A stretch of DNA of 64,000 bases from Flavobacterium magnum. GTDB taxonomy: Bacteria > Bacteroidota > Bacteroidia > Flavobacteriales > Flavobacteriaceae. The stretch spans positions 682,001-746,000 of the forward strand of contig NZ_CP028811.1 in the NCBI RefSeq assembly GCF_003055625.1, given 5' to 3'. Under the pieces are notes generated by a model. The model saw only the letters and a program-made list of their open reading frames with translations. It searched no databases and had not been told where the DNA came from. Shown here one piece after another: positions 1 through 64,000 of this stretch (positions are counted from its first letter, which is position 1; every line of letters starts with the position of its first letter). The position numbers were made by a program, and so were the translations under genes.

Positions 1-30
1 ATCTTTTCCCTGCTAAAGAAGCAGTAAAAA

Positions 31-53
31 GGATAACCGCTGCGATCGGGGCT
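31..53. repeat. Dispersed intergenic repeat, family 1, copy A
   Basis: The stretch contains GGATAACCGCTGCGATCGGGGCT. The core GCTGCGATCGGGGCT recurs at 25020-25041 and, inverted, at 15433-15454, each time between genes. It lies just downstream of nrdB. From memory, GC-rich repeats of this type are scattered through Flavobacterium genomes; their function is not established. Confidence 0.6.
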
Positions 54-113
54 GCAAATCCTACTCGCCGGACAAGTCCGGAGATGATGAACGTAAATTA
101 CGGGCGTGAAAAT

Positions 114-1103
114 CTAAAAATCGGCGTCGAAACTAATCTTTTGTGCGTCGGTATCGTTTCCGTTGCCGCTGTTCAGCACACCGGCTTTCTGGTATTCCGA
201 TACTTTTTTCTCAAAGAAATTCGTTTTCCCCTGCAATGAAATCATGTCCATGAAATCAAACGGGTTTGAGGTATTGTATTCGCGGTTGCAGCCCAATTCC
301 ACCAACAGGCGGTCGGTCACAAACTCGAGATATTGTGTCATTAAATTGGCATTCATCCCAATCAGGCTGACCGGCAGCGACTCTGTAATGAATTCGCGTT
401 CGATATCCAGCGCTTCCACGATAATTTCCCGGATGCGTTTTTTCGGCACTTTATGGATCAGGTGGTGGTTGTGCAGGTGCACGGCAAAATCGCAATGCAC
501 ACCTTCATCCCTCGAAATCAATTCGTTGGAAAAGGTCAGCCCCGGCATCAGTCCGCGTTTCTTGAGCCAGTAAATGGAGCAGAACGCGCCCGAGAAAAAG
601 ATTCCTTCCACCGCAGCGAATGCAATCAGCCTTTCCGCAAACGAATCGGAAGCAATCCATCTTAAAGCCCATTCCGCCTTTTTCCTGATGGCCGGAAACA
701 CTTCCAGCGCATTGAAAAGCTGGTCTTTTTCAAACTCATCCTTTACGTAAGTATCGATCAAAAGCGAATAGGTTTCACTGTGGATGTTTTCCATCATGAT
801 CTGGAAACCGTAAAAGAATTTGGCTTCCGCGTACTGTACCTCATTTACGAAATTCTCGGCGAGGTTCTCGTTTACGATACCGTCTGAGGCAGCGAAAAAT
901 GCCAGTATGTGTTTGATGAAATATTTCTCGTCCTCGTTAAGCTTGTTGTTCCAGTCATTCAAGTCCTGCGACAGGTCGATTTCCTCAGCAGTCCAGAAAC
1001 TCGCTTCCATTTTCTTATACCACTCCCAAATGTCGTGGTGCTTGATCGGGAAGATTACAAATCGGTTTTTATTCTCCTGTAAAATGGGTTCCTGCGTCGA
1101 CAT
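114..1103 (-). CDS. nrdB: Ribonucleoside-diphosphate reductase beta subunit (class I)
   Basis: This 329-residue protein is the small (R2) subunit of class I ribonucleotide reductase, which supplies the radical used to make deoxyribonucleotides. The metal and radical site is readable: Glu105-x-x-His108 followed by Tyr112 in ENIHSETY matches the E-x-x-H-x-x-x-Y arrangement around the radical tyrosine of class Ia enzymes. A second ligand helix, [15 protein letters not shown], lies near residue 200. The C-terminus SFDADF is an acidic tail of the kind that docks to the large subunit. Length is normal for the family. No nrdA is visible; it would have to lie beyond the left edge. A perfect DnaA box lies 103 bases upstream. 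Confidence 0.95.
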
Positions 1104-1205
1104 GCTTTTTTGGGTTTCTTACGGTTTTAAGGGATTTTTTTGCTCGTTCTGAGTGATACAAAGATTGGCATTTCAGACGGTTTATAAAAGCCAAAAAAAG
1201 CCTAC

Positions 1206-1214
1206 TTATCCACA
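1206..1214 (+). promoter_or_regulatory. DnaA-box-like site upstream of nrdB
   Basis: TTATCCACA is a perfect match to the DnaA box TTATNCACA. It is the only one I noticed here, in the 275-base gap between the DUF3109 gene and nrdB. DnaA control of nrd genes is known in E. coli; applying it here is inference from one site. Confidence 0.4.
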
Positions 1215-1266
1215 ATAAGGCGGAGTTTTTAACAAAGCGCAAAGTGGTGTGAAAGTTTTTTCTTAT

Positions 1267-1299
1267 TTTATAAGTAATTGTTTTTCAATTATTTATAAA
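1267..1299. terminator. AT-rich hairpin downstream of the DUF3109 gene
   Basis: A 14-base inverted repeat with one mismatch (TTTATAAGTAATTG, five T loop, CAATTATTTATAAA) lies downstream of the DUF3109 stop. It could terminate that transcript, but the stem is almost all A/T, so the call is weak. The rest of 1104-1378 shows no gene, only the DnaA box and the nrdB promoter region. Confidence 0.35.
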
Positions 1300-1378
1300 A
1301 TTGATTTGATGCTGAAGTGCCGTAAAATAAAGGAATCTGAGGGCAGTACATTTTGAGGAAGCCGTCGCCGGACGGGAA

Positions 1379-1945
1379 TTACTTTTTAAGTTCCGAAGCG
1401 ACCTTTTCAAGCTCGGCATACCAGTCTTCCCCAAATCTTCGGATCAGCGCTTCTTTTACGAATTTATACACCGGGACTTCGAGTTCGGCGCCAAGGGCAC
1501 AGGCCGGATCACAGATGTCCCAGCGGTCGTAATTAACTGCAGCAAACTCTGTAAAATCCTTTACGCGGATCGGATACAAATGACAGGAAACCGGTTTCTT
1601 CCAATCCACCACGCCCTGGTTGTAGGCCTGTTCAATCCCGCAAAGCGCGGTTTTCCCATCGAAAATCACATACGCGCAATCCTTGTTGTCAATCAGCGGG
1701 GTTTCGAGATCGTTATCTGTACCCACAATCCAGGTGCCCTGCGCTTCAATAGCCGCTATGCCTTCCTTACGCAGGAATGGCCTGACCTTCGGATAAATAC
1801 GTTCCAGAATTTTGGTCTCCTCTTCAATTAAGGGTGCGCCGGCATCGCCATCGACACAGCAGCCGCCATGGCAGGCGGACAGGTTGCAGACGAATTCATT
1901 CTGCAGGATCTCTTCCGAAACGATCGTTTTCCCTAATTGAAACAT
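1379..1945 (-). CDS. DUF3109 family Cys-rich protein
   Basis: This 188-residue protein belongs to the DUF3109 family, common in Bacteroidota and of unknown function. The N-terminal third carries the cysteine cluster CNLSACHGGCCVDGDAG, and more cysteines occur in NKDCAYVIF, TALCGIEQAY, SCHLYPIR and ICDPACALG. This resembles proteins that bind a metal or iron-sulfur cluster (YkgJ-type zinc/iron chelating folds). I chose the ATG at 1945 over one five codons upstream because a perfect -7 element (1950-1957) sits between them. That would make the transcript nearly leaderless. It is transcribed alone, in the same direction as nrdB. Confidence 0.8.
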   Translation of the reverse strand: MFQLGKTIVSEEILQNEFVCNLSACHGGCCVDGDAGAPLIEEETKILERIYPKVRPFLRKEGIAAIEAQGTWIVGTDNDLETPLIDNKDCAYVIFDGKTALCGIEQAYNQGVVDWKKPVSCHLYPIRVKDFTEFAAVNYDRWDICDPACALGAELEVPVYKFVKEALIRRFGEDWYAELEKVASELKK

Positions 1946-1949
1946 GCGG

Positions 1950-1957
1950 CAAATATA
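1950..1957 (-). promoter_or_regulatory. Promoter -7 box (TATATTTG) of the DUF3109 gene
   Basis: TATATTTG on the minus strand matches the Bacteroidota -7 consensus TAnnTTTG exactly. It ends four bases before the chosen ATG, so transcription would begin at or next to the start codon. Confidence 0.6.
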
Positions 1958-2039
1958 CAACTCGGATTTTGATTTGAGCCCACGAATTGCACCCGGATAA
2001 TATTAACGCAATTTTAGCGTGACCAGGCTATAAAAGCGG

Positions 2040-2047
2040 TAATTTTG
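2040..2047 (+). promoter_or_regulatory. Promoter -7 box (TAATTTTG) of the MarC gene
   Basis: TAATTTTG matches TAnnTTTG. It overlaps the most upstream possible ATG region (2049) and therefore favours the start at 2069. Confidence 0.6.
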
Positions 2048-2068
2048 CATGGCATTCAAAAACACGTT

Positions 2069-2644
2069 ATGAACTTCGATATCAGGCAGGTTATTACCGT
2101 CACGATGGTGCTTTTTGCGGTGATCGACATTGTCGGGTCTATTCCGATTATCGTCGACCTGAGGCGGAAACACGGCCACATAGAATCTGAAAAAGCATCA
2201 CTGGTCGCCGCGATTATCATGGTCGTATTTTTATTTGCAGGCGAAGAACTGCTGAACCTGATTGGGATTGATGTAAATTCATTTGCCGTCGCAGGTGCGT
2301 TTGTATTGTTTTTCCTCGCTTTGGAAATGATCCTGGGCATCCGCATTTACAGGGATGAAGAGTCGAATTCGGCTTCCATCGTACCCATAGCTTTTCCGCT
2401 CATTGCGGGTGCGGGCACGATGACTACGCTGTTGTCGCTGCGCGCGCAGTTTTACGCCATCAATATCATTACCGCTATAGTGCTCAATATCATATTGGTC
2501 TACTTTGTGCTCCGATCATCAGGCAAAATAGAAAAAATACTGGGCAAAAACGGGCTTGGGGTAATCCGTAAAGCCTTTGGCGTTGTGCTACTTGCGATTG
2601 CTGTTAAATTATTTGCGTCTAATGTTAAAGCCTTGTTCGTTTGA
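2069..2644 (+). CDS. MarC family integral membrane protein
   Basis: This 191-residue protein of the MarC family has about six hydrophobic helices. The family signature is seen as IPIAFPLIAGAGTMTTLLSL near residue 110. MarC proteins were once linked to multidrug resistance, but their function is not settled. The start is set at 2069 because the -7 element lies at 2040-2047 and an upstream ATG at 2049 would fall at or before the transcript start. It is followed, after 39 bases, by a small membrane protein in the same direction. Confidence 0.85.
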   Translation: MNFDIRQVITVTMVLFAVIDIVGSIPIIVDLRRKHGHIESEKASLVAAIIMVVFLFAGEELLNLIGIDVNSFAVAGAFVLFFLALEMILGIRIYRDEESNSASIVPIAFPLIAGAGTMTTLLSLRAQFYAINIITAIVLNIILVYFVLRSSGKIEKILGKNGLGVIRKAFGVVLLAIAVKLFASNVKALFV

Positions 2645-2683
2645 CCGGTTTTTTATTACTTTCGGTAAAAATTTTATAATAAG

Positions 2684-2884
2684 ATGAAGATTTTCACAAC
2701 TATATTAATTTTTTTCGCATTGGCATTGATTGTGTTCAATATTACCCAATTGAATTTCAAGAACTTGCTTGTCGGCGACAGCCTCGTCGCCCTGATTGGG
2801 ATCGTCGCCTCTTTTTGCGCCGTTTTCATTTTGATTATCTTCAGGATGTCAAAAGCGATAGAGCACAAGACCAAAAACCAATAA
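2684..2884 (+). CDS. Small two-helix membrane protein
   Basis: This 66-residue protein is not recognised. It has two hydrophobic segments (about residues 3-20 and 34-53) separated by a short loop, and a basic C-terminal end (MSKAIEHKTKNQ). Its stop codon is three bases before the ATG of the following FAD-type oxidoreductase, so the two are probably co-transcribed and perhaps translationally coupled. A TActTTCG element around 2656 may be its promoter. Confidence 0.65.
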   Translation: MKIFTTILIFFALALIVFNITQLNFKNLLVGDSLVALIGIVASFCAVFILIIFRMSKAIEHKTKNQ

Positions 2885-2887
2885 TTG

Positions 2888-3496
2888 ATGTTTGATGTTT
2901 TGATTTTTGGCGGAGGCGTTTCCGGTGTTTCGTGTGCCCTGGTGTTGGGTTCCGCTGTAAACAAACCCTATGCTTCAAACCGGAAGATAGGTATTTTCAC
3001 ACACCAGAAAACCTCGAACCTGCAGGAAGCACTTTTCAACAATGCTTATGGTATCGCACCCGGGACGACCGGCGCCGATCTACTGTCACAAAGCACTGCT
3101 CAGCTGGCTGACAGATATCCGCATGTAGTGCAGCTAGCGAATGAAAAGGTCATTAAAGTTGCAGGTGCGTCTCCTGAATTTACCGTAACCACCAATAAAG
3201 GCGTATACAAAGCCGGTTGCATTGTGGTAGCCATCGGATGGACCAACACATTTGCGATCGACGGCTTAATGGAATATGTAGTACCCCATAAAAAAGCCAT
3301 TCCCGAAAAAAACCGAATTCAGTTGCGGAATACGGATCACAAAGTTGCTGAAGGCATTTATGTCGCGGGAACGCTTGCCGGATGGAGAAGCCAGCTTGCC
3401 ATTGCGGCGGGAAGCGGCGCGGCGGTCGCTACTGACATCCTTACGGTTTGGAACGACGGCAACCAGAGCCAGTCGCACGATAGCATCAGGAAGTAG
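2888..3496 (+). CDS. Short FAD-dependent oxidoreductase, thioredoxin-reductase-like
   Basis: This 202-residue protein begins with a dinucleotide-binding fold, FDVLIFGGGVSGVS, typical of FAD-dependent pyridine nucleotide-disulfide oxidoreductases. It ends with an FAD-proximal segment, EGIYVAGTLAGWRSQLAIAAGSGAAVA, as in thioredoxin reductase. It is about 100 residues shorter than thioredoxin reductase. The NADPH-binding insert and the CxxC redox pair are missing, so it may use another electron donor. Its 3' end overlaps the convergent S41 protease by 11 bases. It starts at the ATG at 2888, right after the stop of the small membrane protein. Confidence 0.7.
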   Translation: MFDVLIFGGGVSGVSCALVLGSAVNKPYASNRKIGIFTHQKTSNLQEALFNNAYGIAPGTTGADLLSQSTAQLADRYPHVVQLANEKVIKVAGASPEFTVTTNKGVYKAGCIVVAIGWTNTFAIDGLMEYVVPHKKAIPEKNRIQLRNTDHKVAEGIYVAGTLAGWRSQLAIAAGSGAAVATDILTVWNDGNQSQSHDSIRK

Positions 3497-5069
3497 CCGG
3501 TTTATTGAGGATGGCGTTGATCATCGCATCGCGCGACAAGATGATTTCAAAATATTTCTTATCACCGAACAGTTGCTGTGCAAATTCAGCCAGTATGTAT
3601 CGTTTCACGAGTTCCTTTTCCTGATCCAGTTTCACGTTCAACCCGTTGGCCGAAAGGTATTTGGCGAAGGCCCCGTAAAATATATCTTTACTGTTCATGT
3701 AGGCTAAGAATGCGGGATAGTCCATTTGCGTGAACAGCCGCCTTCCCTGCTCCAGTTGCTCAAATACGAAAAAGCCCGTGATGCCGGACTCCAGCATGTA
3801 GCCCAGCCGCTCGTCGCCGTGCACGGTCTCGAGCGGGACGAAGATATCCGGCACGATGCCGCCTCCGCCGTAGACGATTTTGCCTTTCGGGGTGCGGAAT
3901 TTCAGCGTATCGGCAATTTTGATGCTGTCCTTCTTGTACAATTCCCCGCTTTCAAAACGGTGGCCGAAATCCTTATAATAGGCCTCCTTGCCATGCTCAT
4001 ATGATTTTTGTATCGAACGACCCGTTGGGGTGTAATATCTCGCTACGGTAAGCCGCACCGCAGATCCATCTTCAAAATTCATCTCGCGCTGCACCAGTCC
4101 TTTCCCGAACGAGCGCCTTCCCACAATCGTACCGCGGTCATTGTCCTGGATCGCCCCGGCAAAAATCTCACTTGCTGAGGCGGCATTCTCATTGATCAGC
4201 ACATAGAGATTTCCATTTTCGAAATCACCGCGCGTCGACGCGTATGTTTTTTCAATCTTGCCCTTCTTGCTCTTTGTAAAGACAATCATGCGTCCTTTGG
4301 GCAGGAACTCATCGGCAATTTCGACGGCCTTTTCAAGATACCCGCCGCCATTGTCCCGCACGTCCACAATCAGTGTTTTTGCGCCAAGGCGTTTGAGCTC
4401 AAGCAGTCCTTTATGGAATTCATCATAAGTGGTTTCCGCAAAGCGGTTGATTTTGATGTAACCGGCGGTTTTATTGATCATTAACGCCACATCAACGCTT
4501 TTGATCGGCACCACATCGCGCTTGACGGTCACATCAAATCGCTTGTTCTCGCTTTTACGCAAAATGGTCAGTTTCACTTCTGAATCCACCTCGCCCTTAA
4601 GCCTCGCGTACAAATCCTCGGTGGTAAATTTCCGCCCGAAAAGCTTTTCCTTATTGGCATATAAAATCCTGTCGCCGGCGATAATCCCGGCCTTGTCGCA
4701 TGGTCCGCCGGGCATCGGCCTGATCACCGACACGGTGTCGTTATACATGTAAAAGTTAACCCCAATCCCGACAAAATCGCCTTTCATACTTTGCGAAACA
4801 TCCTCCATCTCGTTTTTCGCGATGTAGACCGAATGTGGGTCCAGTTTGTCAAGGATGTTATTGACAGTGAGGTCGACGATCGAATCGGTATTGACGTCGT
4901 CAACGTATTCGCTGTCAATAAAATCAATCAGTTTGTTAAGCTTGTTCTTGTGTGTATTTGATGACAGGATTTCACGATCGACGGGGATGTTGAGCAGGGT
5001 GCCCAATGCCATCCCGAGCGCCAGGGTAGTGAACACGAGGATTGGTAAATAATGCCTGTCTTTTTTCAT
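3486..5069 (-). CDS. S41 family C-terminal processing protease
   Basis: This 527-residue tail-specific protease is anchored by an N-terminal helix (about residues 8-24), placing the rest in the periplasm. A PDZ domain spans roughly residues 85-180, seen in GPCDKAGIIAGDRILYAN. The S41 core contains RDNGGG near 238 and the nucleophile region NENAASASEIF (Ser298/Ser300). The general-base lysine is probably Lys323 in GRRSFGKGLVQ. Enzymes of this type trim C-termini of envelope proteins. Its ATG overlaps the TGA of the upstream dCMP deaminase by four bases (ATGA), so the two are an operon. Confidence 0.9.
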   Translation of the reverse strand: MKKDRHYLPILVFTTLALGMALGTLLNIPVDREILSSNTHKNKLNKLIDFIDSEYVDDVNTDSIVDLTVNNILDKLDPHSVYIAKNEMEDVSQSMKGDFVGIGVNFYMYNDTVSVIRPMPGGPCDKAGIIAGDRILYANKEKLFGRKFTTEDLYARLKGEVDSEVKLTILRKSENKRFDVTVKRDVVPIKSVDVALMINKTAGYIKINRFAETTYDEFHKGLLELKRLGAKTLIVDVRDNGGGYLEKAVEIADEFLPKGRMIVFTKSKKGKIEKTYASTRGDFENGNLYVLINENAASASEIFAGAIQDNDRGTIVGRRSFGKGLVQREMNFEDGSAVRLTVARYYTPTGRSIQKSYEHGKEAYYKDFGHRFESGELYKKDSIKIADTLKFRTPKGKIVYGGGGIVPDIFVPLETVHGDERLGYMLESGITGFFVFEQLEQGRRLFTQMDYPAFLAYMNSKDIFYGAFAKYLSANGLNVKLDQEKELVKRYILAEFAQQLFGDKKYFEIILSRDAMINAILNKPATS

Positions 5070-5494
5070 GATTCTGATGCAATATGGACCACTTCGACCC
5101 CGGCTTTGGTCAGGAAATCGATGCCCGATTCATCCCGGTAACCGCTGCTGTACACGACGCGTTTGATGCCTGACTGGTGGATAAGCTTACTGCATTCCCT
5201 GCACGGCGAGAGCGTGATGTACAACGTAGCGCCTTCGCAGGACTGTGTGGACCGCGCGACTTTCAGGATGGCATTGGCTTCCGCATGAAGGACGTACCAT
5301 TGGGTGAGTCCGGTGTCATCCTCGCAGCAATTATCGAAACCGCTGGGCGTGCCGTTGTATCCGTCCGAGATGATCATCCGGTCTTTCACGATAATGGCGC
5401 CCACCTGTTTGCGCCTGCAATACGACAATTGACCCCATTCCTTTGCAATGCGCAGGTAGGCTTTGTCATACTTGTTGCGTTTCTCAATGCTCAT
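5066..5494 (-). CDS. dCMP/cytidine deaminase family protein (ComEB-like)
   Basis: This 142-residue zinc-dependent deaminase carries both signatures: HAEANAI (zinc-binding His and catalytic Glu) and PCREC (two zinc-binding Cys). Size and sequence fit the deoxycytidylate deaminase/ComEB group, which converts dCMP to dUMP for thymidylate synthesis. The ATG at 5494 is preferred over 5524 because MSIEKRNKYDKAYL is the usual beginning in this family. Its stop overlaps the start of the S41 protease by four bases. Confidence 0.88.
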   Translation of the reverse strand: MSIEKRNKYDKAYLRIAKEWGQLSYCRRKQVGAIIVKDRMIISDGYNGTPSGFDNCCEDDTGLTQWYVLHAEANAILKVARSTQSCEGATLYITLSPCRECSKLIHQSGIKRVVYSSGYRDESGIDFLTKAGVEVVHIASES

Positions 5495-5563
5495 AATGTA
5501 AAAGTAGGGATAATTTTTGGCCAAAGTAAATGATTTTATCTGATGTAAAGGCTTTACGCGATA

Positions 5564-6160
5564 CTATTTGTGCCAAAGCCAATGGTCCACAATCATCGGA
5601 AGGACGACGCCGGTTACAAACGACGCCATGACCAGTGTCCAGTCGCGTTTGGAAAACCGGAAAAACGTCTGGATGACATACGATATGATCAGGACGATCA
5701 GGACGACAATGATCTGCGCTGATTCGATGCCGAGAGCGAACTCAAGCGACGGCAACAGTTTATCTGAAGCCGATCCGGGCAGCAACTGCCTGAAATATCC
5801 GGCAAAACCAAGTCCGTGGATGATACCGAAAAAAAGTGTGACAAAGCCCACGATGCTGATGCTTTCGGTTTTAGAGGATTTCCCGGCAGTAAAAAGGTGA
5901 AACAGCGCGGTGATTAAAATTGTAATGGGTATCAGGAACTCGACCAGTCCGGGATTCACGGTGACCATACCATACACGGAAAGGATCAGTGACAGGGTGT
6001 GGCCTACAGTAAAAAAGCTGACCAGGATCAGCACGCGCTTCCAGTCCTTGAAAGCATAAGGTACCACGAGCGCAATCAGGAACAGGACATGGTCGTAGGC
6101 ATTGATGTCGAGCACATGCCGCAATCCGATTTGAAAATAACTCCAGAATTCAGACATCAT
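5564..6160 (-). CDS. HupE/UreJ-like membrane protein
   Basis: This 198-residue polytopic membrane protein has about six helices. It carries the HupE/UreJ_2 features GLRHVLDINAYDHVLFL at the N-terminus and FFGIIHGLGFAGYF mid-protein. Relatives are proposed nickel or cobalt permeases attached to hydrogenase or urease loci, but many Bacteroidota copies, like this one, stand alone. Two ATGs lie at 6160 and 6157; the one at 6184 starts eight residues earlier and is less typical. The substrate cannot be read from the sequence. Confidence 0.75.
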   Translation of the reverse strand: MMSEFWSYFQIGLRHVLDINAYDHVLFLIALVVPYAFKDWKRVLILVSFFTVGHTLSLILSVYGMVTVNPGLVEFLIPITILITALFHLFTAGKSSKTESISIVGFVTLFFGIIHGLGFAGYFRQLLPGSASDKLLPSLEFALGIESAQIIVVLIVLIISYVIQTFFRFSKRDWTLVMASFVTGVVLPMIVDHWLWHK

Positions 6161-6284
6161 ACGGGTAACATTTAGGGTTCCCAAACATACAATTATTTTT
6201 CAAAAGGAGTGATTTTTGTCAAAACCGATTCGGAAAGCGCCTCAAAATCTTTGCAATTCCCATCAATTAAAATTGAAATACTTT

Positions 6285-6292
6285 TATATTTG
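6285..6292 (+). promoter_or_regulatory. Promoter -7 box (TATATTTG) of the TerB-like gene
   Basis: TATATTTG is an exact TAnnTTTG match, 26 bases upstream of the ATG. No clear -33 TTG at the usual spacing is visible. Confidence 0.6.
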
Positions 6293-6318
6293 CAGGACAA
6301 ACTAAACCAAAGAAAATT

Positions 6319-6750
6319 ATGTCATTTTCAGATTTATTCGACAGCGAATTCAAAACCAGGAACAAGGGTCATTTCTCAGCCATAGTGCGCGTGGCGTTAG
6401 CCGACGGCGTGCTGGTTCCGGAAGAAAAATCATTTTTGGACAAGCTTGCAGGAAAACTTGACATTTCCGCCGATGAATATGAGGAAATCCTGGAGAATCC
6501 GCTGAAATACCCTATCAACCCGCCATACCTGTACGTACAAAGGCTCGAGCGTCTTTACGACCTGTCACGCATGGTCCATGTGGACCACCACCTGGGTGAC
6601 AAACAGGATATATTACTGAAGAAATTTGCCCTGGCGCTGGGTTTTACACCGGGCAACGTGAACCATATCGTCAATAAGGCGATGTCGCTTGTGGATAAAA
6701 AAGTGGATTCGGAAACATTCATCTACGAGATGCAGCACATGAACAAATAG
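6319..6750 (+). CDS. TerB-like helical protein
   Basis: This 143-residue soluble protein has the pattern of TerB/tellurite-resistance-like domains: VRVALADGVLVPEEKSFLDKLAGKL followed by a second helical repeat with HHLGDKQDILLKKFALALGF. No signal peptide or membrane segment is present. TerB-like domains occur as lone proteins in many Bacteroidota and are thought to bind metal, but the role is unknown. It is transcribed alone from the promoter at 6285 and ends at a strong terminator. Confidence 0.7.
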   Translation: MSFSDLFDSEFKTRNKGHFSAIVRVALADGVLVPEEKSFLDKLAGKLDISADEYEEILENPLKYPINPPYLYVQRLERLYDLSRMVHVDHHLGDKQDILLKKFALALGFTPGNVNHIVNKAMSLVDKKVDSETFIYEMQHMNK

Positions 6751-6773
6751 TTCCGGTTCAAAACGGACAAATC

Positions 6774-6804
6774 AAAAAAGCTTCCTGATCGGGAAGCTTT
6801 TTTT
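6774..6804. terminator. Bidirectional terminator between the TerB-like gene and fbp
   Basis: AAGCTTCC, a six-base loop and GGAAGCTT, with A tracts on the left and T tracts on the right, form a hairpin usable by both convergent genes. Confidence 0.85.
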
Positions 6805-6844
6805 ATATTCTGTAGTCAATGCCGTGGTCCGGAACCGTCTGGCC

Positions 6845-7852
6845 TCAGCGACTGTTCCTCATAAATTCCTCCGCCTTTTCGACCATATTATAGCTTCCGC
6901 AGAAAAACGGCACGCGCTGGTGCAGTTCCGTAGGCTGGATTTCCATGATCCGCCCGAAGCCATCCGAAGCTTTTCCACCGGCCTGTTCGGTAATAAACGC
7001 CATCGGATTGCATTCGTACAACAAACGCAGCTTGCCTTTCGGCGCTTTAGAACTTGTCGGGTAGATGTATATTCCCCCTTTAATCATGTTGCGGTGGATG
7101 TCAGAAACGAGGCTGCCGATGTAACGTGACGTATACGGACGGTCGCCTTCCTCAAGCTGGCAATATTTGATGTAGTCTTTCACGCCCTGCGGAAAATGGA
7201 CGTAGTTCCCTTCATTGATGGAATAAATCTTGCCGTCCTTTGCAAATTGCATGTTGGGGTGTGAGAGGTAAAACGTCCCGATGGCCGGGTTCAGCGTAAA
7301 ACCGTTGACACCGTGTCCCGTCGTATACACAAGCATCGTCGACGTGCCATAAATCACGTAACCTGCCGCCACCTGCGCGGTTCCCGGCTGCAGGAAATCC
7401 TCGAGTGTCACCGGCGTACCGATGGGGGTGATCCGTCGGAATACCGAAAAAATGGTTCCCACAGGAACGTTCACGTCGATATTGGAAGAACCATCCAGCG
7501 GGTCCATCAGGACCACATATTTGTTGTTGTGCCCTTCGTCCAATCCCTGCACGGTGATAAAGTCGTCATTCTCCTCAGACGCGATGCCGCATACGATCTC
7601 GCGGTTAATCAGCGTCTGGATGAAAACCTCGTTGGCATACACATCGAGCTTCTGCTGGTCCTCGCCCTGCACATTCTGCTCGCCCGCCGCGCCGATAATG
7701 TCGACCAGTCCGGCTTTGTTCACCTTGTAATTGACAACCTTTGCCGCGAGGCGGATCGAATTGATGATTTTGGACAGCTCGCCTGTCGAGTAGTTGTGGT
7801 CCTTCTGTTTCTCAATGATGAATTCCCCTAAGGTCCTGTTGCGTTCTTCCAT
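6845..7852 (-). CDS. fbp: Fructose-1,6-bisphosphatase, class I
   Basis: This 335-residue enzyme hydrolyses fructose 1,6-bisphosphate in gluconeogenesis. The metal and phosphate site [10 protein letters not shown] is present near residue 117, along with [14 protein letters not shown] and the substrate-side stretch [16 protein letters not shown]. The open frame runs 117 codons further upstream, but the family begins at [11 protein letters not shown], so the ATG at 7852 is chosen. A perfect -7 box 27 bases upstream supports this. It is divergent from the acetyltransferase gene. Confidence 0.95.
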
Positions 7853-7879
7853 TACGAAATCGTTGTAGTTAGTTAGGCA

Positions 7880-7887
7880 CAAAAATA
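7880..7887 (-). promoter_or_regulatory. Promoter -7 box (TATTTTTG) of fbp
   Basis: TATTTTTG on the minus strand matches TAnnTTTG and lies 27 bases upstream of the fbp ATG. It excludes the longer open frame as the real start. Confidence 0.65.
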
Positions 7888-7940
7888 TCGGTTTTTTTGC
7901 GAAATTGTGGCTGTTTTTGAAAGATAGTTTTCGGGATTTG

Positions 7941-7948
7941 TATATTTG
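7941..7948 (+). promoter_or_regulatory. Probable promoter -7 box (TATATTTG) of the GNAT gene
   Basis: This is an exact TAnnTTTG match in the divergent region. It would give the acetyltransferase a leader of about 100 bases. Confidence 0.5.
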
Positions 7949-8053
7949 TCCCATAACACCAAAACCCACAGCCCATCGCAGCGTCTGCCCGGTTTTTATT
8001 TTATATCCGAAAACAAAAGATAACTGCCGGCGCGGAATAAATCCCCTGAAAAA

Positions 8054-8527
8054 ATGATCGTAAGGAAAGGCGAAAAAAAAGACATGCCGGCCGTCCTGGC
8101 ACTCATTACGGAACTCGCGGTTTTTGAAAAGGAACCTGAAGCGGTTGTCGTAACCGTTGAAGACCTGGAACGCGACGGTTTTTGTGAAAACCCGCTGTTC
8201 CATACATTTGTGGCTGAATCACGACAGGGCGAAATCGTGGGAATGGCACTGTATTATTACCGGTATTCCACCTGGAAAGGCCGCACAATCCATCTCGAAG
8301 ACCTGATCGTCACCGAAACCATGCGCGGCACCGGGATCGGGCTGAGGCTCTACCGCGAAATCATCGCACAGGGAAAACGCGATGGAGTGCGACGGATTGA
8401 GTGGAACGTACTGGACTGGAACACACAGGCCATAGTGTTTTACGAAAAGTCGGGCGCGCAGGTGCTGGCGGATTGGCGGGTAGTGCATATGGACGGGGCT
8501 GGAATAGACCGCTTTTTGGATCAATAA
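8054..8527 (+). CDS. GNAT family N-acetyltransferase
   Basis: This 157-residue protein has the GNAT fold. The acetyl-CoA binding motif R-G-T-G-I-G lies at residues 91-96, after a beta strand [12 protein letters not shown], and a C-terminal [14 protein letters not shown] helix-strand follows. The arrangement is closest to the diamine/thialysine acetyltransferase group (SAT2-like), though the acceptor cannot be fixed. It ends 56 bases before aspartate kinase and may be co-transcribed with it. Confidence 0.85.
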
Positions 8528-8583
8528 TAAATCCCTACAAAGAAATACGTTTTCCGTGTTTCAGCGTGGTTAACATATACCTT

Positions 8584-9855
8584 ATGAGAATATTCAAATT
8601 TGGCGGCGCTTCGGTAAAAGATGCTGCAGGCATTCGGAATGTATATAACGTGCTGCAGCAGGTCGGTTATGAAGATGTGTTGCTCGTCGTATCCGCGATG
8701 GGTAAGACCACCAACGCGCTCGAATTGGTCATCAGGAATTACTTTGACAAATCGAAAGAGCTCCAGGCTTCAGTGCAGGAAGTGCGCAAATACCACAACC
8801 AGATCCTGCTGGATTTGTTCCATGATGAAAAACATGCGGTTTTTACCGATGTCAACCGGCTGTTTGCCGATCTGGAGACTTTCCTTTCACAGAACAAATC
8901 CCCGAATTACAATTTCGTTTACGACCAGGTAGTGAGTATGGGGGAACTGATTTCGACGACAATCCTGGCACACTACATGAATAATTCGGGCATAAACACC
9001 CACTGGATTGACGTGCGTCACTTCATCAAGACCGACAACACCTATCGCGACGCCAATGTCGACTGGGAACAGACGCAGAAAAATATTTCCAGGAATGTAA
9101 AGCGCAGGATGCTCAATGTTACGCAGGGTTTCCTGGGTTCGGATGAGAACAATTTCACGACCACTTTAGGCCGCGAGGGCTCTGATTATACCGCAGCGAT
9201 TTTTGCGTATTGCCTCAATGCCGAGAGCGTCACGATCTGGAAAGATGTACCGGGCGTGATGAACGCTGATCCGCGGTATTTTGAAAATGCAACTTTGCTG
9301 AACCAGATTTCCTACCGGGAAGCCATTGAGCTTGCATTCTACGGTGCGACGGTCATCCATCCCAAGACATTGCAGCCATTGCAGCGCAAGGAAATACCGT
9401 TGTATGTAAAATCGTTTCTCAATCCCGGATTACCCGGAACGCGCGTGTCGAAGGGTATGGACCTTGATCCGAACCTGCCGTGTTTTATCGTGAAGAAGGA
9501 GCAATTGCTGATCTCGCTCTCCTCCATTGATTTTTCGTTTATCATGGAGGAAAACATCAGCGAGATTTTCAGCCTGCTGCACCAATACAAGATGAAGGTA
9601 AGCCTGATCCAGAATTCGGCCATCAGTTTTTCAGTGTGTATCGAGGATAAATTCGGCAATTTCAACGAACTGAAAAATGTGCTGTCGAAAAAATTCAAGG
9701 TCGCTTACAATGAAAACGTCTCTTTATACACCATAAGGCATTTCGATGAGAAAGCGGCCAAAATCGTAGAGAAGAACAAGCAGGTTTTACTTCGGCAGAT
9801 GAGCCGCGAAACGCTGCAGCTGGTCACAAAAGATGCCGGTGCGCTGGCCGGATGA
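8584..9855 (+). CDS. lysC: Aspartate kinase
   Basis: This 423-residue monofunctional aspartokinase catalyses the first step of the lysine/threonine/methionine pathway. The kinase motif KFGGASV lies at residues 5-11 and GREGSDYTAA near 197. The C-terminal third would be the ACT regulatory region. The open frame extends 61 codons upstream through the acetyltransferase 3' end, but the conserved N-terminus MRIFKFGGASVK fixes the ATG at 8584. The gene symbol follows the usual naming of lone aspartokinases. Confidence 0.9.
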   Translation: MRIFKFGGASVKDAAGIRNVYNVLQQVGYEDVLLVVSAMGKTTNALELVIRNYFDKSKELQASVQEVRKYHNQILLDLFHDEKHAVFTDVNRLFADLETFLSQNKSPNYNFVYDQVVSMGELISTTILAHYMNNSGINTHWIDVRHFIKTDNTYRDANVDWEQTQKNISRNVKRRMLNVTQGFLGSDENNFTTTLGREGSDYTAAIFAYCLNAESVTIWKDVPGVMNADPRYFENATLLNQISYREAIELAFYGATVIHPKTLQPLQRKEIPLYVKSFLNPGLPGTRVSKGMDLDPNLPCFIVKKEQLLISLSSIDFSFIMEENISEIFSLLHQYKMKVSLIQNSAISFSVCIEDKFGNFNELKNVLSKKFKVAYNENVSLYTIRHFDEKAAKIVEKNKQVLLRQMSRETLQLVTKDAGALAG

Positions 9856-9953
9856 AAACCAAAACGCATCAGCGCATACCATACAATATCCGATGAACTC
9901 ACCGCCTGATTTTGAGGCTATCAAATTTTCTCCTTAAATATACGTTGTAACGG

Positions 9954-12900
9954 ATGCTTAAAAATTGGCTTGTGATATTGGCGGTGTTGTGCTTTTCGGG
10001 ATTGTACTCCCAGGAAGTGCAGTCGCCGTACCGAAACCATAAAATCCTTGCCACTCGGGACACAGTGCGGCTCGACAGTGTGAGCATCAATCCGGCTTTC
10101 TTTAAACTGACCGACCGGCAGGGCCGGTCCGTCGACAGTATTTATTACAAGGTCAATTTTTCACGGGGTTTCCTTGTGTTCAATGAAAATGCTCCATTCA
10201 TAAACGACTCGGTTTCGGTGCGGTTCCTGAAGCTTCCTGATTTCCTGACTAAAGAATACCGCATGTACGACCGGTCACAAATCGTCGAAAATGGGTTGTA
10301 CCAGGTGTCGCGCGATCCGGTGAAGCAATTCGTGCCATTTGAAGGGCTGAACACCTCGGGCAGCATCACACGCGGCATCACGGTTGGGAACAACCAGAAT
10401 GCAACGGTAAATTCGGCCCTGGATTTACAGATTACCGGAAAAATCTCGGATAAGGTCAGTCTGCGCGCATCGATACAAGACACCAACATCCCGCTGCAGG
10501 AAGGCGGCTATTCGCAGAAGCTGGATGAATTCGACCAGATTTTCATCGAACTTTTCAGCGAAAAGTGGAACATCCGGGCGGGAGACCTGTTCCTTGAAAA
10601 CCGAAAATCAAAATTCCTGAACTTCAATAAAAAGGTACAGGGCGTCGCCGCTTCATTTGATTTCGGCGCACCGGAAAATAAAACCACGGTCTTTGCGTCG
10701 GCGGCATTGGTACGCGGACAGTACGCCCGCAGCAGTTTCACGGGGCAGGAAGGCAATCAGGGACCTTACAAGCTGAAGGGCCAGAATGGCGAACTCTTTA
10801 TCCTCGTGGTTTCGGGCTCAGAGCGGGTTTACGTCAATGGCATTTTACTGAAACGGGGCGAAAGCAACGATTATGTAATCGATTATAATGCGGGCGAAAT
10901 CACCTTTACCTCACTGTTCCCGATCACCTCTGAGATGCGCATCAACATCGAGTATCAATATTCGGACAAAAATTACACCCGCTTCGTGACGTATGCCGGC
11001 GCATCACATGAGCAGGAAAAATGGAGCCTGAGCGGCTACCTGTATTCCGAAAATGACGTGAAGAACCAGCCTGTCCAGCAAAATCTTTCGGCGGAACAGG
11101 TGCAGGCGCTGGCTGCAGCGGGCGACAACCCGACGCAAATGATTGTTCCCTCGGCGTACGAGGATGCGTTTTCGGATAATAAGATTTTATACAGAAAAGT
11201 ATTGGCCGACGGCACGGAGATTTTTGAATACTCCACCAATCCGGACGATGTCCTGTACAATGTACGGTTTTCCCTCGTCGGCAATAACCAGGGCAATTAC
11301 ATCCTCAAAACCGTGACCGGCATCGGGAAGATTTACGAATACCGCGCACCACTAAACGGTATTTTGCAGGGAAATTACGAACCCATAACGCGCCTGGTGC
11401 CGCCCGTAAAACTCCAGGTGGCCACAATAGCAGGTGCATACCATCCTGATGAAAAGACGGCTGTTGACTTTGAAATGGCCCTCAGCAACAATGACAAAAA
11501 CCTATACTCGTCACTGGACGACGGGGACAACCAGGGCCTCGCGGGAAAAGTCAATGCAAGGCAAAGGCTGTATTCGGGTAAATGGACGCTGGATGCGTTT
11601 GCCAATTACCAGCTTGTGCAGAAAAAATTCCAGCCCATAGAGCGCCTGTTCACTATTGAATTTGACCGCGACTGGAACCTTATCAATCCCCTTGGCGACC
11701 AAAGCCTTGTCGTTACCGGACTGGATTTCCGGCTTGCGCAACAGGGACAGTTCACGTACCAGTTTGAAAAACTCGATTTCACGGAGCGTTTTTCGGGTGC
11801 GCGCCAGGTCATCAAAGGCAACATCAATCTTGAAAAACTTGCGGTCCGGCAGGAGGCGAGTTACCTTAAAAGCGATAGCAACGACGCGTCGTCGGAATTT
11901 CTGCGGAACCAGACACAACTGCGTTACCATTTCGGAAAAGACTGGATTGGCGGTTCATTGCGACTTGAGGACAATCAGGAAAAATTAAAGGCGACAAACC
12001 AACTTTCGGCCTTAAGCCAGCGATTCACCGAATATGGGACTTTCATCGGGCGAGGCGATTCCACTAAGGTTTTCGTGGAGTTGGGCTACCTGCACCGGGT
12101 CAACGACAGCCTGCAGCTGGGGTCACTTCGCAAAGTAAACACGTCCCATTCCTATTATATCAAATCGCGCCTGCTGAAAACCGACCGCAGCGACCTGACG
12201 CTTTTTGCCAACTACCGGACGCTCAAATTCGAGGATCCTACCAGGGAAAGCGAGCCGTCGCTGAACTCAAGGCTTTTGTACAATGACCGCTATTTCAACC
12301 AATTGGTGCAGGTGACCGCGGCTTATGAAAATTTCTCGGGAACGATTGCACAGCAGGAGTTTTCGTACGTTGAAGTCGACGCAGGCCAAGGCGTGTACAC
12401 CTGGAACGACTACAATGGCAACGGCGTTCCGGAGCTTGAGGAGTTTGAAGTGGCGCAATTTTCAGACCAGGCGAAATATGTGAGGGTTTTCCTGCCGAAC
12501 CAGGTGTTTTTACGCACGCATCAAAACAAGTTTTCCGCCTCGTTGACACTTAACCCGTTGCAGTGGCAAAACGAAAAAGGCATTCGGAAACTGCTTTCGT
12601 ATTTCTACAACCAGACGACATTTCTCACGGAAAGGAAAATAGAGAACCGCAATGGCAATTTCGATTTTAATCCGTTCGCTTCCGCAGATGAAGGCGAACT
12701 CCTTGGCCTGAACTTCAATTTCCGGAACAGCCTGTTTTACAACCGCGGCAAGCAAAAACATTCGGTCACCTATACTTTCCTGGAATCAGAATCGAAAAGC
12801 CTGCTCTCGGCAGGATCGCAGTATGCGTTTATCGGTTCGCATCAGTTGCAGTATACGCATTTGCTCGGAAAAAGCTGGCTGGTCAATCTGGGCACGGCAG

Positions 12901-13352
12901 CCGGGACCTCTTCATCGGTTTCGGAAAATTATGCGGCGCGCAATTACGACGTCGGGAATTACAAAATTTCGCCAAAAATTTCTTACCTGTTCAACAAAAG
13001 CGCGAGCTGGGATTTGTTTTATGAATTCCAGCGGAAGGACAACAGGATCGGCGGAATGGAAAGTCTTTCGCAGCAACGGTTCGGCACCTCATTTACATTC
13101 GCCGGAGAAAAACAGTTTACGGTAAACGGGGAATTTTCCTTATACCAAAACCAGTTTGACGGAGATGCGCTCGCACCCGTCGCTTACCAGATGCTTGAAG
13201 GGTTGCAGCCTGGCCAGAACACCACGTGGCGGTTGCTGCTGCAGAAGAACCTCACGCAATTTCTCGACATCAACCTGAGCTACCAGGGCCGGAAAAGCGA
13301 AACCAGCAAGGCGATCCATACGGGCAGCGTGCAACTCAGGGCTTATTTTTAA
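9954..13352 (+). CDS. Large outer-membrane beta-barrel-like protein, unknown function
   Basis: This 1132-residue protein is exported by an N-terminal signal (LKNWLVILAVLCFSGLYSQ). It is rich in alternating aromatic and polar beta strands and ends in an aromatic residue (QLRAYF), as outer-membrane barrels do. A segment near residue 285, GSERVYVNGILLKRGESNDYV, resembles a motif I recall from large Bacteroidota surface proteins. An acidic loop, WNDYNGNGVPELEEFE (about 815), could bind calcium. I do not recognise a named family. It follows aspartate kinase by 98 bases and has no obvious partner gene. Confidence 0.65.
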   Translation: MLKNWLVILAVLCFSGLYSQEVQSPYRNHKILATRDTVRLDSVSINPAFFKLTDRQGRSVDSIYYKVNFSRGFLVFNENAPFINDSVSVRFLKLPDFLTKEYRMYDRSQIVENGLYQVSRDPVKQFVPFEGLNTSGSITRGITVGNNQNATVNSALDLQITGKISDKVSLRASIQDTNIPLQEGGYSQKLDEFDQIFIELFSEKWNIRAGDLFLENRKSKFLNFNKKVQGVAASFDFGAPENKTTVFASAALVRGQYARSSFTGQEGNQGPYKLKGQNGELFILVVSGSERVYVNGILLKRGESNDYVIDYNAGEITFTSLFPITSEMRINIEYQYSDKNYTRFVTYAGASHEQEKWSLSGYLYSENDVKNQPVQQNLSAEQVQALAAAGDNPTQMIVPSAYEDAFSDNKILYRKVLADGTEIFEYSTNPDDVLYNVRFSLVGNNQGNYILKTVTGIGKIYEYRAPLNGILQGNYEPITRLVPPVKLQVATIAGAYHPDEKTAVDFEMALSNNDKNLYSSLDDGDNQGLAGKVNARQRLYSGKWTLDAFANYQLVQKKFQPIERLFTIEFDRDWNLINPLGDQSLVVTGLDFRLAQQGQFTYQFEKLDFTERFSGARQVIKGNINLEKLAVRQEASYLKSDSNDASSEFLRNQTQLRYHFGKDWIGGSLRLEDNQEKLKATNQLSALSQRFTEYGTFIGRGDSTKVFVELGYLHRVNDSLQLGSLRKVNTSHSYYIKSRLLKTDRSDLTLFANYRTLKFEDPTRESEPSLNSRLLYNDRYFNQLVQVTAAYENFSGTIAQQEFSYVEVDAGQGVYTWNDYNGNGVPELEEFEVAQFSDQAKYVRVFLPNQVFLRTHQNKFSASLTLNPLQWQNEKGIRKLLSYFYNQTTFLTERKIENRNGNFDFNPFASADEGELLGLNFNFRNSLFYNRGKQKHSVTYTFLESESKSLLSAGSQYAFIGSHQLQYTHLLGKSWLVNLGTAAGTSSSVSENYAARNYDVGNYKISPKISYLFNKSASWDLFYEFQRKDNRIGGMESLSQQRFGTSFTFAGEKQFTVNGEFSLYQNQFDGDALAPVAYQMLEGLQPGQNTTWRLLLQKNLTQFLDINLSYQGRKSETSKAIHTGSVQLRAYF

Positions 13353-13482
13353 AGAATTGGCAGCCACGCTGTAAACTAAAACCGCAATTAATCACTACAT
13401 TACATCCGCAAACCGGAAAATGCCGTAACTAAGGCAAAACAAGAATACCTCTGGCAAAGTTTTGTTTGAACGATTAATTTTA

Positions 13483-13490
13483 TATTTTTG
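13483..13490 (+). promoter_or_regulatory. Promoter of the small Pro-rich protein gene (TTTG - 18 bases - TATTTTTG)
   Basis: TTTG at 13461-13464 and TATTTTTG at 13483-13490 are 18 bases apart, close to the Bacteroidota consensus TTTG-N19-TAnnTTTG. The box ends six bases before the ATG, so the transcript may be leaderless. Confidence 0.65.
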
Positions 13491-13496
13491 TGCCGT

Positions 13497-13718
13497 ATGA
13501 AAATCGTCCCCAGAAAATTATACATTGCATTCGCTGTCATTGCGGTCCTCACTTGTGGATTTTGCCTCGCAGGACCACCTGCTGATGGCCCTCCGCCGCC
13601 TATCCCGCCCGGACCTCCGGGAAATCCGATTGACAGCGGCATTTTATACCTGCTTGTTGCGGGTGTCGGTTACGGACTGTTCATGATCCATAGATATAAA
13701 ACACAAAAGGTTGCCTGA
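13497..13718 (+). CDS. Small exported Pro-rich protein, PID-CTERM-like
   Basis: This 73-residue protein has an N-terminal signal, a proline-rich linker (PPADGPPPPIPPGPPGNP), the tripeptide PID, a hydrophobic helix and a short basic tail (HRYKTQKVA). This tripartite layout matches what I recall as the PID-CTERM protein-sorting domain of small Flavobacteriaceae proteins. No sorting enzyme is encoded in this window. The ATG at 13497 is preferred over an in-frame one three codons upstream because the -7 box ends just before it. The stop lies in the loop of its terminator. Confidence 0.6.
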   Translation: MKIVPRKLYIAFAVIAVLTCGFCLAGPPADGPPPPIPPGPPGNPIDSGILYLLVAGVGYGLFMIHRYKTQKVA

Positions 13719-13733
13719 CGGCAACCTTTTTTT
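13705..13733. terminator. Terminator of the PID-CTERM-like gene
   Basis: AAAAGGTTGCC, loop TGAC and GGCAACCTTTTTTT form a strong hairpin with a T tract. The TGA stop of the upstream gene is in the loop. It can also serve the convergent aldehyde dehydrogenase. Confidence 0.9.
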
Positions 13734-13749
13734 ATTTCAGGGCTTCATC

Positions 13750-15306
13750 CTATAAATCAAACTTGATCCCTTGAGCCAATGGCAGGTTTGTAGTATAATT
13801 GATGGTATTGGTCTGCCTTCTCATATAAATTTTCCAGGCGTCAGAGCCGGACTCACGGCCACCGCCGGTTTCCTTTTCACCGCCGAATGCACCACCGATT
13901 TCAGCTCCCGATGTCCCGATGTTGACGTTGGCAATCCCACAATCGGAACCGGCAACCGAAAGGAAACGTTCTGCCTCACGAAGATTGTTGGTCATGATGG
14001 CGGATGACAGCCCCTGCGCTACGCCATTCTGCAGGGCAATCGCATTTTCAACATCGCCTGAATATTTCAACAGATACAATACCGGCGCGAAGGTTTCATG
14101 CTGTACAATCCGGAAACTGTTGTCAGCTTCTGCGATGGCAGGTTTCACGTAGCAGCCGCTTTCGTAACCTTCGCCTGAAAGCACGCCGCCTTCAACAAGG
14201 ATTTTTCCGCCCTCGGCAACGACTTGCTCCAATGCCTTTTGGTATAGCGCGACGGCATCGGTATCGATCAGCGGACCCACGTGGTTGTTCTGATCCAATG
14301 GATTTCCGATCCTCAATTGCTTGTATGCGGACACGATGGCATCTTTCACTTTATCGTACATACTCTCATGGATAATCAGCCTGCGTGTTGACGTACAACG
14401 CTGTCCGGCAGTACCCACAGCACCGAACACGGCACCGATTACGGTCATTTTCACGTCAGCATCCGGTGTAACAATGATGGCATTGTTTCCGCCCAGTTCC
14501 AAAAGCGATTTCCCAAGGCGCCCGGCTACAGCCTGTGCCACGATTTTACCCATTCTGGTAGAACCTGTGGCAGAAACCAAAGGAATTCTTGTGTCGGCAG
14601 TCATCAGCTCCCCGATCTTGTAATCGCCGTTGATTAAGCAGGAAATACCTTCCGGTAAATTATTTTCTTTGATTACTTCAGCAATGATGTTCTGGCAGGC
14701 GATACCACAAAGAGGAGTTTTTTCAGATGGTTTCCAGATGCACACGTCACCGGCAATCCATGCCAATGCCGTATTCCACGACCAGACCGCTACCGGGAAA
14801 TTGAACGCCGAGATGATCCCGACAACACCCAGCGGATGGTACTGTTCATACATCCTGTGCCCGGGGCGCTCTGAGTGCATGGTCAGTCCGTGCAGCTGGC
14901 GAGACAATCCTACCGCAAAATCACAGATGTCGATCATTTCCTGTACTTCACCGTAACCCTCCTGCAATGATTTCCCCATTTCATAGGAAACCAGTTTGCC
15001 TAAAGCTTCTTTGTTCTTACGCAATTTTTCCCCGAACTGGCGTACGATTTCACCACGCTGCGGTGCCGGCATCAAACGGAAAGTCTTGAAGGCTTCCGTG
15101 GCAGCTTTCATTGCCGTCTCGTAATCTGCTGGCGTCGACATACGGACTTTCCCGATCAGTTGCCCGTCTACCGGCGAATACGATTCGAGTATTTCGCCGT
15201 TGGCAAAATTCTGAATTCCGGTGGATGTGCCGTCGTTGATGTCTTTAATACCCAGTTGGGCGAGGGCTTCGGTCATGCCGAACTGCTGTGCTATTGTTGT
15301 TGTCAT
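13750..15306 (-). CDS. ALDH7-type aldehyde dehydrogenase (piperideine-6-carboxylate / aminoadipate semialdehyde dehydrogenase)
   Basis: This 518-residue NAD-dependent aldehyde dehydrogenase has catalytic Glu270 in LLELGGNNA and Cys304 in GQRCTSTRR. The nucleotide-binding ISAFNFPVAVWSWN and the C-terminal SGAEIGGAFGGEKETGGGRESGSDAW are typical of the ALDH7/AASADH branch, which oxidises the lysine-derived aminoadipate semialdehyde. It is alone in its transcript. The dioxygenase of tryptophan breakdown lies upstream across a repeat-bearing gap, but nothing ties the two pathways together directly. Confidence 0.85.
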   Translation of the reverse strand: MTTTIAQQFGMTEALAQLGIKDINDGTSTGIQNFANGEILESYSPVDGQLIGKVRMSTPADYETAMKAATEAFKTFRLMPAPQRGEIVRQFGEKLRKNKEALGKLVSYEMGKSLQEGYGEVQEMIDICDFAVGLSRQLHGLTMHSERPGHRMYEQYHPLGVVGIISAFNFPVAVWSWNTALAWIAGDVCIWKPSEKTPLCGIACQNIIAEVIKENNLPEGISCLINGDYKIGELMTADTRIPLVSATGSTRMGKIVAQAVAGRLGKSLLELGGNNAIIVTPDADVKMTVIGAVFGAVGTAGQRCTSTRRLIIHESMYDKVKDAIVSAYKQLRIGNPLDQNNHVGPLIDTDAVALYQKALEQVVAEGGKILVEGGVLSGEGYESGCYVKPAIAEADNSFRIVQHETFAPVLYLLKYSGDVENAIALQNGVAQGLSSAIMTNNLREAERFLSVAGSDCGIANVNIGTSGAEIGGAFGGEKETGGGRESGSDAWKIYMRRQTNTINYTTNLPLAQGIKFDL

Positions 15307-15432
15307 AATTGAGTTCTTTTGCGCGCAAAGGTAATTGATAATTGATAATTGGCAATGGGTAATCGCCGCTCAATGTATTGTTTGTGTGGTGCGCCGCGCT
15401 GCAACGTGAGCGCTTCGTTTGCGGATGCGCGC

Positions 15433-15481
15433 AGCCCCGATCGCAGCGGCATCCTTTTTGTTTTTTCTTTAAAAACAAAAA
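15433..15481. repeat. Dispersed intergenic repeat, family 1, copy B, with hairpin
   Basis: AGCCCCGATCGCAGCGGC with a trailing ATCC (15433-15454) is followed by a perfect 11-base stem TTTTTGTTTTT / AAAAACAAAAA with a five-base loop (15455-15481). The core recurs at 31-53 and 25020-25041 in inverted orientation. It fills the 221-base gap between two minus-strand genes and could act as a transcription stop. The direct repeats of AATTGATAATTG at about 15330 are also in this gap. Confidence 0.65.
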
Positions 15482-15527
15482 GATACAGCGGAGTGCGGGA
15501 CAGGCTGCCAAAAAAATTAAAACTGAG

Positions 15528-16067
15528 TTACTTGGTGCCCGTATATTTTGGGTCCGCCTCCATCACCGTACCGCATTTGTCGCAGGTGCGCAATTCGGCC
15601 GAGTTGTAAAAATGTTGGTAGTGCGGCAGAAAATCCTTCTCGATGTCATGCAGCTCGAAGAAGATTTCGTAGAGTTTGTGGTTGCAGTTTTCACAGAACC
15701 AAAGCAGGCCGTCCGTAAATCCGAGGCCGGCGCGTTTGCGTTCAATGACCAGACCGATGGAATTCTCAGACCGCACCGGTGAATGCGGGATGCGGGCACC
15801 ATGCAGGTACATGTCGCCGGCATGCAGCTCCATCTCCCTGCGATGGCCATCTTCCTGAATGACCACCTTAATACTGCCTTCAAGCTGGTAGAAAAGCTCT
15901 TCTGTCTCGTTGTAATGGAAATCCTTTCGCGCGTTGGGACCGGCAACGACCATCACGATGTAATCCTGCGAATGCACATACACATTTTTGTTCCCCACCG
16001 GCGGCTTGAGCAGGTGGCGGTGGTCATTAATCCATTGGTTCAGGTTGAAGGGTTTTGTCGAAGCCAT
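15528..16067 (-). CDS. 3-hydroxyanthranilate 3,4-dioxygenase
   Basis: This 179-residue cupin enzyme opens the ring of 3-hydroxyanthranilate in the kynurenine pathway, leading to quinolinate or further breakdown. The iron ligands His51, Glu57 and His95 occupy the positions known in the bacterial enzyme. The rubredoxin-like C-terminal site Cys125-x-x-Cys128 and Cys162-x-x-Cys165 is complete. Length is normal for the bacterial form (haaO/nbaC). No other kynurenine gene is in the window. Confidence 0.93.
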   Translation of the reverse strand: MASTKPFNLNQWINDHRHLLKPPVGNKNVYVHSQDYIVMVVAGPNARKDFHYNETEELFYQLEGSIKVVIQEDGHRREMELHAGDMYLHGARIPHSPVRSENSIGLVIERKRAGLGFTDGLLWFCENCNHKLYEIFFELHDIEKDFLPHYQHFYNSAELRTCDKCGTVMEADPKYTGTK

Positions 16068-16179
16068 GGCGATATCTATGGTTAAAGTTTGCGCAAGCTA
16101 AAATCCGGACTGTCGGATTGTGGGGCAATCGACTCCAGATTCACGCGTTTGCGGTTTTCAAAAGCCCTATAAAAATACG

Positions 16180-16536
16180 CTATTTTATCTGAATCTGCGT
16201 CGGATTGAAGATTTGCGGAACGGGACCGCCCGCTTTGTCAATGGCGATGGTGCCTTTTACAAAGATCATTTTGCCTTTTGCCGTGGCGAGATTGACCTTC
16301 ATGCGCTGCGCGTACTTGACATTCATCACCACGGTAAACACGTTATCGGGAAATGCCTTGTCAACATTGATATACACTACGCGGTTTTCAGTGCTGGCTT
16401 CTTTAACGGCGGCGATCCTGCCTTTTACCCACACTTCCTTTCCTATAAAATCCCTGACGCGTGACGTGGGAATTGTATCCTGTGAAAAGCCTTGGGCTGC
16501 ACAGAGCAGCAGCAGCAGGGCGAACATTTTTTTCAT
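16180..16536 (-). CDS. Exported OB-fold-like protein
   Basis: This 118-residue protein has a clear signal peptide (MKKMFALLLLLCAAQGFSQ). A compact beta-rich domain follows, with GKEVWVKGRIAAVKEAS, a central strand pair and GKMIFVKGTIAIDKAGG. This is the look of an OB-fold of the secreted nucleic-acid-binding-like type. No catalytic motif is seen. It lies between the dioxygenase and the endonuclease/phosphatase in the same direction but is probably separately transcribed, as a terminator precedes it. Confidence 0.6.
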   Translation of the reverse strand: MKKMFALLLLLCAAQGFSQDTIPTSRVRDFIGKEVWVKGRIAAVKEASTENRVVYINVDKAFPDNVFTVVMNVKYAQRMKVNLATAKGKMIFVKGTIAIDKAGGPVPQIFNPTQIQIK

Positions 16537-16585
16537 AAATGGTTGATTTTGGGAAATCTGCGGCGCAAATGTACTATTTAAAATT

Positions 16586-16612
16586 AAAAAAGCCGGAAAT
16601 CTCCGACTTTTC
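16586..16612 (-). terminator. Terminator of the endonuclease/phosphatase gene
   Basis: On the minus strand AAAGTCGGA and TCCGGCTTTTTT pair with one wobble or mismatch around a four-base loop, followed by T residues, just after the stop at 16631. Confidence 0.6.
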
Positions 16613-16630
16613 TTATTGCTGTGCCTGTGC

Positions 16631-17731
16631 TTATTTTACTTCTTTAATGAGGTAAATGTAGACGGGGAAGTGATCGCTGAAACCGACCTCATTGGCCGAA
16701 TGCCGCAGCGGATAGCCTTTGTACTGCCCGTCGGTCTGGATCATGAACGGCTTGTTGTAAATGCCCGCTTTCCAGTATCTCAGGGAATCGTACCCTTCCT
16801 TTATCAGTGTTTCGGAAACCATAATCTGGTCAAAAATATCGCCGGCGTCGCGGTAAAAAAGTGTGGCATTTCCCTCTTTGGCCATCTGCTCGAAAGGATT
16901 GTAGACCCCAAACGGCTTCACCTCGGTTTTCTTGAGCTTGGCGCCAATGCCTTCTTTCACGCTCTTATTGTAAGTACCGTCGTTAAGGTCGCCCATACAG
17001 ATGATTTTCGCATTGGGATTTACCTTATATATGGAGTCCATGACTTTTCGGGCGAGTCGGCCCGCTTCCTCACGGTAAGGGCTGCTTTTTTTCTCACCAC
17101 CCGAACGTGACGGCCAGTGGTTCACCATGACATTGACCTCTTCACCGTCAAGGAGACCCGTTACCAATAGGATGTCACGGGTGTATATCCGGTTGTCCCT
17201 GCTGATTTCAATTTTGTCGTCAGTAGCCTCTTCTTTCTCCTTTTTGGCTTCTTCAGCTTTTTGGTCCTTATATATAAGGAGTGGAATATTGATGTAGCTT
17301 GTCGGCTTGAAATGTTTCTTCTGGTAGAGCATGGCCACATCAATGCCACGTTTGTCCGGCGAATCGAAGTGCACGATGCCGTAATCCCAGGGCTGCATTT
17401 TCGGCTGCTTTACAAGGTCTTCCAGTACACCGCGGTTCTCGATTTCAGCGCCACCGATAATTACGGGCGCATCCTTCTGTTGGTCGTTCGTGCCGATTTG
17501 AGAAATGACGCGGGCGAGATTTTCAAGTTTTTGCCTGTATTTGGCTGATGTCCAGTGTTGTGCGCCTGACGGAAGCCACTCCTCATCGTTATTCGGGTTG
17601 TTGATGGTGTCAAATAAATTTTCGAAATTGTAGAAAGCCACTGTCTTTACAGCAAACTTTTTGGCTTGGGAATAGCCCGCAAGTGTTGAGGATAACACAA
17701 AAAACAGGGCTAAAAATTTTCTAATTCGCAT
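16631..17731 (-). CDS. Exported endonuclease/exonuclease/phosphatase family protein
   Basis: This 366-residue protein with an N-terminal signal (LALFFVLSSTLAGYSQA) belongs to the metal-dependent endonuclease/exonuclease/phosphatase superfamily. Recognisable catalytic blocks are NFENLFD near residue 36, GGAEIENR, VNHWPSRSGG, CMGDLND and SDHFPVYIYL at the C-terminus. A charged insert rich in Lys/Glu (about residues 160-180) is a local peculiarity. Substrate could be nucleic acid or phospho-ester lipids; the export signal puts it in the periplasm or outside. Confidence 0.85.
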   Translation of the reverse strand: MRIRKFLALFFVLSSTLAGYSQAKKFAVKTVAFYNFENLFDTINNPNNDEEWLPSGAQHWTSAKYRQKLENLARVISQIGTNDQQKDAPVIIGGAEIENRGVLEDLVKQPKMQPWDYGIVHFDSPDKRGIDVAMLYQKKHFKPTSYINIPLLIYKDQKAEEAKKEKEEATDDKIEISRDNRIYTRDILLVTGLLDGEEVNVMVNHWPSRSGGEKKSSPYREEAGRLARKVMDSIYKVNPNAKIICMGDLNDGTYNKSVKEGIGAKLKKTEVKPFGVYNPFEQMAKEGNATLFYRDAGDIFDQIMVSETLIKEGYDSLRYWKAGIYNKPFMIQTDGQYKGYPLRHSANEVGFSDHFPVYIYLIKEVK

Positions 17732-17804
17732 AAATCGTATATTAATTTAAGGTCAAGTTTAACATAAACTTGGGAGCAAAAGTAGATAATATTAATTAAA
17801 CATG

Positions 17805-17812
17805 TACATTTG
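17805..17812 (+). promoter_or_regulatory. Promoter -7 box (TACATTTG) of the TonB receptor gene
   Basis: This is an exact TAnnTTTG match in the divergent region between the endonuclease/phosphatase and the receptor. It gives a leader of about 50 AT-rich bases. Confidence 0.65.
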
Positions 17813-17865
17813 CACCCTGTTAAGAAATTCTTATTCTTTTCGAATTAATTAATTTAATATCTTTT

Positions 17866-20742
17866 ATGAAAAAACTTGTATTTAGTTTTCTATTTGTGAT
17901 GCAGGTATTTTTTGGATGGGCACAGCAAACCGCCACTGTCAATGGTAAAGTTGTCGATTCGAAGACCCAAAAACCATTACAAAGTGTTGTTGCTGCGATC
18001 CAAAACACCAGCTTAACCGTTATTAGCAATGCGGATGGTACGTTCACGATTAAAGATGTTCCCAGTGGGAATGCTTTGCTGAAAGTGAGCAGCTCAGGCT
18101 ACACCCAACAAATCATGCCGTTGGAATTGAAGCCCGGACAGGTTTTAGACCTTGGCGTCGTAGTATTGGAAGAAGACCTGACTTCTGAGCAGCAGCTCAG
18201 CCTGATCACCATTACTGAAAATGATCTTGGGGACGACAACAGCGGCTCTGAAAGCACTTCAGGGTTACTGCAGGCCAGCCGTGACGCTTACCAGCAGGCA
18301 GCTGCCTTCAACTGGGGACAGGCACGTTTCAGGATCCGTGGTTTGGATAACGAATACGGAACGACTATGATCAACGGAATCGTGATGAACAAACTTTATG
18401 ACGGAAGACCGCAATGGGGCAACTGGGGCGGACTGAATGATGCCACCAGGAACCAGGAATTCACCATGGGCTCCGCACCTTCTGACTATACGTTCGGCGG
18501 AATCCTTGGAACACAGGAAATCAATACAAGGGCCTCAATTTACAGGCCGGGTTCAAGAATTTCGTTCTCGGGAACCAATACCAATTACAGCTGGAGGGCT
18601 ATGGGAACATACGCTTCAGGCATGAATGCTGACGGTTGGGCTTATGTCGTTTCAGCGGGAAGAAGATGGGCCGAGGAAGGTTATTTTGAAGGTACTAACT
18701 ACAGTGCCAACTCGTTGTTTGCCAGCGTTGAAAAGCGATTCAACCAACACCACAGCCTGAACCTTACGTCGATTTACGCACAGAACAAGAGAGGAAAAAA
18801 TTCTCCGAACACACAGGAAATTACCAATATAGCAGGCTGGAAATACAACTCTTACTGGGGTTACCAGGACGGCAGGAAAAGAAATTCAAGGGTGAAAGAA
18901 CTGGAAGAGCCTATCGTGATGTTAGGCCACTATTGGAAAATCAATGAGAAAAACAAACTCAACACCAATGTATCGTACCAGCAAGGTACCATCGGGAACA
19001 GCAGGATTGATTTCTCAGGCGTGAATAACCCTGATCCTACTTATTACAGGAACCTGCCAAGTTATTTTTCTTCTTTGTATGAAAATGACGCCACTACCGG
19101 CCTGATCCCTGCTTCAGCATACCAGCCTGGCGGACTCGGTGGTTTATTTACCCCAAATTATGCCGCAGCCACGAATCCGCTTGACGCGAAATTCCTGTCA
19201 CAAAGGCAACTGGACTGGACCGCGATGTACACGGCCAACTCCACACCGATTACCCAAAACGGTATCGTCGTGGGCAGGGCTCCGGCAGAAAGCAAATACA
19301 TCCTGTATTCTGACAGGACCGATGACAAGCAGATTATTGCCAATTCCATCCTGAACTCGCAGCTGTCAGACAATATCCTTCTGACTGCAGGGGTAACCTA
19401 CAGAAACCTCAGGTCACACAACTACCAGCAGGTTGACGACCTGTTGGGCGGATTGTATTTCCTTGACGTAGATACTTTCGGTGTGGGTGACCAGAAACAA
19501 TCAGATCTTAACAACCCGGACCGTCAGGTAGTAGAAGGGGATGAATACGGCTACAACTACAACCTGCTGGCCAACACGATCGACGCGTTCACGCAGTTTA
19601 AGTTTACGTACAGGAAATTTGATTTCTACGTGGCACAGACATTTATTCGCTCCGAATACCAAAGGGAAGGTCTTTACAAAAACGGTTATTACCCAACGAA
19701 TTCATTCGGAAAAGGGTCTAAGGTAGAATTTGACAACTTCGGTTTCAAAGGCGGCCTGACGTACAAGATCTCAGGAAGGAATTACCTCGATTTTAACGGC
19801 GTATACATGTCGAAAGCGCCTGCAATGCGAAATGTTTTCCCGAATGCCCGTCTGAACAACAATACAGTCGCCAACATCGACAACGAAACCATTACAAGCG
19901 TTGATGGTAGCTATATTATCAGGGCACCGAAATTCAAAGCCAGGATTACGGGTTACTTCTCTGAAATCAAGAACGCCACTGAAACGGCATTTTTCTTCGG
20001 CGAAGGTCTGTTTGAAGACGATAACGGCGATGGCGGTGACGCTTTTGTAGCTGAGACACTGACGCACGTAAACAAAAAGAATATGGGTGGAGAATTGGGT
20101 CTCGAGTACCAGATTACCCCAACAATCAAATTAAGCGGAGCTGCAGCCTACGGACAGTTCATTTATTCAAATGACCCAACTGTGAGTGTCAACCAGGACG
20201 CTCTGGCGACGATTAACAACACCAACCCTACAGTAAACTTCGGCAGTTCAAAACTGAAAGATTACCGCGTGGCCGGTACACCACAGCAGGCGTATTCCGC
20301 GGGAGTGGAGTACCGTGATCCAAAATTCTGGTGGATTGGCGCAAATGTAAATTACCTTGCAGACAATTATATTGATGTGGCTCCCGTTTTAAGGACAAGC
20401 AATTTCTTTGAAAATCCGCAGGGCACTGCCGGCAACTTCTTCCCTGAAGCGACTTTGGCAAGAGGAAGGGAATTATTGAAGCAGGAGAAATTCGATAGCT
20501 TTACTTTAGTAAATTTGACAGGAGGAAAATCATGGAGGATTGACGGAAAAACACTGGGCTTCTTTGCGAGCGTAAACAACGTTTTCGACATTGTTTATAA
20601 AACCGGAGGTTTTGAGCAGGCACGTAACTCCAATTACAGGGAACTGAACCAGGACGTTTCGAGCGGAACGCCTTCATTTGCCCCCAAATATTTTTACGGA
20701 TACGGCAGGACGTATTTCGTAAACCTTTACCTAAACTTTTAA
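17866..20742 (+). CDS. TonB-dependent receptor with carboxypeptidase-like N-terminal domain
   Basis: This 958-residue outer-membrane receptor begins with a signal peptide (LVFSFLFVMQVFFGWAQ). A carboxypeptidase-like regulatory/beta-sandwich domain follows (about 23-107; TVNGKVVDSKTQKPLQSV). The plug comes next, with FRIRGLDNEYGTTMINGI near residue 152, and then a long barrel ending in an aromatic strand (YFVNLYLNF). Such receptors import large or scarce substrates using TonB energy. The next gene is a DUF5689 lipoprotein, not a SusD homologue, so this is not a standard polysaccharide pair. Substrate unknown. Confidence 0.88.
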   Translation: MKKLVFSFLFVMQVFFGWAQQTATVNGKVVDSKTQKPLQSVVAAIQNTSLTVISNADGTFTIKDVPSGNALLKVSSSGYTQQIMPLELKPGQVLDLGVVVLEEDLTSEQQLSLITITENDLGDDNSGSESTSGLLQASRDAYQQAAAFNWGQARFRIRGLDNEYGTTMINGIVMNKLYDGRPQWGNWGGLNDATRNQEFTMGSAPSDYTFGGILGTQEINTRASIYRPGSRISFSGTNTNYSWRAMGTYASGMNADGWAYVVSAGRRWAEEGYFEGTNYSANSLFASVEKRFNQHHSLNLTSIYAQNKRGKNSPNTQEITNIAGWKYNSYWGYQDGRKRNSRVKELEEPIVMLGHYWKINEKNKLNTNVSYQQGTIGNSRIDFSGVNNPDPTYYRNLPSYFSSLYENDATTGLIPASAYQPGGLGGLFTPNYAAATNPLDAKFLSQRQLDWTAMYTANSTPITQNGIVVGRAPAESKYILYSDRTDDKQIIANSILNSQLSDNILLTAGVTYRNLRSHNYQQVDDLLGGLYFLDVDTFGVGDQKQSDLNNPDRQVVEGDEYGYNYNLLANTIDAFTQFKFTYRKFDFYVAQTFIRSEYQREGLYKNGYYPTNSFGKGSKVEFDNFGFKGGLTYKISGRNYLDFNGVYMSKAPAMRNVFPNARLNNNTVANIDNETITSVDGSYIIRAPKFKARITGYFSEIKNATETAFFFGEGLFEDDNGDGGDAFVAETLTHVNKKNMGGELGLEYQITPTIKLSGAAAYGQFIYSNDPTVSVNQDALATINNTNPTVNFGSSKLKDYRVAGTPQQAYSAGVEYRDPKFWWIGANVNYLADNYIDVAPVLRTSNFFENPQGTAGNFFPEATLARGRELLKQEKFDSFTLVNLTGGKSWRIDGKTLGFFASVNNVFDIVYKTGGFEQARNSNYRELNQDVSSGTPSFAPKYFYGYGRTYFVNLYLNF

Positions 20743-20768
20743 TATTTTTAAAGAAAAAAATAATAATT

Positions 20769-22103
20769 ATGAAAACAACAATTTTAAAATCAGTGCTTTT
20801 TGTGACGCTCGCTGCCGGATTCAACAGCTGTGTCAATGACGATGATTACGCGATTCCTTCGATGGATTGTACTGAAACGAACCTGGTTAAAACCAAAGAG
20901 GTGTCTGAAATTCCTTTCGGCACACTGGCACAATATACTGCCAATGAAGTGATTGAAGCCTACGTTACGTCGAGTGACGAGGGTGGTAACTTTTTCAAAA
21001 CTATCTCGTTCCAGACTCTGGATGGCTCCAGGGCGTTCAGCGTTCCGGTTGACGCTTCGTCAACATTTGTAAACCTCGAGCCGGGCCGTAAGGTCTTCAT
21101 AAAGTTGCAAAATCTGTACACTGATTCGCCGAATACGGCGGCCATCGGACCAAGAATCGGCGGCGTTTACATCAATGCATCTGGTACGGCCTCAGTAGGA
21201 AGGTTGCCTGAGTCACAGTTTAAGGAAGTCGTGGTTCGCTCTTGTACTGTGGTAGATGAGGAGCAATTAGTGCAACGCGTGACTATCCCGCAACTGCTGG
21301 AAGGCAACACTTATCTCAACAAACTGGTTGAATTAGACAACGTACAATTTGCTGACGACGCCATCAACAAGACCTATTACGTAGAGGGTGCAGCGAATAC
21401 CATCGGGGGGGCAACCAATATTTCGCTTACCGATATCCAAGGCAATTCAATTGATTTCAGGACGAGCAGCTTTGCAAACTTCGCAGGAAAGATGGTGGCT
21501 ACCGGAAACGGAAAAGTAAGAGGTGTATTGACTAAATATGGTACAGGATACCAATTCCTCGCAAGGACAGAAAGAGATATCATGCTTACAAACCCAAGGG
21601 TTAAGTCCTTATTGAATGAGACGTTCACCAACAGCCTTGGTAACTGGACAACTTTTAACGTATTGGGTGCTGAGACATGGGCTCATAGCCCAACTTTCGG
21701 AAATCCCGGAGGTATGGCTAAAATGTCAGGTTATAACAATGGGAACAAAGCCAATGAAGACTGGTTGATTTCACCTGCTCAGGATCTAACCGCTTTGACA
21801 AGCGCCACGCTTTCATTTGACAACGCTTTTAAATTTGACGGAAACCCGATTGTCGTGTTAATTTCGAAGGATTATAATGGTGTTGGAAATCCTACAGACA
21901 CTTCCAATGGAACCTGGACAACGCTAAGCGGCGCAACGCTGTCAACAGGAAACTATGCTTACGCCAACTCAGGAAATCTTAACATTTCTGCATTTACCGG
22001 CTCAGGTGCTGAGAAAGTGTACGTGGCATTTAAGTATACTTCAACAACCGCTGCAGCTTCTACTTGGGAAATTGACAATGTAAAAATCCTGCCTGCCAAC
22101 TAG
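20769..22103 (+). CDS. DUF5689 lipoprotein with C-terminal choice-of-anchor-J-like domain
   Basis: This 444-residue lipoprotein has a lipobox ending at Cys21 (GFNSC). The DUF5689 domain occupies about residues 30-270, seen in LAQYTANEVIEAYVTSSDEGGN and VRGVLTKYG. A C-terminal jelly-roll-like domain (about 280-444) has NETFTNSLGNWTTFN, ANEDWLISPAQDL and STWEIDNVKI. It starts 26 bases after the TonB receptor, so they are co-transcribed and the lipoprotein is probably its surface partner. Ligand unknown. Confidence 0.8.
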   Translation: MKTTILKSVLFVTLAAGFNSCVNDDDYAIPSMDCTETNLVKTKEVSEIPFGTLAQYTANEVIEAYVTSSDEGGNFFKTISFQTLDGSRAFSVPVDASSTFVNLEPGRKVFIKLQNLYTDSPNTAAIGPRIGGVYINASGTASVGRLPESQFKEVVVRSCTVVDEEQLVQRVTIPQLLEGNTYLNKLVELDNVQFADDAINKTYYVEGAANTIGGATNISLTDIQGNSIDFRTSSFANFAGKMVATGNGKVRGVLTKYGTGYQFLARTERDIMLTNPRVKSLLNETFTNSLGNWTTFNVLGAETWAHSPTFGNPGGMAKMSGYNNGNKANEDWLISPAQDLTALTSATLSFDNAFKFDGNPIVVLISKDYNGVGNPTDTSNGTWTTLSGATLSTGNYAYANSGNLNISAFTGSGAEKVYVAFKYTSTTAAASTWEIDNVKILPAN

Positions 22104-22121
22104 GCATATTAGCAAATAGTG

Positions 22122-22145
22122 AAAGGCTCTCTTCGGGGAGCCTTT
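22122..22145 (+). terminator. Hairpin between the DUF5689 gene and the small lipoprotein gene
   Basis: AAAGGCTC and GAGCCTTT pair around an eight-base loop. No T tract follows, so it may be a weak terminator or an mRNA-stabilising hairpin inside the operon. Confidence 0.5.
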
Positions 22146-22172
22146 GTAACACCACTTAGAAAAACAATAAAA

Positions 22173-22652
22173 ATGAATAAAAAAATCATATCCCTTACAG
22201 CCATCTTATTATGCATTCTGAGCATCAGTTTCGTGTCGTGTGAAAGCGACGATGAAGGTGGCGACTACGTTTCGCCGAATTATGTAGCCGCAACCTGGAA
22301 ACTGACCGCTGTAGGCGCGCTGAATACACAAAGCACGCTGATTTACACGCCGGTAATGGAAGGATCCTGCGATGCACAAACTGTCAGCTTTACAGAAGAT
22401 TTTAATTTTACCAGGAACTACAGCGTATTGGTAGATGAGGCTTGTACCCCAAAAACAACTACAGGGACTTACGCCCTGGAGCAGGGAAATATTGTCGTTA
22501 CATTCGTTCCGGAAGGACAGACATTGAGCGAATCCATAAGTTATGATATCATTACGCTTTCCGATGTATTGCTCGAAGTCGCTTACACGGACAAGCTCAC
22601 CGGGAAACTGGTGTTTCTGAAATTCGCCAAACAGATCATGACTGCGAATTAA
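22173..22652 (+). CDS. Small lipocalin-like lipoprotein
   Basis: This 159-residue lipoprotein has a lipobox ending at Cys (ISFVSCESDDEGG). The following beta-rich domain (ATWKLTAVGALN, TFSED-like strands, TTGTYALEQGNIVVTF) resembles the lipocalin-like/DUF5004 proteins of Bacteroidota. The ATG at 22173 gives a normal signal; the open frame upstream covers the hairpin. It lies 69 bases after the DUF5689 gene and probably belongs to the same envelope cluster. Function not recognised. Confidence 0.65.
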   Translation: MNKKIISLTAILLCILSISFVSCESDDEGGDYVSPNYVAATWKLTAVGALNTQSTLIYTPVMEGSCDAQTVSFTEDFNFTRNYSVLVDEACTPKTTTGTYALEQGNIVVTFVPEGQTLSESISYDIITLSDVLLEVAYTDKLTGKLVFLKFAKQIMTAN

Positions 22653-22672
22653 TTGAAAGCATAAAGAATTTG

Positions 22673-22702
22673 AAAAAAGGCTCCCGAATGGGAGCCTTTT
22701 TT
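22673..22702. terminator. Strong bidirectional terminator
   Basis: AAAAAAGGCTCCC, loop GAAT and GGGAGCCTTTTTT form a perfect hairpin between the small lipoprotein gene and the convergent DUF2752 gene. Confidence 0.9.
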
Positions 22703-23174
22703 ATTTCCAGACCGATTGCCTTAAGATATCATCCCAGCTGTGCTCGATGACAAAAAGCACCAAGCGGATCAGATGATAGGCAGCCAGCGCGATACCCAGC
22801 GCATACGCGAGCTTTTTGTTATACAGCCAGTTGTCCAGGTATTCTTTCCCGGTGATCAGTTCCGCTGACAACACCAAAATCGTCGTCACGGCAAACAAAA
22901 TCACAAACGGCCCGAAGACATGGTAATGCAGGCTTTTCCCAATATCGCCCGCGTAAAAATACACCAGCGACTTGGTAATGCCGCAACCCGGGCAGGGAAA
23001 CCCTGTCAGCATCTTAAACGGGCACAGCGACTGCGCCGACTCCAGATGGTTATCGGCGTTATGCAGCATAAAAAAAAACGGAACTGCCAACGTTAACAAC
23101 GCCCCGGCAATTCCGTAAATTTTTCGCTTTACGCGTGTATTACTTGTATAATTTGTTGATATCACCCTGTACAA
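22701..23174 (-). CDS. DUF2752 membrane protein
   Basis: This 157-residue membrane protein has the DUF2752 signature CPFKMLTGFPCPGCGITKS near residue 52 and about three hydrophobic segments (21-36, 84-104, 122-144). The conserved cysteines suggest a metal or redox site but no role is known. The first ATG overlaps the upstream DUF4234 gene by 35 bases; no later ATG gives a complete protein, so the overlap may be real or a non-ATG start may be used. The pair is one transcript. Confidence 0.75.
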   Translation of the reverse strand: MYRVISTNYTSNTRVKRKIYGIAGALLTLAVPFFFMLHNADNHLESAQSLCPFKMLTGFPCPGCGITKSLVYFYAGDIGKSLHYHVFGPFVILFAVTTILVLSAELITGKEYLDNWLYNKKLAYALGIALAAYHLIRLVLFVIEHSWDDILRQSVWK

Positions 23175-23526
23175 TCATTGCAGCCACCATCGGAACAAGC
23201 AAACCTAAAATCAACAGCAACGTCGCATCATCTTTCTGGGCCACACCGGCACGACGGTACACATGCGGCAACCCGTCTTTTCCAGCCAGATAGTAGAAAT
23301 ACATATTGACCGGAGAGCAGCAACCGGCAAAAATCGCAACCGGCTGCGAAATCACTTCCCTTTCGGCAACGGCGTTGAGCACGTCGGCTACTTTGATGTT
23401 CCAGTAAATCAGGTACAGCCCGCACGTCACGATGCCCAACAGCAAAACCGCTACCGGGTCGACTTTAAAATAAGGGATGTTGGGCGGCTGTGGCGTGTTC
23501 CAGCTTTCGATAGTATTCACTTCCAT
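23140..23526 (-). CDS. DUF4234-like small membrane protein
   Basis: This 128-residue protein has two clear membrane segments, VAVLLLGIVTCGLYLIYWNIKV (about 25-46) and DDATLLLILGLLVPMVAAMIV (about 99-119). The first is typical of DUF4234/CD225-like proteins. It lies directly upstream of, and overlaps, the DUF2752 gene, a pairing seen in other Bacteroidota. Function unknown. Confidence 0.65.
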   Translation of the reverse strand: MEVNTIESWNTPQPPNIPYFKVDPVAVLLLGIVTCGLYLIYWNIKVADVLNAVAEREVISQPVAIFAGCCSPVNMYFYYLAGKDGLPHVYRRAGVAQKDDATLLLILGLLVPMVAAMIVQGDINKLYK

Positions 23527-23567
23527 AATGTTTGGTTTTGGTTATTGAGTTGATAAAAATAAATAAT

Positions 23568-24911
23568 TTATTGGAATGCGCTGTCTTTTGGTTCCCAAAG
23601 TTCGATTTTATTTCCTTCCGGATCGAGTATCCAGCCGAAACTGCCATAATCAAATCGCTCGGGCTCGCCGATGACAGCCACGCCTTCAACTTTCAGCTGT
23701 GCGAGTAACTTGTCGAGATTGGCAACCCTGAAATTCTGCATAAAGGCTTTTTCAGACGGATCAAAATACTTCGTGTCATCTTTAAACGGAGACCATTGCG
23801 TCATGCAATCGTTGCCATCCGCATCCTTCCACCAAAACGAGCTGCCATACGCGTCGGTTTTCAGTCCGAGGTGTCTGGCATACCAGGCCACGAGCGCTTT
23901 CGGGTCTTTGGACTTAAAGAAAATACCGCCGATTCCCGTCACGCGCCGCATTTCTGTCTCCTGTACGCTGTTACCAGAAAACAGCGCCTTAATCTTGTCA
24001 ACGATAACCTGCGCCAGCTGCTCGTGGCTTTCAAAGGTCCAGCCAGCGATGTGCGGCGAAAGTAACACCTTGTCCGAATCGAGTAAATACCGGAATGCCT
24101 CGGGCACATGCCCGTCTTCGAAAAGATGCTCAAACGAACTTTTCTCATATTCCAGCACGTCGAGCCCGGCGCCTAAGACTTTCCCCGACTGCAACGCCGA
24201 CACCAGATCGGCCGTCACAATGTTCTTACCGCGCGACGTGTTTAACAGCCAAAACGGTTTGGCAAAGGCATCGATGAAATCAGCATCCACCATCCTGTCG
24301 GTCAGCGGCGTCCACGGAACGTGAAGGCTCAGCACATCGGCCTGTTGCTGTAATTCCGCCAACGTGACCTGACGCGCATTGCCATCGTCGACACCCTGCA
24401 GGATATCATGGCACAAAACGTGCACATCAAAACCGCGCAGTTTCCTGGCAAATGATTTTCCCATATTTCCGTACCCGATGATCCCGACGGTCTTGCCGTC
24501 AAGCTCATGGCCCCGGTTTGCCTCGCGGTTCCAGTGTCCTGACCGGATTTCACGATCGGCCTTGTTGAGCTTGTTGAAAAGCGACAGCAGCATCGCCAGC
24601 GTGTGTTCGGCCACGGCATTTCGGTTCCCTTCGGGAGCGGCAATGAGCTCAATGCCTTTCGCGGCGGCGTACTCGACATCGATGCTTTCAAGCCCTGCGC
24701 CCACCCGCGCTATAAACCTGAGATTCCTCGCACGATCCAGAAAATCCTTGTCGATCTTGAAACGGCTGCGTATGACAATGCCCTGATATTGATGAATTTT
24801 CGCTTCCACTTCCGCTTTGGAAGAAAAAAAGTCCTCTTCGTTTGCGAATCCGGCCTGCTGCAATTGCTGCAATAAAATGGGGTGGTTGCTGTCGAGGTGG
24901 AGAATGTTCAT
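23568..24911 (-). CDS. D-2-hydroxyacid dehydrogenase fused to a VOC/glyoxalase domain
   Basis: This 447-residue protein has two parts. Residues 1-315 form a D-isomer 2-hydroxyacid dehydrogenase similar to phosphoglycerate dehydrogenase: NAD-binding GIIGYGNMGKSFA, catalytic-region NTSRGKNIV, Asp/Glu in GLDVLEYE and His in PHIAGWT. From residue 321, MRRVTGIGGIFFKSKDP begins a complete VOC domain ending in GWILDPEGNKIELWEP. No stop separates them. The inner Met (codon at 23949-23951) looks like the ancestral start of a separate VOC protein. The ATG at 24911 is chosen from the family N-terminus MNILHLD. The substrate is not certain; serine synthesis is possible. Confidence 0.8.
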   Translation of the reverse strand: MNILHLDSNHPILLQQLQQAGFANEEDFFSSKAEVEAKIHQYQGIVIRSRFKIDKDFLDRARNLRFIARVGAGLESIDVEYAAAKGIELIAAPEGNRNAVAEHTLAMLLSLFNKLNKADREIRSGHWNREANRGHELDGKTVGIIGYGNMGKSFARKLRGFDVHVLCHDILQGVDDGNARQVTLAELQQQADVLSLHVPWTPLTDRMVDADFIDAFAKPFWLLNTSRGKNIVTADLVSALQSGKVLGAGLDVLEYEKSSFEHLFEDGHVPEAFRYLLDSDKVLLSPHIAGWTFESHEQLAQVIVDKIKALFSGNSVQETEMRRVTGIGGIFFKSKDPKALVAWYARHLGLKTDAYGSSFWWKDADGNDCMTQWSPFKDDTKYFDPSEKAFMQNFRVANLDKLLAQLKVEGVAVIGEPERFDYGSFGWILDPEGNKIELWEPKDSAFQ

Positions 24912-24945
24912 GTCCGATGCATTCAAAATGATAGGTTTTGTTTTC

Positions 24946-24953
24946 CAAAGTTA
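24946..24953 (-). promoter_or_regulatory. Promoter -7 box (TAACTTTG) of the dehydrogenase-VOC fusion
   Basis: This exact TAnnTTTG match on the minus strand lies 34 bases upstream of the chosen ATG. Confidence 0.55.
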
Positions 24954-25019
24954 AGAAACTTTTTCAGGAGCTTGTTCCCGCTCTGCGCTTTATCTGCGGC
25001 TCCGCTGCGCTGCGCCGCA

Positions 25020-25041
25020 GGATGCCGCTGCGATCGGGGCT
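25020..25041. repeat. Dispersed intergenic repeat, family 1, copy C
   Basis: GGATGCCGCTGCGATCGGGG with trailing CT matches copy B inverted over 22 bases. To its left, GC-rich self-complementary sequence (TGCGGCTCCGCTGCGCTGCGCCGCA, 24993-25018) replaces the A/T hairpin of copy B. It sits between pfkB-type kinase and the dehydrogenase fusion. Confidence 0.6.
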
Positions 25042-25059
25042 AGGGTATCGTGCGCCAAA

Positions 25060-25992
25060 TCACCTGCGTCCCAACCAGTCAAACAGCCGCCTGGCGTCTT
25101 CCGCGTGAAACAATTGTGTGCCTTCATTCATTGTCGCTGCTGAGCCGCAGGCCACACCCCAGCGGATGACCTCACCAAGCGGCTTCCCCTGCGACAGCGC
25201 CCAGACCATCCCGCCAACCATACTGTCGCCGGCCCCCACGGTGCTTTTTTTAGGGACGTTGGGCGCGGGTATGAACTCGGTGACTTCCCGCGTGACCAAC
25301 ACGGCGCCCTGCGGACCCAAAGATACCACGATCACCTGCGCGAACCCTTTCCCGATGAGGGTCCTGGCAGCGTCATCGGCTTCATCGGCGTGCAACTTTT
25401 CGATCCCGACGAGTTTGGCGAGTTCGCCGATATTCGGTTTGGCAAGGTATACGCCCGCTTCGAGCGCTTTCTGAAGTGCCTCGCCTGAAGTATCAACAAT
25501 AAATTTTACGCCCGATTTTTTTGCCTCCACAGCCATCTTTTGGTAAAAATCCGAACCCACGTCTTCGTTGAGGCTGCCGCTGGCGACGAGGAATTTCGGT
25601 TTGAGCGTATTGACGGTATCCAATATCGTGTCTTGTTCCGCAGCCGACAGTGAGGCTCCGGGAAAGCCGAAACGGTATTGGGCATTCGTATTCAGATCCA
25701 ATGCCATCAGGTTCTCGCGCGTGGCATTTTTTACCGCTATAGCCTGGGTCATGATCTTTTCCTTTTCCAGCAAGGACTGCAATTGCCGTCCGGCATCACC
25801 ACCTGAGGTGAAGATACAAAGCGACTCCCCGCCGAGCCGCGCGATGGCTTTAGACACGTTAATGCCTCCGCCGCCGGCATCATACTCCGGGTTTTCACAG
25901 CGGATCTTCTGTTCGGGTACAAGGCCCTTGAACGAAGTACTTTTATCGAGAGACGGATTGACCGTCAGGGTAACGATGTCAGGATTTTTCAT
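25060..25992 (-). CDS. PfkB family hexose-phosphate kinase (1-phosphofructokinase type)
   Basis: This 310-residue ribokinase-fold enzyme has the N-terminal TVNPSLDKSTSF and GGGGINVSKAIARLGG of the PfkB/1-phosphofructokinase group. The C-terminal signature TVGAGDSMVGGM carries the catalytic base Asp256. It would phosphorylate a sugar phosphate such as fructose 6-phosphate or fructose 1-phosphate using ATP; the sequence does not decide between them. No fructose PTS genes are near. It is a lone gene flanked by a repeat. Confidence 0.88.
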   Translation of the reverse strand: MKNPDIVTLTVNPSLDKSTSFKGLVPEQKIRCENPEYDAGGGGINVSKAIARLGGESLCIFTSGGDAGRQLQSLLEKEKIMTQAIAVKNATRENLMALDLNTNAQYRFGFPGASLSAAEQDTILDTVNTLKPKFLVASGSLNEDVGSDFYQKMAVEAKKSGVKFIVDTSGEALQKALEAGVYLAKPNIGELAKLVGIEKLHADEADDAARTLIGKGFAQVIVVSLGPQGAVLVTREVTEFIPAPNVPKKSTVGAGDSMVGGMVWALSQGKPLGEVIRWGVACGSAATMNEGTQLFHAEDARRLFDWLGRR

Positions 25993-26119
25993 AGTGGTTT
26001 ATTTCTACTAAAGTTCGGGTAAATTACGTGGAAATCAAAGCCTGCCTTAAAAAACAATGCAGCCCGGGCGTCGAAAAACTTTGCTACCTTGCAGCCTGAA
26101 CTTTGTACCCTGAACCAAA

Positions 26120-27100
26120 ATGTACGACGAGTCACCCAAACGCTTCGACCGTATTATCGCGATCCTGATCCAGTTGCAGTCGCGCAAGGTGGTGCGTGCC
26201 CAGGACCTGGCCGACCGTTTTGAGGTAAGCCTCCGGACGATTTACCGCGACATCCGCACCCTCGAGGTGTCGGGCGTCCCCATTTACAGCGAAGCGGGTA
26301 CAGGATATTCGCTGATGGACGGTTACCGCCTGCCGCCCGTGATGTTTACGCGCGAGGAGGCGCACAGCTTCATTGCGGCCGAAAAACTGATGCGGCAATT
26401 CACCGATAAGGAACTTGGGGACCATTACGCTTCGGCGATGTACAAACTGAAAGCGGTATTAAAAAGTTCGGATAAAGACGTGGTCACCGAGATGGAATCG
26501 AAAGTCCTGATCCGCAACAGCAGTGAAGCCGTGAATCAGAAAGCGCCGAATGCACTGGCGTCAGTATTCAGGAGTATCGGCGAGAAAATGCAGGTGGTAT
26601 TGCGCTATGAGGGCATCGAATCTGACGGACCGCTCGAACGCGTCATTGAGCCGGTCGGGGTGTTTCATGAAAACCAGAACTGGTACATTTTTGGGTATTG
26701 CCACCTGCGCAGGGACTACCGGCAGTTCCGGACAGACCGGATCCACAACATCACCATCACCGATTTGCCGTTCACCCTGTCGCATGAGGCACTTGAGACC
26801 TATCTGCATCAGGACCGGCAGGAAAATCTGGTAAAGATTGTCATCCTTATCGATAAAACTGTTGCCAAATACATCAGTAGCGACCGACGCGGCTATGGCT
26901 TCGTGTCAGAAAGGGAAACCGAAAAAGGCATAGAGATGACGTTCATGAGCCGTGATCCGCAACAAGGTTTTGCGCGCTGGTACATGATGTTCGGGGACTA
27001 CGCCGAAATCGTCGAACCGGAAGACCTGAAAACGCGCGTCGCCGAATTGCTTACTATTGGGCAGGAGAAATTGAACACCAAACGTCCGGAAAAAAAATAG
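26120..27100 (+). CDS. WYL-domain transcriptional regulator (YafY-like)
   Basis: This 326-residue regulator has an N-terminal winged HTH (RFDRIIAILIQLQSRKVVRAQDLADRF ... SLRTIYRDIRTLE, residues 8-50). A WYL ligand-binding domain covers about 145-235 (ENQNWYIFGYCHLRRDYRQFRTDRI). It ends with a WCX-like extension. It faces a DinB-family gene across 38 bases, a pairing often seen for YafY-type regulators, though convergent orientation means it does not act through a shared promoter. Ligand unknown. Confidence 0.9.
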   Translation: MYDESPKRFDRIIAILIQLQSRKVVRAQDLADRFEVSLRTIYRDIRTLEVSGVPIYSEAGTGYSLMDGYRLPPVMFTREEAHSFIAAEKLMRQFTDKELGDHYASAMYKLKAVLKSSDKDVVTEMESKVLIRNSSEAVNQKAPNALASVFRSIGEKMQVVLRYEGIESDGPLERVIEPVGVFHENQNWYIFGYCHLRRDYRQFRTDRIHNITITDLPFTLSHEALETYLHQDRQENLVKIVILIDKTVAKYISSDRRGYGFVSERETEKGIEMTFMSRDPQQGFARWYMMFGDYAEIVEPEDLKTRVAELLTIGQEKLNTKRPEKK

Positions 27101-27130
27101 GGAGACCGGATACAACATCCTGATCTCCCT
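27099..27130. terminator. Bidirectional terminator between the WYL regulator and the DinB gene
   Basis: AGGGAGA and TCTCCCT pair, with an inner GGAT/ATCC stem; A tract to the left, short T tract to the right. Confidence 0.6.
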
Positions 27131-27138
27131 TTCAGAAA

Positions 27139-27627
27139 CTACCGCTCCCAGAAAAACGGCGGCTCTACACCCAGTCCGCGCAGGTAGACATAGAGCTGGC
27201 CGCGGTGGTGGATTTCGTTGTCGATGAAATACAAAATACTGTGGATGATGGGCGAATTATACTGCCCGAAAAGATTGAACGTCTTGCCAAAATCTTCTGT
27301 GGGGACTTGTGCAAAATAGGTATTGATAGCATCCGTGTCTGCGTCCCATTGCTGTAGGAACAGGGCTTTGGTGGTTAAGGCGTTACCGGCTTCAGTGTAT
27401 GGCTTTTCGTCGCGTTCCACGATGGCTTTCATGGCCGGCGCGCCGATGGCTAGCAGTTCAAGGACGAGTTGTGAGGCCGTGCGCATCCCGCCGATACTGT
27501 ATTCGAAAAATTCCTTTTCCGGGAACGCCTCGATGACGCGGCGCGTTAGGCTGCGGTGTCCCTGCCAGTGTGCCAGGAGTTGTGATGGGCTGATGATCTG
27601 TTCTGTTGCTGTGGCTGTTGCATTCAT
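27139..27627 (-). CDS. DinB family protein
   Basis: This 162-residue four-helix protein is of the DinB/YfiT-like group. The metal-binding histidines are visible: His in LLAHWQGHRS near residue 20 and the C-terminal pair FIDNEIHHRGQLYVYLRGLG. Members are putative metal-dependent transferases or hydrolases. The ATG at 27627 is chosen because a TACCTTTG -7 box lies 26 bases upstream, and the open frame above it has no family similarity. Confidence 0.88.
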   Translation of the reverse strand: MNATATATEQIISPSQLLAHWQGHRSLTRRVIEAFPEKEFFEYSIGGMRTASQLVLELLAIGAPAMKAIVERDEKPYTEAGNALTTKALFLQQWDADTDAINTYFAQVPTEDFGKTFNLFGQYNSPIIHSILYFIDNEIHHRGQLYVYLRGLGVEPPFFWER

Positions 27628-27653
27628 GGTATAAGTTTTTACGATTAATAGTC

Positions 27654-27661
27654 CAAAGGTA
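27654..27661 (-). promoter_or_regulatory. Promoter -7 box (TACCTTTG) of the DinB gene
   Basis: This is an exact TAnnTTTG match on the minus strand, 26 bases upstream of the ATG. Confidence 0.6.
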
Positions 27662-27788
27662 TCCGGGGCGAATGACAACAGTATGTCAGCAGTGATTTTT
27701 AAATTGACTTTTTTTTTACGCCGGCTCGTTTCCAGGGCGTCAGGCGCTACGGCTATTCTGATAAAACCCGGGGCCGCATCCTGGCCGG

Positions 27789-27814
27789 GTGCCGCGCGAG
27801 GGATGGCAGCGGCA
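27789..27814. repeat. Dispersed intergenic repeat, family 2, copy A
   Basis: The 26 bases starting GTGCCGCG and containing AGGGATGG and GCGG match the inverted copy at 51970-51995 at most positions. It is followed by GC-rich sequence (CAGCCCGCAGGGCGAGGACT and beyond, to about 27880). It fills much of the 334-base gap between the DinB gene and thiL; no gene is visible there. Confidence 0.55.
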
Positions 27815-27927
27815 GCCCACAGCCCGCAGGGCGAGGACTACAGCGAACAGCCCGGCCCGTAGCCTGCGCAGGGACGCGCCCTAATCAGTAATCGGCTGCA
27901 GGCCGCTATTGGCAGTGAGAAACTTTG

Positions 27928-27935
27928 TAACTTTG
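27928..27935 (+). promoter_or_regulatory. Promoter -7 box (TAACTTTG) of thiL
   Basis: This exact TAnnTTTG match lies in a short tract where AACTTTG is repeated three times (27921-27951). It is 26 bases upstream of the thiL ATG. Confidence 0.5.
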
Positions 27936-27961
27936 CGGCTTTACAACTTTGCACCGCAACC

Positions 27962-29008
27962 ATGATAGAAGATAAAAATCCGCAGCGCACGCCGTTGTCG
28001 CAACTGGGCGAATTTGGCCTGATAGAACACCTGACGAAAAATTTTGAAACCAGCCGCCCGTCGACTTTAAAAGGCATTGGCGACGATGCCGCCGTGCTGG
28101 ATTTTAAGGATAAGAAAGTGGTCGTGTCGACTGACTTGCTGATTGAAGGCGTGCATTTTGACCTTGCTTACGTGCCGCTGAAGCATTTGGGCTACAAGGC
28201 AGTCGTGGCGAACGTGTCCGATATTTGCGCAATGAACGCGCTGCCCACCCAGATTACCGTTTCGGTTGCTGTATCGAACCGCTTCCCGCTGGAGGCGCTC
28301 GACGAATTGTTTGCCGGCATTGCACTGGCGGCAAAAGAATACCGGGTTGACGTCATCGGCGGGGACACAACCTCATCGCAGAAAGGCCTTATCATCAGTA
28401 TCACCGCCATCGGGGAAGCGGATGAGGGCGAAATCGTGTACCGCGACGGGGCGAAAGAAATGGACCTGCTCGTGGTGACCGGCGACATCGGGGCGGCTTA
28501 CATGGGGTTGCAGGTGCTCGAACGCGAAAAGCAGGTATTTCAGGTGAACCCGAACTCGCAGCCCGACCTCGATGCGTATACGTACCTGATTGAAAGGCAG
28601 CTTAAGCCTGAGGCGCGCAAGGATGTGCGTACGCTGCTGCATGCACTGGAAATCAGGCCTACGGCGATGATTGACATTTCGGACGGACTTTCCTCAGAAA
28701 TCATACACCTCTGCAAGGCGTCTAAAGTGGGTTGCAACCTGTATGAGGAAAAGTTACCGCTGGACCCGCAGCTTATTGCGACCTGCGAGGAATTCAATAT
28801 TGATTCGACCACGGTTGCCATCAATGGCGGCGAGGATTATGAGCTGTTGTTTACGATCAAGATGGACGATTTTGAGAAAATAAAGGGCAACCCGAATTTT
28901 ACGATCATCGGGCATATGGTAAAGGAAACCGAGGGTATCCACCTGATCACGCGTGCAGATACAAAAATCCCCTTGCGTGCAAGGGGATGGGATGCGCTTG
29001 AAGCCTAA
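27962..29008 (+). CDS. thiL: Thiamine-monophosphate kinase
   Basis: This 348-residue enzyme phosphorylates thiamine monophosphate to the active diphosphate. Family marks are all present: GEFGLIEHL, GIGDDAAVLD, VVSTDLLIEGVHFDL with the magnesium-binding acidic residues, VIGGDTTSSQ, and the C-terminal DISDGLSSEI and INGGEDYELLF. Length is normal. No other thiamine gene is nearby. It converges on a receiver-only response regulator across a hairpin. Confidence 0.95.
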   Translation: MIEDKNPQRTPLSQLGEFGLIEHLTKNFETSRPSTLKGIGDDAAVLDFKDKKVVVSTDLLIEGVHFDLAYVPLKHLGYKAVVANVSDICAMNALPTQITVSVAVSNRFPLEALDELFAGIALAAKEYRVDVIGGDTTSSQKGLIISITAIGEADEGEIVYRDGAKEMDLLVVTGDIGAAYMGLQVLEREKQVFQVNPNSQPDLDAYTYLIERQLKPEARKDVRTLLHALEIRPTAMIDISDGLSSEIIHLCKASKVGCNLYEEKLPLDPQLIATCEEFNIDSTTVAINGGEDYELLFTIKMDDFEKIKGNPNFTIIGHMVKETEGIHLITRADTKIPLRARGWDALEA

Positions 29009-29043
29009 ATGTTCCTGTTGACCGTTGCCAGCGGGAACATTTT
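29007..29043. terminator. Bidirectional terminator between thiL and the receiver-only regulator
   Basis: AAATGTTCC and GGAACATTT pair around an 18-base loop that can fold further. It overlaps the thiL stop codon. Confidence 0.6.
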
Positions 29044-29051
29044 CATGGTTT

Positions 29052-29513
29052 TTATTGCTGTTCCTGCATCATTTTCTGTACGGTCTCGCTGTAATACACC
29101 TTCCCGTCGAGGATGTCCTCGAAGGCAATAAGCAATTCTTCGAAAGTCAGGTCGTTTTTCACGACGAGCCCTTCAGGCTGTATGGTTTCTGAGAAATGGC
29201 GGAATTTCAGTTTTTCGGTATGCATGGTCAGCAGGACGATCTTGCAGCCGGGCATCTTTTGGCGGAGCAGTTTGGCCAGGTCGATACCGGACTCGATTTG
29301 CTGTTCATCGTAGGCCGGGATGCTGATGTCCAGGAATGCCACGTCGTAGGTTACGGCGCTGTTGGCGATTACCTCGTATCCTGTTTGTCCGGAATCAGCC
29401 GTCGTGTCGACGATGTGGTACTCGTCGGGCTTAAACCGCTCCAGCGTATTCTTATACGCCTGGAGGATAAAAGGATGGTCATCCACCATTAAGACTTGTA
29501 CAGTTTTCTTCAT
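29052..29513 (-). CDS. Receiver-only response regulator (HTH missing)
   Basis: This 153-residue protein is a CheY-like receiver with acidic pocket Asp11-Asp12, phospho-acceptor Asp62 in VAFLDIS, Thr in VLLTMHTEK and Lys in LVVKNDL. It is homologous to the 220-residue regulator at 40620 but ends at the point where that protein continues into its HTH. No remnant of an HTH is present before thiL. It starts 15 bases after the kinase at 29529, so they are co-transcribed. It may act by protein contact, as a phosphate sink, or with another DNA-binding partner. Confidence 0.85.
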   Translation of the reverse strand: MKKTVQVLMVDDHPFILQAYKNTLERFKPDEYHIVDTTADSGQTGYEVIANSAVTYDVAFLDISIPAYDEQQIESGIDLAKLLRQKMPGCKIVLLTMHTEKLKFRHFSETIQPEGLVVKNDLTFEELLIAFEDILDGKVYYSETVQKMMQEQQ

Positions 29514-29528
29514 GTGTTTGTTGTTAGG

Positions 29529-31559
29529 TTAATTTATACTTGAGCTTAGGGGCAATTCAAATTGTAATGTCGTACCGTCGCCGGGTTTGGTGATGATGTC
29601 CATCGTCCCTCCGGAAGCGGTGATGCGGGACCGCATATTCTGCAGGCCGATCCCGTTGCGTTTTTTGCTGTAAATGAATCCGACGCCGTCGTCTTTCACT
29701 TCCATTGCTATGAGTCCGCATTTTTTCCCGAACGTTACACTGACGTGGCGGGCATCGGCATGCTTGTTGATGTTCTGGAACGCTTCCTGCAGGATGCGGT
29801 ACAGGTTGATTTTGGCAGCGTTGGGTACCACGCCCCATTCGATGCTGTCGTCGATTAACAAGACAATAGCAGCCTGGCATACAGTACGTTGCGATTCGGT
29901 AAAATTGTTGACCATCAGCACAAAGTTATTGAAAACAGCGGTCTTTTCCGAATTTAGGTCGTGGGAAATTTCCCTAATCTCCTGCTCCAGGGTCTTGAGT
30001 TCGTCGATGTATGCGACGCGCTGCTGCGCTGCTTCTTCGTCCCTGCGGCTGTTGAGTACGCCGAGGTTCATGCGCGTGCCGAACAGTTTGCCCAGTACGC
30101 CGTCGTGCAGTTCCTGCGCAATGCGCTTCTTTTCTGCCTGCCGGGATTCCTCGACCTTATCCTGCTGGCTGATCATCAGCGAGTAGATTTCCTCATTGGC
30201 TTTTTGCTGCTCTTGGACGAGGCGGAGTTCGCGGTTTTTGGCCATCTGGATGCGGATCACAAACACAAATATGCCCGTCAGGATGATTGCGAGCGCAACG
30301 TAAATTAAGGTTTTGCGCTGTTCGACAAGCTGGACATTGTTTTGGGCAAGCTCGTCGGTTTCAAACTCGATACGGGCGAATTTGTTTTTGGTTTTGCGTT
30401 CGGCGATGTCGAGGGAGTCATTTATTTTATAATATTCTGTAGAATACGCACGCGCATTTTTTGCATCAACTTTTGAAAGTTGTTTTAGCACAGTTAAAAT
30501 AGACCTTTTCTGCTTATTTTTAGTTGCCAGAATATAAGCATCATTTGCCAGTGAAATTGACTTCAAAGTATCACCCATCACAGCATAAAATTCTGATAAA
30601 TGTTTTTTATTAGTGATGATTCCGGGAATTATGCCTAAGCTGTCCCTAATCTTAAGTGCTTTGTAAAACTGATTTGGTAAATTATCAAGTTGGCTCAACT
30701 TTAAATCTGCATATGCCAGATTGTCTAATGACATAGCAAAAATATCCGGACGGTCCTTAAACAGGTTTTTTTCTTGTAAAGCTTTTGAGAATTCTTTCTT
30801 CGCTCGTGTATAATTTTCAGCAGTGGAATACATTGCGCCAAGATTATTTACGGTGACCGCATTGTAATGTGATGCAGGAGGAGCATCCTTTCTATTCGCT
30901 ACTTCTATGGCCAGCTCATAATACTTTTTTGAAAGCGCATATTCCTGAAGGTCTGCATAGACGATTCCTAATAAGTTATTGGCTTCATATTCAATTTTAA
31001 TATTATCATATGTTTTTAAAATCCTTAGCATTTCAACAGCTGTTTTTTCACAACCTAAAAAATCTCTATATGTATGTTGTAGAACCGCTTTATTTAATAA
31101 AGTTTGCGTAAGATTGACTTTATCATTTAATTTCCTGTAAAGCTTTTCGGCTTTGTAATTATAATCATATACGCTATCCGTCTTATTTACAGTGATATAG
31201 TAATCTGACATGAATGTATATGCTTTCGCTAAGTTTATAGTATCCTTATCCTTTTCCGAGAGGCTAATTACTTCTTTCGTATATTTTTTGAAATTATCGT
31301 AATCGCCAATATTATAATAACGATTTGCTATCTTAAAATAATTCGATCTCTTGGTAGTGTCGTTTTCCTGTTTGGAAATTATAGCTAAAGCCTTTTGTAT
31401 ATAATCCCTTCTCTTTTGTATGGCAACCGTATCATTATTTGCTAAGTCTATATATGATGATAATCCGTTTTGTTTGTTATATCCTGAATCGTCTTTATTG
31501 TTCTTTTTACAAGAACAAAAAATTAGTAATGAACAAAAAACGATTAAGTTATTTTTCAA
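29529..31559 (-). CDS. TPR sensor histidine kinase (array kinase 1)
   Basis: This 676-residue protein has a lipobox-like N-terminus (Cys17 in IFCSC), a long periplasmic TPR region (about 60-385), and one membrane helix (about 418-436). A coiled segment follows, then HisKA_3 with His485 in RIAQELHDGVLG, and a HATPase domain (EAFQNINKHA, DDGVGF). It starts at TTG, with a TACATTTG -7 box 20 bases upstream. The sensor-coding part is visibly A/T-rich, the kinase part is not. Its kinase half resembles that of the gene at 34306. Downstream is the receiver-only regulator; upstream, behind a terminator, is a small peptide gene. Confidence 0.9.
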   Translation of the reverse strand: MKNNLIVFCSLLIFCSCKKNNKDDSGYNKQNGLSSYIDLANNDTVAIQKRRDYIQKALAIISKQENDTTKRSNYFKIANRYYNIGDYDNFKKYTKEVISLSEKDKDTINLAKAYTFMSDYYITVNKTDSVYDYNYKAEKLYRKLNDKVNLTQTLLNKAVLQHTYRDFLGCEKTAVEMLRILKTYDNIKIEYEANNLLGIVYADLQEYALSKKYYELAIEVANRKDAPPASHYNAVTVNNLGAMYSTAENYTRAKKEFSKALQEKNLFKDRPDIFAMSLDNLAYADLKLSQLDNLPNQFYKALKIRDSLGIIPGIITNKKHLSEFYAVMGDTLKSISLANDAYILATKNKQKRSILTVLKQLSKVDAKNARAYSTEYYKINDSLDIAERKTKNKFARIEFETDELAQNNVQLVEQRKTLIYVALAIILTGIFVFVIRIQMAKNRELRLVQEQQKANEEIYSLMISQQDKVEESRQAEKKRIAQELHDGVLGKLFGTRMNLGVLNSRRDEEAAQQRVAYIDELKTLEQEIREISHDLNSEKTAVFNNFVLMVNNFTESQRTVCQAAIVLLIDDSIEWGVVPNAAKINLYRILQEAFQNINKHADARHVSVTFGKKCGLIAMEVKDDGVGFIYSKKRNGIGLQNMRSRITASGGTMDIITKPGDGTTLQFELPLSSSIN

Positions 31560-31579
31560 GTTTATTTTATTGATTCCGT

Positions 31580-31587
31580 CAAATGTA
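31580..31587 (-). promoter_or_regulatory. Promoter -7 box (TACATTTG) of array kinase 1
   Basis: This exact TAnnTTTG match on the minus strand lies between the palindromic terminator and the TTG start, 20 bases before it. Confidence 0.6.
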
Positions 31588-31604
31588 AAAAATATTAGCT
31601 AAAA

Positions 31605-31634
31605 AAAAAGACTGTCAGCGCTGACAGTCTTTTT
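31605..31634. terminator. Perfect palindromic terminator between peptide 1 and kinase 1
   Basis: AAAAAGACTGTCAGC is followed directly by its reverse complement GCTGACAGTCTTTTT, 30 bases in all. In the minus direction it follows the peptide 1 stop and precedes the kinase promoter. Confidence 0.9.
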
Positions 31635-31655
31635 AATTTTTTTATTAGATCTTGA

Positions 31656-31844
31656 TTATGGTCTCTTGCCACTTCCTGTTGGTAGTCCACCATTTCCTAA
31701 CCCAGTATTGTTGTCTCCATCTCCAGTTAACTGCGCAATCAAACTGCTATTTCCTTTTTCTTTATGTTGCTCTTTACCGTTAAAAGAAGTTAAGCCAATT
31801 ACTGCTACTAAAACTAACGCTGCGATTAAGATAATTTTTTTCAT
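31656..31844 (-). CDS. Small exported peptide 1 of the kinase array
   Basis: This 62-residue protein has a lysine start and hydrophobic leader (MKKIILIAALVLVAVIGLTS) followed by FNGKE and a polar Gly/Asn-rich tail ending TGSGKRP. Peptides encoded at 34154 and 36460 share the core V-x-GLTSFNGK and a similar Gly-Thr/Ser-Lys-Lys/Arg tail. The ATG at 31844 is in the context TTTTTTTCATGA shared with the gene at 36460. It lies between kinases 2 and 1, ends at a strong palindromic terminator, and has an upstream region conserved with peptide 3. I infer a secreted or membrane-anchored signal; no database family is recalled. Confidence 0.75.
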   Translation of the reverse strand: MKKIILIAALVLVAVIGLTSFNGKEQHKEKGNSSLIAQLTGDGDNNTGLGNGGLPTGSGKRP

Positions 31845-31905
31845 GATACTTTTCAATTAGGGGTATTGGTGTTATTTTTTGTTTGTTTTATCAATTTTGA
31901 TGTGG

Positions 31906-31913
31906 TAAAACTA
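31906..31913 (-). promoter_or_regulatory. Probable -7 box (TAGTTTTA) of peptide 1
   Basis: The minus-strand sequence GTAGTTTTAC is identical at the same place upstream of peptide 3 (36680-36689). It departs from TAnnTTTG in the last base and no -33 TTG is at the right distance, suggesting an activator-dependent promoter. Confidence 0.5.
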
Positions 31914-31934
31914 CAATGCTTCGGGCGAACCGCC

Positions 31935-31963
31935 TACGTAAAAACCCCTGATATAGTAACTGG
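31935..31963 (-). promoter_or_regulatory. Conserved upstream box of peptide 1
   Basis: On the minus strand it starts CCAGTTAC, then TATATCAGG, and ends TTTTTACGTA. It matches 21 of 29 positions with 36711-36739 upstream of peptide 3, at nearly the same distance from the -7 box (20 versus 21 bases). CCAGTTAC resembles half-sites bound by LytTR regulators; that link is inference. Confidence 0.5.
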
Positions 31964-32028
31964 CTATCGTTCAATGGTAAACGACCGCCTCATGAGAGTA
32001 AATGAAGTCAGGTATTGTAAAATCTGTT

Positions 32029-34062
32029 CTACAAAACCGGTCTTGTTGGCAATAGGAATTCAAGTTTTGTCCCTTTGCCGGGTGCGGATTGGACCTTCAT
32101 CATGCCGCCAAGCTCGAGGGCCCGCTCCTGCATGTTTTTTAGGCCGAGTCCTTTACGAATTTGATTTGTATCGAAACCGATGCCGTTGTCCTCGACCACA
32201 ATACGGATCATTGTCCCCTGCTTTCCCAAGTGCACCACGACCTTGTCGGCCTGTGCGTACTTAACGATGTTTTGCAGCGCCTCCTGAAGTATACGGTACA
32301 ATTGGACTTTGGTTTCAATCAATACCGAATCCCAATCAACGAAATCCTCAGTTTCAAGATAAAAACGGATGCCTGAATGTTGCTCCAGGCCTGAAAAGAT
32401 TGTCTGGATGACCTCTGAAAAATCGGTATGGCCTGACAATGGAGAATCCAGGTTGTACGCAATGCTGCGGATTTCCTTTTCAACATCCTGTATCCTATCT
32501 ATAAATGTCAGGGCATGCTGTATCGTCTCCTGATCCTGCTTCCGGCGCAGCGCAAACAGGTTTAACCGGATGGCAGTGAGTTGCCCCATGACGCCATCGT
32601 GTAATTCGCGGGCGATACGTTTCTTTTCCAGTTGGCGGCCTTCGTCGCGCTGCTGCTGCTGGGTAATCATCAGGCGGTAGATCTCCTCATTGGCTTTCTG
32701 TTGCTCTTGGACCAGGCGGAGTTCGCGGTTCTTCGCCGCCTGAGTACGGATAACAAAAATAAAGGCACCGATCAGGATGATACCAAGGACGATATAAGTT
32801 AGGGTTTTGCGTTGTTCGACCAAGTTGGCTTTGTCGGTGGCTAGCTGGTCGGTTTCGTATTCGATACGACCTAGCTTGTTTCGAACTTGGCGTTCAGCGA
32901 GCTGTAAACTGTCTGCAATCTTAATGTATTGCTCCGAATAATCCGACTTTCTTTTAGGATCTGATAATGACATTTGTTTCAGAGACGTCAAGATGTCCTT
33001 AGGAATACGATTCTCTTTTGCAAGTAGATAAGCTTTTGTAGCAAAATCCCTGGCCTTTAAAGTGTCACTTTTTTCAAGGTAAAACTCCGACAAGTTCAGG
33101 TTGCAAGCGATGATATCTGGCGCAAATTTCAAGCTGTCTGCAATCTTTAAAGCGGCGTAATATAATTTAGGTAGCTTACTAAAATCGTTCAGCTTGAACA
33201 TAGAATAGCCAATGTTATATTTCAAATTACCAAAAAGCAGTGGATTATCTGCGTATAAATTCTCTTGCTGAAATGACTGATTGAAATACTCCAATGCTTC
33301 TTTATACTTGTGTTTCTTTTGATATAATGCTCCTAAGTTGTTTAACGTAGTGGCTTTTGCTTGCATAGAGCGCGATACATTACCAGTGCTTGCAATTTGG
33401 AGAGCCTTTTCATAGTATTCAATCGACTTACTGTACTCTGCTAGCTCATCGTAGATAATACCGAGAATATTAGTCCCTTGGTACCGTAAATCCTCATCAT
33501 TTTCTTTTTGAAGAAGTTTTAAAGCTTTAAAAACGGATTTTTCACTGCCTACAAAATCCTTTTCATTTAACTGTATTATTGCCTTATTTATTACAACTTT
33601 GGCTGTTTTTGCGTACTCTTTTTTTGCGCTGTATAGCTGTTCCGCATCAAAGTAATATGAATATGCTTTCTCAGAATGGAATTTTTTTCCAAAATAATCC
33701 CCTAGATATTCATCCGCCTTCGCAAGGCTTAATGTGTCTCTAGCCTCGTTCGCTTTTGGAATAATAAGTTCAACAGTACTTTTATAATCTTCCAACGCAT
33801 TCATGTTGAAAAATCTATTAGCAACTTTAAAATAATTAACGCGGGTGAGCGAATCGTTGTCGTTTTTAGAAATAGTTGACAGTATTTTTTCGGCGTATTG
33901 GTGCCTTTTTGAAAAAACGATTTTGTCGTCGTTTGCTAAATCAAACAGAATTTGCAAACTATCCGAATTTTCAGGAAGTTTTTTTAAATGTGCTTTTTTA
34001 TCACATCCGATTAAGGATATAAAAAAGACAGCTATAAGAGGCAATAAGTATTTACTTTTCAA
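32029..34062 (-). CDS. TPR sensor histidine kinase (array kinase 2)
   Basis: This 677-residue kinase has a lipobox (FFISLIGC), TPR sensor, one membrane helix (TLTYIVLGIILIGAFIFVI), HisKA_3 (RIARELHDGVMG) and HATPase (EALQNIVKYA, DNGIGF). Its sensor closely matches the gene at 34306, but its kinase half matches the one at 38583, so it looks like a chimera. A 53-base stretch coding for the membrane region is identical with 35033-35085. The TTG at 34062 is the start: the ATG at 34104 falls upstream of the TATTTTTG -7 box (34080-34087), in the terminator. No response regulator gene is attached. Confidence 0.9.
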   Translation of the reverse strand: MKSKYLLPLIAVFFISLIGCDKKAHLKKLPENSDSLQILFDLANDDKIVFSKRHQYAEKILSTISKNDNDSLTRVNYFKVANRFFNMNALEDYKSTVELIIPKANEARDTLSLAKADEYLGDYFGKKFHSEKAYSYYFDAEQLYSAKKEYAKTAKVVINKAIIQLNEKDFVGSEKSVFKALKLLQKENDEDLRYQGTNILGIIYDELAEYSKSIEYYEKALQIASTGNVSRSMQAKATTLNNLGALYQKKHKYKEALEYFNQSFQQENLYADNPLLFGNLKYNIGYSMFKLNDFSKLPKLYYAALKIADSLKFAPDIIACNLNLSEFYLEKSDTLKARDFATKAYLLAKENRIPKDILTSLKQMSLSDPKRKSDYSEQYIKIADSLQLAERQVRNKLGRIEYETDQLATDKANLVEQRKTLTYIVLGIILIGAFIFVIRTQAAKNRELRLVQEQQKANEEIYRLMITQQQQRDEGRQLEKKRIARELHDGVMGQLTAIRLNLFALRRKQDQETIQHALTFIDRIQDVEKEIRSIAYNLDSPLSGHTDFSEVIQTIFSGLEQHSGIRFYLETEDFVDWDSVLIETKVQLYRILQEALQNIVKYAQADKVVVHLGKQGTMIRIVVEDNGIGFDTNQIRKGLGLKNMQERALELGGMMKVQSAPGKGTKLEFLLPTRPVL

Positions 34063-34079
34063 GGTAGTAGAATTCAATC

Positions 34080-34087
34080 CAAAAATA
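34080..34087 (-). promoter_or_regulatory. Promoter -7 box (TATTTTTG) of array kinase 2
   Basis: This exact TAnnTTTG match on the minus strand, 17 bases before the TTG start, equals the box of kinase 3. Confidence 0.6.
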
Positions 34088-34104
34088 GTAAAAAGTAAAT
34101 ACAA

Positions 34105-34134
34105 AAAAAGGCTATCAAAATTGATAGCCTTTTT
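34105..34134. terminator. Palindromic terminator between peptide 2 and kinase 2
   Basis: AAAAAGGCTATCAA, AA and TTGATAGCCTTTTT form a perfect 14-base stem with a T tract, at the same place as the terminators at 31605 and 36409. Confidence 0.9.
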
Positions 34135-34153
34135 ATTATATTTTAAGATCTAT

Positions 34154-34291
34154 TTAATCTTGTTTTTTAGTGCCTCCAGCATTTTTAGCTGGTTCAATCA
34201 TTGAAGCCAATAAACTAGTGTTTTTTGATTTCTTAACTTCAGCCTTCCCATTAAAAGAAGTCAAACCTACTACGGCTACCATAACAGCCAT
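34154..34291 (-). CDS. Small peptide 2 of the kinase array, N-terminally truncated
   Basis: This 45-residue frame begins MAVMVAVVGLTSFNGK and ends NAGGTKKQD. It matches peptides 1 and 3 from the second half of their leader onward. The first part of the leader (MKKIIL...) and the whole upstream regulatory region are absent. A stop codon precedes the ATG by one codon, and the stop of kinase 3 lies only 14 bases upstream. It may be translated from the kinase 3 transcript by coupling, or it may be a dying copy. Its terminator is intact. Confidence 0.5.
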   Translation of the reverse strand: MAVMVAVVGLTSFNGKAEVKKSKNTSLLASMIEPAKNAGGTKKQD

Positions 34292-34305
34292 AGCTTACAA
34301 AAACA

Positions 34306-36366
34306 CTATAATGCCTCGCTATTTCCGTCAGCACGTCCCGCAACCGGCAATACAAAATCGAGATTCGTCCCCTCTCCCGGCATGGTCCTGACCGTCATCG
34401 TACCTCCAGACCCATTGATACGCGAATGCATGTTGAGCATGCCAATGCCTTTCTTCTTTTTGGTATAGTTAAAGCCTATGCCATCATCGGAAACCGTCAG
34501 CACAATGTTGTCTTCAACCTGCCTGAAGGTTACCGTTACCTTGGCGGCCTGCGCATGCTTGTTAACATTCTGGAAGGCCTCCTGCAGGATGCGGTACAGG
34601 TTGATCTTGGCGAGGCTGTCCACACTGGCCCAGTCAATCTGCCGGTCGATGTCGATAGTGATGGCCGCCTTACAGACAGTACGTTGCGTGGCGATGAAAT
34701 TTGTAACCATCTGGACGAAGTTATTGGCCACCGCCTGCTTTTCCGAGTTCAGGTCGTGCGAAATCTCGCGCAGTTCCTGCTCGAGTGTCTTGAGTTCGTC
34801 TATATAGGCCGTGCGTTCCGTATGGGCCTCCCTGCCGTCCCTGTCATTGAGCAGCCCGAGGTGCATGCGCGTCCCGAACAACTTGCCCAGCACCCCGTCA
34901 TGGATTTCCTGTGCGATACGTTTTTTCTCTGCCTGCCGCGTTTCCTCGACCTGCTCCTGCTGGGTAATCATCAGCCGGTAGATCTCCTCATTGGCGGCCT
35001 GCTGTTCCTGCACGAGCCGGAGTTCGCGGTTTTTCGCCGCCTGAGTACGGATAACAAAAATAAAGGCACCGATCAGGATGATACCGAGGACGATATAGGT
35101 TAGGGTCTTGCGCTGCTCGACGAGGTTGGCTTTCTCGGTTACAAGTTCGTCAGTTTCGTATTCTATACGGCCGAGTTTGTTTCGGGTTTGGCGTTCGACT
35201 AATTGAAGACTGTCATTTATTTTGATATATTCATCAGAATAAAAAGCCTCCTTTATCGGGTTTACATTTGACAATTGTTTAAGGGAGTTTAAAACATCTT
35301 TCGAATTGCTGTTTGCTTTTGCCGTAGAATATGCTTCAGAAGCAAAATTGAATGCTTTTAGAGTGTCTTTCATCTCTAGGTAATATTCCGAAAGATTTAA
35401 CTTACAAGCGATTATGCTGGGGGTGAATTTTAAACTATCTGCCAGATGCAGAGACTCATGGTAGAGTCCGGGCAAATGAGTGTAATTTTTCATCTTAAAT
35501 TCTGAGTATCCAATATTATATTTGAGGGCAGCATATAAAAGAAGATTGTCTGAATACAGATTTTTTTCCTTTAATGACAGATTGAAATATTCAAGCGCTT
35601 TCTGGTATTTCTGTTTTTTTTGATTCAATGCGCCGAGGTTATTTAAAGTTGTTGCCTTAGCCTGAATATCTGAAGAAACGTCACCTGACTTTGCAATTTT
35701 TAAAGCCTTTTCGTAATATTCGATTGATTTGTTGTACTCAGCTAACTCATCGTAAATAATACCCAAAATATTGTAACTTTGATACATTAGTTCCTCATCA
35801 CTAGTTTTCTTTAAAATCTTTAGTGCCTTAAATGCGGATTTTTCACTGCCAACAAAATCTTTCTCATTTAATTGAATAATAGCTTTGTTCAGAACCACTT
35901 TAGCGGTGCTAGAGTATTTTTCCTTTGATATATATAATTTTTCAGCCTCTAAATATGCCGAATACGCTTTTTCCGACTGAAATTTTTTTCCAAAATAATC
36001 ACCTATATACTCATGGGCTTTCGCTATGCTAAGAGTATCATTCGCCTCTATTGCTTTCGGCAAGAGAATTTCAACTGTTCTCTTATAATCTTCTAGCTTA
36101 TTCATGTTGAAAAACCTGTTTGCCACCTTAAAATAATTAACCCTATTCATCGAATCGTTTTTCTCTTTCGAAATAATTGATAAGGCTTTTTTAGCATACT
36201 GAAAACGCTTTTTAGACGGAACGGAATCGTCATTAGCAAGGTCGAAGAAAATTGCGAGACTATCTGAACGCTCGATGGTTGATATCGGATTCTCACTCTT
36301 ATTACAGCTTAAAACTGATAAGATAAAGAGAATAACGGATAGAAGTAAAAAATGTTGGTTTTTCAA
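34306..36366 (-). CDS. TPR sensor histidine kinase (array kinase 3)
   Basis: This 686-residue kinase has a lipobox (FILSVLSC), TPR sensor very like kinase 2, one membrane helix, HisKA_3 (RIAQEIHDGVLG) and HATPase (EAFQNVNKHA, DDGIGF). The kinase half matches kinase 1 (shared GKLFGTRM, IDELKTLEQE and REISHDLNSEK blocks). The TTG at 36366 is chosen: the ATG at 36423 lies inside the terminator palindrome and upstream of the -7 box at 36385-36392. A/T-rich sensor coding gives way to G/C-richer kinase coding near 35215. No response regulator directly follows; the truncated peptide 2 does. Confidence 0.9.
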   Translation of the reverse strand: MKNQHFLLLSVILFILSVLSCNKSENPISTIERSDSLAIFFDLANDDSVPSKKRFQYAKKALSIISKEKNDSMNRVNYFKVANRFFNMNKLEDYKRTVEILLPKAIEANDTLSIAKAHEYIGDYFGKKFQSEKAYSAYLEAEKLYISKEKYSSTAKVVLNKAIIQLNEKDFVGSEKSAFKALKILKKTSDEELMYQSYNILGIIYDELAEYNKSIEYYEKALKIAKSGDVSSDIQAKATTLNNLGALNQKKQKYQKALEYFNLSLKEKNLYSDNLLLYAALKYNIGYSEFKMKNYTHLPGLYHESLHLADSLKFTPSIIACKLNLSEYYLEMKDTLKAFNFASEAYSTAKANSNSKDVLNSLKQLSNVNPIKEAFYSDEYIKINDSLQLVERQTRNKLGRIEYETDELVTEKANLVEQRKTLTYIVLGIILIGAFIFVIRTQAAKNRELRLVQEQQAANEEIYRLMITQQEQVEETRQAEKKRIAQEIHDGVLGKLFGTRMHLGLLNDRDGREAHTERTAYIDELKTLEQELREISHDLNSEKQAVANNFVQMVTNFIATQRTVCKAAITIDIDRQIDWASVDSLAKINLYRILQEAFQNVNKHAQAAKVTVTFRQVEDNIVLTVSDDGIGFNYTKKKKGIGMLNMHSRINGSGGTMTVRTMPGEGTNLDFVLPVAGRADGNSEAL

Positions 36367-36384
36367 GTTAAATCGGATTCTAAT

Positions 36385-36392
36385 CAAAAATA
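36385..36392 (-). promoter_or_regulatory. Promoter -7 box (TATTTTTG) of array kinase 3
   Basis: This exact TAnnTTTG match lies 18 bases before the TTG start. The flanking ACTATTTTTG is identical upstream of kinase 2. Confidence 0.6.
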
Positions 36393-36408
36393 GTAAAATC
36401 TGAATATA

Positions 36409-36442
36409 AAAAAAGGCTGTCAAAATTTTGACAGCCTTTTTT
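36409..36442. terminator. Palindromic terminator between peptide 3 and kinase 3
   Basis: AAAAAAGGCTGTCAAAA joined to TTTTGACAGCCTTTTTT is a perfect 34-base palindrome at the peptide-to-kinase junction. Confidence 0.9.
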
Positions 36443-36459
36443 GATAAAGTATGTAAATA

Positions 36460-36624
36460 TCAGTCAGGTTTCTTTGTTCCTGTCGCAACCTTTTGCGGAT
36501 CACCTTTCAATTCGGCAAAAAGTGCTTTCCCTTTTTCGTCTTTTCTAACCTCTTTCCCATTAAAAGAAGTCAAACCAACTACTGCTACCAGGACAATTGC
36601 TACGATTAAGATAATTTTTTTCAT
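36460..36624 (-). CDS. Small exported peptide 3 of the kinase array
   Basis: This 54-residue protein has the leader MKKIILIVAIVLVAVVGLTS, then FNGKEVRKDEKGK and a tail ending TGTKKPD. It is nearly identical to peptide 1 over the first 24 residues and diverges afterwards except for the Gly-Thr/Ser-x-Lys/Arg ending. It lies between the LytTR regulator gene and kinase 3, with its own conserved upstream boxes and a palindromic terminator. Role inferred from position: a candidate ligand or accessory of kinase 3. Confidence 0.75.
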   Translation of the reverse strand: MKKIILIVAIVLVAVVGLTSFNGKEVRKDEKGKALFAELKGDPQKVATGTKKPD

Positions 36625-36680
36625 GATGTTCAATTTAGGGGATGTTATTAATTTTTTTCTGTTTGTTCAAATCGATGGTG

Positions 36681-36688
36681 TAAAACTA
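36681..36688 (-). promoter_or_regulatory. Probable -7 box (TAGTTTTA) of peptide 3
   Basis: GTAGTTTTAC on the minus strand is identical to the element upstream of peptide 1. Confidence 0.5.
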
Positions 36689-36710
36689 CGGGGATTCGTA
36701 CAAAAAGGCT

Positions 36711-36739
36711 TGCGTAGAAATACCTGAATATGTAACTGG
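36711..36739 (-). promoter_or_regulatory. Conserved upstream box of peptide 3
   Basis: On the minus strand it starts CCAGTTAC and ends TTTCTACGCA, matching 21 of 29 positions with 31935-31963. It lies between peptide 3 and the end of the LytTR regulator gene. The remaining bases of 36625-36816 hold no gene. Confidence 0.5.
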
Positions 36740-36816
36740 ATGCCTTACAGGTGTGGATGGATGGTTTTTGAGAGGATTTGACTTACAGGCATTTACCCAA
36801 AATAAGGCAAAGGGCG

Positions 36817-37581
36817 TCAATTCATGTTGTCGAGGTTCAGGTAAATCTTGCTCAGCTCCTTGTTCTCGTTGGTCGTGATCAGGTGGATCAGCATGTCGAC
36901 ATTCTTTTTATAGGATTTCGAGAACGGGATCTGCACTTTGCTGTTCTTGAGGTAACAGACGTTATTGCCCAGGTGGATCCGCGATACGTGGTTGATGTTG
37001 ATAATGTACGAATTGTGTATCCGGATGAATTCCGACGGCAGCGTGGTTTCGAAATGTTTCATCGTCTTGAATGCCGTGACCATATCGCCATTGGCCATAT
37101 AAATGTCGGTCGAGTTGTTGTCGGCCTTCGCATAGACAATGTCCTCCATGTCGATGAAGCGGTAATCGCCATACGATTTGATGCAGAGCGTCGTGGGCAG
37201 CGCCTCGGTGCCACGCTCAAACTTGATCAGCGTCTTGCGCAGCTCATGGATCCCCAGCGGCTTTACGAGGTAATCGAACGCCTCATGCTTGATCGCCTCA
37301 TAGGCCATGTCCTTGCCCTTGGTGAGCACGACGATTTTTGGCATCAGCTTTACGAACCGGAACAGCTCGTTGATGAGTCCCAGCGACAGCCCGTTCTTCT
37401 TGTATTTCGGCTTGATTTCCATCACCACGAGCTTTGGCTTGTGCTCCAGGATCAGGTTGACCCCATCCTCATAGGTCGATGCCGTCCCGAGCAGGAAGTA
37501 GTTCGAAAACTCGTCGAACAGGGACTGGGTCCTGGCCACGCTTTCGGGATCGTCGTCGATAATGATGTAGGAGTATTTCAT
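36817..37581 (-). CDS. LytTR response regulator with Glu at the phospho-acceptor position
   Basis: This 254-residue regulator has a receiver (about 1-120) and a LytTR DNA-binding domain (about 137-240; CIKSYGDYRFID, FIRIHNSYIININHV). The acidic pocket Asp9-Asp10-Asp11 and Lys in YLVKPLG are present. At the phospho-acceptor strand the sequence is LVVMEIKPK, so residue 55 is Glu where Asp is expected. It may be locked in an active-like state or respond to something other than phosphorylation. It lies directly upstream of peptide 3 in the same direction and is the only DNA-binding regulator attached to the array. Confidence 0.85.
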   Translation of the reverse strand: MKYSYIIIDDDPESVARTQSLFDEFSNYFLLGTASTYEDGVNLILEHKPKLVVMEIKPKYKKNGLSLGLINELFRFVKLMPKIVVLTKGKDMAYEAIKHEAFDYLVKPLGIHELRKTLIKFERGTEALPTTLCIKSYGDYRFIDMEDIVYAKADNNSTDIYMANGDMVTAFKTMKHFETTLPSEFIRIHNSYIININHVSRIHLGNNVCYLKNSKVQIPFSKSYKKNVDMLIHLITTNENKELSKIYLNLDNMN

Positions 37582-37723
37582 TAACCCACTAAAGTACGTT
37601 GTGCCGCAGTCGGATACAACGGGCGGAATGGGTAGTTACCAACAAGTTATAAACGGCGCAGTCTGTAACGGTGTGATTTTTTTTAGTGCCCGTCCGGCGG
37701 TTTCATCCGGGCGAAGACAACCG

Positions 37724-38452
37724 CTATCGATTCCTGCCCTGCTCCCCCGGATACAGCATGGGCAGCGGGTCGCTCTGCCAATACGCCTTGGTATCTACGT
37801 CCATTACGGTCAATGGCCCCCTGAATGCTGCGCCGGTATCGACATTCCAGACACACGCCTTGTGCACCGGCACCGTCATCCCGATGCGCGTCACGGGGGT
37901 GTGCCCGATGAAGACTTCCTTGTAGAGCGTAAAGCGCTTGGGGTACAGCGGGTGGCCGCGCTCCATCGTAGGGTCGAGCGCGAGCGCCGTTTCCCAAAGC
38001 GTGCGTTCCCAAAAAAACATTTTCGGGAAATATTCAAACGCTACGCCATTGAGGTTTGTAAACCCCGCGTGTACAAACAGGCGATTCTCGCCGTCGAGGT
38101 AGTAATTCTCGAGTTTTTCAAGGAACGAGGCGTGCTGTTGCTTTTTTGCTTGCGAGACCTTCGCGTAGGCATTCACCGTGGCCTCGCCGCCGTGCTGGTA
38201 CCAGAGCAGGTTGTCGTCATGCCCGTGCAGCCATTCATAGAGCAGCGCATCGTGGTTTCCGCGGATGAATACGCACTCGTTGGTTTGCGCCAGCGCCGTC
38301 AGCAAATCGAGTACCTGCGGCGATTCGCTCCAGCCGTCGACATAGTCGCCAAGGAAAATCAGCTTGTCGGCGGGGGTAACGCCTGCACGCTCAAATGCCT
38401 GCTGTACCGCGCGCAGCCCGCCGTGTATGTCGCCTATGACCAATGTTCTCAT
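37724..38452 (-). CDS. Metallophosphoesterase (Ser/Thr phosphatase-like)
   Basis: This 242-residue calcineurin-like phosphoesterase carries the metal-binding motifs in order: GDIHG (7-11), GDYVDG (35-40), GNHDALLYEWLHG (about 70), VHAGF and GHTPV. This is the bacterial serine/threonine phosphatase-like subgroup (PrpA/ApaH-like). It has no signal peptide. It lies between the LytTR regulator and kinase 4, divergent from kinase 4. The gap 37582-37723 holds no gene. Confidence 0.88.
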   Translation of the reverse strand: MRTLVIGDIHGGLRAVQQAFERAGVTPADKLIFLGDYVDGWSESPQVLDLLTALAQTNECVFIRGNHDALLYEWLHGHDDNLLWYQHGGEATVNAYAKVSQAKKQQHASFLEKLENYYLDGENRLFVHAGFTNLNGVAFEYFPKMFFWERTLWETALALDPTMERGHPLYPKRFTLYKEVFIGHTPVTRIGMTVPVHKACVWNVDTGAAFRGPLTVMDVDTKAYWQSDPLPMLYPGEQGRNR

Positions 38453-38488
38453 GTTTTAAAAATACGGAAAGTGACTCGTGGTTTCGAA

Positions 38489-38518
38489 AATTTAACATTT
38501 GCTGTGGAAAATGCGTAA
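38489..38518. repeat. Flanking repeat, left copy, upstream of kinase 4
   Basis: A 30-base segment beginning AATTTAACATTTG and ending CGTAA matches 26 of 30 positions with 41281-41310, at the far end of the kinase 4/regulator operon. It may be a regulatory site or a trace of insertion. Confidence 0.5.
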
Positions 38519-38559
38519 CGTAGTGTCAACATTCGGTAATAAGTTGGATGCGTAATATT

Positions 38560-38567
38560 TATATTTG
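38560..38567 (+). promoter_or_regulatory. Promoter -7 box (TATATTTG) of kinase 4
   Basis: This exact TAnnTTTG match contains the upstream TTG (38565), which rules that codon out as the start and supports TTG at 38583, 15 bases downstream. Confidence 0.65.
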
Positions 38568-38582
38568 ACGAAATTCCATCAC

Positions 38583-40613
38583 TTGAAAAGAGTACTTCAA
38601 ATAATGTTGTTGATTTGCGTCTCATGTAATCACACGGAGAGATATCGGGCATACGGTTATAATGATGATAGTCTAAAATTATATCTCGAAAAAGCAAATA
38701 GTGAATTGTTACCATTTGACGTACGATTTAAATTTAATTCTAAAGCATTAAAAATCCTTTCTTCTAAAATCAATGATTCTTTAAATAGAAAATTTTATTT
38801 TAAAGTTGCAGCGAGGTTTTGGAATATGAATGAATTGGACTTGTATAAGCAAACATGCGAAAAAATACTTCAGTTATCTCAAAAAGCTGGTGATAGTCAA
38901 AATACGGCAAAGGCTTATAAATTCTTGGGCGACTATTATTCTAACAAATATATGGTGGAGTTAGCTTATAAAAACTACTTTAAAGCTGAAAAGCTTTATT
39001 TGGCGCTAAATGATTATGCGAATGCTGCACGGGTCACTTTAGAAAAAGGTTCATTGCAATTTAATAGTGGTGATTTCTTGGGGACAGAAAAAACCGCTTT
39101 TCAAGCGTTGAAGTATGTAAGTCCAAATTCAAATGCCTTTGTTGAATATAATTCTTACAAATTGCTAAGTATCACTTATTGTGAACTGAAAGATTTCGAC
39201 AGGGCCTTAAAATTTCAAAACTCTTCCTTTAAGTACATTAGTACATTCGCTAACCATTCCGAAGAGCGCGCCAGATGGTTGAATAATCTCGGATATATTC
39301 AACAACGTTCCAAAAAGTACAAAGAGTCCATAAAGACTTTCGAAATGGCTTCAAAATTGAGGATTTATTATGATAATCCCATACTGTATGCCACCATAAA
39401 AGAGAATCTTGCCATGTCCAGATTAAAGACAAAGAATTTCGCGAATTTACCAGCATTACTCTACGAAGCTTTAAAAATAAAGGATAGTCTTAATTATTAT
39501 CCTGGCATAATAGGGTCCAATTTAAATTTATCTGAGTATTACACCCTATCGAACGACATTCCAAAAGCAATATTTTTTGCTAACCGCGCGTATGAAATAG
39601 CCAGTACGCATAACTTAAAGCGTGAAATGTTGCCAATAATTCACCAGCTCGTCATTTTACAGCCAGGGAAAGCTACTGAATTATTGGATATGTATAGTGT
39701 AGCCGATGACAGTCTGCAGCTGGCGGATCGAAAAAACGCCAACAAATTCGCCCGCATCGAGTTCGAAACAGACAACCTCATCCAACAACAAAAACAACTC
39801 AAGGCCGAAAATGCTAAAAAAGACCAGAAACTTATGATCGTAGCAGGACTGTTCGGACTTGCCTTCCTGTTGATGATCATCACCTACCTGCTGAACCGCC
39901 AGCGACTCAGGAATCGCGAGCTCGCCATCCTCCGCCGCCAGCAGCAATCAGAAAGCGAGTTGTACGAGCTGCGACTCGCCCAGCAGCAGCAGCACGATGA
40001 AGGCCGTCAGCAGGAAAAGAAACGCATCGCACGCGAACTCCACGACGGTGTGATGGGCAAACTCTCAGCGATTCGCATGAACCTTTTTGTATTGAGCAGG
40101 AAAAACGACCCGGAAACCATCCGGAAATCCCTCGCGCACATTGACACGCTTCGCGAGGTAGAGCAGGAAATCCGGGACATCGCGTACGATCTTGGCCGAA
40201 AAGCCTTCAGTGAGGGCAATGACTTTATTCCCGTCGTACGCAACATGCTGCAAACCGCCGAAGCTGCAACAGGGATGCAAACCACCCTGATCTCAGATGA
40301 AAAAATCGACTGGCAGCGATTCTCCAACAATACTAAAATGCAACTTTACCGCATCCTCCAGGAAGCCATCCAGAATATTGTGAAATACGCCGAAGCCACA
40401 TCCATACGCGTCACGTTGAACCAGTTGGGTGACAATCTTCGTATGGAAGTGCATGATGACGGTAAGGGCTTCGAAAAGAAAAACACCAGAAAAGGCCTTG
40501 GACTCCGAAATATGAAGGAACGCGCCCGCGAGCTGCAAGGCAAACTAAAAATTGATTCCCGGCCGGACTTCGGCACTACAATAACAGTGAATTTCCCATT
40601 AACCGTTAAATAG
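38583..40613 (+). CDS. TPR sensor histidine kinase (kinase 4)
   Basis: This 676-residue kinase has a lipobox-like start (IMLLICVSC), a TPR sensor, one membrane helix (MIVAGLFGLAFLLMIITYLL), HisKA_3 (RIARELHDGVMG) and HATPase (EAIQNIVKYA, DDGKGF). The kinase half matches kinase 2; the sensor is more distant. As in kinases 1-3 the start is TTG followed by AAA, just downstream of a -7 box. Base composition changes from A/T-rich to G/C-richer near 39710, at the sensor-kinase border. It is followed after six bases by its response regulator. No peptide gene precedes it. Confidence 0.9.
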   Translation: MKRVLQIMLLICVSCNHTERYRAYGYNDDSLKLYLEKANSELLPFDVRFKFNSKALKILSSKINDSLNRKFYFKVAARFWNMNELDLYKQTCEKILQLSQKAGDSQNTAKAYKFLGDYYSNKYMVELAYKNYFKAEKLYLALNDYANAARVTLEKGSLQFNSGDFLGTEKTAFQALKYVSPNSNAFVEYNSYKLLSITYCELKDFDRALKFQNSSFKYISTFANHSEERARWLNNLGYIQQRSKKYKESIKTFEMASKLRIYYDNPILYATIKENLAMSRLKTKNFANLPALLYEALKIKDSLNYYPGIIGSNLNLSEYYTLSNDIPKAIFFANRAYEIASTHNLKREMLPIIHQLVILQPGKATELLDMYSVADDSLQLADRKNANKFARIEFETDNLIQQQKQLKAENAKKDQKLMIVAGLFGLAFLLMIITYLLNRQRLRNRELAILRRQQQSESELYELRLAQQQQHDEGRQQEKKRIARELHDGVMGKLSAIRMNLFVLSRKNDPETIRKSLAHIDTLREVEQEIRDIAYDLGRKAFSEGNDFIPVVRNMLQTAEAATGMQTTLISDEKIDWQRFSNNTKMQLYRILQEAIQNIVKYAEATSIRVTLNQLGDNLRMEVHDDGKGFEKKNTRKGLGLRNMKERARELQGKLKIDSRPDFGTTITVNFPLTVK

Positions 40614-40619
40614 CTGCGT

Positions 40620-41282
40620 ATGCTCATCCGTATTTTAATGATTGACGATCACCCTTCCCAAATCGAAGGATACAAAGTAATTCTCAGTCTCAACGATTTT
40701 GGATACGAGATTGAAACTACAGCCGTTTACAACAGCGAAAATGCCTATGCGCTCATCACCCATCCCGCACAAACAGGAAGATTTGACGTTGCATTTATCG
40801 ATTTAAGCCTGCCGCCATTTCCTGAGAAAAACATCCATTCAGGAGAGGACCTGGCGCTGCTTGTCCGCCGGCATTGGCCGAAAACCAAGATCATCATGAT
40901 CACTTCGCATGCAGAGGCATTCATTTTGTACACGCTCATCAGGAAAATTGCGCCGGAAGGGCTGATGGTCAAAAGTGATTTCAACGGCGACGGACTCCTG
41001 AAGGCCTTCGGTTTGATTGTTTCCGGAGAACAATATTACAGTGACACCGTCAATTCCGGCGTTAAGGAACTGTTATCGCGACAAAAATACCTGGACGATG
41101 TCAACCGCGAAATCATTACGCTGCTGTCACAAGGTGTCAAAATGAAAAATATGCCTGAAATCCTTGGCATATCCAAAAGCGCGATTGAAAAAAGGAAACA
41201 AATCATAAAGGACTATCTGTGTATTGAAAAAGGAGAGGATGAAGACATCATCCGGGAAGCAAAAAGACTTGGTTTTATATAA
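40620..41282 (+). CDS. Response regulator with LuxR-like HTH, partner of kinase 4
   Basis: This 220-residue regulator has acidic pocket Asp9-Asp10, phospho-acceptor Asp61 in VAFIDLSLP, and Lys in LMVKSDF. A C-terminal HTH (about 160-205) has EIITLLSQGVKMKNMPEILGISKSAIEKRK. It begins six bases after kinase 4, so the pair is a complete two-component system. It is the full-length relative of the receiver-only protein at 29052. It could serve kinases 2 and 3 too, since they lack their own regulators. Confidence 0.92.
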   Translation: MLIRILMIDDHPSQIEGYKVILSLNDFGYEIETTAVYNSENAYALITHPAQTGRFDVAFIDLSLPPFPEKNIHSGEDLALLVRRHWPKTKIIMITSHAEAFILYTLIRKIAPEGLMVKSDFNGDGLLKAFGLIVSGEQYYSDTVNSGVKELLSRQKYLDDVNREIITLLSQGVKMKNMPEILGISKSAIEKRKQIIKDYLCIEKGEDEDIIREAKRLGFI

Positions 41283-41310
41283 TTTAACATTTGGTACGGA
41301 AAATCCGTAA
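41281..41310. repeat. Flanking repeat, right copy, after the regulator
   Basis: This segment matches 38489-38518 at 26 of 30 positions. This copy contains the small inverted repeat ACGGAAAATCCGT. It lies in the 123-base region upstream of the secreted protein gene at 41406. Confidence 0.5.
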
Positions 41311-41405
41311 AAGTCTGATTAGAAAAGCATATAGCTTTACGATATCAAATTACTGCAGTACGTTTGACAATGTAAATTTTTATAAACTTTTAATTAATCA
41401 TTACC

Positions 41406-41882
41406 ATGAAAAAATTAATTTTATCTCTATTCGCCACATGCATGCTTACACTAACCGCCAATGCACAGACCAAATTTGTAAAAATGGAGCTGCCATCGTT
41501 CAGACAGAGTCCGGCAGGTTCCTCAGAAACAATCATTTATGACGTGTCTTTTAAAACCAAAGACGGTAAAACCGAGAAGGGTCAAATGAAATTTGTAGTG
41601 CCTGACGAAGGCAACGGCTTAATCAGTCTGGAGTTTTCAGACAATATGATCAGAAACACGACGGTTACCACAAATTATTTTGTTGTCAACGCAAATAAAC
41701 TCAGCGATGACACCGCCGAAGGGAAAAGCCTTTCGGATTGCTTAACCGAATGCAAAAAGACCTTTACCAACCCAGACGGCACAAAAATTAAGGGACGGGG
41801 AAAGTGTAAAGCTGATTGCTGGTTTAATGCAAGTGAAAAAATACTTCCTGCAATTATCACATTGATTCAAATATTAGGCTAA
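41406..41882 (+). CDS. Exported protein with CX3C-CX3C motif
   Basis: This 158-residue protein has a signal peptide ending ANAQ. A beta-rich middle (ETIIYDVSFKTKDGKTEKGQMKFVV) follows. The C-terminal third carries four cysteines, DCLTECKK and KCKADCW, separated by 17 residues. This CX3C...CX3C arrangement is that of helical hairpins closed by two disulfides. It ends with a hydrophobic helix (ILPAIITLIQILG). I do not recognise the family. It follows the kinase 4/regulator operon and shares the upstream repeat with it, so it may be a regulated target. Confidence 0.65.
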   Translation: MKKLILSLFATCMLTLTANAQTKFVKMELPSFRQSPAGSSETIIYDVSFKTKDGKTEKGQMKFVVPDEGNGLISLEFSDNMIRNTTVTTNYFVVNANKLSDDTAEGKSLSDCLTECKKTFTNPDGTKIKGRGKCKADCWFNASEKILPAIITLIQILG

Positions 41883-41889
41883 AAACTTC

Positions 41890-41922
41890 AACGCCAATCT
41901 TTTCAAAAAAGATTGGCGTTTC
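41890..41922 (+). terminator. Terminator after the CX3C protein gene
   Basis: AACGCCAATCTTTT and AAAAGATTGGCGTT pair perfectly around three bases and are followed by TCT. Confidence 0.8.
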
Positions 41923-41935
41923 TAACAAATGAAAT

Positions 41936-42673
41936 ATGAGAAAAATAACACTGTCCATGCTAATTATTTCCGTGTTAACATCATGTGGGAAGATGGCGAC
42001 AAAGTTTATGGTAAATAACTACAATGGAACCTTCATGGTTTGGCATTATACAAATGGAATTAAGGATGTTCAATTTATTCCGATGTCTCATATTAATAAA
42101 TCCGAAAAGTTTGATAGAATCAAACAAATTACTGACTCACTCAGAGAAAATGGATACGTAGTTTATTATGAAAACGTAAAGCTCAAAAATTCCGAAGACT
42201 TCGCGCATAATGACACTGTAAGTCGAAAATTCCGAAAGATTGTCGGAATAGTGCCCGGTGATTATTCGGATAAAACACAGGATGCCTATAAAAATCTTGC
42301 GTTAAAAGGTTATGTAATGCAGACTGCAACAAACACCGGTATTGACAGCAAAAGAGATATTCAGGCCGACTTATCTGTCGATACGCTCGTTTCCATGTAT
42401 GAGAAACAACGCGGAAGAATAGTGCTAGAAGGTTGCGATTGGTCAACTTCGTTTTCAGATAGATACAATTGCCACAAGTTAAATATCAGCGATCAACAAT
42501 TTATGGTGGTTACGTTGAGGAACCGCCATCTAGCTAACTTTGTTACGCGTTCTAAACATAAAAAAATTGCTATTATGTATGGTGCAGAACATCAGAAAAA
42601 TTTCGAAAACGATTTGAAGAAATTTGATGCAAATTGGCACTTCGTTCACAATAACCCATTGATAAGGTGGTAG
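41936..42673 (+). CDS. TraB/GumN-like lipoprotein, copy 1
   Basis: This 245-residue lipoprotein has lipobox Cys in ISVLTSCGK. The layout hints at the TraB/GumN (TIKI-like) superfamily: an early PMSHI histidine, a YVVYYENV strand with Glu, and a late IMYGAEHQKNF with the GxxH pattern. The first motif lacks the usual Gly, so the assignment is tentative. It ends in IRW like its paralogue at 43218, with which it shares the DVQF-P-M-x-H and KFR-x-I-x-G-x-VP blocks. Coding is A/T-rich, unlike the paralogue. Confidence 0.6.
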   Translation: MRKITLSMLIISVLTSCGKMATKFMVNNYNGTFMVWHYTNGIKDVQFIPMSHINKSEKFDRIKQITDSLRENGYVVYYENVKLKNSEDFAHNDTVSRKFRKIVGIVPGDYSDKTQDAYKNLALKGYVMQTATNTGIDSKRDIQADLSVDTLVSMYEKQRGRIVLEGCDWSTSFSDRYNCHKLNISDQQFMVVTLRNRHLANFVTRSKHKKIAIMYGAEHQKNFENDLKKFDANWHFVHNNPLIRW

Positions 42674-42752
42674 ATTATCCAAGATTCATCAATATGAGCA
42701 CTGTCTTAATTTAACAATAACTACGCCACAACAAAATCAAAATTTCCACGCC

Positions 42753-43151
42753 ATGAAAACCCTTTTTTGCCTTTTGATAATCATATTTCCTTCCTTCTCC
42801 TATCCCCAATCCGACCTCGACAAAACCCTCAAAGCCGGGGAGTTATTACTCGGGGGCCTCAGCATCCTGAAAGTCGCGAAGACGGACCCTAAGAAAGACA
42901 GCAGGACCATCGAAAGTGTCTGCGTCAAAAACAAGCTGGCCGAGAAGATCACCTTCCGGCTCGAAGGGAAAGACAGCCAGGACAACGACATCAAAAAAGA
43001 GATGGTCGTCCAGAACGACGGCAAGGAATGCGTGTTCAACCTGCCTAAAGGAATCTACACTTACGAAGTCGTACTCGCCAGCAAGGATATCTATAAAAGG
43101 GGCGAATACAAATTCGAAGACGATGTGATCATTACAATAAAGAAGGAGTGA
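42753..43151 (+). CDS. Small exported protein
   Basis: This 132-residue protein has a signal peptide (LFCLLIIIFPSFSYPQ). A short helix (LDKTLKAGELLLGGLSILKV) and a beta-sandwich-like domain follow, with RLEGKDSQDNDIKKEMVVQNDGKE and GIYTYEVVLASKD. I do not recognise it. It sits between the two TraB-like copies and ends at a strong terminator. Confidence 0.6.
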   Translation: MKTLFCLLIIIFPSFSYPQSDLDKTLKAGELLLGGLSILKVAKTDPKKDSRTIESVCVKNKLAEKITFRLEGKDSQDNDIKKEMVVQNDGKECVFNLPKGIYTYEVVLASKDIYKRGEYKFEDDVIITIKKE

Positions 43152-43177
43152 CATCTTTCCGTTATTTTTATACAATC

Positions 43178-43205
43178 AGAGCCGGGACATTGGTCCCGGC
43201 TTTTT
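43178..43205 (+). terminator. Terminator after the small exported protein
   Basis: AGCCGGGAC, loop ATTG and GTCCCGGCT followed by T residues form a strong hairpin. Confidence 0.9.
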
Positions 43206-43217
43206 AAAACAGCTGAT

Positions 43218-43954
43218 ATGAAAAAAATGGTTTTTTTGCACTGGCCGCGTTCACCCTGTTGTCCTGCGGCAAGATGATGACCCGCATGGTCGTCAGCAAC
43301 TACAACGCCACCTTCCTGGTGTGGCATTTCAGTGATGGCGAAAAAGACGTCCAATTCGTACCGATGTGCCATGTAAACCGGCCTGAGCGGTTTGCGCGGA
43401 TCAAAACCATCGTCGACTCGTTCCGGACCAAAGGGTATACGGTCTACTACGAAGGCGTGTCGATGTCGGAGTCGATCGACAGTGTACAGAAAGATCTGGC
43501 ACTGCGCAAATTCCGCACAATCATCGGACTCGTGCCAAACCACTACGCCGACCCGAACAACAAAAGCACCCAACAGTTTGCAGTTAAAGGCTACGTCAGC
43601 CAGACAGATGAAAACGTGGGTGTACATAAGGCTACCGACATTAATGCAGATTTGCCCATCAACGTACTGGTCGGCCTGTACGAAAAGGAAAAAGGCGAAA
43701 TCATCCTGTCCGAGTGCGATTGGAAAACCAGACTGGATGAAAAATACCATTGCCGGAAAACTGACAGTGACGCCATCGAAACCCTGGTCCTGCAACAGAG
43801 GAATGAACACCTGGCCGGGCTGGTGGCCAATGCGCCACAGACGAAAATCGTGATCCTTTATGGCGCCAGGCACGAGCGGGGTTTTGAGTCCTACCTTCAG
43901 AAACACAATCCAAAATGGGAGCGTGTAAGGGACACCCACCTGATCCGGTGGTAA
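43218..43954 (+). pseudogene. TraB/GumN-like lipoprotein, copy 2, with a one-base frameshift in the signal peptide
   Basis: The open frame from about 43259 encodes 231 residues, paralogous to the gene at 41936 (PMCH, VYYEGV, LYGARHERGF, C-terminal IRW). The only ATG that gives a leader, at 43218 (ATGAAAAAAATGG), is one base out of frame. Adding one base in the A7 run (43221-43227) or the T7 run (43231-43237) restores a lipoprotein signal reading FFALAAFTLLSCGK. The rest is intact. It may be a sequencing error, a recent mutation, or a phase-variable gene. The only other start in the long frame is a TTG in the signal. Confidence 0.7.
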
Positions 43955-44113
43955 GACAGGAAACAGAGTGGTAGGCCCTGCGGCGTTAGGATCTTTCCTG
44001 CTATTTGCTTTTCTAAAAAACGCCATTTTTTCTTACCTTGCGCAAGGCAACACAGTCGGTAAACTGCTGCACAATTACCGCCGGCATTGGTGGATTGACA
44101 AAAAGGAAAGATT

Positions 44114-44326
44114 ATGCCCGCAAAAATAACCAGGTTATACCTCATCCCCTCGCTGATCATCCTGGCGGCGCTTGCGCTACGCATCCTATATTACTACTTC
44201 TCCCTTGGGAGGGGTAAACGCTATCCCGAGCTTGACGACGCCTCCAATGATTTCCTGCTGCTGGCGCTAATATCGTACGTCATTGTAAACCGAATCGTTA
44301 CAAACGCAGAAAAGCAACAGAAATAA
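44114..44326 (+). CDS. Small membrane protein
   Basis: This 70-residue protein has two hydrophobic segments (about 8-28 and 47-61) separated by a basic and acidic loop (GRGKRYPELDDAS). No family is recognised. It is followed 88 bases later by another small protein gene. A TACCTTG element near 44034 may be its promoter. Confidence 0.5.
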   Translation: MPAKITRLYLIPSLIILAALALRILYYYFSLGRGKRYPELDDASNDFLLLALISYVIVNRIVTNAEKQQK

Positions 44327-44414
44327 TGTCAGGCGGGTTCGCCGATCTTTTGTGTTAATTTTTCGTTAGGGCCGTGATTTCTTTTTTCAATCTTTCGTTA
44401 TTTTACCGCCCGAA

Positions 44415-44801
44415 ATGAGAGCGCTATACGCCATAGTCACTTTTTGCCTTTTCCTGCTATCCGGCGGGAACGGCGCACATGCGGCCGCACAATTGCAGGG
44501 CAAACACTTCGCTGAAGCTTCAAAACCGACGGCATCAATCCAAAAATTCAGCTCGGGAGAATCCGAAAAGAACCTGTTCGAGGATACGGACAGGGATGCT
44601 GACGAGGATTTTTCGGGTTCTGGCACGGCAAAGGACAACACTCCTGCGCGATCGTTAGCCCACAGGCCCGATCTGTACTACCTGCATACCACAGCACCCG
44701 TTTCGCTTATAAAGGCCTCTCACGGCGCGCGAAGCCTTACCCCTCCGGGCATTATCTGCCACGCCCCCATTTACATTACATTCAGGGTATTACGGATTTG
44801 A
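44415..44801 (+). CDS. Small exported protein upstream of the efflux operon
   Basis: This 128-residue protein has a signal peptide ending AHAAA and an acidic middle segment (LFEDTDRDADEDFSG). The basic C-terminal part has few secondary-structure cues. I do not recognise it. It lies 100 bases upstream of the RND adaptor in the same direction. Small exported proteins are common at the head of Bacteroidota cation-efflux loci, but no metal-binding pattern beyond one Cys-His pair (ICHAP) is seen. Confidence 0.5.
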   Translation: MRALYAIVTFCLFLLSGGNGAHAAAQLQGKHFAEASKPTASIQKFSSGESEKNLFEDTDRDADEDFSGSGTAKDNTPARSLAHRPDLYYLHTTAPVSLIKASHGARSLTPPGIICHAPIYITFRVLRI

Positions 44802-44901
44802 GACAGGATTCCGGCAACAAGTTTCAATCTGATGAAACGCCTGCCGGCCTGTACTGATTTATCTTAAATCCAACTCATTAATCCCCGTATTCATCAATAC
44901 T

Positions 44902-45984
44902 ATGACCAGAAATGTAATGCTTTCAGGCTTTATGGCCGTGTGCTGCGCCGTGGCGTGCACCACTAAAAAAGAAGAAAAAGAAGAAACCGGCAGGTTTACC
45001 GTAACCAGCCCGGTAGTGATAGACACTTCGTTTACAAAGGAGTATGTCTCCCAAATCAAATCGGTGCGCAATATTGAAATCCGCGCGCAGGAAAAAGGTT
45101 ACCTCCAAAATATTTATGTCGATGAAGGCCAGTCTGTGCAGGCCGGCCAACTGCTGTTCCGTATCATGCCGCAATTGTACCAGGCTGAATTATTGAAGGC
45201 TGAATCCGAGGCGAAAGCCGCCGCCATCGAACTGCAGAACGCAAAAACCCTGGCAGACAAGAATGTAGTATCCAAAAATGAGCAGGCAATGGCCCAGGCC
45301 AAACTCGACCAGGCAAGGGCCGAAGTGTCATTGGCCAAACTGCATTTGGGCTTTACCGAAATCCGGGCGCCGTTTGCGGGTACCATCGACCGCATCCCGC
45401 TAAAGCTCGGCAGCCTGATCGATGAGGGCGAACTGCTCACGAGCCTCTCAGACAACAGCCGGATGTTCGCCTACTTCAACGTGTCGGAACCGGAATATAT
45501 CAGCTACCAGACCGATATAAAAGACCGCGGCAACAATGAAGTTGGATTGCTTTTGGCCAACAACGAACCTTTAAAATACAAAGGAAAAGTGGAAGTCATT
45601 GAAGGCGAATTTGACAATGAAACCGGTAACATCGCTTTCCGCGCGGGCTTCCCAAATCCTGATAAATTGCTCCGCAATGGCGAAACGGGCAAGGTCATGA
45701 TGACCGTTCCGGTGAAAAACGCGCTGATCATCCCACAGAAAACGACTTATGAGATCCAGGACAAGATGTATGTCTTTGTTGTGGATAAGAACAATACGGT
45801 AAAGTCACGCGAAATCACCATCAAAGGGGAGCTTCCCGATCTATATATAGTGCAAAGCGGCATTTCCGCAACCGACCGCATACTGCTTGATGGCGTACAA
45901 ACGGTAAAGGATGACGACAGGATCCGGTTTACTTATGTGCAGCCGAAGGAAGTCATTTCGCACCTGAGACTCAAAGCAGAATAG
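44902..45984 (+). CDS. RND efflux periplasmic adaptor subunit (AcrA-like)
   Basis: This 360-residue membrane-fusion protein has a lipobox-like Cys (CCAVAC). The lipoyl half-motifs IEIRAQEKGYLQNIYVDEGQSV and FTEIRAPFAGTIDRIPL flank a coiled-coil hairpin (about 90-145). Beta-barrel and membrane-proximal domains follow (VPVKNALIIPQKTTYEI). It bridges the inner-membrane pump and the outer-membrane channel. It is 26 bases from the pump gene, with which it forms an operon. Confidence 0.93.
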   Translation: MTRNVMLSGFMAVCCAVACTTKKEEKEETGRFTVTSPVVIDTSFTKEYVSQIKSVRNIEIRAQEKGYLQNIYVDEGQSVQAGQLLFRIMPQLYQAELLKAESEAKAAAIELQNAKTLADKNVVSKNEQAMAQAKLDQARAEVSLAKLHLGFTEIRAPFAGTIDRIPLKLGSLIDEGELLTSLSDNSRMFAYFNVSEPEYISYQTDIKDRGNNEVGLLLANNEPLKYKGKVEVIEGEFDNETGNIAFRAGFPNPDKLLRNGETGKVMMTVPVKNALIIPQKTTYEIQDKMYVFVVDKNNTVKSREITIKGELPDLYIVQSGISATDRILLDGVQTVKDDDRIRFTYVQPKEVISHLRLKAE

Positions 45985-46010
45985 CATTAACTCCCTAAAA
46001 AATTTAAGCC

Positions 46011-49000
46011 ATGTTTAATAAATTTATACAGCGGCCGGTGTTGTCCATCGTGATATCGCTGATGATATTGTTTTTGGGAGCGATTGCGCTGGTACAGCTG
46101 CCGGTGACGCAGTTCCCGTCGATTTCGCCGCCAAAAGTAAATGTGACCGCGGAATATCCGGGCGCAAACAACGAATTGATGACCAAATCAGTCCTGATCC
46201 CGCTGGAGCGCGCCCTCAACGGCGTCCCCGGAATGAAATACATCGCCTCAGATGCCGGTAATGACGGCGAGGCTTCCATACAGGTGATCTTTAATCTCGG
46301 TACCGACCCAAATCAGGCGTCACTGAACGTTCAGAACCGTGTCGCGTCGGTGGTGAACAAACTGCCGCCGCTCGTCGTGCGCGAAGGGGTCAAGATCACG
46401 CGCGAGGAATCGAATATGCTGCTGTATGTGAACCTGTACAGCAAGGATCCGGGCGCAGACCAGAAATTCCTTTATAATTTTGCCGACATCAATGTGCTTT
46501 CCGAATTGAAAAGGGTCGACGGTGTGGGCGACGCCGACATCCTTGGAAACCGCGAATATGCGATGCGCATCTGGCTCAAGCCGGACCGAATGCTTGCATA
46601 CAAAATTTCTGCCGATGAAGTCATGGAGGCACTGGCCCAGCAAAGCCTCGAAGCCTCGCCCGGAAAAACCGGTGAAAGCTCGGGCAAAAGATCGGAAACA
46701 TTCGAATACGTGCTCAAATACCCGGGCCGGTTTACGACCAAGGCGCAATACGACAACATCGTCATCAAGGCGAGCCCGAACGGCGAAATCCTGCGCCTTA
46801 AGGATGTGGCGAACGTCGAGTTCGGCAGCTCGATGTACGACATTTACTCTAACCTCAACGGGCGGCCTTCTGCGGCCATCGTACTCAAACAATCCTATGG
46901 CAGTAACGCCAGCCAGGTGATTAAGGATGTAAAGGCAAAACTGGCCGAAATCAAGGCGAGTTCATTCCCTAAGGGCATGGATTATGAAATCAGCTACGAT
47001 GTGTCCAAATTCCTCGATGCATCGATTGAGAAGGTGCTGCACACGCTTGTTGAGGCATTCCTGCTCGTCGGACTCGTCGTGTTCCTGTTCCTTGGCGACT
47101 GGCGTTCTACGCTAATCCCGGCCATCGCCGTACCGGTGTCGCTCGTCGGGACGTTCATCTTCATGTCCTATTTCGGTATTACGCTTAACCTCATTACGCT
47201 GTTCGCTTTGGTTTTGGCAATCGGAATTGTAGTAGATAACGCGATTGTCGTGATTGAGGCCGTGCATGCCAATATGGAAACAAAACACCTCAAGCCTTTA
47301 AAAGCCACCAAAATGGCGATGCATGAAGTGAGCGGCGCCATCATCGCAATCACGTTCGTAATGGCGGCGGTGTTTATTCCCGTGGCGTTTATGTCAGGCC
47401 CGGTCGGGATTTTCTACCGGCAGTTTTCCATCACGATGGCCACGTCCATCATCCTGTCCGGAGTGATCGCACTCACGCTCACGCCCGCATTGTGCGCGAT
47501 GATGCTTAAGAATACGCATGGGCAACCGCGTAAAAAGACCCCAATGAACCGGTTGCTCGACGGATTCAACAATTGGTTCAACAGGCTTACGGGAAGGTAT
47601 ACGTCGCTCCTGGGCAGGATTGTAAACCGCCGCGCGCTGACATTGGGCATGCTGATGGCTTTCTGCGCAGGCATCTATTTCCTGAATAATTCGCTCCCGA
47701 CAGGGTTTATACCCAACGAAGACCAGGGCATGTTTTATGCCGTGATCCAAACCCCGCCCGGTGCGACGCTCGAACGGACCAATGAAATTGCGGAAAAACT
47801 CCAAAAAATAGCGCAGGGCATTCCCGATGTGAAATCGGTGTCGTCGCTGGCGGGTTACGAAATCCTGACAGAAGGTACCGGCGCAAACTCGGGTACCTGC
47901 CTCATCAACCTTAAGAGCTGGGAAGACCGAAGCCATTCGGCACAGGAAGTCATCGAGGAGTTGGAAAAAAAATCCAAAGACATCGCCGGCGCCACCATCG
48001 AATTCTTCCAGCCTCCCGCCGTTCCGGGTTATGGCGCGGCAGGCGGATTTGAATTGCGGTTGCTTGATAAGGCCGGTTCGGGCGATTACAAAAAAATGGA
48101 AACGGTCGGCAACGACTTTGTACGGGAACTCAACAAGCGCCCCGAACTCTCTTCGGTATTCACTTTCTACAGTGCCAGTTTTCCGCAATACATGCTGCAC
48201 ATTGACAACGACATTGCCCAGCAGAAAGGGGTTACTATTGAAAATGCCACCAATACGCTGGCGACTCTGGTGGGGAGTAACTACGAGATCAGCTTCATCA
48301 AGTACGACCGACAGTACAAGGTCATGGTGCAGGCATCACCCGAATACCGCGCGCTGCCTGAAGACATACTGAAATTGTACGTCAAGAATGACCGCGATGA
48401 AATGGTCCCGTTCTCAGCATTTATGAAAATGGAGAAAGTCTATGGCTTGTCTGAGATCACGCGCCACAATATGTACAATGCCTCCGAAATCAGCGGGCAG
48501 GCCGCACCGGGCTACTCCAGCAGCCAGGCCATCAATGCGATCAAAGAGGTGGCCGAAAAGAAACTGCCGCGCGGTTTCGGTATTGACTGGGCCGGAATTT
48601 CGAAGGACGAGGTCGGCCGTGGGAATGAGGCGATTTACATTTTCCTGATCTGCCTTGCCTTCGTATACCTGATCCTGGCGGCGCAGTATGAGAGCTTTAT
48701 CCTGCCGCTCACGGTAATCCTGTCGCTCGTTGCGGGGATTTTCGGAGCCTATTTATTGCTCATGCTCTGCGGTCTCGAGAATAATATTTATGCGCAGGTC
48801 GCCATGGTCATGCTTATCGGGCTGCTCGGGAAAAATGCGGTACTGATTGTGGAATTTGCCGTACAGCGGCACCGTGGCGGCGATTCGGTATTCAAAGCCG
48901 CGATCGAAGGGTCGGTAGCGCGTTTCCGTCCTATCCTGATGACCTCATTTGCGTTCGTAGCCGGACTGATCCCGCTCGTCTTCGCTACCGGTCCGGGTAG

Positions 49001-49178
49001 GGTGGGTAACCGTACAATCGGATCGGCGGCGCTTGGCGGCATGCTGATGGGTACGATTTTCGGGGTTGTCATCATCCCTGGACTGTACTACATTTTCGCT
49101 ACCATTTCCGAAAAAACCAAATTCGTAAAAAACGAGGAAGAAAATCCATTAACAGAAGAAATCGACCACAATGTATAA
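46011..49178 (+). CDS. RND efflux permease, HAE1 type (AcrB-like)
   Basis: This 1055-residue proton-driven pump has twelve predicted membrane helices. The N-terminus FIQRPVLSIVISLMILFLGAI matches the family. The proton-relay Asp pair is in GIVVDNAIVVIEAV of helix 4, and GxxGKNAVLIVEFA stands in helix 10. The final part carries FRPILMTSFAFVAGLIPL. HAE1 pumps expel hydrophobic drugs, bile salts or dyes rather than metals. No local repressor gene (TetR/MarR type) is attached. Its stop overlaps the outer-membrane factor gene by eight bases. Confidence 0.95.
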   Translation: MFNKFIQRPVLSIVISLMILFLGAIALVQLPVTQFPSISPPKVNVTAEYPGANNELMTKSVLIPLERALNGVPGMKYIASDAGNDGEASIQVIFNLGTDPNQASLNVQNRVASVVNKLPPLVVREGVKITREESNMLLYVNLYSKDPGADQKFLYNFADINVLSELKRVDGVGDADILGNREYAMRIWLKPDRMLAYKISADEVMEALAQQSLEASPGKTGESSGKRSETFEYVLKYPGRFTTKAQYDNIVIKASPNGEILRLKDVANVEFGSSMYDIYSNLNGRPSAAIVLKQSYGSNASQVIKDVKAKLAEIKASSFPKGMDYEISYDVSKFLDASIEKVLHTLVEAFLLVGLVVFLFLGDWRSTLIPAIAVPVSLVGTFIFMSYFGITLNLITLFALVLAIGIVVDNAIVVIEAVHANMETKHLKPLKATKMAMHEVSGAIIAITFVMAAVFIPVAFMSGPVGIFYRQFSITMATSIILSGVIALTLTPALCAMMLKNTHGQPRKKTPMNRLLDGFNNWFNRLTGRYTSLLGRIVNRRALTLGMLMAFCAGIYFLNNSLPTGFIPNEDQGMFYAVIQTPPGATLERTNEIAEKLQKIAQGIPDVKSVSSLAGYEILTEGTGANSGTCLINLKSWEDRSHSAQEVIEELEKKSKDIAGATIEFFQPPAVPGYGAAGGFELRLLDKAGSGDYKKMETVGNDFVRELNKRPELSSVFTFYSASFPQYMLHIDNDIAQQKGVTIENATNTLATLVGSNYEISFIKYDRQYKVMVQASPEYRALPEDILKLYVKNDRDEMVPFSAFMKMEKVYGLSEITRHNMYNASEISGQAAPGYSSSQAINAIKEVAEKKLPRGFGIDWAGISKDEVGRGNEAIYIFLICLAFVYLILAAQYESFILPLTVILSLVAGIFGAYLLLMLCGLENNIYAQVAMVMLIGLLGKNAVLIVEFAVQRHRGGDSVFKAAIEGSVARFRPILMTSFAFVAGLIPLVFATGPGRVGNRTIGSAALGGMLMGTIFGVVIIPGLYYIFATISEKTKFVKNEEENPLTEEIDHNV

Positions 49179-50601
49179 ATCCAGAACATATTACCTCATC
49201 ACAATCGCACTCTGCCTTGCAGTTACCGGCTGCAAGGCACCCGCTATCCCGATGGAAGAAAGCCAAACTGCGTTGCCGCCCTCTTACAACACGAGTTCAG
49301 ATACCGTCAATACAGCGGGCAAGCCGTGGAAACAATTTTTCACTGACAAAAATCTGGTGGCACTGATTGACATCGCGCTGCAAAACAATCAGGAACTCAA
49401 AATTACCCAACAGGAAATTGAGATGGCGAAGAATGACGTCCGCGCGCGCAAAGGCGCAATCCTGCCAACCGTAGGGATCAAAGCGGCGGCGGGTGTGGAA
49501 AAAGTAGGCCGCTATACCAGCCAGGGGGCGGGTGATGCGTCCACTGAAATTACACCCGGACGCGAAATGCCTGACCCACTGACCGATCTGGCGCTGGGCG
49601 CTTACGCAAACTGGGAAGTCGACGTCTGGAAGAAACTGCGCAATGCTAAAAAGGCTGCCGTGAGCCGATATCTCGCGACCGTGGAAGGTAAAAATTTCGC
49701 AGCGACCCATCTGATCGCCGAAGTCGCCGAGTCGTATTATGAGTTGCTTTCACTGGACAGCCGGCTCGACATCGTGCGCCGGAACATCGCGTTGCAGAAT
49801 GACGCGCTGGACATCGTACGGGTACAGAAGGAAGCCGCGCGCGCCACCGAGCTCGGCGTCCAGAAATTCCGTGCCGAGGTAGCCGCTTCCAAAAGCATGG
49901 AGTACGATATACTGCAGGAGATTAAAGAAACCGAGAACCGGATCAACTTCCTGTTGGGCCGTTTCCCGCAGGAAATCACCAGGGACAAGCCGGAATTTAC
50001 CACGCTGCAAATTACAGGCATCAACTCGGGAATTCCCGCACAATTGCTCCAAAACCGTCCTGATATCCGGCAGGCCGAGCTCGAGCTGGCCGCGGCAAAA
50101 CTCGATGTGAAAGTCGCGCGCGCCGAGTTCTACCCGTCGCTCGATATCTCCGCTTCGGTGGGGTTGCAGGCGTTCCGTCCATCATACTTCCTGAAGTTCC
50201 CCGAGTCGGTTTTGTATTCGCTCGCCGGTGACATCGCCGCGCCGCTGATCAACCGCAATGCGATCAAGGCTGAATTCAGCAGTGCCAACGCCCGTCAGCT
50301 GCAGGCGCTTTACAACTACCAACGCGTAGTCCTGAACGCTTACCTGGAAGTATCGAACCAGCTTTCGAAAATCGAAAACCTGCAGAAAAGCTTCTCCTTG
50401 CGGTCAGAACAGGTGGCGGCACTCGACGCCTCGATAGACATCGCGAACGACCTGTTCAAATCAGCACGCGCTGACTATTTTGAAGTATTGATGACGCAGC
50501 GTGATGCCCTGGAATCAAAGTTGGAGCTGATCGAAACCAGGAAAGAGCAACTCAACGCCGCGGTGCATATGTACCGGGATTTGGGCGGGGGTTGGAAATA
50601 A
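49171..50601 (+). CDS. TolC-family outer-membrane efflux lipoprotein
   Basis: This 476-residue protein has a lipobox (CLAVTGCKAP) and the duplicated outer-membrane-factor repeats: LIDIALQNNQELKITQQEI at the N-terminal repeat and ELAAAKLDVKVARAEFYPSLDI at the second. It is the outer-membrane channel of the tripartite pump. Its start overlaps the pump gene by eight bases, consistent with coupled translation. Confidence 0.93.
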   Translation: MYKSRTYYLITIALCLAVTGCKAPAIPMEESQTALPPSYNTSSDTVNTAGKPWKQFFTDKNLVALIDIALQNNQELKITQQEIEMAKNDVRARKGAILPTVGIKAAAGVEKVGRYTSQGAGDASTEITPGREMPDPLTDLALGAYANWEVDVWKKLRNAKKAAVSRYLATVEGKNFAATHLIAEVAESYYELLSLDSRLDIVRRNIALQNDALDIVRVQKEAARATELGVQKFRAEVAASKSMEYDILQEIKETENRINFLLGRFPQEITRDKPEFTTLQITGINSGIPAQLLQNRPDIRQAELELAAAKLDVKVARAEFYPSLDISASVGLQAFRPSYFLKFPESVLYSLAGDIAAPLINRNAIKAEFSSANARQLQALYNYQRVVLNAYLEVSNQLSKIENLQKSFSLRSEQVAALDASIDIANDLFKSARADYFEVLMTQRDALESKLELIETRKEQLNAAVHMYRDLGGGWK

Positions 50602-50612
50602 TCTGAATGTGT

Positions 50613-50641
50613 AAAAACCGGCAGCGATGTCGGTTTTTTTT
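50613..50641 (+). terminator. Terminator of the efflux operon
   Basis: AAAAACCG and CGGTTTTTTTT form a short stem with an inner CA/TG pair, 12 bases after the stop. Confidence 0.7.
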
Positions 50642-50725
50642 ACTATTCTCCAAAAAGGATGACTAACTCCGGGGGAGCTGTAAACCGTCGGCCATCTTCG
50701 CGAACACGAAAACACGCAACTGGCT

Positions 50726-51871
50726 TTACTCTCCGCCCTTATCATACTTCATCTTGCGCAAGATCCGCAACGCTTCCTTAAACGACAGGTATACTTTAGG
50801 AAAAGGTTTCAGTACCAGTTTGGCATCAATCAGTTTCTGCTTTGCCTCCTCAAAGCCATTGAGGTAACAAATCATGAAGGTTGACGGCAGGTTTTCCAGA
50901 TCGCGCCGGTCGCGGTCCGTCAGTGGCAATCCTTTTTCCAGCTGCTGTATCAGCGAGAGGTTGGCATTATAGATATGATACAGCATCTTGCGGTTAAATT
51001 CAGGCGGCTGGAACAGCATTTCCCGGTCGATGCGGTAATAGCCGTTGTCATAAAAATGGATCGTCAGTTTTTCCAGCGGGTAATAGCTGGTCTTGTCGTT
51101 CAGCCCCAGCGGCACAAATTCGGTGATCGTAAAGGTATTGTCATCAAAAGTGATATCGACCTCATCCTGGGCTGAGTAGAACAATTTGACCTGCTCATTG
51201 ATCAGCTCGATGTCGACACGCGAAAGGTACGTCTTATCGCGGACCCGCTTTGGGATGCCTGCCCAGCAGATCACGAACAGTTCCTTGAAAACCCGATACT
51301 TCGGCGCCATGTCCGGATGCCTGAAATTCATGAAGTCAATCACGCCGTCAAGCGTATACCCGATGCTGTTGCGCGAATTGTTTTCAATCCCGACCACCGT
51401 TTCAGCATTCTGGTAACTCTTTTCCGCGATGCCGTCCACGGGAACCGAATTGCTGCCACGGCGTATGAAAATGCTATTGGCAGGGATCGTGTGGATGCCT
51501 TTTTTGAAATAGGACGTCTTATTGTTAGGCCTGATCGTCACCAATCCCACCACGCGGTCCTTGGGCAAACTCGGGAACGGCACATTTTCATACTGTATGC
51601 GTGGCGGATGTTCGAGGAAAGCGTTCACGAGGTTCTGGATGCGGCTGTCATCAAAGAAATCATCGCCCACAATCTCGTTATCGTGGTCTTCCACACCCAC
51701 TACGATATAGGAATTGTTTGTCGGGTTCGAGTTCGACAGCGCGCAGATGTGCTTCAGGAATTTTGCCTTGCCCTCGCGCGAATGCAGGTTCAGCTGCCTT
51801 TTTTTGTCATAAAAACTGCTCTCGTCGTTGTGCGCGAGCAGGTTCTTGATCAAAAGGCGTTTGTTTATCAT
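50726..51871 (-). CDS. AlbA_2 (Schlafen-type) domain protein
   Basis: This 381-residue protein has an N-terminal AlbA_2 domain (about 10-150), seen in NSYIVVGVEDHDNEIVGDDF and FIRRGSNSVPVDG. The C-terminal half is not assigned. AlbA_2 proteins bind or cut nucleic acid or act as regulators. The ATG at 51871 is preferred because MINKRLLIKNLLAHNDESSF is a typical AlbA_2 start (the E-S-x-F motif); the longer frame adds a low-complexity extension from repeat DNA. It is transcribed alone. Confidence 0.75.
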   Translation of the reverse strand: MINKRLLIKNLLAHNDESSFYDKKRQLNLHSREGKAKFLKHICALSNSNPTNNSYIVVGVEDHDNEIVGDDFFDDSRIQNLVNAFLEHPPRIQYENVPFPSLPKDRVVGLVTIRPNNKTSYFKKGIHTIPANSIFIRRGSNSVPVDGIAEKSYQNAETVVGIENNSRNSIGYTLDGVIDFMNFRHPDMAPKYRVFKELFVICWAGIPKRVRDKTYLSRVDIELINEQVKLFYSAQDEVDITFDDNTFTITEFVPLGLNDKTSYYPLEKLTIHFYDNGYYRIDREMLFQPPEFNRKMLYHIYNANLSLIQQLEKGLPLTDRDRRDLENLPSTFMICYLNGFEEAKQKLIDAKLVLKPFPKVYLSFKEALRILRKMKYDKGGE

Positions 51872-51897
51872 AATTATTTTTTGGGCGTTGCCTCCGG

Positions 51898-51995
51898 CCG
51901 GGCTATCGGCTTTATCTTTTTTAATGGCGCGTGTATCCATAAATGCACGAGCGGACCATTAAAAAAGGATACCGCCTCCATCCCTAACGCGGCAC
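51898..51995. repeat. Dispersed intergenic repeat, family 2, copy B
   Basis: TACCGCCTCCATCCCTAACG with trailing CGGCAC (51970-51995) is the inverse of 27789-27814 with few changes. To its left, CCGGGCTATCGGCTTTATC and an A/T stem complete an element that resembles repeats I recall from Flavobacterium. It overlaps only the non-conserved upstream frame of the AlbA_2 gene. Confidence 0.55.
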
Positions 51996-52037
51996 GGGTT
52001 ACAGGGAGGGATTTCATACCCTGATCCCGAATGCGTT

Positions 52038-52787
52038 TCAATCCCTCTTCGAAATCGTTGCGGTCGCCTGCGCGGTCGGTGTCACCACCACGTCGCCAAT
52101 ATTGACATGGTAAGGACGCGTGACCACAAAAAGGATAATGTCTGCGATATCTTCGGGACGCAACGGGGTGAAGGCCTGGTAGACCTGCGCGGCCCTCTCA
52201 GTATCACCTTTAAAGCGCACTTCGCTGAACTCTGTTTCGACCATGCCCGGGTGGATAGCGCCCACCCGGATGCCATGCTGCACCAGGTCGATACGCATCG
52301 CTTTGTTCAATGCATCCACGGCATACTTCGTGGCGCAATATACGTTGCCGTTTGGATACACCTCTTTTCCTGCAATCGATCCGATGTTGATGATGTGCCC
52401 GCTGTTTCGGGCGGTCATCCCGGGGATTACCGCTTTGGAAACATACAGCAGTCCTTTCACATTGCTGTCGATCATGGCGTCCCAGTCGTCGAGGCTACCC
52501 GACTGTATCGGACCCAGTCCGTGTGCGTTTCCGGCGTTATTGACCAGGATATCGATGGTGGCGAAAGCCTCGGGCAATGAATGAATCTGTTGCAGCACGG
52601 CCTCCCGGTCACGCACGTCAAACTGCAATGTGTACACCTGGGTTTTCCCGGAAAGTTCGGCCTGTAGTTCCTCAAGCCGGTCTTCCCTGCGGCCGCAAAG
52701 GACCAGCCTGATCCCGTTTTCTGCAAATAGCCTCGCGGTAGCCCTTCCGATGCCGCTTGTCGCACCGGTAATTAATGCTGTTTTCAT
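52038..52787 (-). CDS. SDR family NADP(H)-dependent oxidoreductase
   Basis: This 249-residue classical short-chain dehydrogenase has the cofactor motif TGATSGIGRATA (8-19) with a following VLCGRREDRLEEL that favours NADP, NNAGNAHG near 86, and the catalytic YCATK near 152. It is closest in look to YdfG-type 3-hydroxy acid dehydrogenases. It lies 42 bases downstream of an aldo/keto reductase on the same strand, so the two are probably co-transcribed. Confidence 0.88.
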   Translation of the reverse strand: MKTALITGATSGIGRATARLFAENGIRLVLCGRREDRLEELQAELSGKTQVYTLQFDVRDREAVLQQIHSLPEAFATIDILVNNAGNAHGLGPIQSGSLDDWDAMIDSNVKGLLYVSKAVIPGMTARNSGHIINIGSIAGKEVYPNGNVYCATKYAVDALNKAMRIDLVQHGIRVGAIHPGMVETEFSEVRFKGDTERAAQVYQAFTPLRPEDIADIILFVVTRPYHVNIGDVVVTPTAQATATISKRD

Positions 52788-52829
52788 TGATTTGTTTTTA
52801 TTTTTTTTAAGGTGAGTAACCTGGATAAT

Positions 52830-53702
52830 CTAAGGCACGTCAGTACCCATGCTCTCGGCCCAGATGGCAAACCAATCTTCGCGTTCGAGCTTCAACTCCG
52901 ACGCCGCCATCAACGCGCGGATGCGCGCAACATTCACTGTCCCGGCTACGGGAATGACGCCCGCCGGATGCTGCATGACCCATGCCAGGAGCAAAGTATC
53001 GGCACCGTAATGATACTTGTCCACGAGCGTCGCAAACAGTTGCTTTAACCGCCGCGTCTGCCCATTGTCTTCCCTGAAAACTGTCCCTAACGGGTTCCAC
53101 GACATGGGCCGGATCTGGTGGATCTGCATGTAATCGAGGCTGCCGTCGAGCATGGGTTCGAAATGGGTGGCTGAAAACTGTATCTGGTTGTAACTGACGC
53201 TGGTTTTCTGACGGATCAACTCAGTTTGCGAGGCGGTGAAATTCGAGAGGCCGAAATCGATAATCTTGCCCTCGGACTGCAGTCTTTCGACCGCTTCGGC
53301 AATCTCATCGGCTTGCATCAGCGGACTGGGGCGATGCAGCAGCAGGACGTCAACGTAATCGGTGTTGAGGTGCTTCAGTGACTGTTCCACCGACCACACG
53401 ATATAATCCCTGTCGTAATTGTAATGCTTGATTTTATTGTCACGGTTTGGGGAAATATGCTGGATACCGCATTTGGTAACCAGTTGTATTTTCTCCCTGG
53501 GAATCCGCGATTGTAAAAATCCTTCGCCGAATGTCGCTTCGGTGGTATAAGAACCATAGATGTCGGCATGGTCAAACGTGGTAATGCCCTGCTCTGCACA
53601 CAGATGAATCATGTGTGCCATCTCAGTCGCAGTGAGGTTTTTGTCCCAGATTCCCCAATTCATGGTTCCGGCAACAATGGGTGATAATTTGGTCTTGTTC
53701 AA
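52830..53702 (-). CDS. Aldo/keto reductase (YdhF-like)
   Basis: This 290-residue TIM-barrel reductase shows GTMNWGIWDKNLTA at the start, Asp-Tyr catalytic residues in TFDHADIYGSY, Lys in LVTKCGI and His in DVLLLHRPSPLM. The C-terminal part has the NADP-binding region HPAGVIPVAGTVNVARI. It is probably first in a two-gene transcript with the SDR. The 215-base gap on its 5' side, shared with moxR, contains promoters but no gene. Confidence 0.9.
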   Translation of the reverse strand: MNKTKLSPIVAGTMNWGIWDKNLTATEMAHMIHLCAEQGITTFDHADIYGSYTTEATFGEGFLQSRIPREKIQLVTKCGIQHISPNRDNKIKHYNYDRDYIVWSVEQSLKHLNTDYVDVLLLHRPSPLMQADEIAEAVERLQSEGKIIDFGLSNFTASQTELIRQKTSVSYNQIQFSATHFEPMLDGSLDYMQIHQIRPMSWNPLGTVFREDNGQTRRLKQLFATLVDKYHYGADTLLLAWVMQHPAGVIPVAGTVNVARIRALMAASELKLEREDWFAIWAESMGTDVP

Positions 53703-53862
53703 GTCGTTGTTTTTAGGATTGACACTGCCCGTTTTCAGGGCGCTGAGACCCGTTCGGATAAAGTTCTTAAAAATATAAAAACAAAATCACAAATCATCCT
53801 TAAATGCAGGGGTTTGAAAGAATTTTTAACCATTTTTTAACATCCTCAAACTGAAAAAAAAT

Positions 53863-53870
53863 TCAATTTG
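53863..53870 (+). promoter_or_regulatory. Probable promoter -7 box (TCAATTTG) of the moxR-bat operon
   Basis: This is a seven-of-eight style match to TAnnTTTG (C at position 2), 47 bases before the moxR ATG. Confidence 0.45.
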
Positions 53871-53917
53871 CACCGTCAAAATTATCTGACCAATCCAAAA
53901 GCTACAAATATCAAATT

Positions 53918-54922
53918 ATGGAAGAAAATACTGCCGCTTTAGACATCAGGGCGATCAATGAGAAAATTGAAAGGGAGAGCGCTTTTATCGAACTTTTGAA
54001 CCTGGAGATGAACAAGGTCATCGTAGGCCAGAAGCATATGATCGAAAGGCTGCTCATCGGGCTGCTCGGACAGGGGCACATCCTGTTGGAAGGTGTTCCG
54101 GGACTTGCCAAGACGCTGGCCATCAATACGCTGTCGCAGGCGGTACAGGGCTCGTTCAGCAGGATCCAGTTTACGCCCGACCTTTTGCCTGCGGATGTTG
54201 TCGGTACGATGATTTACAACATAAAATCCAACGAATTCTCAATAAAGAAAGGACCTATATTCGCCAATTTCGTACTCGCAGACGAAATCAACCGTGCCCC
54301 TGCAAAAGTCCAATCGGCGTTGCTCGAGGCCATGCAGGAAAAGCAGGTCACCATTGGCGACACCACTTTCAAGCTCGACAAGCCGTTCCTGGTACTGGCT
54401 ACGCAAAACCCGATTGAGCAGGAAGGTACCTACCCGCTGCCTGAGGCGCAGGTTGACCGTTTCATGCTGAAAACCGTCATCGACTACCCGAAAATGGAGG
54501 AAGAACGCCATGTTATCCGTCAAAACCTCAGGGGCGGTTTCGAAAAAGTCAACCCGGTGGTCTCTGTAGACCAGATCCTGCGTGCGCAACAGGCCGTACG
54601 CGAGGTTTACATGGATGAGAAAATAGAGAAATACATCCTCGACATTGTCTTCGCCACAAGATACCCTGAAAAATACAAACTTGAGAACCTGAAACCGCTT
54701 ATCGGTTTTGGCGCGTCTCCGCGTGGCAGCATCAACCTGGCCAATGCAGCGAAATGCTATGCCTTCATCAAGCGTCGCGGCTATGTGATCCCGGAAGATG
54801 TGCGCGCAGTGGTGCACGACGTATTGCGTCACAGGATTGGGGTAACTTACGAAGCGGAAGCCGAAAACATCACATCGGTAGACATCATTAACAAGATTGT
54901 TAACGAAGTCGAGGTCCCTTAA
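53918..54922 (+). CDS. MoxR family AAA+ ATPase
   Basis: This 334-residue AAA+ ATPase is of the MoxR/RavA class. Walker A is GVPGLAKT near residue 66 and Walker B is VLADEINRAP near 119. Sensor-type ATQNPIEQEGTYPLPEAQ and the arginine region follow. MoxR proteins act with von Willebrand factor A (VWA) proteins in metal insertion or assembly. It heads an operon with DUF58, BatX and batA-E. After it, 54923-55004 holds only short repeated CAAAGTTT-like motifs. Confidence 0.93.
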   Translation: MEENTAALDIRAINEKIERESAFIELLNLEMNKVIVGQKHMIERLLIGLLGQGHILLEGVPGLAKTLAINTLSQAVQGSFSRIQFTPDLLPADVVGTMIYNIKSNEFSIKKGPIFANFVLADEINRAPAKVQSALLEAMQEKQVTIGDTTFKLDKPFLVLATQNPIEQEGTYPLPEAQVDRFMLKTVIDYPKMEEERHVIRQNLRGGFEKVNPVVSVDQILRAQQAVREVYMDEKIEKYILDIVFATRYPEKYKLENLKPLIGFGASPRGSINLANAAKCYAFIKRRGYVIPEDVRAVVHDVLRHRIGVTYEAEAENITSVDIINKIVNEVEVP

Positions 54923-55004
54923 TATTTGTTCAAAGTTTACTGTTTCAAGTTCAAAGTTGACACAATGCGCAGAAACCTTAAGCCTTAAACTTTAAACATC
55001 CCCA

Positions 55005-55871
55005 ATGGATACAAAAGAGCTTTTAAAGAAAGTCCGTAAGATAGAGATTAAGACCCGCAGGCTGAGCGACCACATTTTTTCGGGAGAATACCATACGTCG
55101 TTCAAAGGGCGCGGTATGACCTTCTCAGAAGTGCGGCAGTATCAGTATGGCGATGATATCCGTGCTATTGACTGGAATGTCACGGCGCGCTACAACGAGC
55201 CTTACGTCAAGATTTTCGAGGAAGAGCGCGAACTTACGATGATGCTGATGGTCGACATTTCCGGCTCTGAGAGTTTTGGTACCAAAAGCCAGTTTAAAAA
55301 CGAGATCGTGACTGAGATTGCAGCCACGTTGGCGTTTTCGGCAACACAGAATAACGATAAAATCGGGTTGATCCTTTTTTCGGACCAGATTGAATTGTAC
55401 ATCCCTCCAAAAAAGGGAAAATCTCACGTGCTGCGCATTATCCGCGAATTGATAGAATTCGAGCCGAAAAGCCGTAAAACCGATATCGCCCAGGCGCTGC
55501 GCTTTCTTTCGGGTACGCAAAAGAAAAAAGCGATCGTATTCCTGATATCTGACTTCATGTCCGATGATTTTGAGCAGCCTTTAAAAATCGCTTCAAAAAA
55601 GCACGACCTCACCGGCATTCGTGTGTATGATCCGCGGGAGGAAAAAATGCCGAACATCGGAATGGTCCCAATGACAGATGCCGAGACCGGCAACCTGCAA
55701 TTGGTTAACACAGGGTCAAAATCGGTGCGGACCGCGTATGAAAAATACTATGCGGGCAAAGTGGCCTACTTCAACGAAACCTTCCGCAGGTGCGGCTCAG
55801 GCGTAGTAAGTACCCGTGTGGACGAAAGTTATGTCACCCGTTTGCTTGGATATTTTAAATCCAGGAGTTAA
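55005..55871 (+). CDS. DUF58 domain protein
   Basis: This 288-residue soluble protein of the DUF58/VWA-like group has the conserved GDDIRAIDWNVTARYNEPYVKIFEEERE around residue 48-75. A degenerate VWA-like DISGS near 86 follows. It always accompanies MoxR ATPases and is thought to be their partner. It is placed between moxR and the Bat genes. Confidence 0.92.
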   Translation: MDTKELLKKVRKIEIKTRRLSDHIFSGEYHTSFKGRGMTFSEVRQYQYGDDIRAIDWNVTARYNEPYVKIFEEERELTMMLMVDISGSESFGTKSQFKNEIVTEIAATLAFSATQNNDKIGLILFSDQIELYIPPKKGKSHVLRIIRELIEFEPKSRKTDIAQALRFLSGTQKKKAIVFLISDFMSDDFEQPLKIASKKHDLTGIRVYDPREEKMPNIGMVPMTDAETGNLQLVNTGSKSVRTAYEKYYAGKVAYFNETFRRCGSGVVSTRVDESYVTRLLGYFKSRS

Positions 55872-55887
55872 TTTCCCGATCCCAAAA

Positions 55888-57528
55888 ATGAAAAAAAACA
55901 TTCTTTCCCTGATTCTTTCCCTCGCCGCACTGGCCGCGTTCCCTCAGCAGGGTAAAATCACGACGGGCATCGATAAAAAGAAGCAGAAAATCGGGGCCCA
56001 GTTTAACCTGACATTAAAAACCACCGTCGATACCACCGCAAAAGTGGTGTTCCCGAAAGCACCAAATTTCGGGTCCATGATGGTGATCCGCGATGAAAAA
56101 CCGGATACGGTAAAAAAGGGCGCGCGTTATGAGTTGGTTAAAAAATACGGGCTTACGCAGTTTGACAGCGGCAGTTACCTGATTCCGAAACTTAAGGTGC
56201 TCATTAATAAGAAACCTTTTTTTTCGGATTCTCTGCGGGTGGAAGTGGCTAACGTAAAGGTAGACACGCTTAAGCAGGGACTCTACGATATCAAACCGAC
56301 CATCCAGGTGGAAACGCCGCCAAAAAGCTGGTGGTGGTGGTGCCTCGCCGCGGCAACGCTGATCGTAATCGCCGGCGCATTGGCTTATTATGTATTCGGG
56401 TTGTTTAAAAACAAGAAGATACAGGAGGACGTTTATAAGACGCCGATTGAAAAAGCGACGTCGTTGCTCAAGAATCTTGAAAACAAGCAATTGTGGCAAA
56501 AAGGAGAGGTGAAATCCTATTATTCGGAACTCACGGATATTGCAAGGAACTACATTGAAGAGGAAATCCACATCCCTGCGATGGAAAGCACCACCACAGA
56601 ACTGATCGAAGCGCTACGCAAAGTGGCAAACCAGAAGAAAATGACCTTGTCGCAGGATACGTTCATCAATCTGGAAAAAGTATTGAAGCAGGCCGATCTC
56701 GTCAAATTCGCCAAATCAAAGCCCCAGGATTTTGAAATCCTCGAAGATAAAAAACGTGTTGAAAGCTCGATTGTCCTGATCCACAAGGCCGTCCCGGAAG
56801 AAGTCATTGAAGAAGATACGAGCGAACTGGACGAACTGATGAAGGCCAGGCTGCTCAAAAAGAAGAAACGTAAAAATGCCATTGTTGCGGCAGCCTCGAT
56901 TCTGGGTGTGCTGGTCGTTTCCCTGGGGATACTCATCAGTGTCAAAGGCCTCGATTATGTGCTGGACAACACGTTCGGGCATCCGACAAAGACCTTGCTT
57001 GAGGGCGAATGGATTACCAGCGAGTACGGCAACCCCGCCATCCAGGTGCAAACGCCTGAAGTGCTGAAAAGGATCAATGCGAAAGATTTCCTGCCCAAAG
57101 ACGCCATGCAGCTGATTAAGGATATGCAGACATTCCAATACGGCAATATTTACTCGGATTTCGGCATCATGGTTGCGACAAATACTTACAAAGACAATGC
57201 TGACGGCAAGCAGCCTGAAATCAACCTGGACAACGCCATCGAAGGGGAAATCAAGTTATTTGAAAAGAAAGGTGCCCAGCGCATTACGGTATTTAAGGAA
57301 GATTATACGGATAAGGACGGCTCCGTCGGCATGAAAGCTTACGGTACTTACATACGGGTAGATGCCGAAAACCGCAAGAGCATCAAGATGGCATATGAAA
57401 TGATTTATTTTCACCAGGGCAATGGTTTGCAGAAAGTAATTGTCGTGCATCAGGAAGACGATAAGTATGCCAAGCCGCTTACGGATAAGCTCATGAAATC
57501 TGTAGAACTTATAACCGAAACGCCATGA
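55888..57528 (+). CDS. Bat-operon membrane protein with two membrane helices (BatX)
   Basis: This 546-residue protein has an N-terminal signal (MKKNILSLILSLAALAAFPQ). A periplasmic beta-rich domain (about 25-150) is followed by a helix WWWWCLAAATLIVIAGALAYYVFGL, a helical cytoplasmic part and a second helix (IVAAASILGVLVVSLGILIS). The last part is another soluble domain. It is the usual extra gene between DUF58 and batA; function not known. Its start at 55888 is fixed by the signal. Its stop overlaps the batA ATG by four bases. Confidence 0.7.
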   Translation: MKKNILSLILSLAALAAFPQQGKITTGIDKKKQKIGAQFNLTLKTTVDTTAKVVFPKAPNFGSMMVIRDEKPDTVKKGARYELVKKYGLTQFDSGSYLIPKLKVLINKKPFFSDSLRVEVANVKVDTLKQGLYDIKPTIQVETPPKSWWWWCLAAATLIVIAGALAYYVFGLFKNKKIQEDVYKTPIEKATSLLKNLENKQLWQKGEVKSYYSELTDIARNYIEEEIHIPAMESTTTELIEALRKVANQKKMTLSQDTFINLEKVLKQADLVKFAKSKPQDFEILEDKKRVESSIVLIHKAVPEEVIEEDTSELDELMKARLLKKKKRKNAIVAAASILGVLVVSLGILISVKGLDYVLDNTFGHPTKTLLEGEWITSEYGNPAIQVQTPEVLKRINAKDFLPKDAMQLIKDMQTFQYGNIYSDFGIMVATNTYKDNADGKQPEINLDNAIEGEIKLFEKKGAQRITVFKEDYTDKDGSVGMKAYGTYIRVDAENRKSIKMAYEMIYFHQGNGLQKVIVVHQEDDKYAKPLTDKLMKSVELITETP

Positions 57529-58529
57529 TGAAGGACATTTCATTTCTGAATCCCGAATTATTATGGCTGCTGACAGTCATTCCGGTGCTCATTGCCTGGC
57601 AAATCTGGCAACGGAGGCAATTGCAGGCGTCATTGAAAATCAGTTCACTTAAAGGGTTCGCGCAGGCAGGTTCGTTTCTCCCGAAATTAAAACCGCTGCT
57701 CTTTGTGTTCCGTTTGTTGGCCATCGCATTAATTATCGTGGGGATGGCGCGGCCGCGGAAAGTGGATATCAGCAGCAAAACCAAGACAACCAAGGGTGTA
57801 GATATCGTGCTGGCGATTGACGTGTCCGGCAGTATGCTTGCGCGGGATCTTAAGCCCAACCGACTCGACGCATTGAAGAAAGTGGCTTCGGAATTTGTGA
57901 AGGAACGCCCCAATGACCGCATCGGACTCGTATTGTATGCTTCAGAAGCCTATACGAAAATGCCCGTAACAAGCGATAAGGAGGCGGTGGAAAAAGCATT
58001 ATCTGAAGTGCGGTTTGACCGGCAACTTCAGGACGGAACAGGAATCGGGATGGGATTGAGCACCGCAGTAAACCGCCTCAAAGACAGCAAGGCCAAAAGC
58101 AAAATCGTAATCCTGCTCACCGATGGGGTGAACAACGCCGGTTTCATCGAGCCGGAAACGGCCTCTGATATCGCGAAGGAATTCGGGATTAAAGTGTATA
58201 CGATTGGGCTCGGGACCAATGGGATGGCAGAATCGCCGTACGCATACGCTGCAAATGGCGCTTTGCTTTACAAAATGGCCCAGGTGGAAATCGACGAAAG
58301 ACTGATGAAAAGCATCGCCGGAAAAACCGGTGGGAAATATTTCCGTGCAACGAGCAACAGCAGGCTGAAAAGCATTTATGATGCCATCAATAAATTGGAA
58401 ACCACGGAAATACAGGAACTTAAATTTTACGATTATGACGAACAGTTCAGGCCGTTAATCTTGATCGCCTTTGGGCTGCTGTTCGCAGAAATCTTACTCA
58501 GGAAAACCGTTTTCAGGAGCTTTATTTAA
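57525..58529 (+). CDS. batA: BatA, membrane-anchored VWA protein
   Basis: This 334-residue protein has N-terminal helices (about 12-27 and 55-72), a von Willebrand A domain with a complete MIDAS (Asp99-x-Ser101-x-Ser103 in AIDVSGSM) and a C-terminal helix. It is thought to assemble with BatB and the MoxR ATPase. Start overlaps the preceding stop (ATGATGA); the second ATG at 57528 is equally possible. Confidence 0.92.
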   Translation: MMKDISFLNPELLWLLTVIPVLIAWQIWQRRQLQASLKISSLKGFAQAGSFLPKLKPLLFVFRLLAIALIIVGMARPRKVDISSKTKTTKGVDIVLAIDVSGSMLARDLKPNRLDALKKVASEFVKERPNDRIGLVLYASEAYTKMPVTSDKEAVEKALSEVRFDRQLQDGTGIGMGLSTAVNRLKDSKAKSKIVILLTDGVNNAGFIEPETASDIAKEFGIKVYTIGLGTNGMAESPYAYAANGALLYKMAQVEIDERLMKSIAGKTGGKYFRATSNSRLKSIYDAINKLETTEIQELKFYDYDEQFRPLILIAFGLLFAEILLRKTVFRSFI

Positions 58530-58535
58530 TAAATT

Positions 58536-59573
58536 ATGTGGGAATTAGACGAACAGAAATACCTTTACCTGCTTTTTGCCATCCCGGCACTGGTACTGAT
58601 TTTTCTTTATAATTTATATTGGAAAAGGAAAAAGCAACGCCAGTTCGGTGACCGCGAGCTGGTGCGGAAGCTCACGCCTGAAAAGTCCGTTTTCAAGCAC
58701 ATCCTGAAACTCATCGTGGTCCTGCTGGCGTTGTCGTGCCTCGTGATGGCATTGGTAAACCCGAAAATCGGCACGAAAACCGAAACCGTAAAACGCGAGG
58801 GTATAGACATCGTGTTTGCGATTGACGTGTCAAAAAGCATGCTGTGCGAAGACATTGCGCCGAGCCGCCTCGAAAAAAGCCGCCAACTCGTCTCGCAGCT
58901 TATCAACCAGTTTACGAACGACCGCATCGGGATTGTCGCGTATGCCGGCAGCGCGTTTCCGGTATTGCCAATGACGTCAGACTACAGCGTTGCCAAAATG
59001 TTCCTTGAAAGCATGAATACCGATATGGTGTCGTCGCAAGGCACATCCCTTGATGATGCCATCAGGATGTCGGCCAGTTATTTTAAGGATGAAGACAAGA
59101 AAACCAGCAAATTGCTGATTTTAATTTCAGACGGCGAGGACCACGGCGAAGGCGCGCAGGAAGCGGTCGAGGAGGCAAAAAAGGCCGGTATGAAAATCAT
59201 TACCATCGGTGTGGGCACTGAAAAAGGCGGTCCCATCCCGATAAAAAAGAACGGCATTGTGGAAAGCTACAAGCGCGACAGCCATGACCAGATGGTACTG
59301 ACTAAGCTGAACGTGCCGGCACTACAGGCCATTTCAAAAAACAGCAAAGGTTATGTCAGTGGAAATAACACGAAAGAAGTGCTGAATTACGTGAAAAAGG
59401 CTTTGGATAATATTGATAAGACACAGTTTAAATCGGTGCAATTCACTGATTTTAATTCCCAGTTCCAGTGGTTCCTGGGGATCGCACTGGCACTCGTGTT
59501 GCTTGACGTGTTCCTGCTGGACAAAAAAACAAGCTGGGTAAAGAAACTGAATCTGTTTAATGAAAAGGGATAA
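58536..59573 (+). CDS. batB: BatB, membrane-anchored VWA protein
   Basis: This 345-residue protein has the same architecture as BatA: N-terminal helices, VWA domain with MIDAS Asp97-x-Ser99-x-Ser101 (AIDVSKSM) and C-terminal helix. It starts six bases after batA and ends one base before batC. Confidence 0.92.
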   Translation: MWELDEQKYLYLLFAIPALVLIFLYNLYWKRKKQRQFGDRELVRKLTPEKSVFKHILKLIVVLLALSCLVMALVNPKIGTKTETVKREGIDIVFAIDVSKSMLCEDIAPSRLEKSRQLVSQLINQFTNDRIGIVAYAGSAFPVLPMTSDYSVAKMFLESMNTDMVSSQGTSLDDAIRMSASYFKDEDKKTSKLLILISDGEDHGEGAQEAVEEAKKAGMKIITIGVGTEKGGPIPIKKNGIVESYKRDSHDQMVLTKLNVPALQAISKNSKGYVSGNNTKEVLNYVKKALDNIDKTQFKSVQFTDFNSQFQWFLGIALALVLLDVFLLDKKTSWVKKLNLFNEKG

Positions 59574-59574
59574 G

Positions 59575-60339
59575 ATGAAAAAAATAGCCATACTCGTACT
59601 GATCCTTTTGGGTTTTGCCGTCCGGGCGCAAACCAGGGAAAAAGACTTCTCCCTGCCGTCCGGAAACGAGCAGATGAAGAAGAAAAAATATGCCGATGCC
59701 GAAACGGATTACCGCATTTCACGATCGAAGTTCACTAAAAACAAAACCGCTGCCACGTTCAATCTGGGCAATTCGATTTACCTTCAGGACCAGCCTGACG
59801 AGGCGGCACTGGCCTATCAGAAAGTCATTAAGGAATCCAAAAGCAGGGAAGAAAAACACCGCGCTTACCATAATCTGGGGAACATCCACATGAAGCAGAA
59901 AAATTATGAGGCAGCGGTGGACGATTATAAGAACGGGCTGATCAACGACCCGTCCGACGAACACACACGCTACAACTATGCCTTAGCGAAAAGCCTGCTG
60001 AAAAAAAATCCGCCAAAAAAGTACGACAAGGATAAAAAGAAAGATCAGAACAAAAAAGACCAGCAAAAGAAAGACCAGCAAAAACAGCAGGACGACCAGA
60101 AAAAGGATCAGGATAAAGGGCAGGATAAGAAAGACCCGAATAAGGATGGACAGGACAAACCCGAACCGAAGGACGGACAAGGCGACCAGAAGGAACAGCC
60201 CAAACCGAAGGACGGCATCTCCAAACAACGCCTGCAGAACCTGCTCGAAGCCGTAAACAACGAAGAAAAGAAAGTACAGCAGAAAGTAAACACCAAAAAA
60301 CTCAAAGGGAAACCGGTACAAACAGAAAAGGACTGGTAG
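59575..60339 (+). CDS. batC: BatC, exported TPR protein with charged tail
   Basis: This 254-residue protein has a signal peptide (AILVLILLGFAVRAQ) and TPR units over about residues 30-135 (AATFNLGNSIYLQDQPDEAA, AYHNLGNIHMKQKNYEAA). From about residue 140 to 230 the sequence is a Lys/Asp/Gln low-complexity region (repeats of KKDQ/KDQQ). Start at 59575 gives a normal signal. Its TPR part is thought to contact other Bat proteins. Confidence 0.88.
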   Translation: MKKIAILVLILLGFAVRAQTREKDFSLPSGNEQMKKKKYADAETDYRISRSKFTKNKTAATFNLGNSIYLQDQPDEAALAYQKVIKESKSREEKHRAYHNLGNIHMKQKNYEAAVDDYKNGLINDPSDEHTRYNYALAKSLLKKNPPKKYDKDKKKDQNKKDQQKKDQQKQQDDQKKDQDKGQDKKDPNKDGQDKPEPKDGQGDQKEQPKPKDGISKQRLQNLLEAVNNEEKKVQQKVNTKKLKGKPVQTEKDW

Positions 60340-60368
60340 CCTGATTGTACAAAACAAAATGAATTAAG

Positions 60369-62120
60369 ATGAAAAAGTTGATTTTCCTTTTTTTGATAGC
60401 CTTCCACGGACTCAGCGCCCAGGTGCAGTTTGAGGCAAAAGCCAGCAAAACCACGCTGGGCCTCAATGAAAGGCTGCGCGTCGACTTTTCGATGAACGAC
60501 GACGGCGACAATTTCGTACCGCCGGCGTTTGAAGGTTTCAAGGTTGTCGCCGGCCCAAGCCAACAGGTCAGTCAGTCGTGGATTAATGGTAAAATGTCAT
60601 TCAACAAGACCTATTCTTATTTCCTTTTGCCGACGCAGAAGGGTACCCTGACCATCAAGCAGGCATCGATTGAAATCCGTCGCCAGATTTACAAAACCAC
60701 ACCGATTAAGATTACCGTGACCAATGCGGTCGAAATGCCAAAAGACCCCAATGATACTTCAATTTCGGCGGATGATGCGATCCACCTGGTCGCTGATGTG
60801 TCAAAAGCGACCCCGTACATCAACGAGCCGATTACTGTGGTTTACAAATTGTACATCAGCTACAACATCGGCCTCAGTAATTTCAAGGAACTGGACAAGC
60901 CGAAATATAACGATTTCTGGAGCCAGAATATTGAAATCAAAGAGCTTAAGGCCGAAGACGCGACCTATAACGGCGAACGCGTGCGTTGCGTGGTCCTTAA
61001 GAAAGTAGTGCTGTATCCGCAAAAATCAGGAAGGCTGACCATAGCGCCGCTGTCGCTTGACCTCGATGTGCAGGTGCCTACAAACCGGCGTAATTTCTGG
61101 GGACAGGCGTTAATTAAAGAAGACAACAAACGCGTCTCGGCCGGCGCACGCACCATCAATGTCAAACCTTTGCCCGAAGCCGGAAAACCAGACGATTTCA
61201 CTGGTGCCGTAGGACGCTTCGACTTTAAGGTGGTCCCATCCAAAACCGAACTCAGGAACGGGGAAAGCCTCGAGCTCAACGTGAGCGTCAGCGGGACCGG
61301 CAACCTCAAACTGTTCAACCTCCCGAAACCTGTGGTGCCCACAGCCCTGGAAATGTATGATCCCGTACACAAGGAGCAGGTAAGCACGCCATTGTCAGGG
61401 ATGTCAGGGAAAATTTCCGACAATTACACCATCATTCCGCAATACAAAGGCGATTACCTGATCAAACCGATGACGTTTTCTTATTATGACTTGAGCAGCG
61501 GCAGATACAGGACGATTGTTTCCAAAGAAATAAAAATCAGGGTGCTCGACGGTCCGTCGCCTTCTGAAGGGAGTACGCCTGCCAGCGTGGGCGCAAACAA
61601 GCAACAGATTTCAAAAACGGACCATTTTGAGTTCATCAAGCTCAAAACAAACCTGCAACCCATTCACAAAAAAGATTTCCTCGGCTCGAACCTGTTCTAT
61701 GGATTGCTTACCGCGCCATTCCTTTGCATTCCGTTGTTAATCGGATTCCGAAGAAAAAAACAGGCTATCGACGCTGACGTTGCCGGTAACAGGACGAGAA
61801 TGTCAAACAAACTGGCGAAAAAATTCCTGTCGGAAGCCAAACGACAACTGGACAACAAGGAATTGTTTTATGTGGCACTCGAAAAAGCGCTCCACAATTT
61901 CCTAAAAGCCAAGACGCAGATCGAAACTTCCGAGATGAGTAAGGAAAAAATCCGCGACATCCTTCTGGCGCGAAAAGCCAATCCGGACACCGTATCGGAG
62001 TTCCTCCGGCTGACGGAAAATTGCGAACTGGCACGTTACGCACCGGCTTCCAGCGTGGCCATCCACAATGATTATGACAAGGCCGTCGAAATCATCTCCG
62101 CACTTGAAAAACAAATTTAA
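60369..62120 (+). CDS. batD: BatD, exported protein with C-terminal membrane helix
   Basis: This 583-residue protein has a signal peptide (LIFLFLIAFHGLSAQ), tandem beta-sandwich domains (about 25-400) and a helix (LFYGLLTAPFLCIPLLIGF) near 440. A cytoplasmic helical end follows. It is the aerotolerance protein BatD by domain layout and place in the operon. Confidence 0.9.
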   Translation: MKKLIFLFLIAFHGLSAQVQFEAKASKTTLGLNERLRVDFSMNDDGDNFVPPAFEGFKVVAGPSQQVSQSWINGKMSFNKTYSYFLLPTQKGTLTIKQASIEIRRQIYKTTPIKITVTNAVEMPKDPNDTSISADDAIHLVADVSKATPYINEPITVVYKLYISYNIGLSNFKELDKPKYNDFWSQNIEIKELKAEDATYNGERVRCVVLKKVVLYPQKSGRLTIAPLSLDLDVQVPTNRRNFWGQALIKEDNKRVSAGARTINVKPLPEAGKPDDFTGAVGRFDFKVVPSKTELRNGESLELNVSVSGTGNLKLFNLPKPVVPTALEMYDPVHKEQVSTPLSGMSGKISDNYTIIPQYKGDYLIKPMTFSYYDLSSGRYRTIVSKEIKIRVLDGPSPSEGSTPASVGANKQQISKTDHFEFIKLKTNLQPIHKKDFLGSNLFYGLLTAPFLCIPLLIGFRRKKQAIDADVAGNRTRMSNKLAKKFLSEAKRQLDNKELFYVALEKALHNFLKAKTQIETSEMSKEKIRDILLARKANPDTVSEFLRLTENCELARYAPASSVAIHNDYDKAVEIISALEKQI

Positions 62121-62138
62121 CCTTCAGATCAGCAGAAA

Positions 62139-62882
62139 ATGAAAAACATACTGTATTTATTGTTGCTTTCGGTTTCTTTTTCTTTCGCCCAAAGCGGATT
62201 TGAAACAGGTAATGCGCTGTACCGCAAAGGCCATTATGCCGAGGCGGCCGACTCCTATGAAAGTGTGCTGAAAACCAGGAAGCATTCGGCCGAATTATAC
62301 TTTAATCTCGGCAATTGCTATTACAAACTGCACAAAATCGCGCCCGCGATTTACAACTACGAAAAGGCGCTGCTCCTGAGCCCGAACGATTCGGAAATAA
62401 AAAACAACCTGAAGTTCGCCCAAAAAGCTGCAATCGACGAGGTGAAGGACGTTCCGCACGTGGGTTTTCTCAAAATGATCGAAAATGCAGCCGGGATTTT
62501 CGCCTACGACAGCTGGGCCTGGATAGCGGTGGTTTTCGCTTTTGTGTGCCTGCTGCTGTTTGCGGGTTACTATTTTTCTGCGGAAGCGCTTCGGAAAAGG
62601 TTGTTTTTCATGGGCATGTTTGCTTCAATCGTCGTTATCGGATTGAGCACCGGCGCTGCGTTTATCGGGAAAAATGCCAACGCCGACGACCGTGAGGCGA
62701 TTGTATTTGACGATGTACTTCCGGTGAAAACCGAACCGAAAGCCGACGCACAGGATGCTTTCGTATTGCACGAGGGTACCAAGGTATCGATTACGGACAC
62801 GTTGGATGTCTGGCGGAAAGTCAGGATTTCAGACCAGACCGAAGGCTGGGTCCAGGCTGAATCGATAAAGGAAATCCGATAG
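62139..62882 (+). CDS. batE: BatE, TPR and SH3-like protein
   Basis: This 247-residue protein has a signal peptide, TPR units (ALYRKGHYAEAADSYESVL, LYFNLGNCYYKL; about 25-95) and two membrane helices (about 126-145 and 155-170). A C-terminal SH3-like domain has VLHEGTKVSITDTLDVWRKVRI. It is the last gene of the Bat operon and meets the convergent CvpA-like gene with one base between. Confidence 0.88.
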   Translation: MKNILYLLLLSVSFSFAQSGFETGNALYRKGHYAEAADSYESVLKTRKHSAELYFNLGNCYYKLHKIAPAIYNYEKALLLSPNDSEIKNNLKFAQKAAIDEVKDVPHVGFLKMIENAAGIFAYDSWAWIAVVFAFVCLLLFAGYYFSAEALRKRLFFMGMFASIVVIGLSTGAAFIGKNANADDREAIVFDDVLPVKTEPKADAQDAFVLHEGTKVSITDTLDVWRKVRISDQTEGWVQAESIKEIR

Positions 62883-62883
62883 T

Positions 62884-63390
62884 TCAGACGGTGTTGACGG
62901 CCCCGGAAATCCACGACTGTAGTGACGGATAAATCCAAGTGGTTGTCTTGAGGATTTTGGGGTAAAGTACCGATTTTCCAAGCGTTTCTTTTTCCACAAA
63001 GCGCCCATTCGCATTGAATTTCTCGAAAATAACAAAGGCAACACCCAGAATGAGGAATGCCTTTACCAGTCCGAGCACGCCGCCGGCAATCTTATTGAAC
63101 AATCCCAACGCGCTGAAATTGGCGAAGGCCGTTAACACTTTCCCAAGCACGGCCACACCCAGAACCACCGCGGCAAATGTCAGCAGAAAGGCAATGGCCT
63201 GTACTGTTTGCGGATGCCAGGAAACGTAGCCTGAAAGCAAATCCCTGAGTACAAATGAAAACCTGAAAGCGGCAAAAATCCCGACAAACAAAGACAGGAG
63301 CGATGCGAGTTCGGCGAAGAAACCGTCCCAGAGTCCGCTCAGGATCCCAAAAATCAAAAAACCTGCAAATACCAGATCGAGTAAAAACAT
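62884..63390 (-). CDS. CvpA-like membrane protein
   Basis: This 168-residue protein has about four hydrophobic helices and matches the CvpA family in pattern (FLLDLVFAGFLIFGILSGLWDGF at the start). CvpA is linked to colicin V production in E. coli and more generally to membrane stress. The ATG at 63390 is preferred to 63468 because the family begins with this hydrophobic segment. Confidence 0.8.
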   Translation of the reverse strand: MFLLDLVFAGFLIFGILSGLWDGFFAELASLLSLFVGIFAAFRFSFVLRDLLSGYVSWHPQTVQAIAFLLTFAAVVLGVAVLGKVLTAFANFSALGLFNKIAGGVLGLVKAFLILGVAFVIFEKFNANGRFVEKETLGKSVLYPKILKTTTWIYPSLQSWISGAVNTV

Positions 63391-63496
63391 AACCTCATTT
63401 AAACCGGCAAGATAGTACTTTTGCGCAATTGGGTTATCTTTGCCCTCAGGAATTGATCTGGCAGTCAATCCGTGAAATCACCTCTAAACTCCATCC

Positions 63497-63853
63497 ATGT
63501 CCAGAGATATACAATTAAAAGAACGCTGGGAACAGCTTGTCCAGATACTTTCAGATCAGTTTTCACAGGGTGAGGACCTTGATCTTGACGCCATCATTTA
63601 CCTGATCGGCTTGCAGGAATACGGCAAATTCAACCAAAAGTTCAAGAAGGATGAAAAGCTCAACCTGATGCATATTGCGATTTGCCGTGTGCTGGAGCCT
63701 TACGGTTATTATGAATTCGATTACGTAGACCACGAAGGCTGGCCGCATTACAAGGTCAGGGAAATGCTGCCGCCGCTCAAAGCCGGGGAGCAATCCGTGC
63801 TGATGAAAGAAGCCATTGTGAACTATTTCCTCGAAAAGGAAGTCATCAGTTGA
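63497..63853 (+). CDS. Conserved hypothetical protein upstream of pheS
   Basis: This 118-residue soluble acidic protein has no membrane segment. It has a helical start (RDIQLKERWEQLVQILSDQF) and aromatic-rich centre (VLEPYGYYEFDYVDHEGWPHY). I have no name for it. It is divergent from the CvpA gene and followed by pheS. Confidence 0.6.
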   Translation: MSRDIQLKERWEQLVQILSDQFSQGEDLDLDAIIYLIGLQEYGKFNQKFKKDEKLNLMHIAICRVLEPYGYYEFDYVDHEGWPHYKVREMLPPLKAGEQSVLMKEAIVNYFLEKEVIS

Positions 63854-63914
63854 ATTTTGCTTAAAGTTTCCCGCATAATGTTTCGGCTGGCCGTAAACTT
63901 TAAACTTTATACCT

Positions 63915-63922
63915 TAAATTTG
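63915..63922 (+). promoter_or_regulatory. Promoter -7 box (TAAATTTG) of pheS
   Basis: This exact TAnnTTTG match lies 20 bases before the ATG. Confidence 0.55.
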
Positions 63923-63942
63923 CAGCTGCTATAATACGTACG

Positions 63943-64000
63943 ATGATAGACAAGATTAAAGAATATATCGGGGAAGCACAGGCTTTTTCAACGCAAAAGA
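63943..64000 (+). CDS. pheS: Phenylalanine-tRNA ligase alpha subunit, first codons (partial)
   Basis: Only the first 19 codons are in the window (MIDKIKEYIGEAQAFSTQK). The start resembles the N-terminal coiled coil of bacterial PheS, and the promoter is in place. The gene runs past the right edge, so the call rests on this short stretch. Confidence 0.6.
   Translation, partial: MIDKIKEYIGEAQAFSTQK

What the first reader, a model, noticed from the sequence alone, without database searches (positions are those of the whole stretch)
31656..37581. Array of small secreted peptides each paired with a TPR histidine kinase
Three times on the minus strand the order is: tiny gene with a shared leader and VGLTSFNGK core, palindromic terminator, separate -7 box, TTG-started TPR histidine kinase (peptides at 31656, 34154, 36460; kinases at 29529, 32029, 34306). 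The peptides share a leader and a Lys/Arg-rich end but differ in between, while the sensors are periplasmic TPR domains, which elsewhere bind peptides. This layout suggests a peptide-sensing system, perhaps for quorum or envelope sensing, that I do not recognise as described.
Basis: partly seen in the sequence, partly recalled or inferred. Interest (0 to 1): 0.85.

Follow-up and report, generated by a model that had tools for sequence, protein, structure and literature searches.

The report
Secreted peptides paired with receptor kinases
Flavobacteria carry, directly in front of one family of membrane sensor kinases, a small exported protein whose tail (often repeated several times, like yeast mating pheromone) changes in step with the sensor's binding domain, which looks like a peptide-based signalling system in a group of bacteria where I found none described.

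Summary
The layout is real: two intact small exported-peptide genes (pep1, pep3) and one 5'-truncated one (pep2) each precede a TPR histidine kinase, with a terminator and TAnnTTTG box between. Relatives strengthen it. Of 80 named-record loci of the orthologous kinase, all 77 with upstream sequence carry a small exported-precursor gene directly before it (control ORFs 6 of 438). Exact tail repeats of 12 aa or more occur in 55 of 76 precursors; differences between copies are mostly synonymous (pN/pS 0.074). One genome has six tandem peptide genes with an identical C-terminal decapeptide (55 synonymous, 0 nonsynonymous differences summed over pairs). In 38 independent pairs, tail divergence tracks the TPR domain given the kinase domain (partial rho 0.64, 0 of 5000 permutations); leader divergence does not. 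Covarying columns favour TPR ligand positions (p 0.007). AlphaFold gives a confident TPR superhelix. In a 296-genome phylum draw the kinase was seen only in Flavobacteriaceae. Best reading: a peptide-pheromone system with a TPR-ectodomain receptor kinase, fitting no known class tested; ten paper searches found no description. Translation, export, processing, binding, output and cell-to-cell action are inferred.

The parts
36817..37581 (-). LytTR-type response regulator upstream of pep3; its receiver has Glu where the phospho-acceptor Asp is expected (by my reading of the alignment)
   Evidence: Pfam Response_reg + LytTR; a LytTR homologue upstream in 77 of 77 named loci with upstream sequence; Glu in 99% of 78 aligned
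36674..36688 (-). promoter element TAGTTTTACACCATC, starting 64 bp before pep3 ATG
   Evidence: one of only two exact TAGTTTTACNNNATC matches in the whole 3.46 Mb genome
36460..36624 (-). pep3, exported peptide precursor, 54 aa, tail ..QKVATGTKKPD
   Evidence: against G236 orthologue pS 0.76 pN 0.12
36405..36446 (.). terminator palindrome after pep3
36385..36392 (-). TATTTTTG (-7 box) of K3
34306..36423 (-). K3, lipobox-like Cys + TPR ectodomain + one TM + HisKA_3/HATPase kinase (likely start TTG at 36366)
   Evidence: Pfam; alignment; ectodomain AlphaFold2 pLDDT 90.6
34154..34291 (-). pep2, 5'-truncated peptide gene (leader start and promoter lost), tail ..AKNAGGTKKQD
   Evidence: no peptide at the same place in G236
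34105..34134 (.). terminator palindrome after pep2
34080..34087 (-). TATTTTTG (-7 box) of K2
32029..34104 (-). K2, TPR histidine kinase (likely start TTG at 34062)
   Evidence: Pfam
31899..31913 (-). promoter element TAGTTTTACCACATC, starting 69 bp before pep1 ATG
31656..31844 (-). pep1, exported peptide precursor, 62 aa, tail ..GLGNGGLPTGSGKRP
   Evidence: against G236 orthologue pS 0.71 pN 0.12
31605..31634 (.). terminator palindrome after pep1
31580..31587 (-). TACATTTG (-7 box) of K1
29529..31559 (-). K1, TPR histidine kinase (start TTG)
   Evidence: Pfam
29052..29513 (-). RR1, receiver-only response regulator (153 aa; C-terminal part present in most relatives is missing, as in its close relatives)
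   Evidence: Pfam Response_reg; 153-156 aa in the 7 window-type loci where the gene is visible and 154 aa in G001; 222-263 aa in 80 of 80 named loci

Best explanation
The small genes encode exported precursors of a peptide signal. The N-terminal leader sends the precursor out of the cytoplasm. The C-terminal 10-16 residues (one copy in the window; 2-6 tandem copies, or several tandem genes with the same ending, in relatives) are the signal, released by an unknown protease. The signal binds the concave face of the periplasmic TPR domain of the single-TM histidine kinase encoded next to it. The kinase then phosphorylates the downstream response regulator. The peptide gene has its own promoter and terminator, so it can be made in excess over the kinase. 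In the window and most Flavobacterium a LytTR regulator with Glu at the phosphosite sits just upstream and may drive the peptide promoter. Tail and receptor diverge together between species, as expected for species-specific pheromones. In the window the module was triplicated into separate peptide-kinase pairs that feed one receiver-only regulator, and pair 2 is losing its peptide. Shown by computation: gene order, repeats, selection, tail-TPR co-variation, TPR model, shared promoter element. Inferred: translation, export route, cleavage, binding, phosphotransfer, cell-to-cell action, LytTR's target.
For: Pairing: 77 of 77 named loci (6 of 438 control ORFs), 103 of 105 more loci; in the window's genome 0 of 6 other TPR-region kinases (K4 and L024-L028; L028's TPR match is below Pfam's cut-off). 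Signal unit: exact repeats of 12 aa or more in 55 of 76 precursors, longest in shuffles 6; all 46 DNA repeat periods are multiples of 3 and pN/pS between copies is 0.074; six tandem genes ending TDPIIIPKKD, 55 synonymous and 0 nonsynonymous differences summed over 15 pairs, against pN 0.11-0.16 elsewhere in the gene. Receptor match: partial Mantel unit~TPR given HK 0.37 (0 of 2000), leader~TPR given HK 0.035 (497 of 2000); 38 independent pairs, partial rho 0.64 (0 of 5000), leader -0.015; ligand positions of TPR helix A enriched, p 0.007. Fold: pLDDT 90.6, pTM 0.83; profile matches to peptide-binding TPRs including NprR 4gpk. Regulation: two exact promoter elements in the genome, both at peptide genes.
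Against: No expression, peptide, binding or phenotype data. No signal-peptidase site or maturation protease was identified; 42 of 103 wider-set leaders match a lipobox pattern, so some precursors may stay membrane-bound. 20 of 76 named precursors lack an exact repeat of 8 aa or more, and window tails are single-copy. LytTR is not universal: found in 8 of the 15 loci, one of the other 7 (L246) being cut by its contig end. The promoter element was defined after seeing the sequences and is absent from L244, L245, L246, L248 and the second peptide gene of L240; one-mismatch hits are at chance level. A strict direct-repeat operator pattern matched 0 of 80. unit~HK given TPR was weakly positive in the Mantel test (0.13, 4 of 2000), and kinase segment 601-674 alone gave 0.17. 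The ectodomain's share of the top 40 columns (34) only modestly exceeds its share of variable columns (287 of 404). Two testable kinases lack a peptide (L197, L218), and one non-TPR kinase of the own genome has a small membrane ORF upstream by the same filter (L031). Passage through the outer membrane is unexplained.
Confidence: 0.78

Rival explanations
1. Autocrine envelope sensor: the exported tail is a ligand of the kinase of the same cell and reports on export, processing or protease activity, not on neighbours.
For: Precursor and receptor both sit at the envelope; lipobox-like leaders in 42 of 103 wider-set precursors would keep the peptide on the cell; no export gene is part of the conserved four-gene core as far as looked at.
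Against: An export reporter need not change with the receptor in every species, yet 68 of 77 tails are distinct and tail distance tracks TPR distance. Multi-copy tails within one precursor suit a released ligand.
Confidence: 0.13
2. The small protein is a non-cleaved accessory or inhibitory subunit of the kinase (CpxP-like), held at the sensor.
For: Strict adjacency and co-variation with the TPR domain fit any dedicated protein partner.
Against: Short units in tandem with little nonsynonymous change between copies, and identical C-terminal decapeptides in six otherwise varying genes, point to short independent ligand units.
Confidence: 0.06
3. The tail is a secreted antimicrobial or other effector peptide and the kinase senses it for autoinduction or self-protection.
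For: Secreted-protein genes beside K4/RR4 share the promoter element; such links are common in bacteriocin systems (general knowledge).
Against: Immunity or modification genes were not seen as conserved neighbours, though neighbours were not annotated systematically; an ABC-ATPase-like ORF is in the stored flank of only 5 of 80 named loci. Tails are short and vary in step with the receptor.
Confidence: 0.03

Closest known systems
RRNPPA (Rap, Rgg, NprR, PlcR, PrgX, AimR) peptide systems of Firmicutes
   Same: TPR receptor encoded next to a small exported precursor; C-terminal signal; multi-copy mature peptides in one precursor are common for AimR, NprR, Rap and PlcR (PMC9765709, passages); the ectodomain profile matches NprR.
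   Different: RRNPPA receptors are intracellular and 250-500 aa long (PMC10075063, passages) and the peptide is reinternalised (PMC9765709, passages); here the TPR is the ectodomain of a ~680 aa membrane histidine kinase in Gram-negative Flavobacteriaceae.
Agr / ComD-ComE / ComP-type peptide two-component systems of Gram-positives
   Same: Secreted peptide sensed by a membrane histidine kinase; a LytTR regulator is often present.
   Different: No polytopic sensor; HisKA_3 kinase with a NarL-like regulator; the LytTR regulator has Glu at the expected phosphosite; no exporter or modification gene recognised in the conserved core. Features of the known systems are recalled, apart from PMC8895600 passages.
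Yeast alpha-factor precursor (works like)
   Same: Exported precursor with tandem identical peptide copies.
   Different: Unrelated organism and receptor; no known protease site here. Recalled, not tested.
Porphyromonas FimS sensor kinase
   Same: Sensor kinase of Bacteroidota whose NCBIfam model matches the TPR region of K1 and K3 weakly.
   Different: Scores 38.8 and 46.6 against a cut-off of 600; no precursor peptide known to me.

Membership tests
RRNPPA | TPR repeats form the receptor's ligand domain | tested here: met
   Pfam TPR; AlphaFold2 all-helical TPR superhelix; NprR profile match 4gpk E 1.9e-5. That it binds the peptide is inferred.
RRNPPA | precursor gene directly adjacent to receptor gene | tested here: met
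   77 of 77, 103 of 105
RRNPPA | intracellular receptor of 250-500 aa, no kinase | tested here: not met
   HisKA_3 and HATPase_c, 676-705 aa; lipobox-like Cys and one TM segment (reading)
RRNPPA | peptide re-imported into the cytoplasm | not testable with these tools
   ectodomain topology argues against it
Agr/Com peptide two-component systems | polytopic membrane sensor domain (recalled) | tested here: not met
   TPR ectodomain and a single TM segment
Agr/Com peptide two-component systems | dedicated peptide exporter or modification enzyme in the locus | tested here: inconclusive
   conserved core is LytTR, peptide, kinase, RR; an ABC-ATPase-like ORF (Pfam ABC_tran for L242) lies in the flank of 5 of 80 named loci and of L241, L242, L245, L247, L248 by its start sequence; other neighbours were not annotated systematically
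Agr/Com peptide two-component systems | secreted peptide activates the adjacent kinase | not testable with these tools
   needs a peptide bioassay
Any named Pfam/NCBIfam precursor family | curated match above cut-off | tested here: not met
   no match above cut-off for 3 window peptides in Pfam and 2 in NCBIfam, nor for 3 repeat precursors in either

The most novel reading that the evidence does not exclude
A previously undescribed class of peptide quorum sensing, nearly universal in Flavobacterium and widespread in Flavobacteriaceae: exported, often multi-copy pheromone precursors paired with co-evolving TPR-ectodomain receptor kinases. It would be a peptide cell-to-cell language of Gram-negative Bacteroidota, with species-specific pherotypes, gene-triplicated private channels (the window), and secreted-protein genes at a sister kinase (K4/RR4) sharing the pheromone promoter element.
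Probability: 0.6. Interest if true: 0.95.

Novelty: new variant of a known kind. Interest (0 to 1): 0.9.

Why it matters
[quoted passage not shown] If right, probably hundreds of species carry an addressable peptide language (the kinase is in 344 of 398 sampled genus genomes, and 162 of 299 family genomes). The likely ligands can be read from the genome, synthesised and tested at once, and specificity can be studied with a ready-made set of 68 distinct tails and 77 receptors.

Tried and rejected
Peptide-only search over the genus gave 63 of 398 genomes at E <= 0.01. Hits weaker than 5e-5 mostly lie in open frames over 100 aa and were set aside as membrane-start coincidences; a few in short frames (for example in G213, G137, G198) were not followed up. 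That leaves 11 of 398 genomes with the window-type peptide. All 11 have the kinase just downstream, by coordinates or, in G384, as a 206-residue N-terminal match cut by the contig end. The first upstream filter missed L170, which does carry the gene; a wider filter found 77 of 77. The first within-gene selection estimate (317 synonymous, 14 nonsynonymous, ratio 0.014, 27 genes) chose sites by amino-acid periodicity and is biased; the DNA-chosen estimate (0.074, 46 genes) is the one to use. A LytTR-like direct repeat in the promoters was proposed from reading and not supported (strict pattern 0 of 80; a looser count had no control). One-mismatch promoter-element hits in the genome are at chance level (27 against 27 for the reversed control). 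Top covarying column K273 is an insertion site that may mark one clade; the helix-position test does not use it. TPR ligand positions 2, 5, 6, 9, 12, 13 are recalled; the register was set by hand and agrees with the AlphaFold helices. A comparison of folds could not be run.

For the co-variation tests the unit was the last 14 residues, with one trailing E or N trimmed after the final D and two precursors (L134, L154) trimmed by hand; all 77 loci were used. One search used FastTree on HK plus RR alignments; 38 pairs from 77 tips leave one tip out. One search covered 47 genomes that I picked, 42 for weak kinase similarity and 5 for peptide hits; its 30 loci were read.

Papers: ten searches gave listings; passages were read in PMC10352776, PMC6801697, PMC10075063, PMC9765709, PMC13220807 and PMC8895600. 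None of what I saw describes this system. The library is open-access PMC only, no preprints.
Full report
What is in the window. On the minus strand the order is LytTR regulator (36817-37581), pep3, K3, pep2, K2, pep1, K1, RR1 (29052-29513). pep1 (62 aa) and pep3 (54 aa) start MKKIILI.A.VLVAV.GLTSFNGK and end in different Lys/Arg-rich tails. pep2 has the core and a tail but has lost its first codons and its promoter: its first start codon is 14 bp past the K3 stop. After each peptide comes a terminator palindrome, then one TAnnTTTG box, then a kinase with a TTG start. K1-K3 carry TPRs, HisKA_3 and HATPase_c; an 11-sequence alignment shows an invariant Cys near the N-terminus, lipobox-like, and a hydrophobic segment between TPRs and kinase (my reading).

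The pairing is general. The window-type peptide is found in 11 of 398 genomes of the genus (E < 1e-6), but a kinase match at E <= 1e-60 is in 344 of 398. Reading upstream of 29 of those kinases showed another form of the same gene: MKKAILTIGLFSLVMILTSFTTPE... followed by tandem copies such as (AAGSGSTGGNVRLD)x5 or (LVGGSSVGGNRKVD)x4. A scan of named genomes with an 11-kinase alignment kept the best 80 of 415 relatives, all Flavobacterium or Flavobacteriaceae/Bacteroidetes assemblies. Three lack upstream sequence. The other 77 all have a 45-125 aa signal-sequence-like ORF directly upstream on the same strand, against 6 of 438 other ORFs of at least 200 aa in the same loci. A LytTR homologue lies upstream in 77 of 77 (in L112 it is farther away and 39% identical) and a response regulator just downstream in 80 of 80. 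Between peptide and kinase a terminator-like hairpin occurs in 73 of 76 (3 of 76 shuffled) and TAnnTTTG in 76 of 76 (12.4 expected). Of 111 further kinase loci (more Flavobacterium, including divergent ones, and other genera; some are the same species as named loci), 6 could not be tested and 103 of the other 105 have such an ORF under a slightly looser filter. In the window's own genome nine other kinase hits were checked: the six with a TPR region (K4, L024-L027, and L028 below Pfam's cut-off) have none, two without TPR have none, and one without TPR (L031) has a small membrane ORF.

Distribution. In a family draw the kinase is in 162 of 299 genomes, 137 of 236 genera, at E <= 1e-90. In a phylum draw of 296 genomes the 29 with a match at E <= 1e-70 all belong to the window's family. 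So the system looks Flavobacteriaceae-specific at this sensitivity.

The tail is the selected unit. Exact non-overlapping repeats of at least 12 aa occur in 55 of 76 precursors; 20 shuffles of each never exceeded 6. At DNA level 46 of 76 genes pass a repeat criterion that ignores reading frame; all 46 periods are multiples of three, and between copies there are 483 synonymous and 111 nonsynonymous differences (pS 0.331, pN 0.0245; codon positions 85/42/467). Old copies that keep the same peptide suggest that each copy must match the same target. A second route to the same end appears in G084 (L249): six consecutive 57-aa genes whose last ten residues TDPIIIPKKD show 55 synonymous and no nonsynonymous differences summed over 15 pairs, while leader and middle vary (pN 0.159 and 0.113). 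Repeats also occur in other genera: L221, L224, L271.

Tail and receptor change together. Among 77 loci there are 68 distinct 14-aa tails. The partial Mantel correlation of tail with TPR distance, given the kinase domain, is 0.37 (0 of 2000 permutations reach it); for the leader of the same gene it is 0.035 (497 of 2000). Tail with kinase domain given TPR is 0.13 (4 of 2000), and kinase segment 601-674 alone gives 0.17, so the signal is strong but not perfectly confined to the ectodomain. With 38 phylogenetically independent pairs the partial rank correlation is 0.64 (0 of 5000); tail with kinase domain given TPR is -0.13, leader with TPR -0.015. Of the 40 columns most associated with tail distance 34 are in the ectodomain, a modest excess over its 287 of 404 variable columns. 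Within TPRs 1-7, the positions that line the concave face (2, 5, 6, 9, 12, 13; recalled) average 0.098 against 0.040 elsewhere (28 and 136 columns, permutation p 0.007); best among them are E205, T237 and S117 of L101. AlphaFold2 models the K3 ectodomain with mean pLDDT 90.6 and pTM 0.83 as paired helices in the expected register. A profile search of solved structures returns peptide-binding TPR proteins such as kinesin light chain, LGN and NprR, along with designed and other TPR proteins.

Regulation. The element TAGTTTTACNNNATC has two exact matches in the 3.46 Mb genome, starting 69 and 64 bp before pep1 and pep3. In 12 sources a relaxed form, written after seeing the sequences, has 15 matches: 10 before peptide genes, 4 before secreted-protein genes linked to the sister kinase K4/RR4 (window 41332 and three in G001, one of these before a copy with a stop in its leader), 1 elsewhere; it is absent from L244, L245, L246, L248 and the second peptide gene of L240. 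The LytTR regulator has Glu instead of the expected phospho-Asp in 99% of 78 sequences, while the RR keeps its Asp in all 82. I infer that LytTR, where present, acts without phosphorylation and that the kinase signals through the RR. LytTR was found in 8 of the 15 loci; L246 is cut by its contig end and the other six (L242, L243, L249, L250, L252, L253) show none. In the window's subclade the RR is receiver-only (153-156 aa), so it probably acts through another protein.

Evolution in the window. G001, G082, G100, G352 and G154 have one peptide-kinase pair, G307 two, and G236 and the window three kinases. The pair-2 peptide is gone in G236 and truncated in the window. pep1 and pep3 have similar leaders and diverged tails, as in private channels made by duplication.

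Mechanism, known and novel. The data fit an exported precursor, a 10-16 residue C-terminal signal, and a periplasmic TPR receptor kinase. It works like Gram-positive peptide signalling but fails defining features of both the RRNPPA receptors (intracellular, no kinase) and the Agr/Com sensors (polytopic); whether an exporter belongs to it is open. Multi-copy precursors are known for some RRNPPA systems (PMC9765709, passages). Ten paper searches found no description of this system, and a 2026 quorum-sensing review contains no word beginning with bacteroid, flavobacter or tetratricopeptide (PMC13220807). Not shown: translation, export route, cleavage, binding, crossing of the outer membrane, output genes, and whether it acts between cells.

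Noticed in passing
window 38565-41282 (+): Fourth TPR kinase K4 with its own 220-aa response regulator RR4 and no peptide gene upstream; followed by signal-sequence-bearing ORFs (41406-41882, 41936-42673, 42753-43151), the first with a one-mismatch copy of the peptide promoter element at 41332-41346.
   Followed up: partly
L032 12590-16021: In G001 the RR4-type gene is followed by a tandem array in which its 3' end is duplicated behind short signal-sequence ORFs (..KGTDEEIVKEAKRMGFI), each unit with a Cys-containing secreted protein and the TAGTTTTACGATATC element; the third copy has a stop in its leader.
   Followed up: partly
L249 9048-10490: Seven consecutive small peptide genes before one TPR kinase, six ending TDPIIIPKKD and the seventh NPILIIKND.
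   Followed up: yes
window 36817-37581 and its orthologues in L099-L178: LytTR response regulator with a conserved Glu at the expected phosphorylation site, upstream of the peptide gene.
   Followed up: partly
window 29052-29513: Receiver-only response regulator that seems to serve three kinases; the C-terminal part present in the 80 named loci is absent in the window's subclade.
   Followed up: partly
L242 8285-11681: In G100 a run of related secreted proteins (several starting MKNLFKLL..) stands upstream of the peptide gene and no LytTR regulator is seen in the stretch.
   Followed up: no
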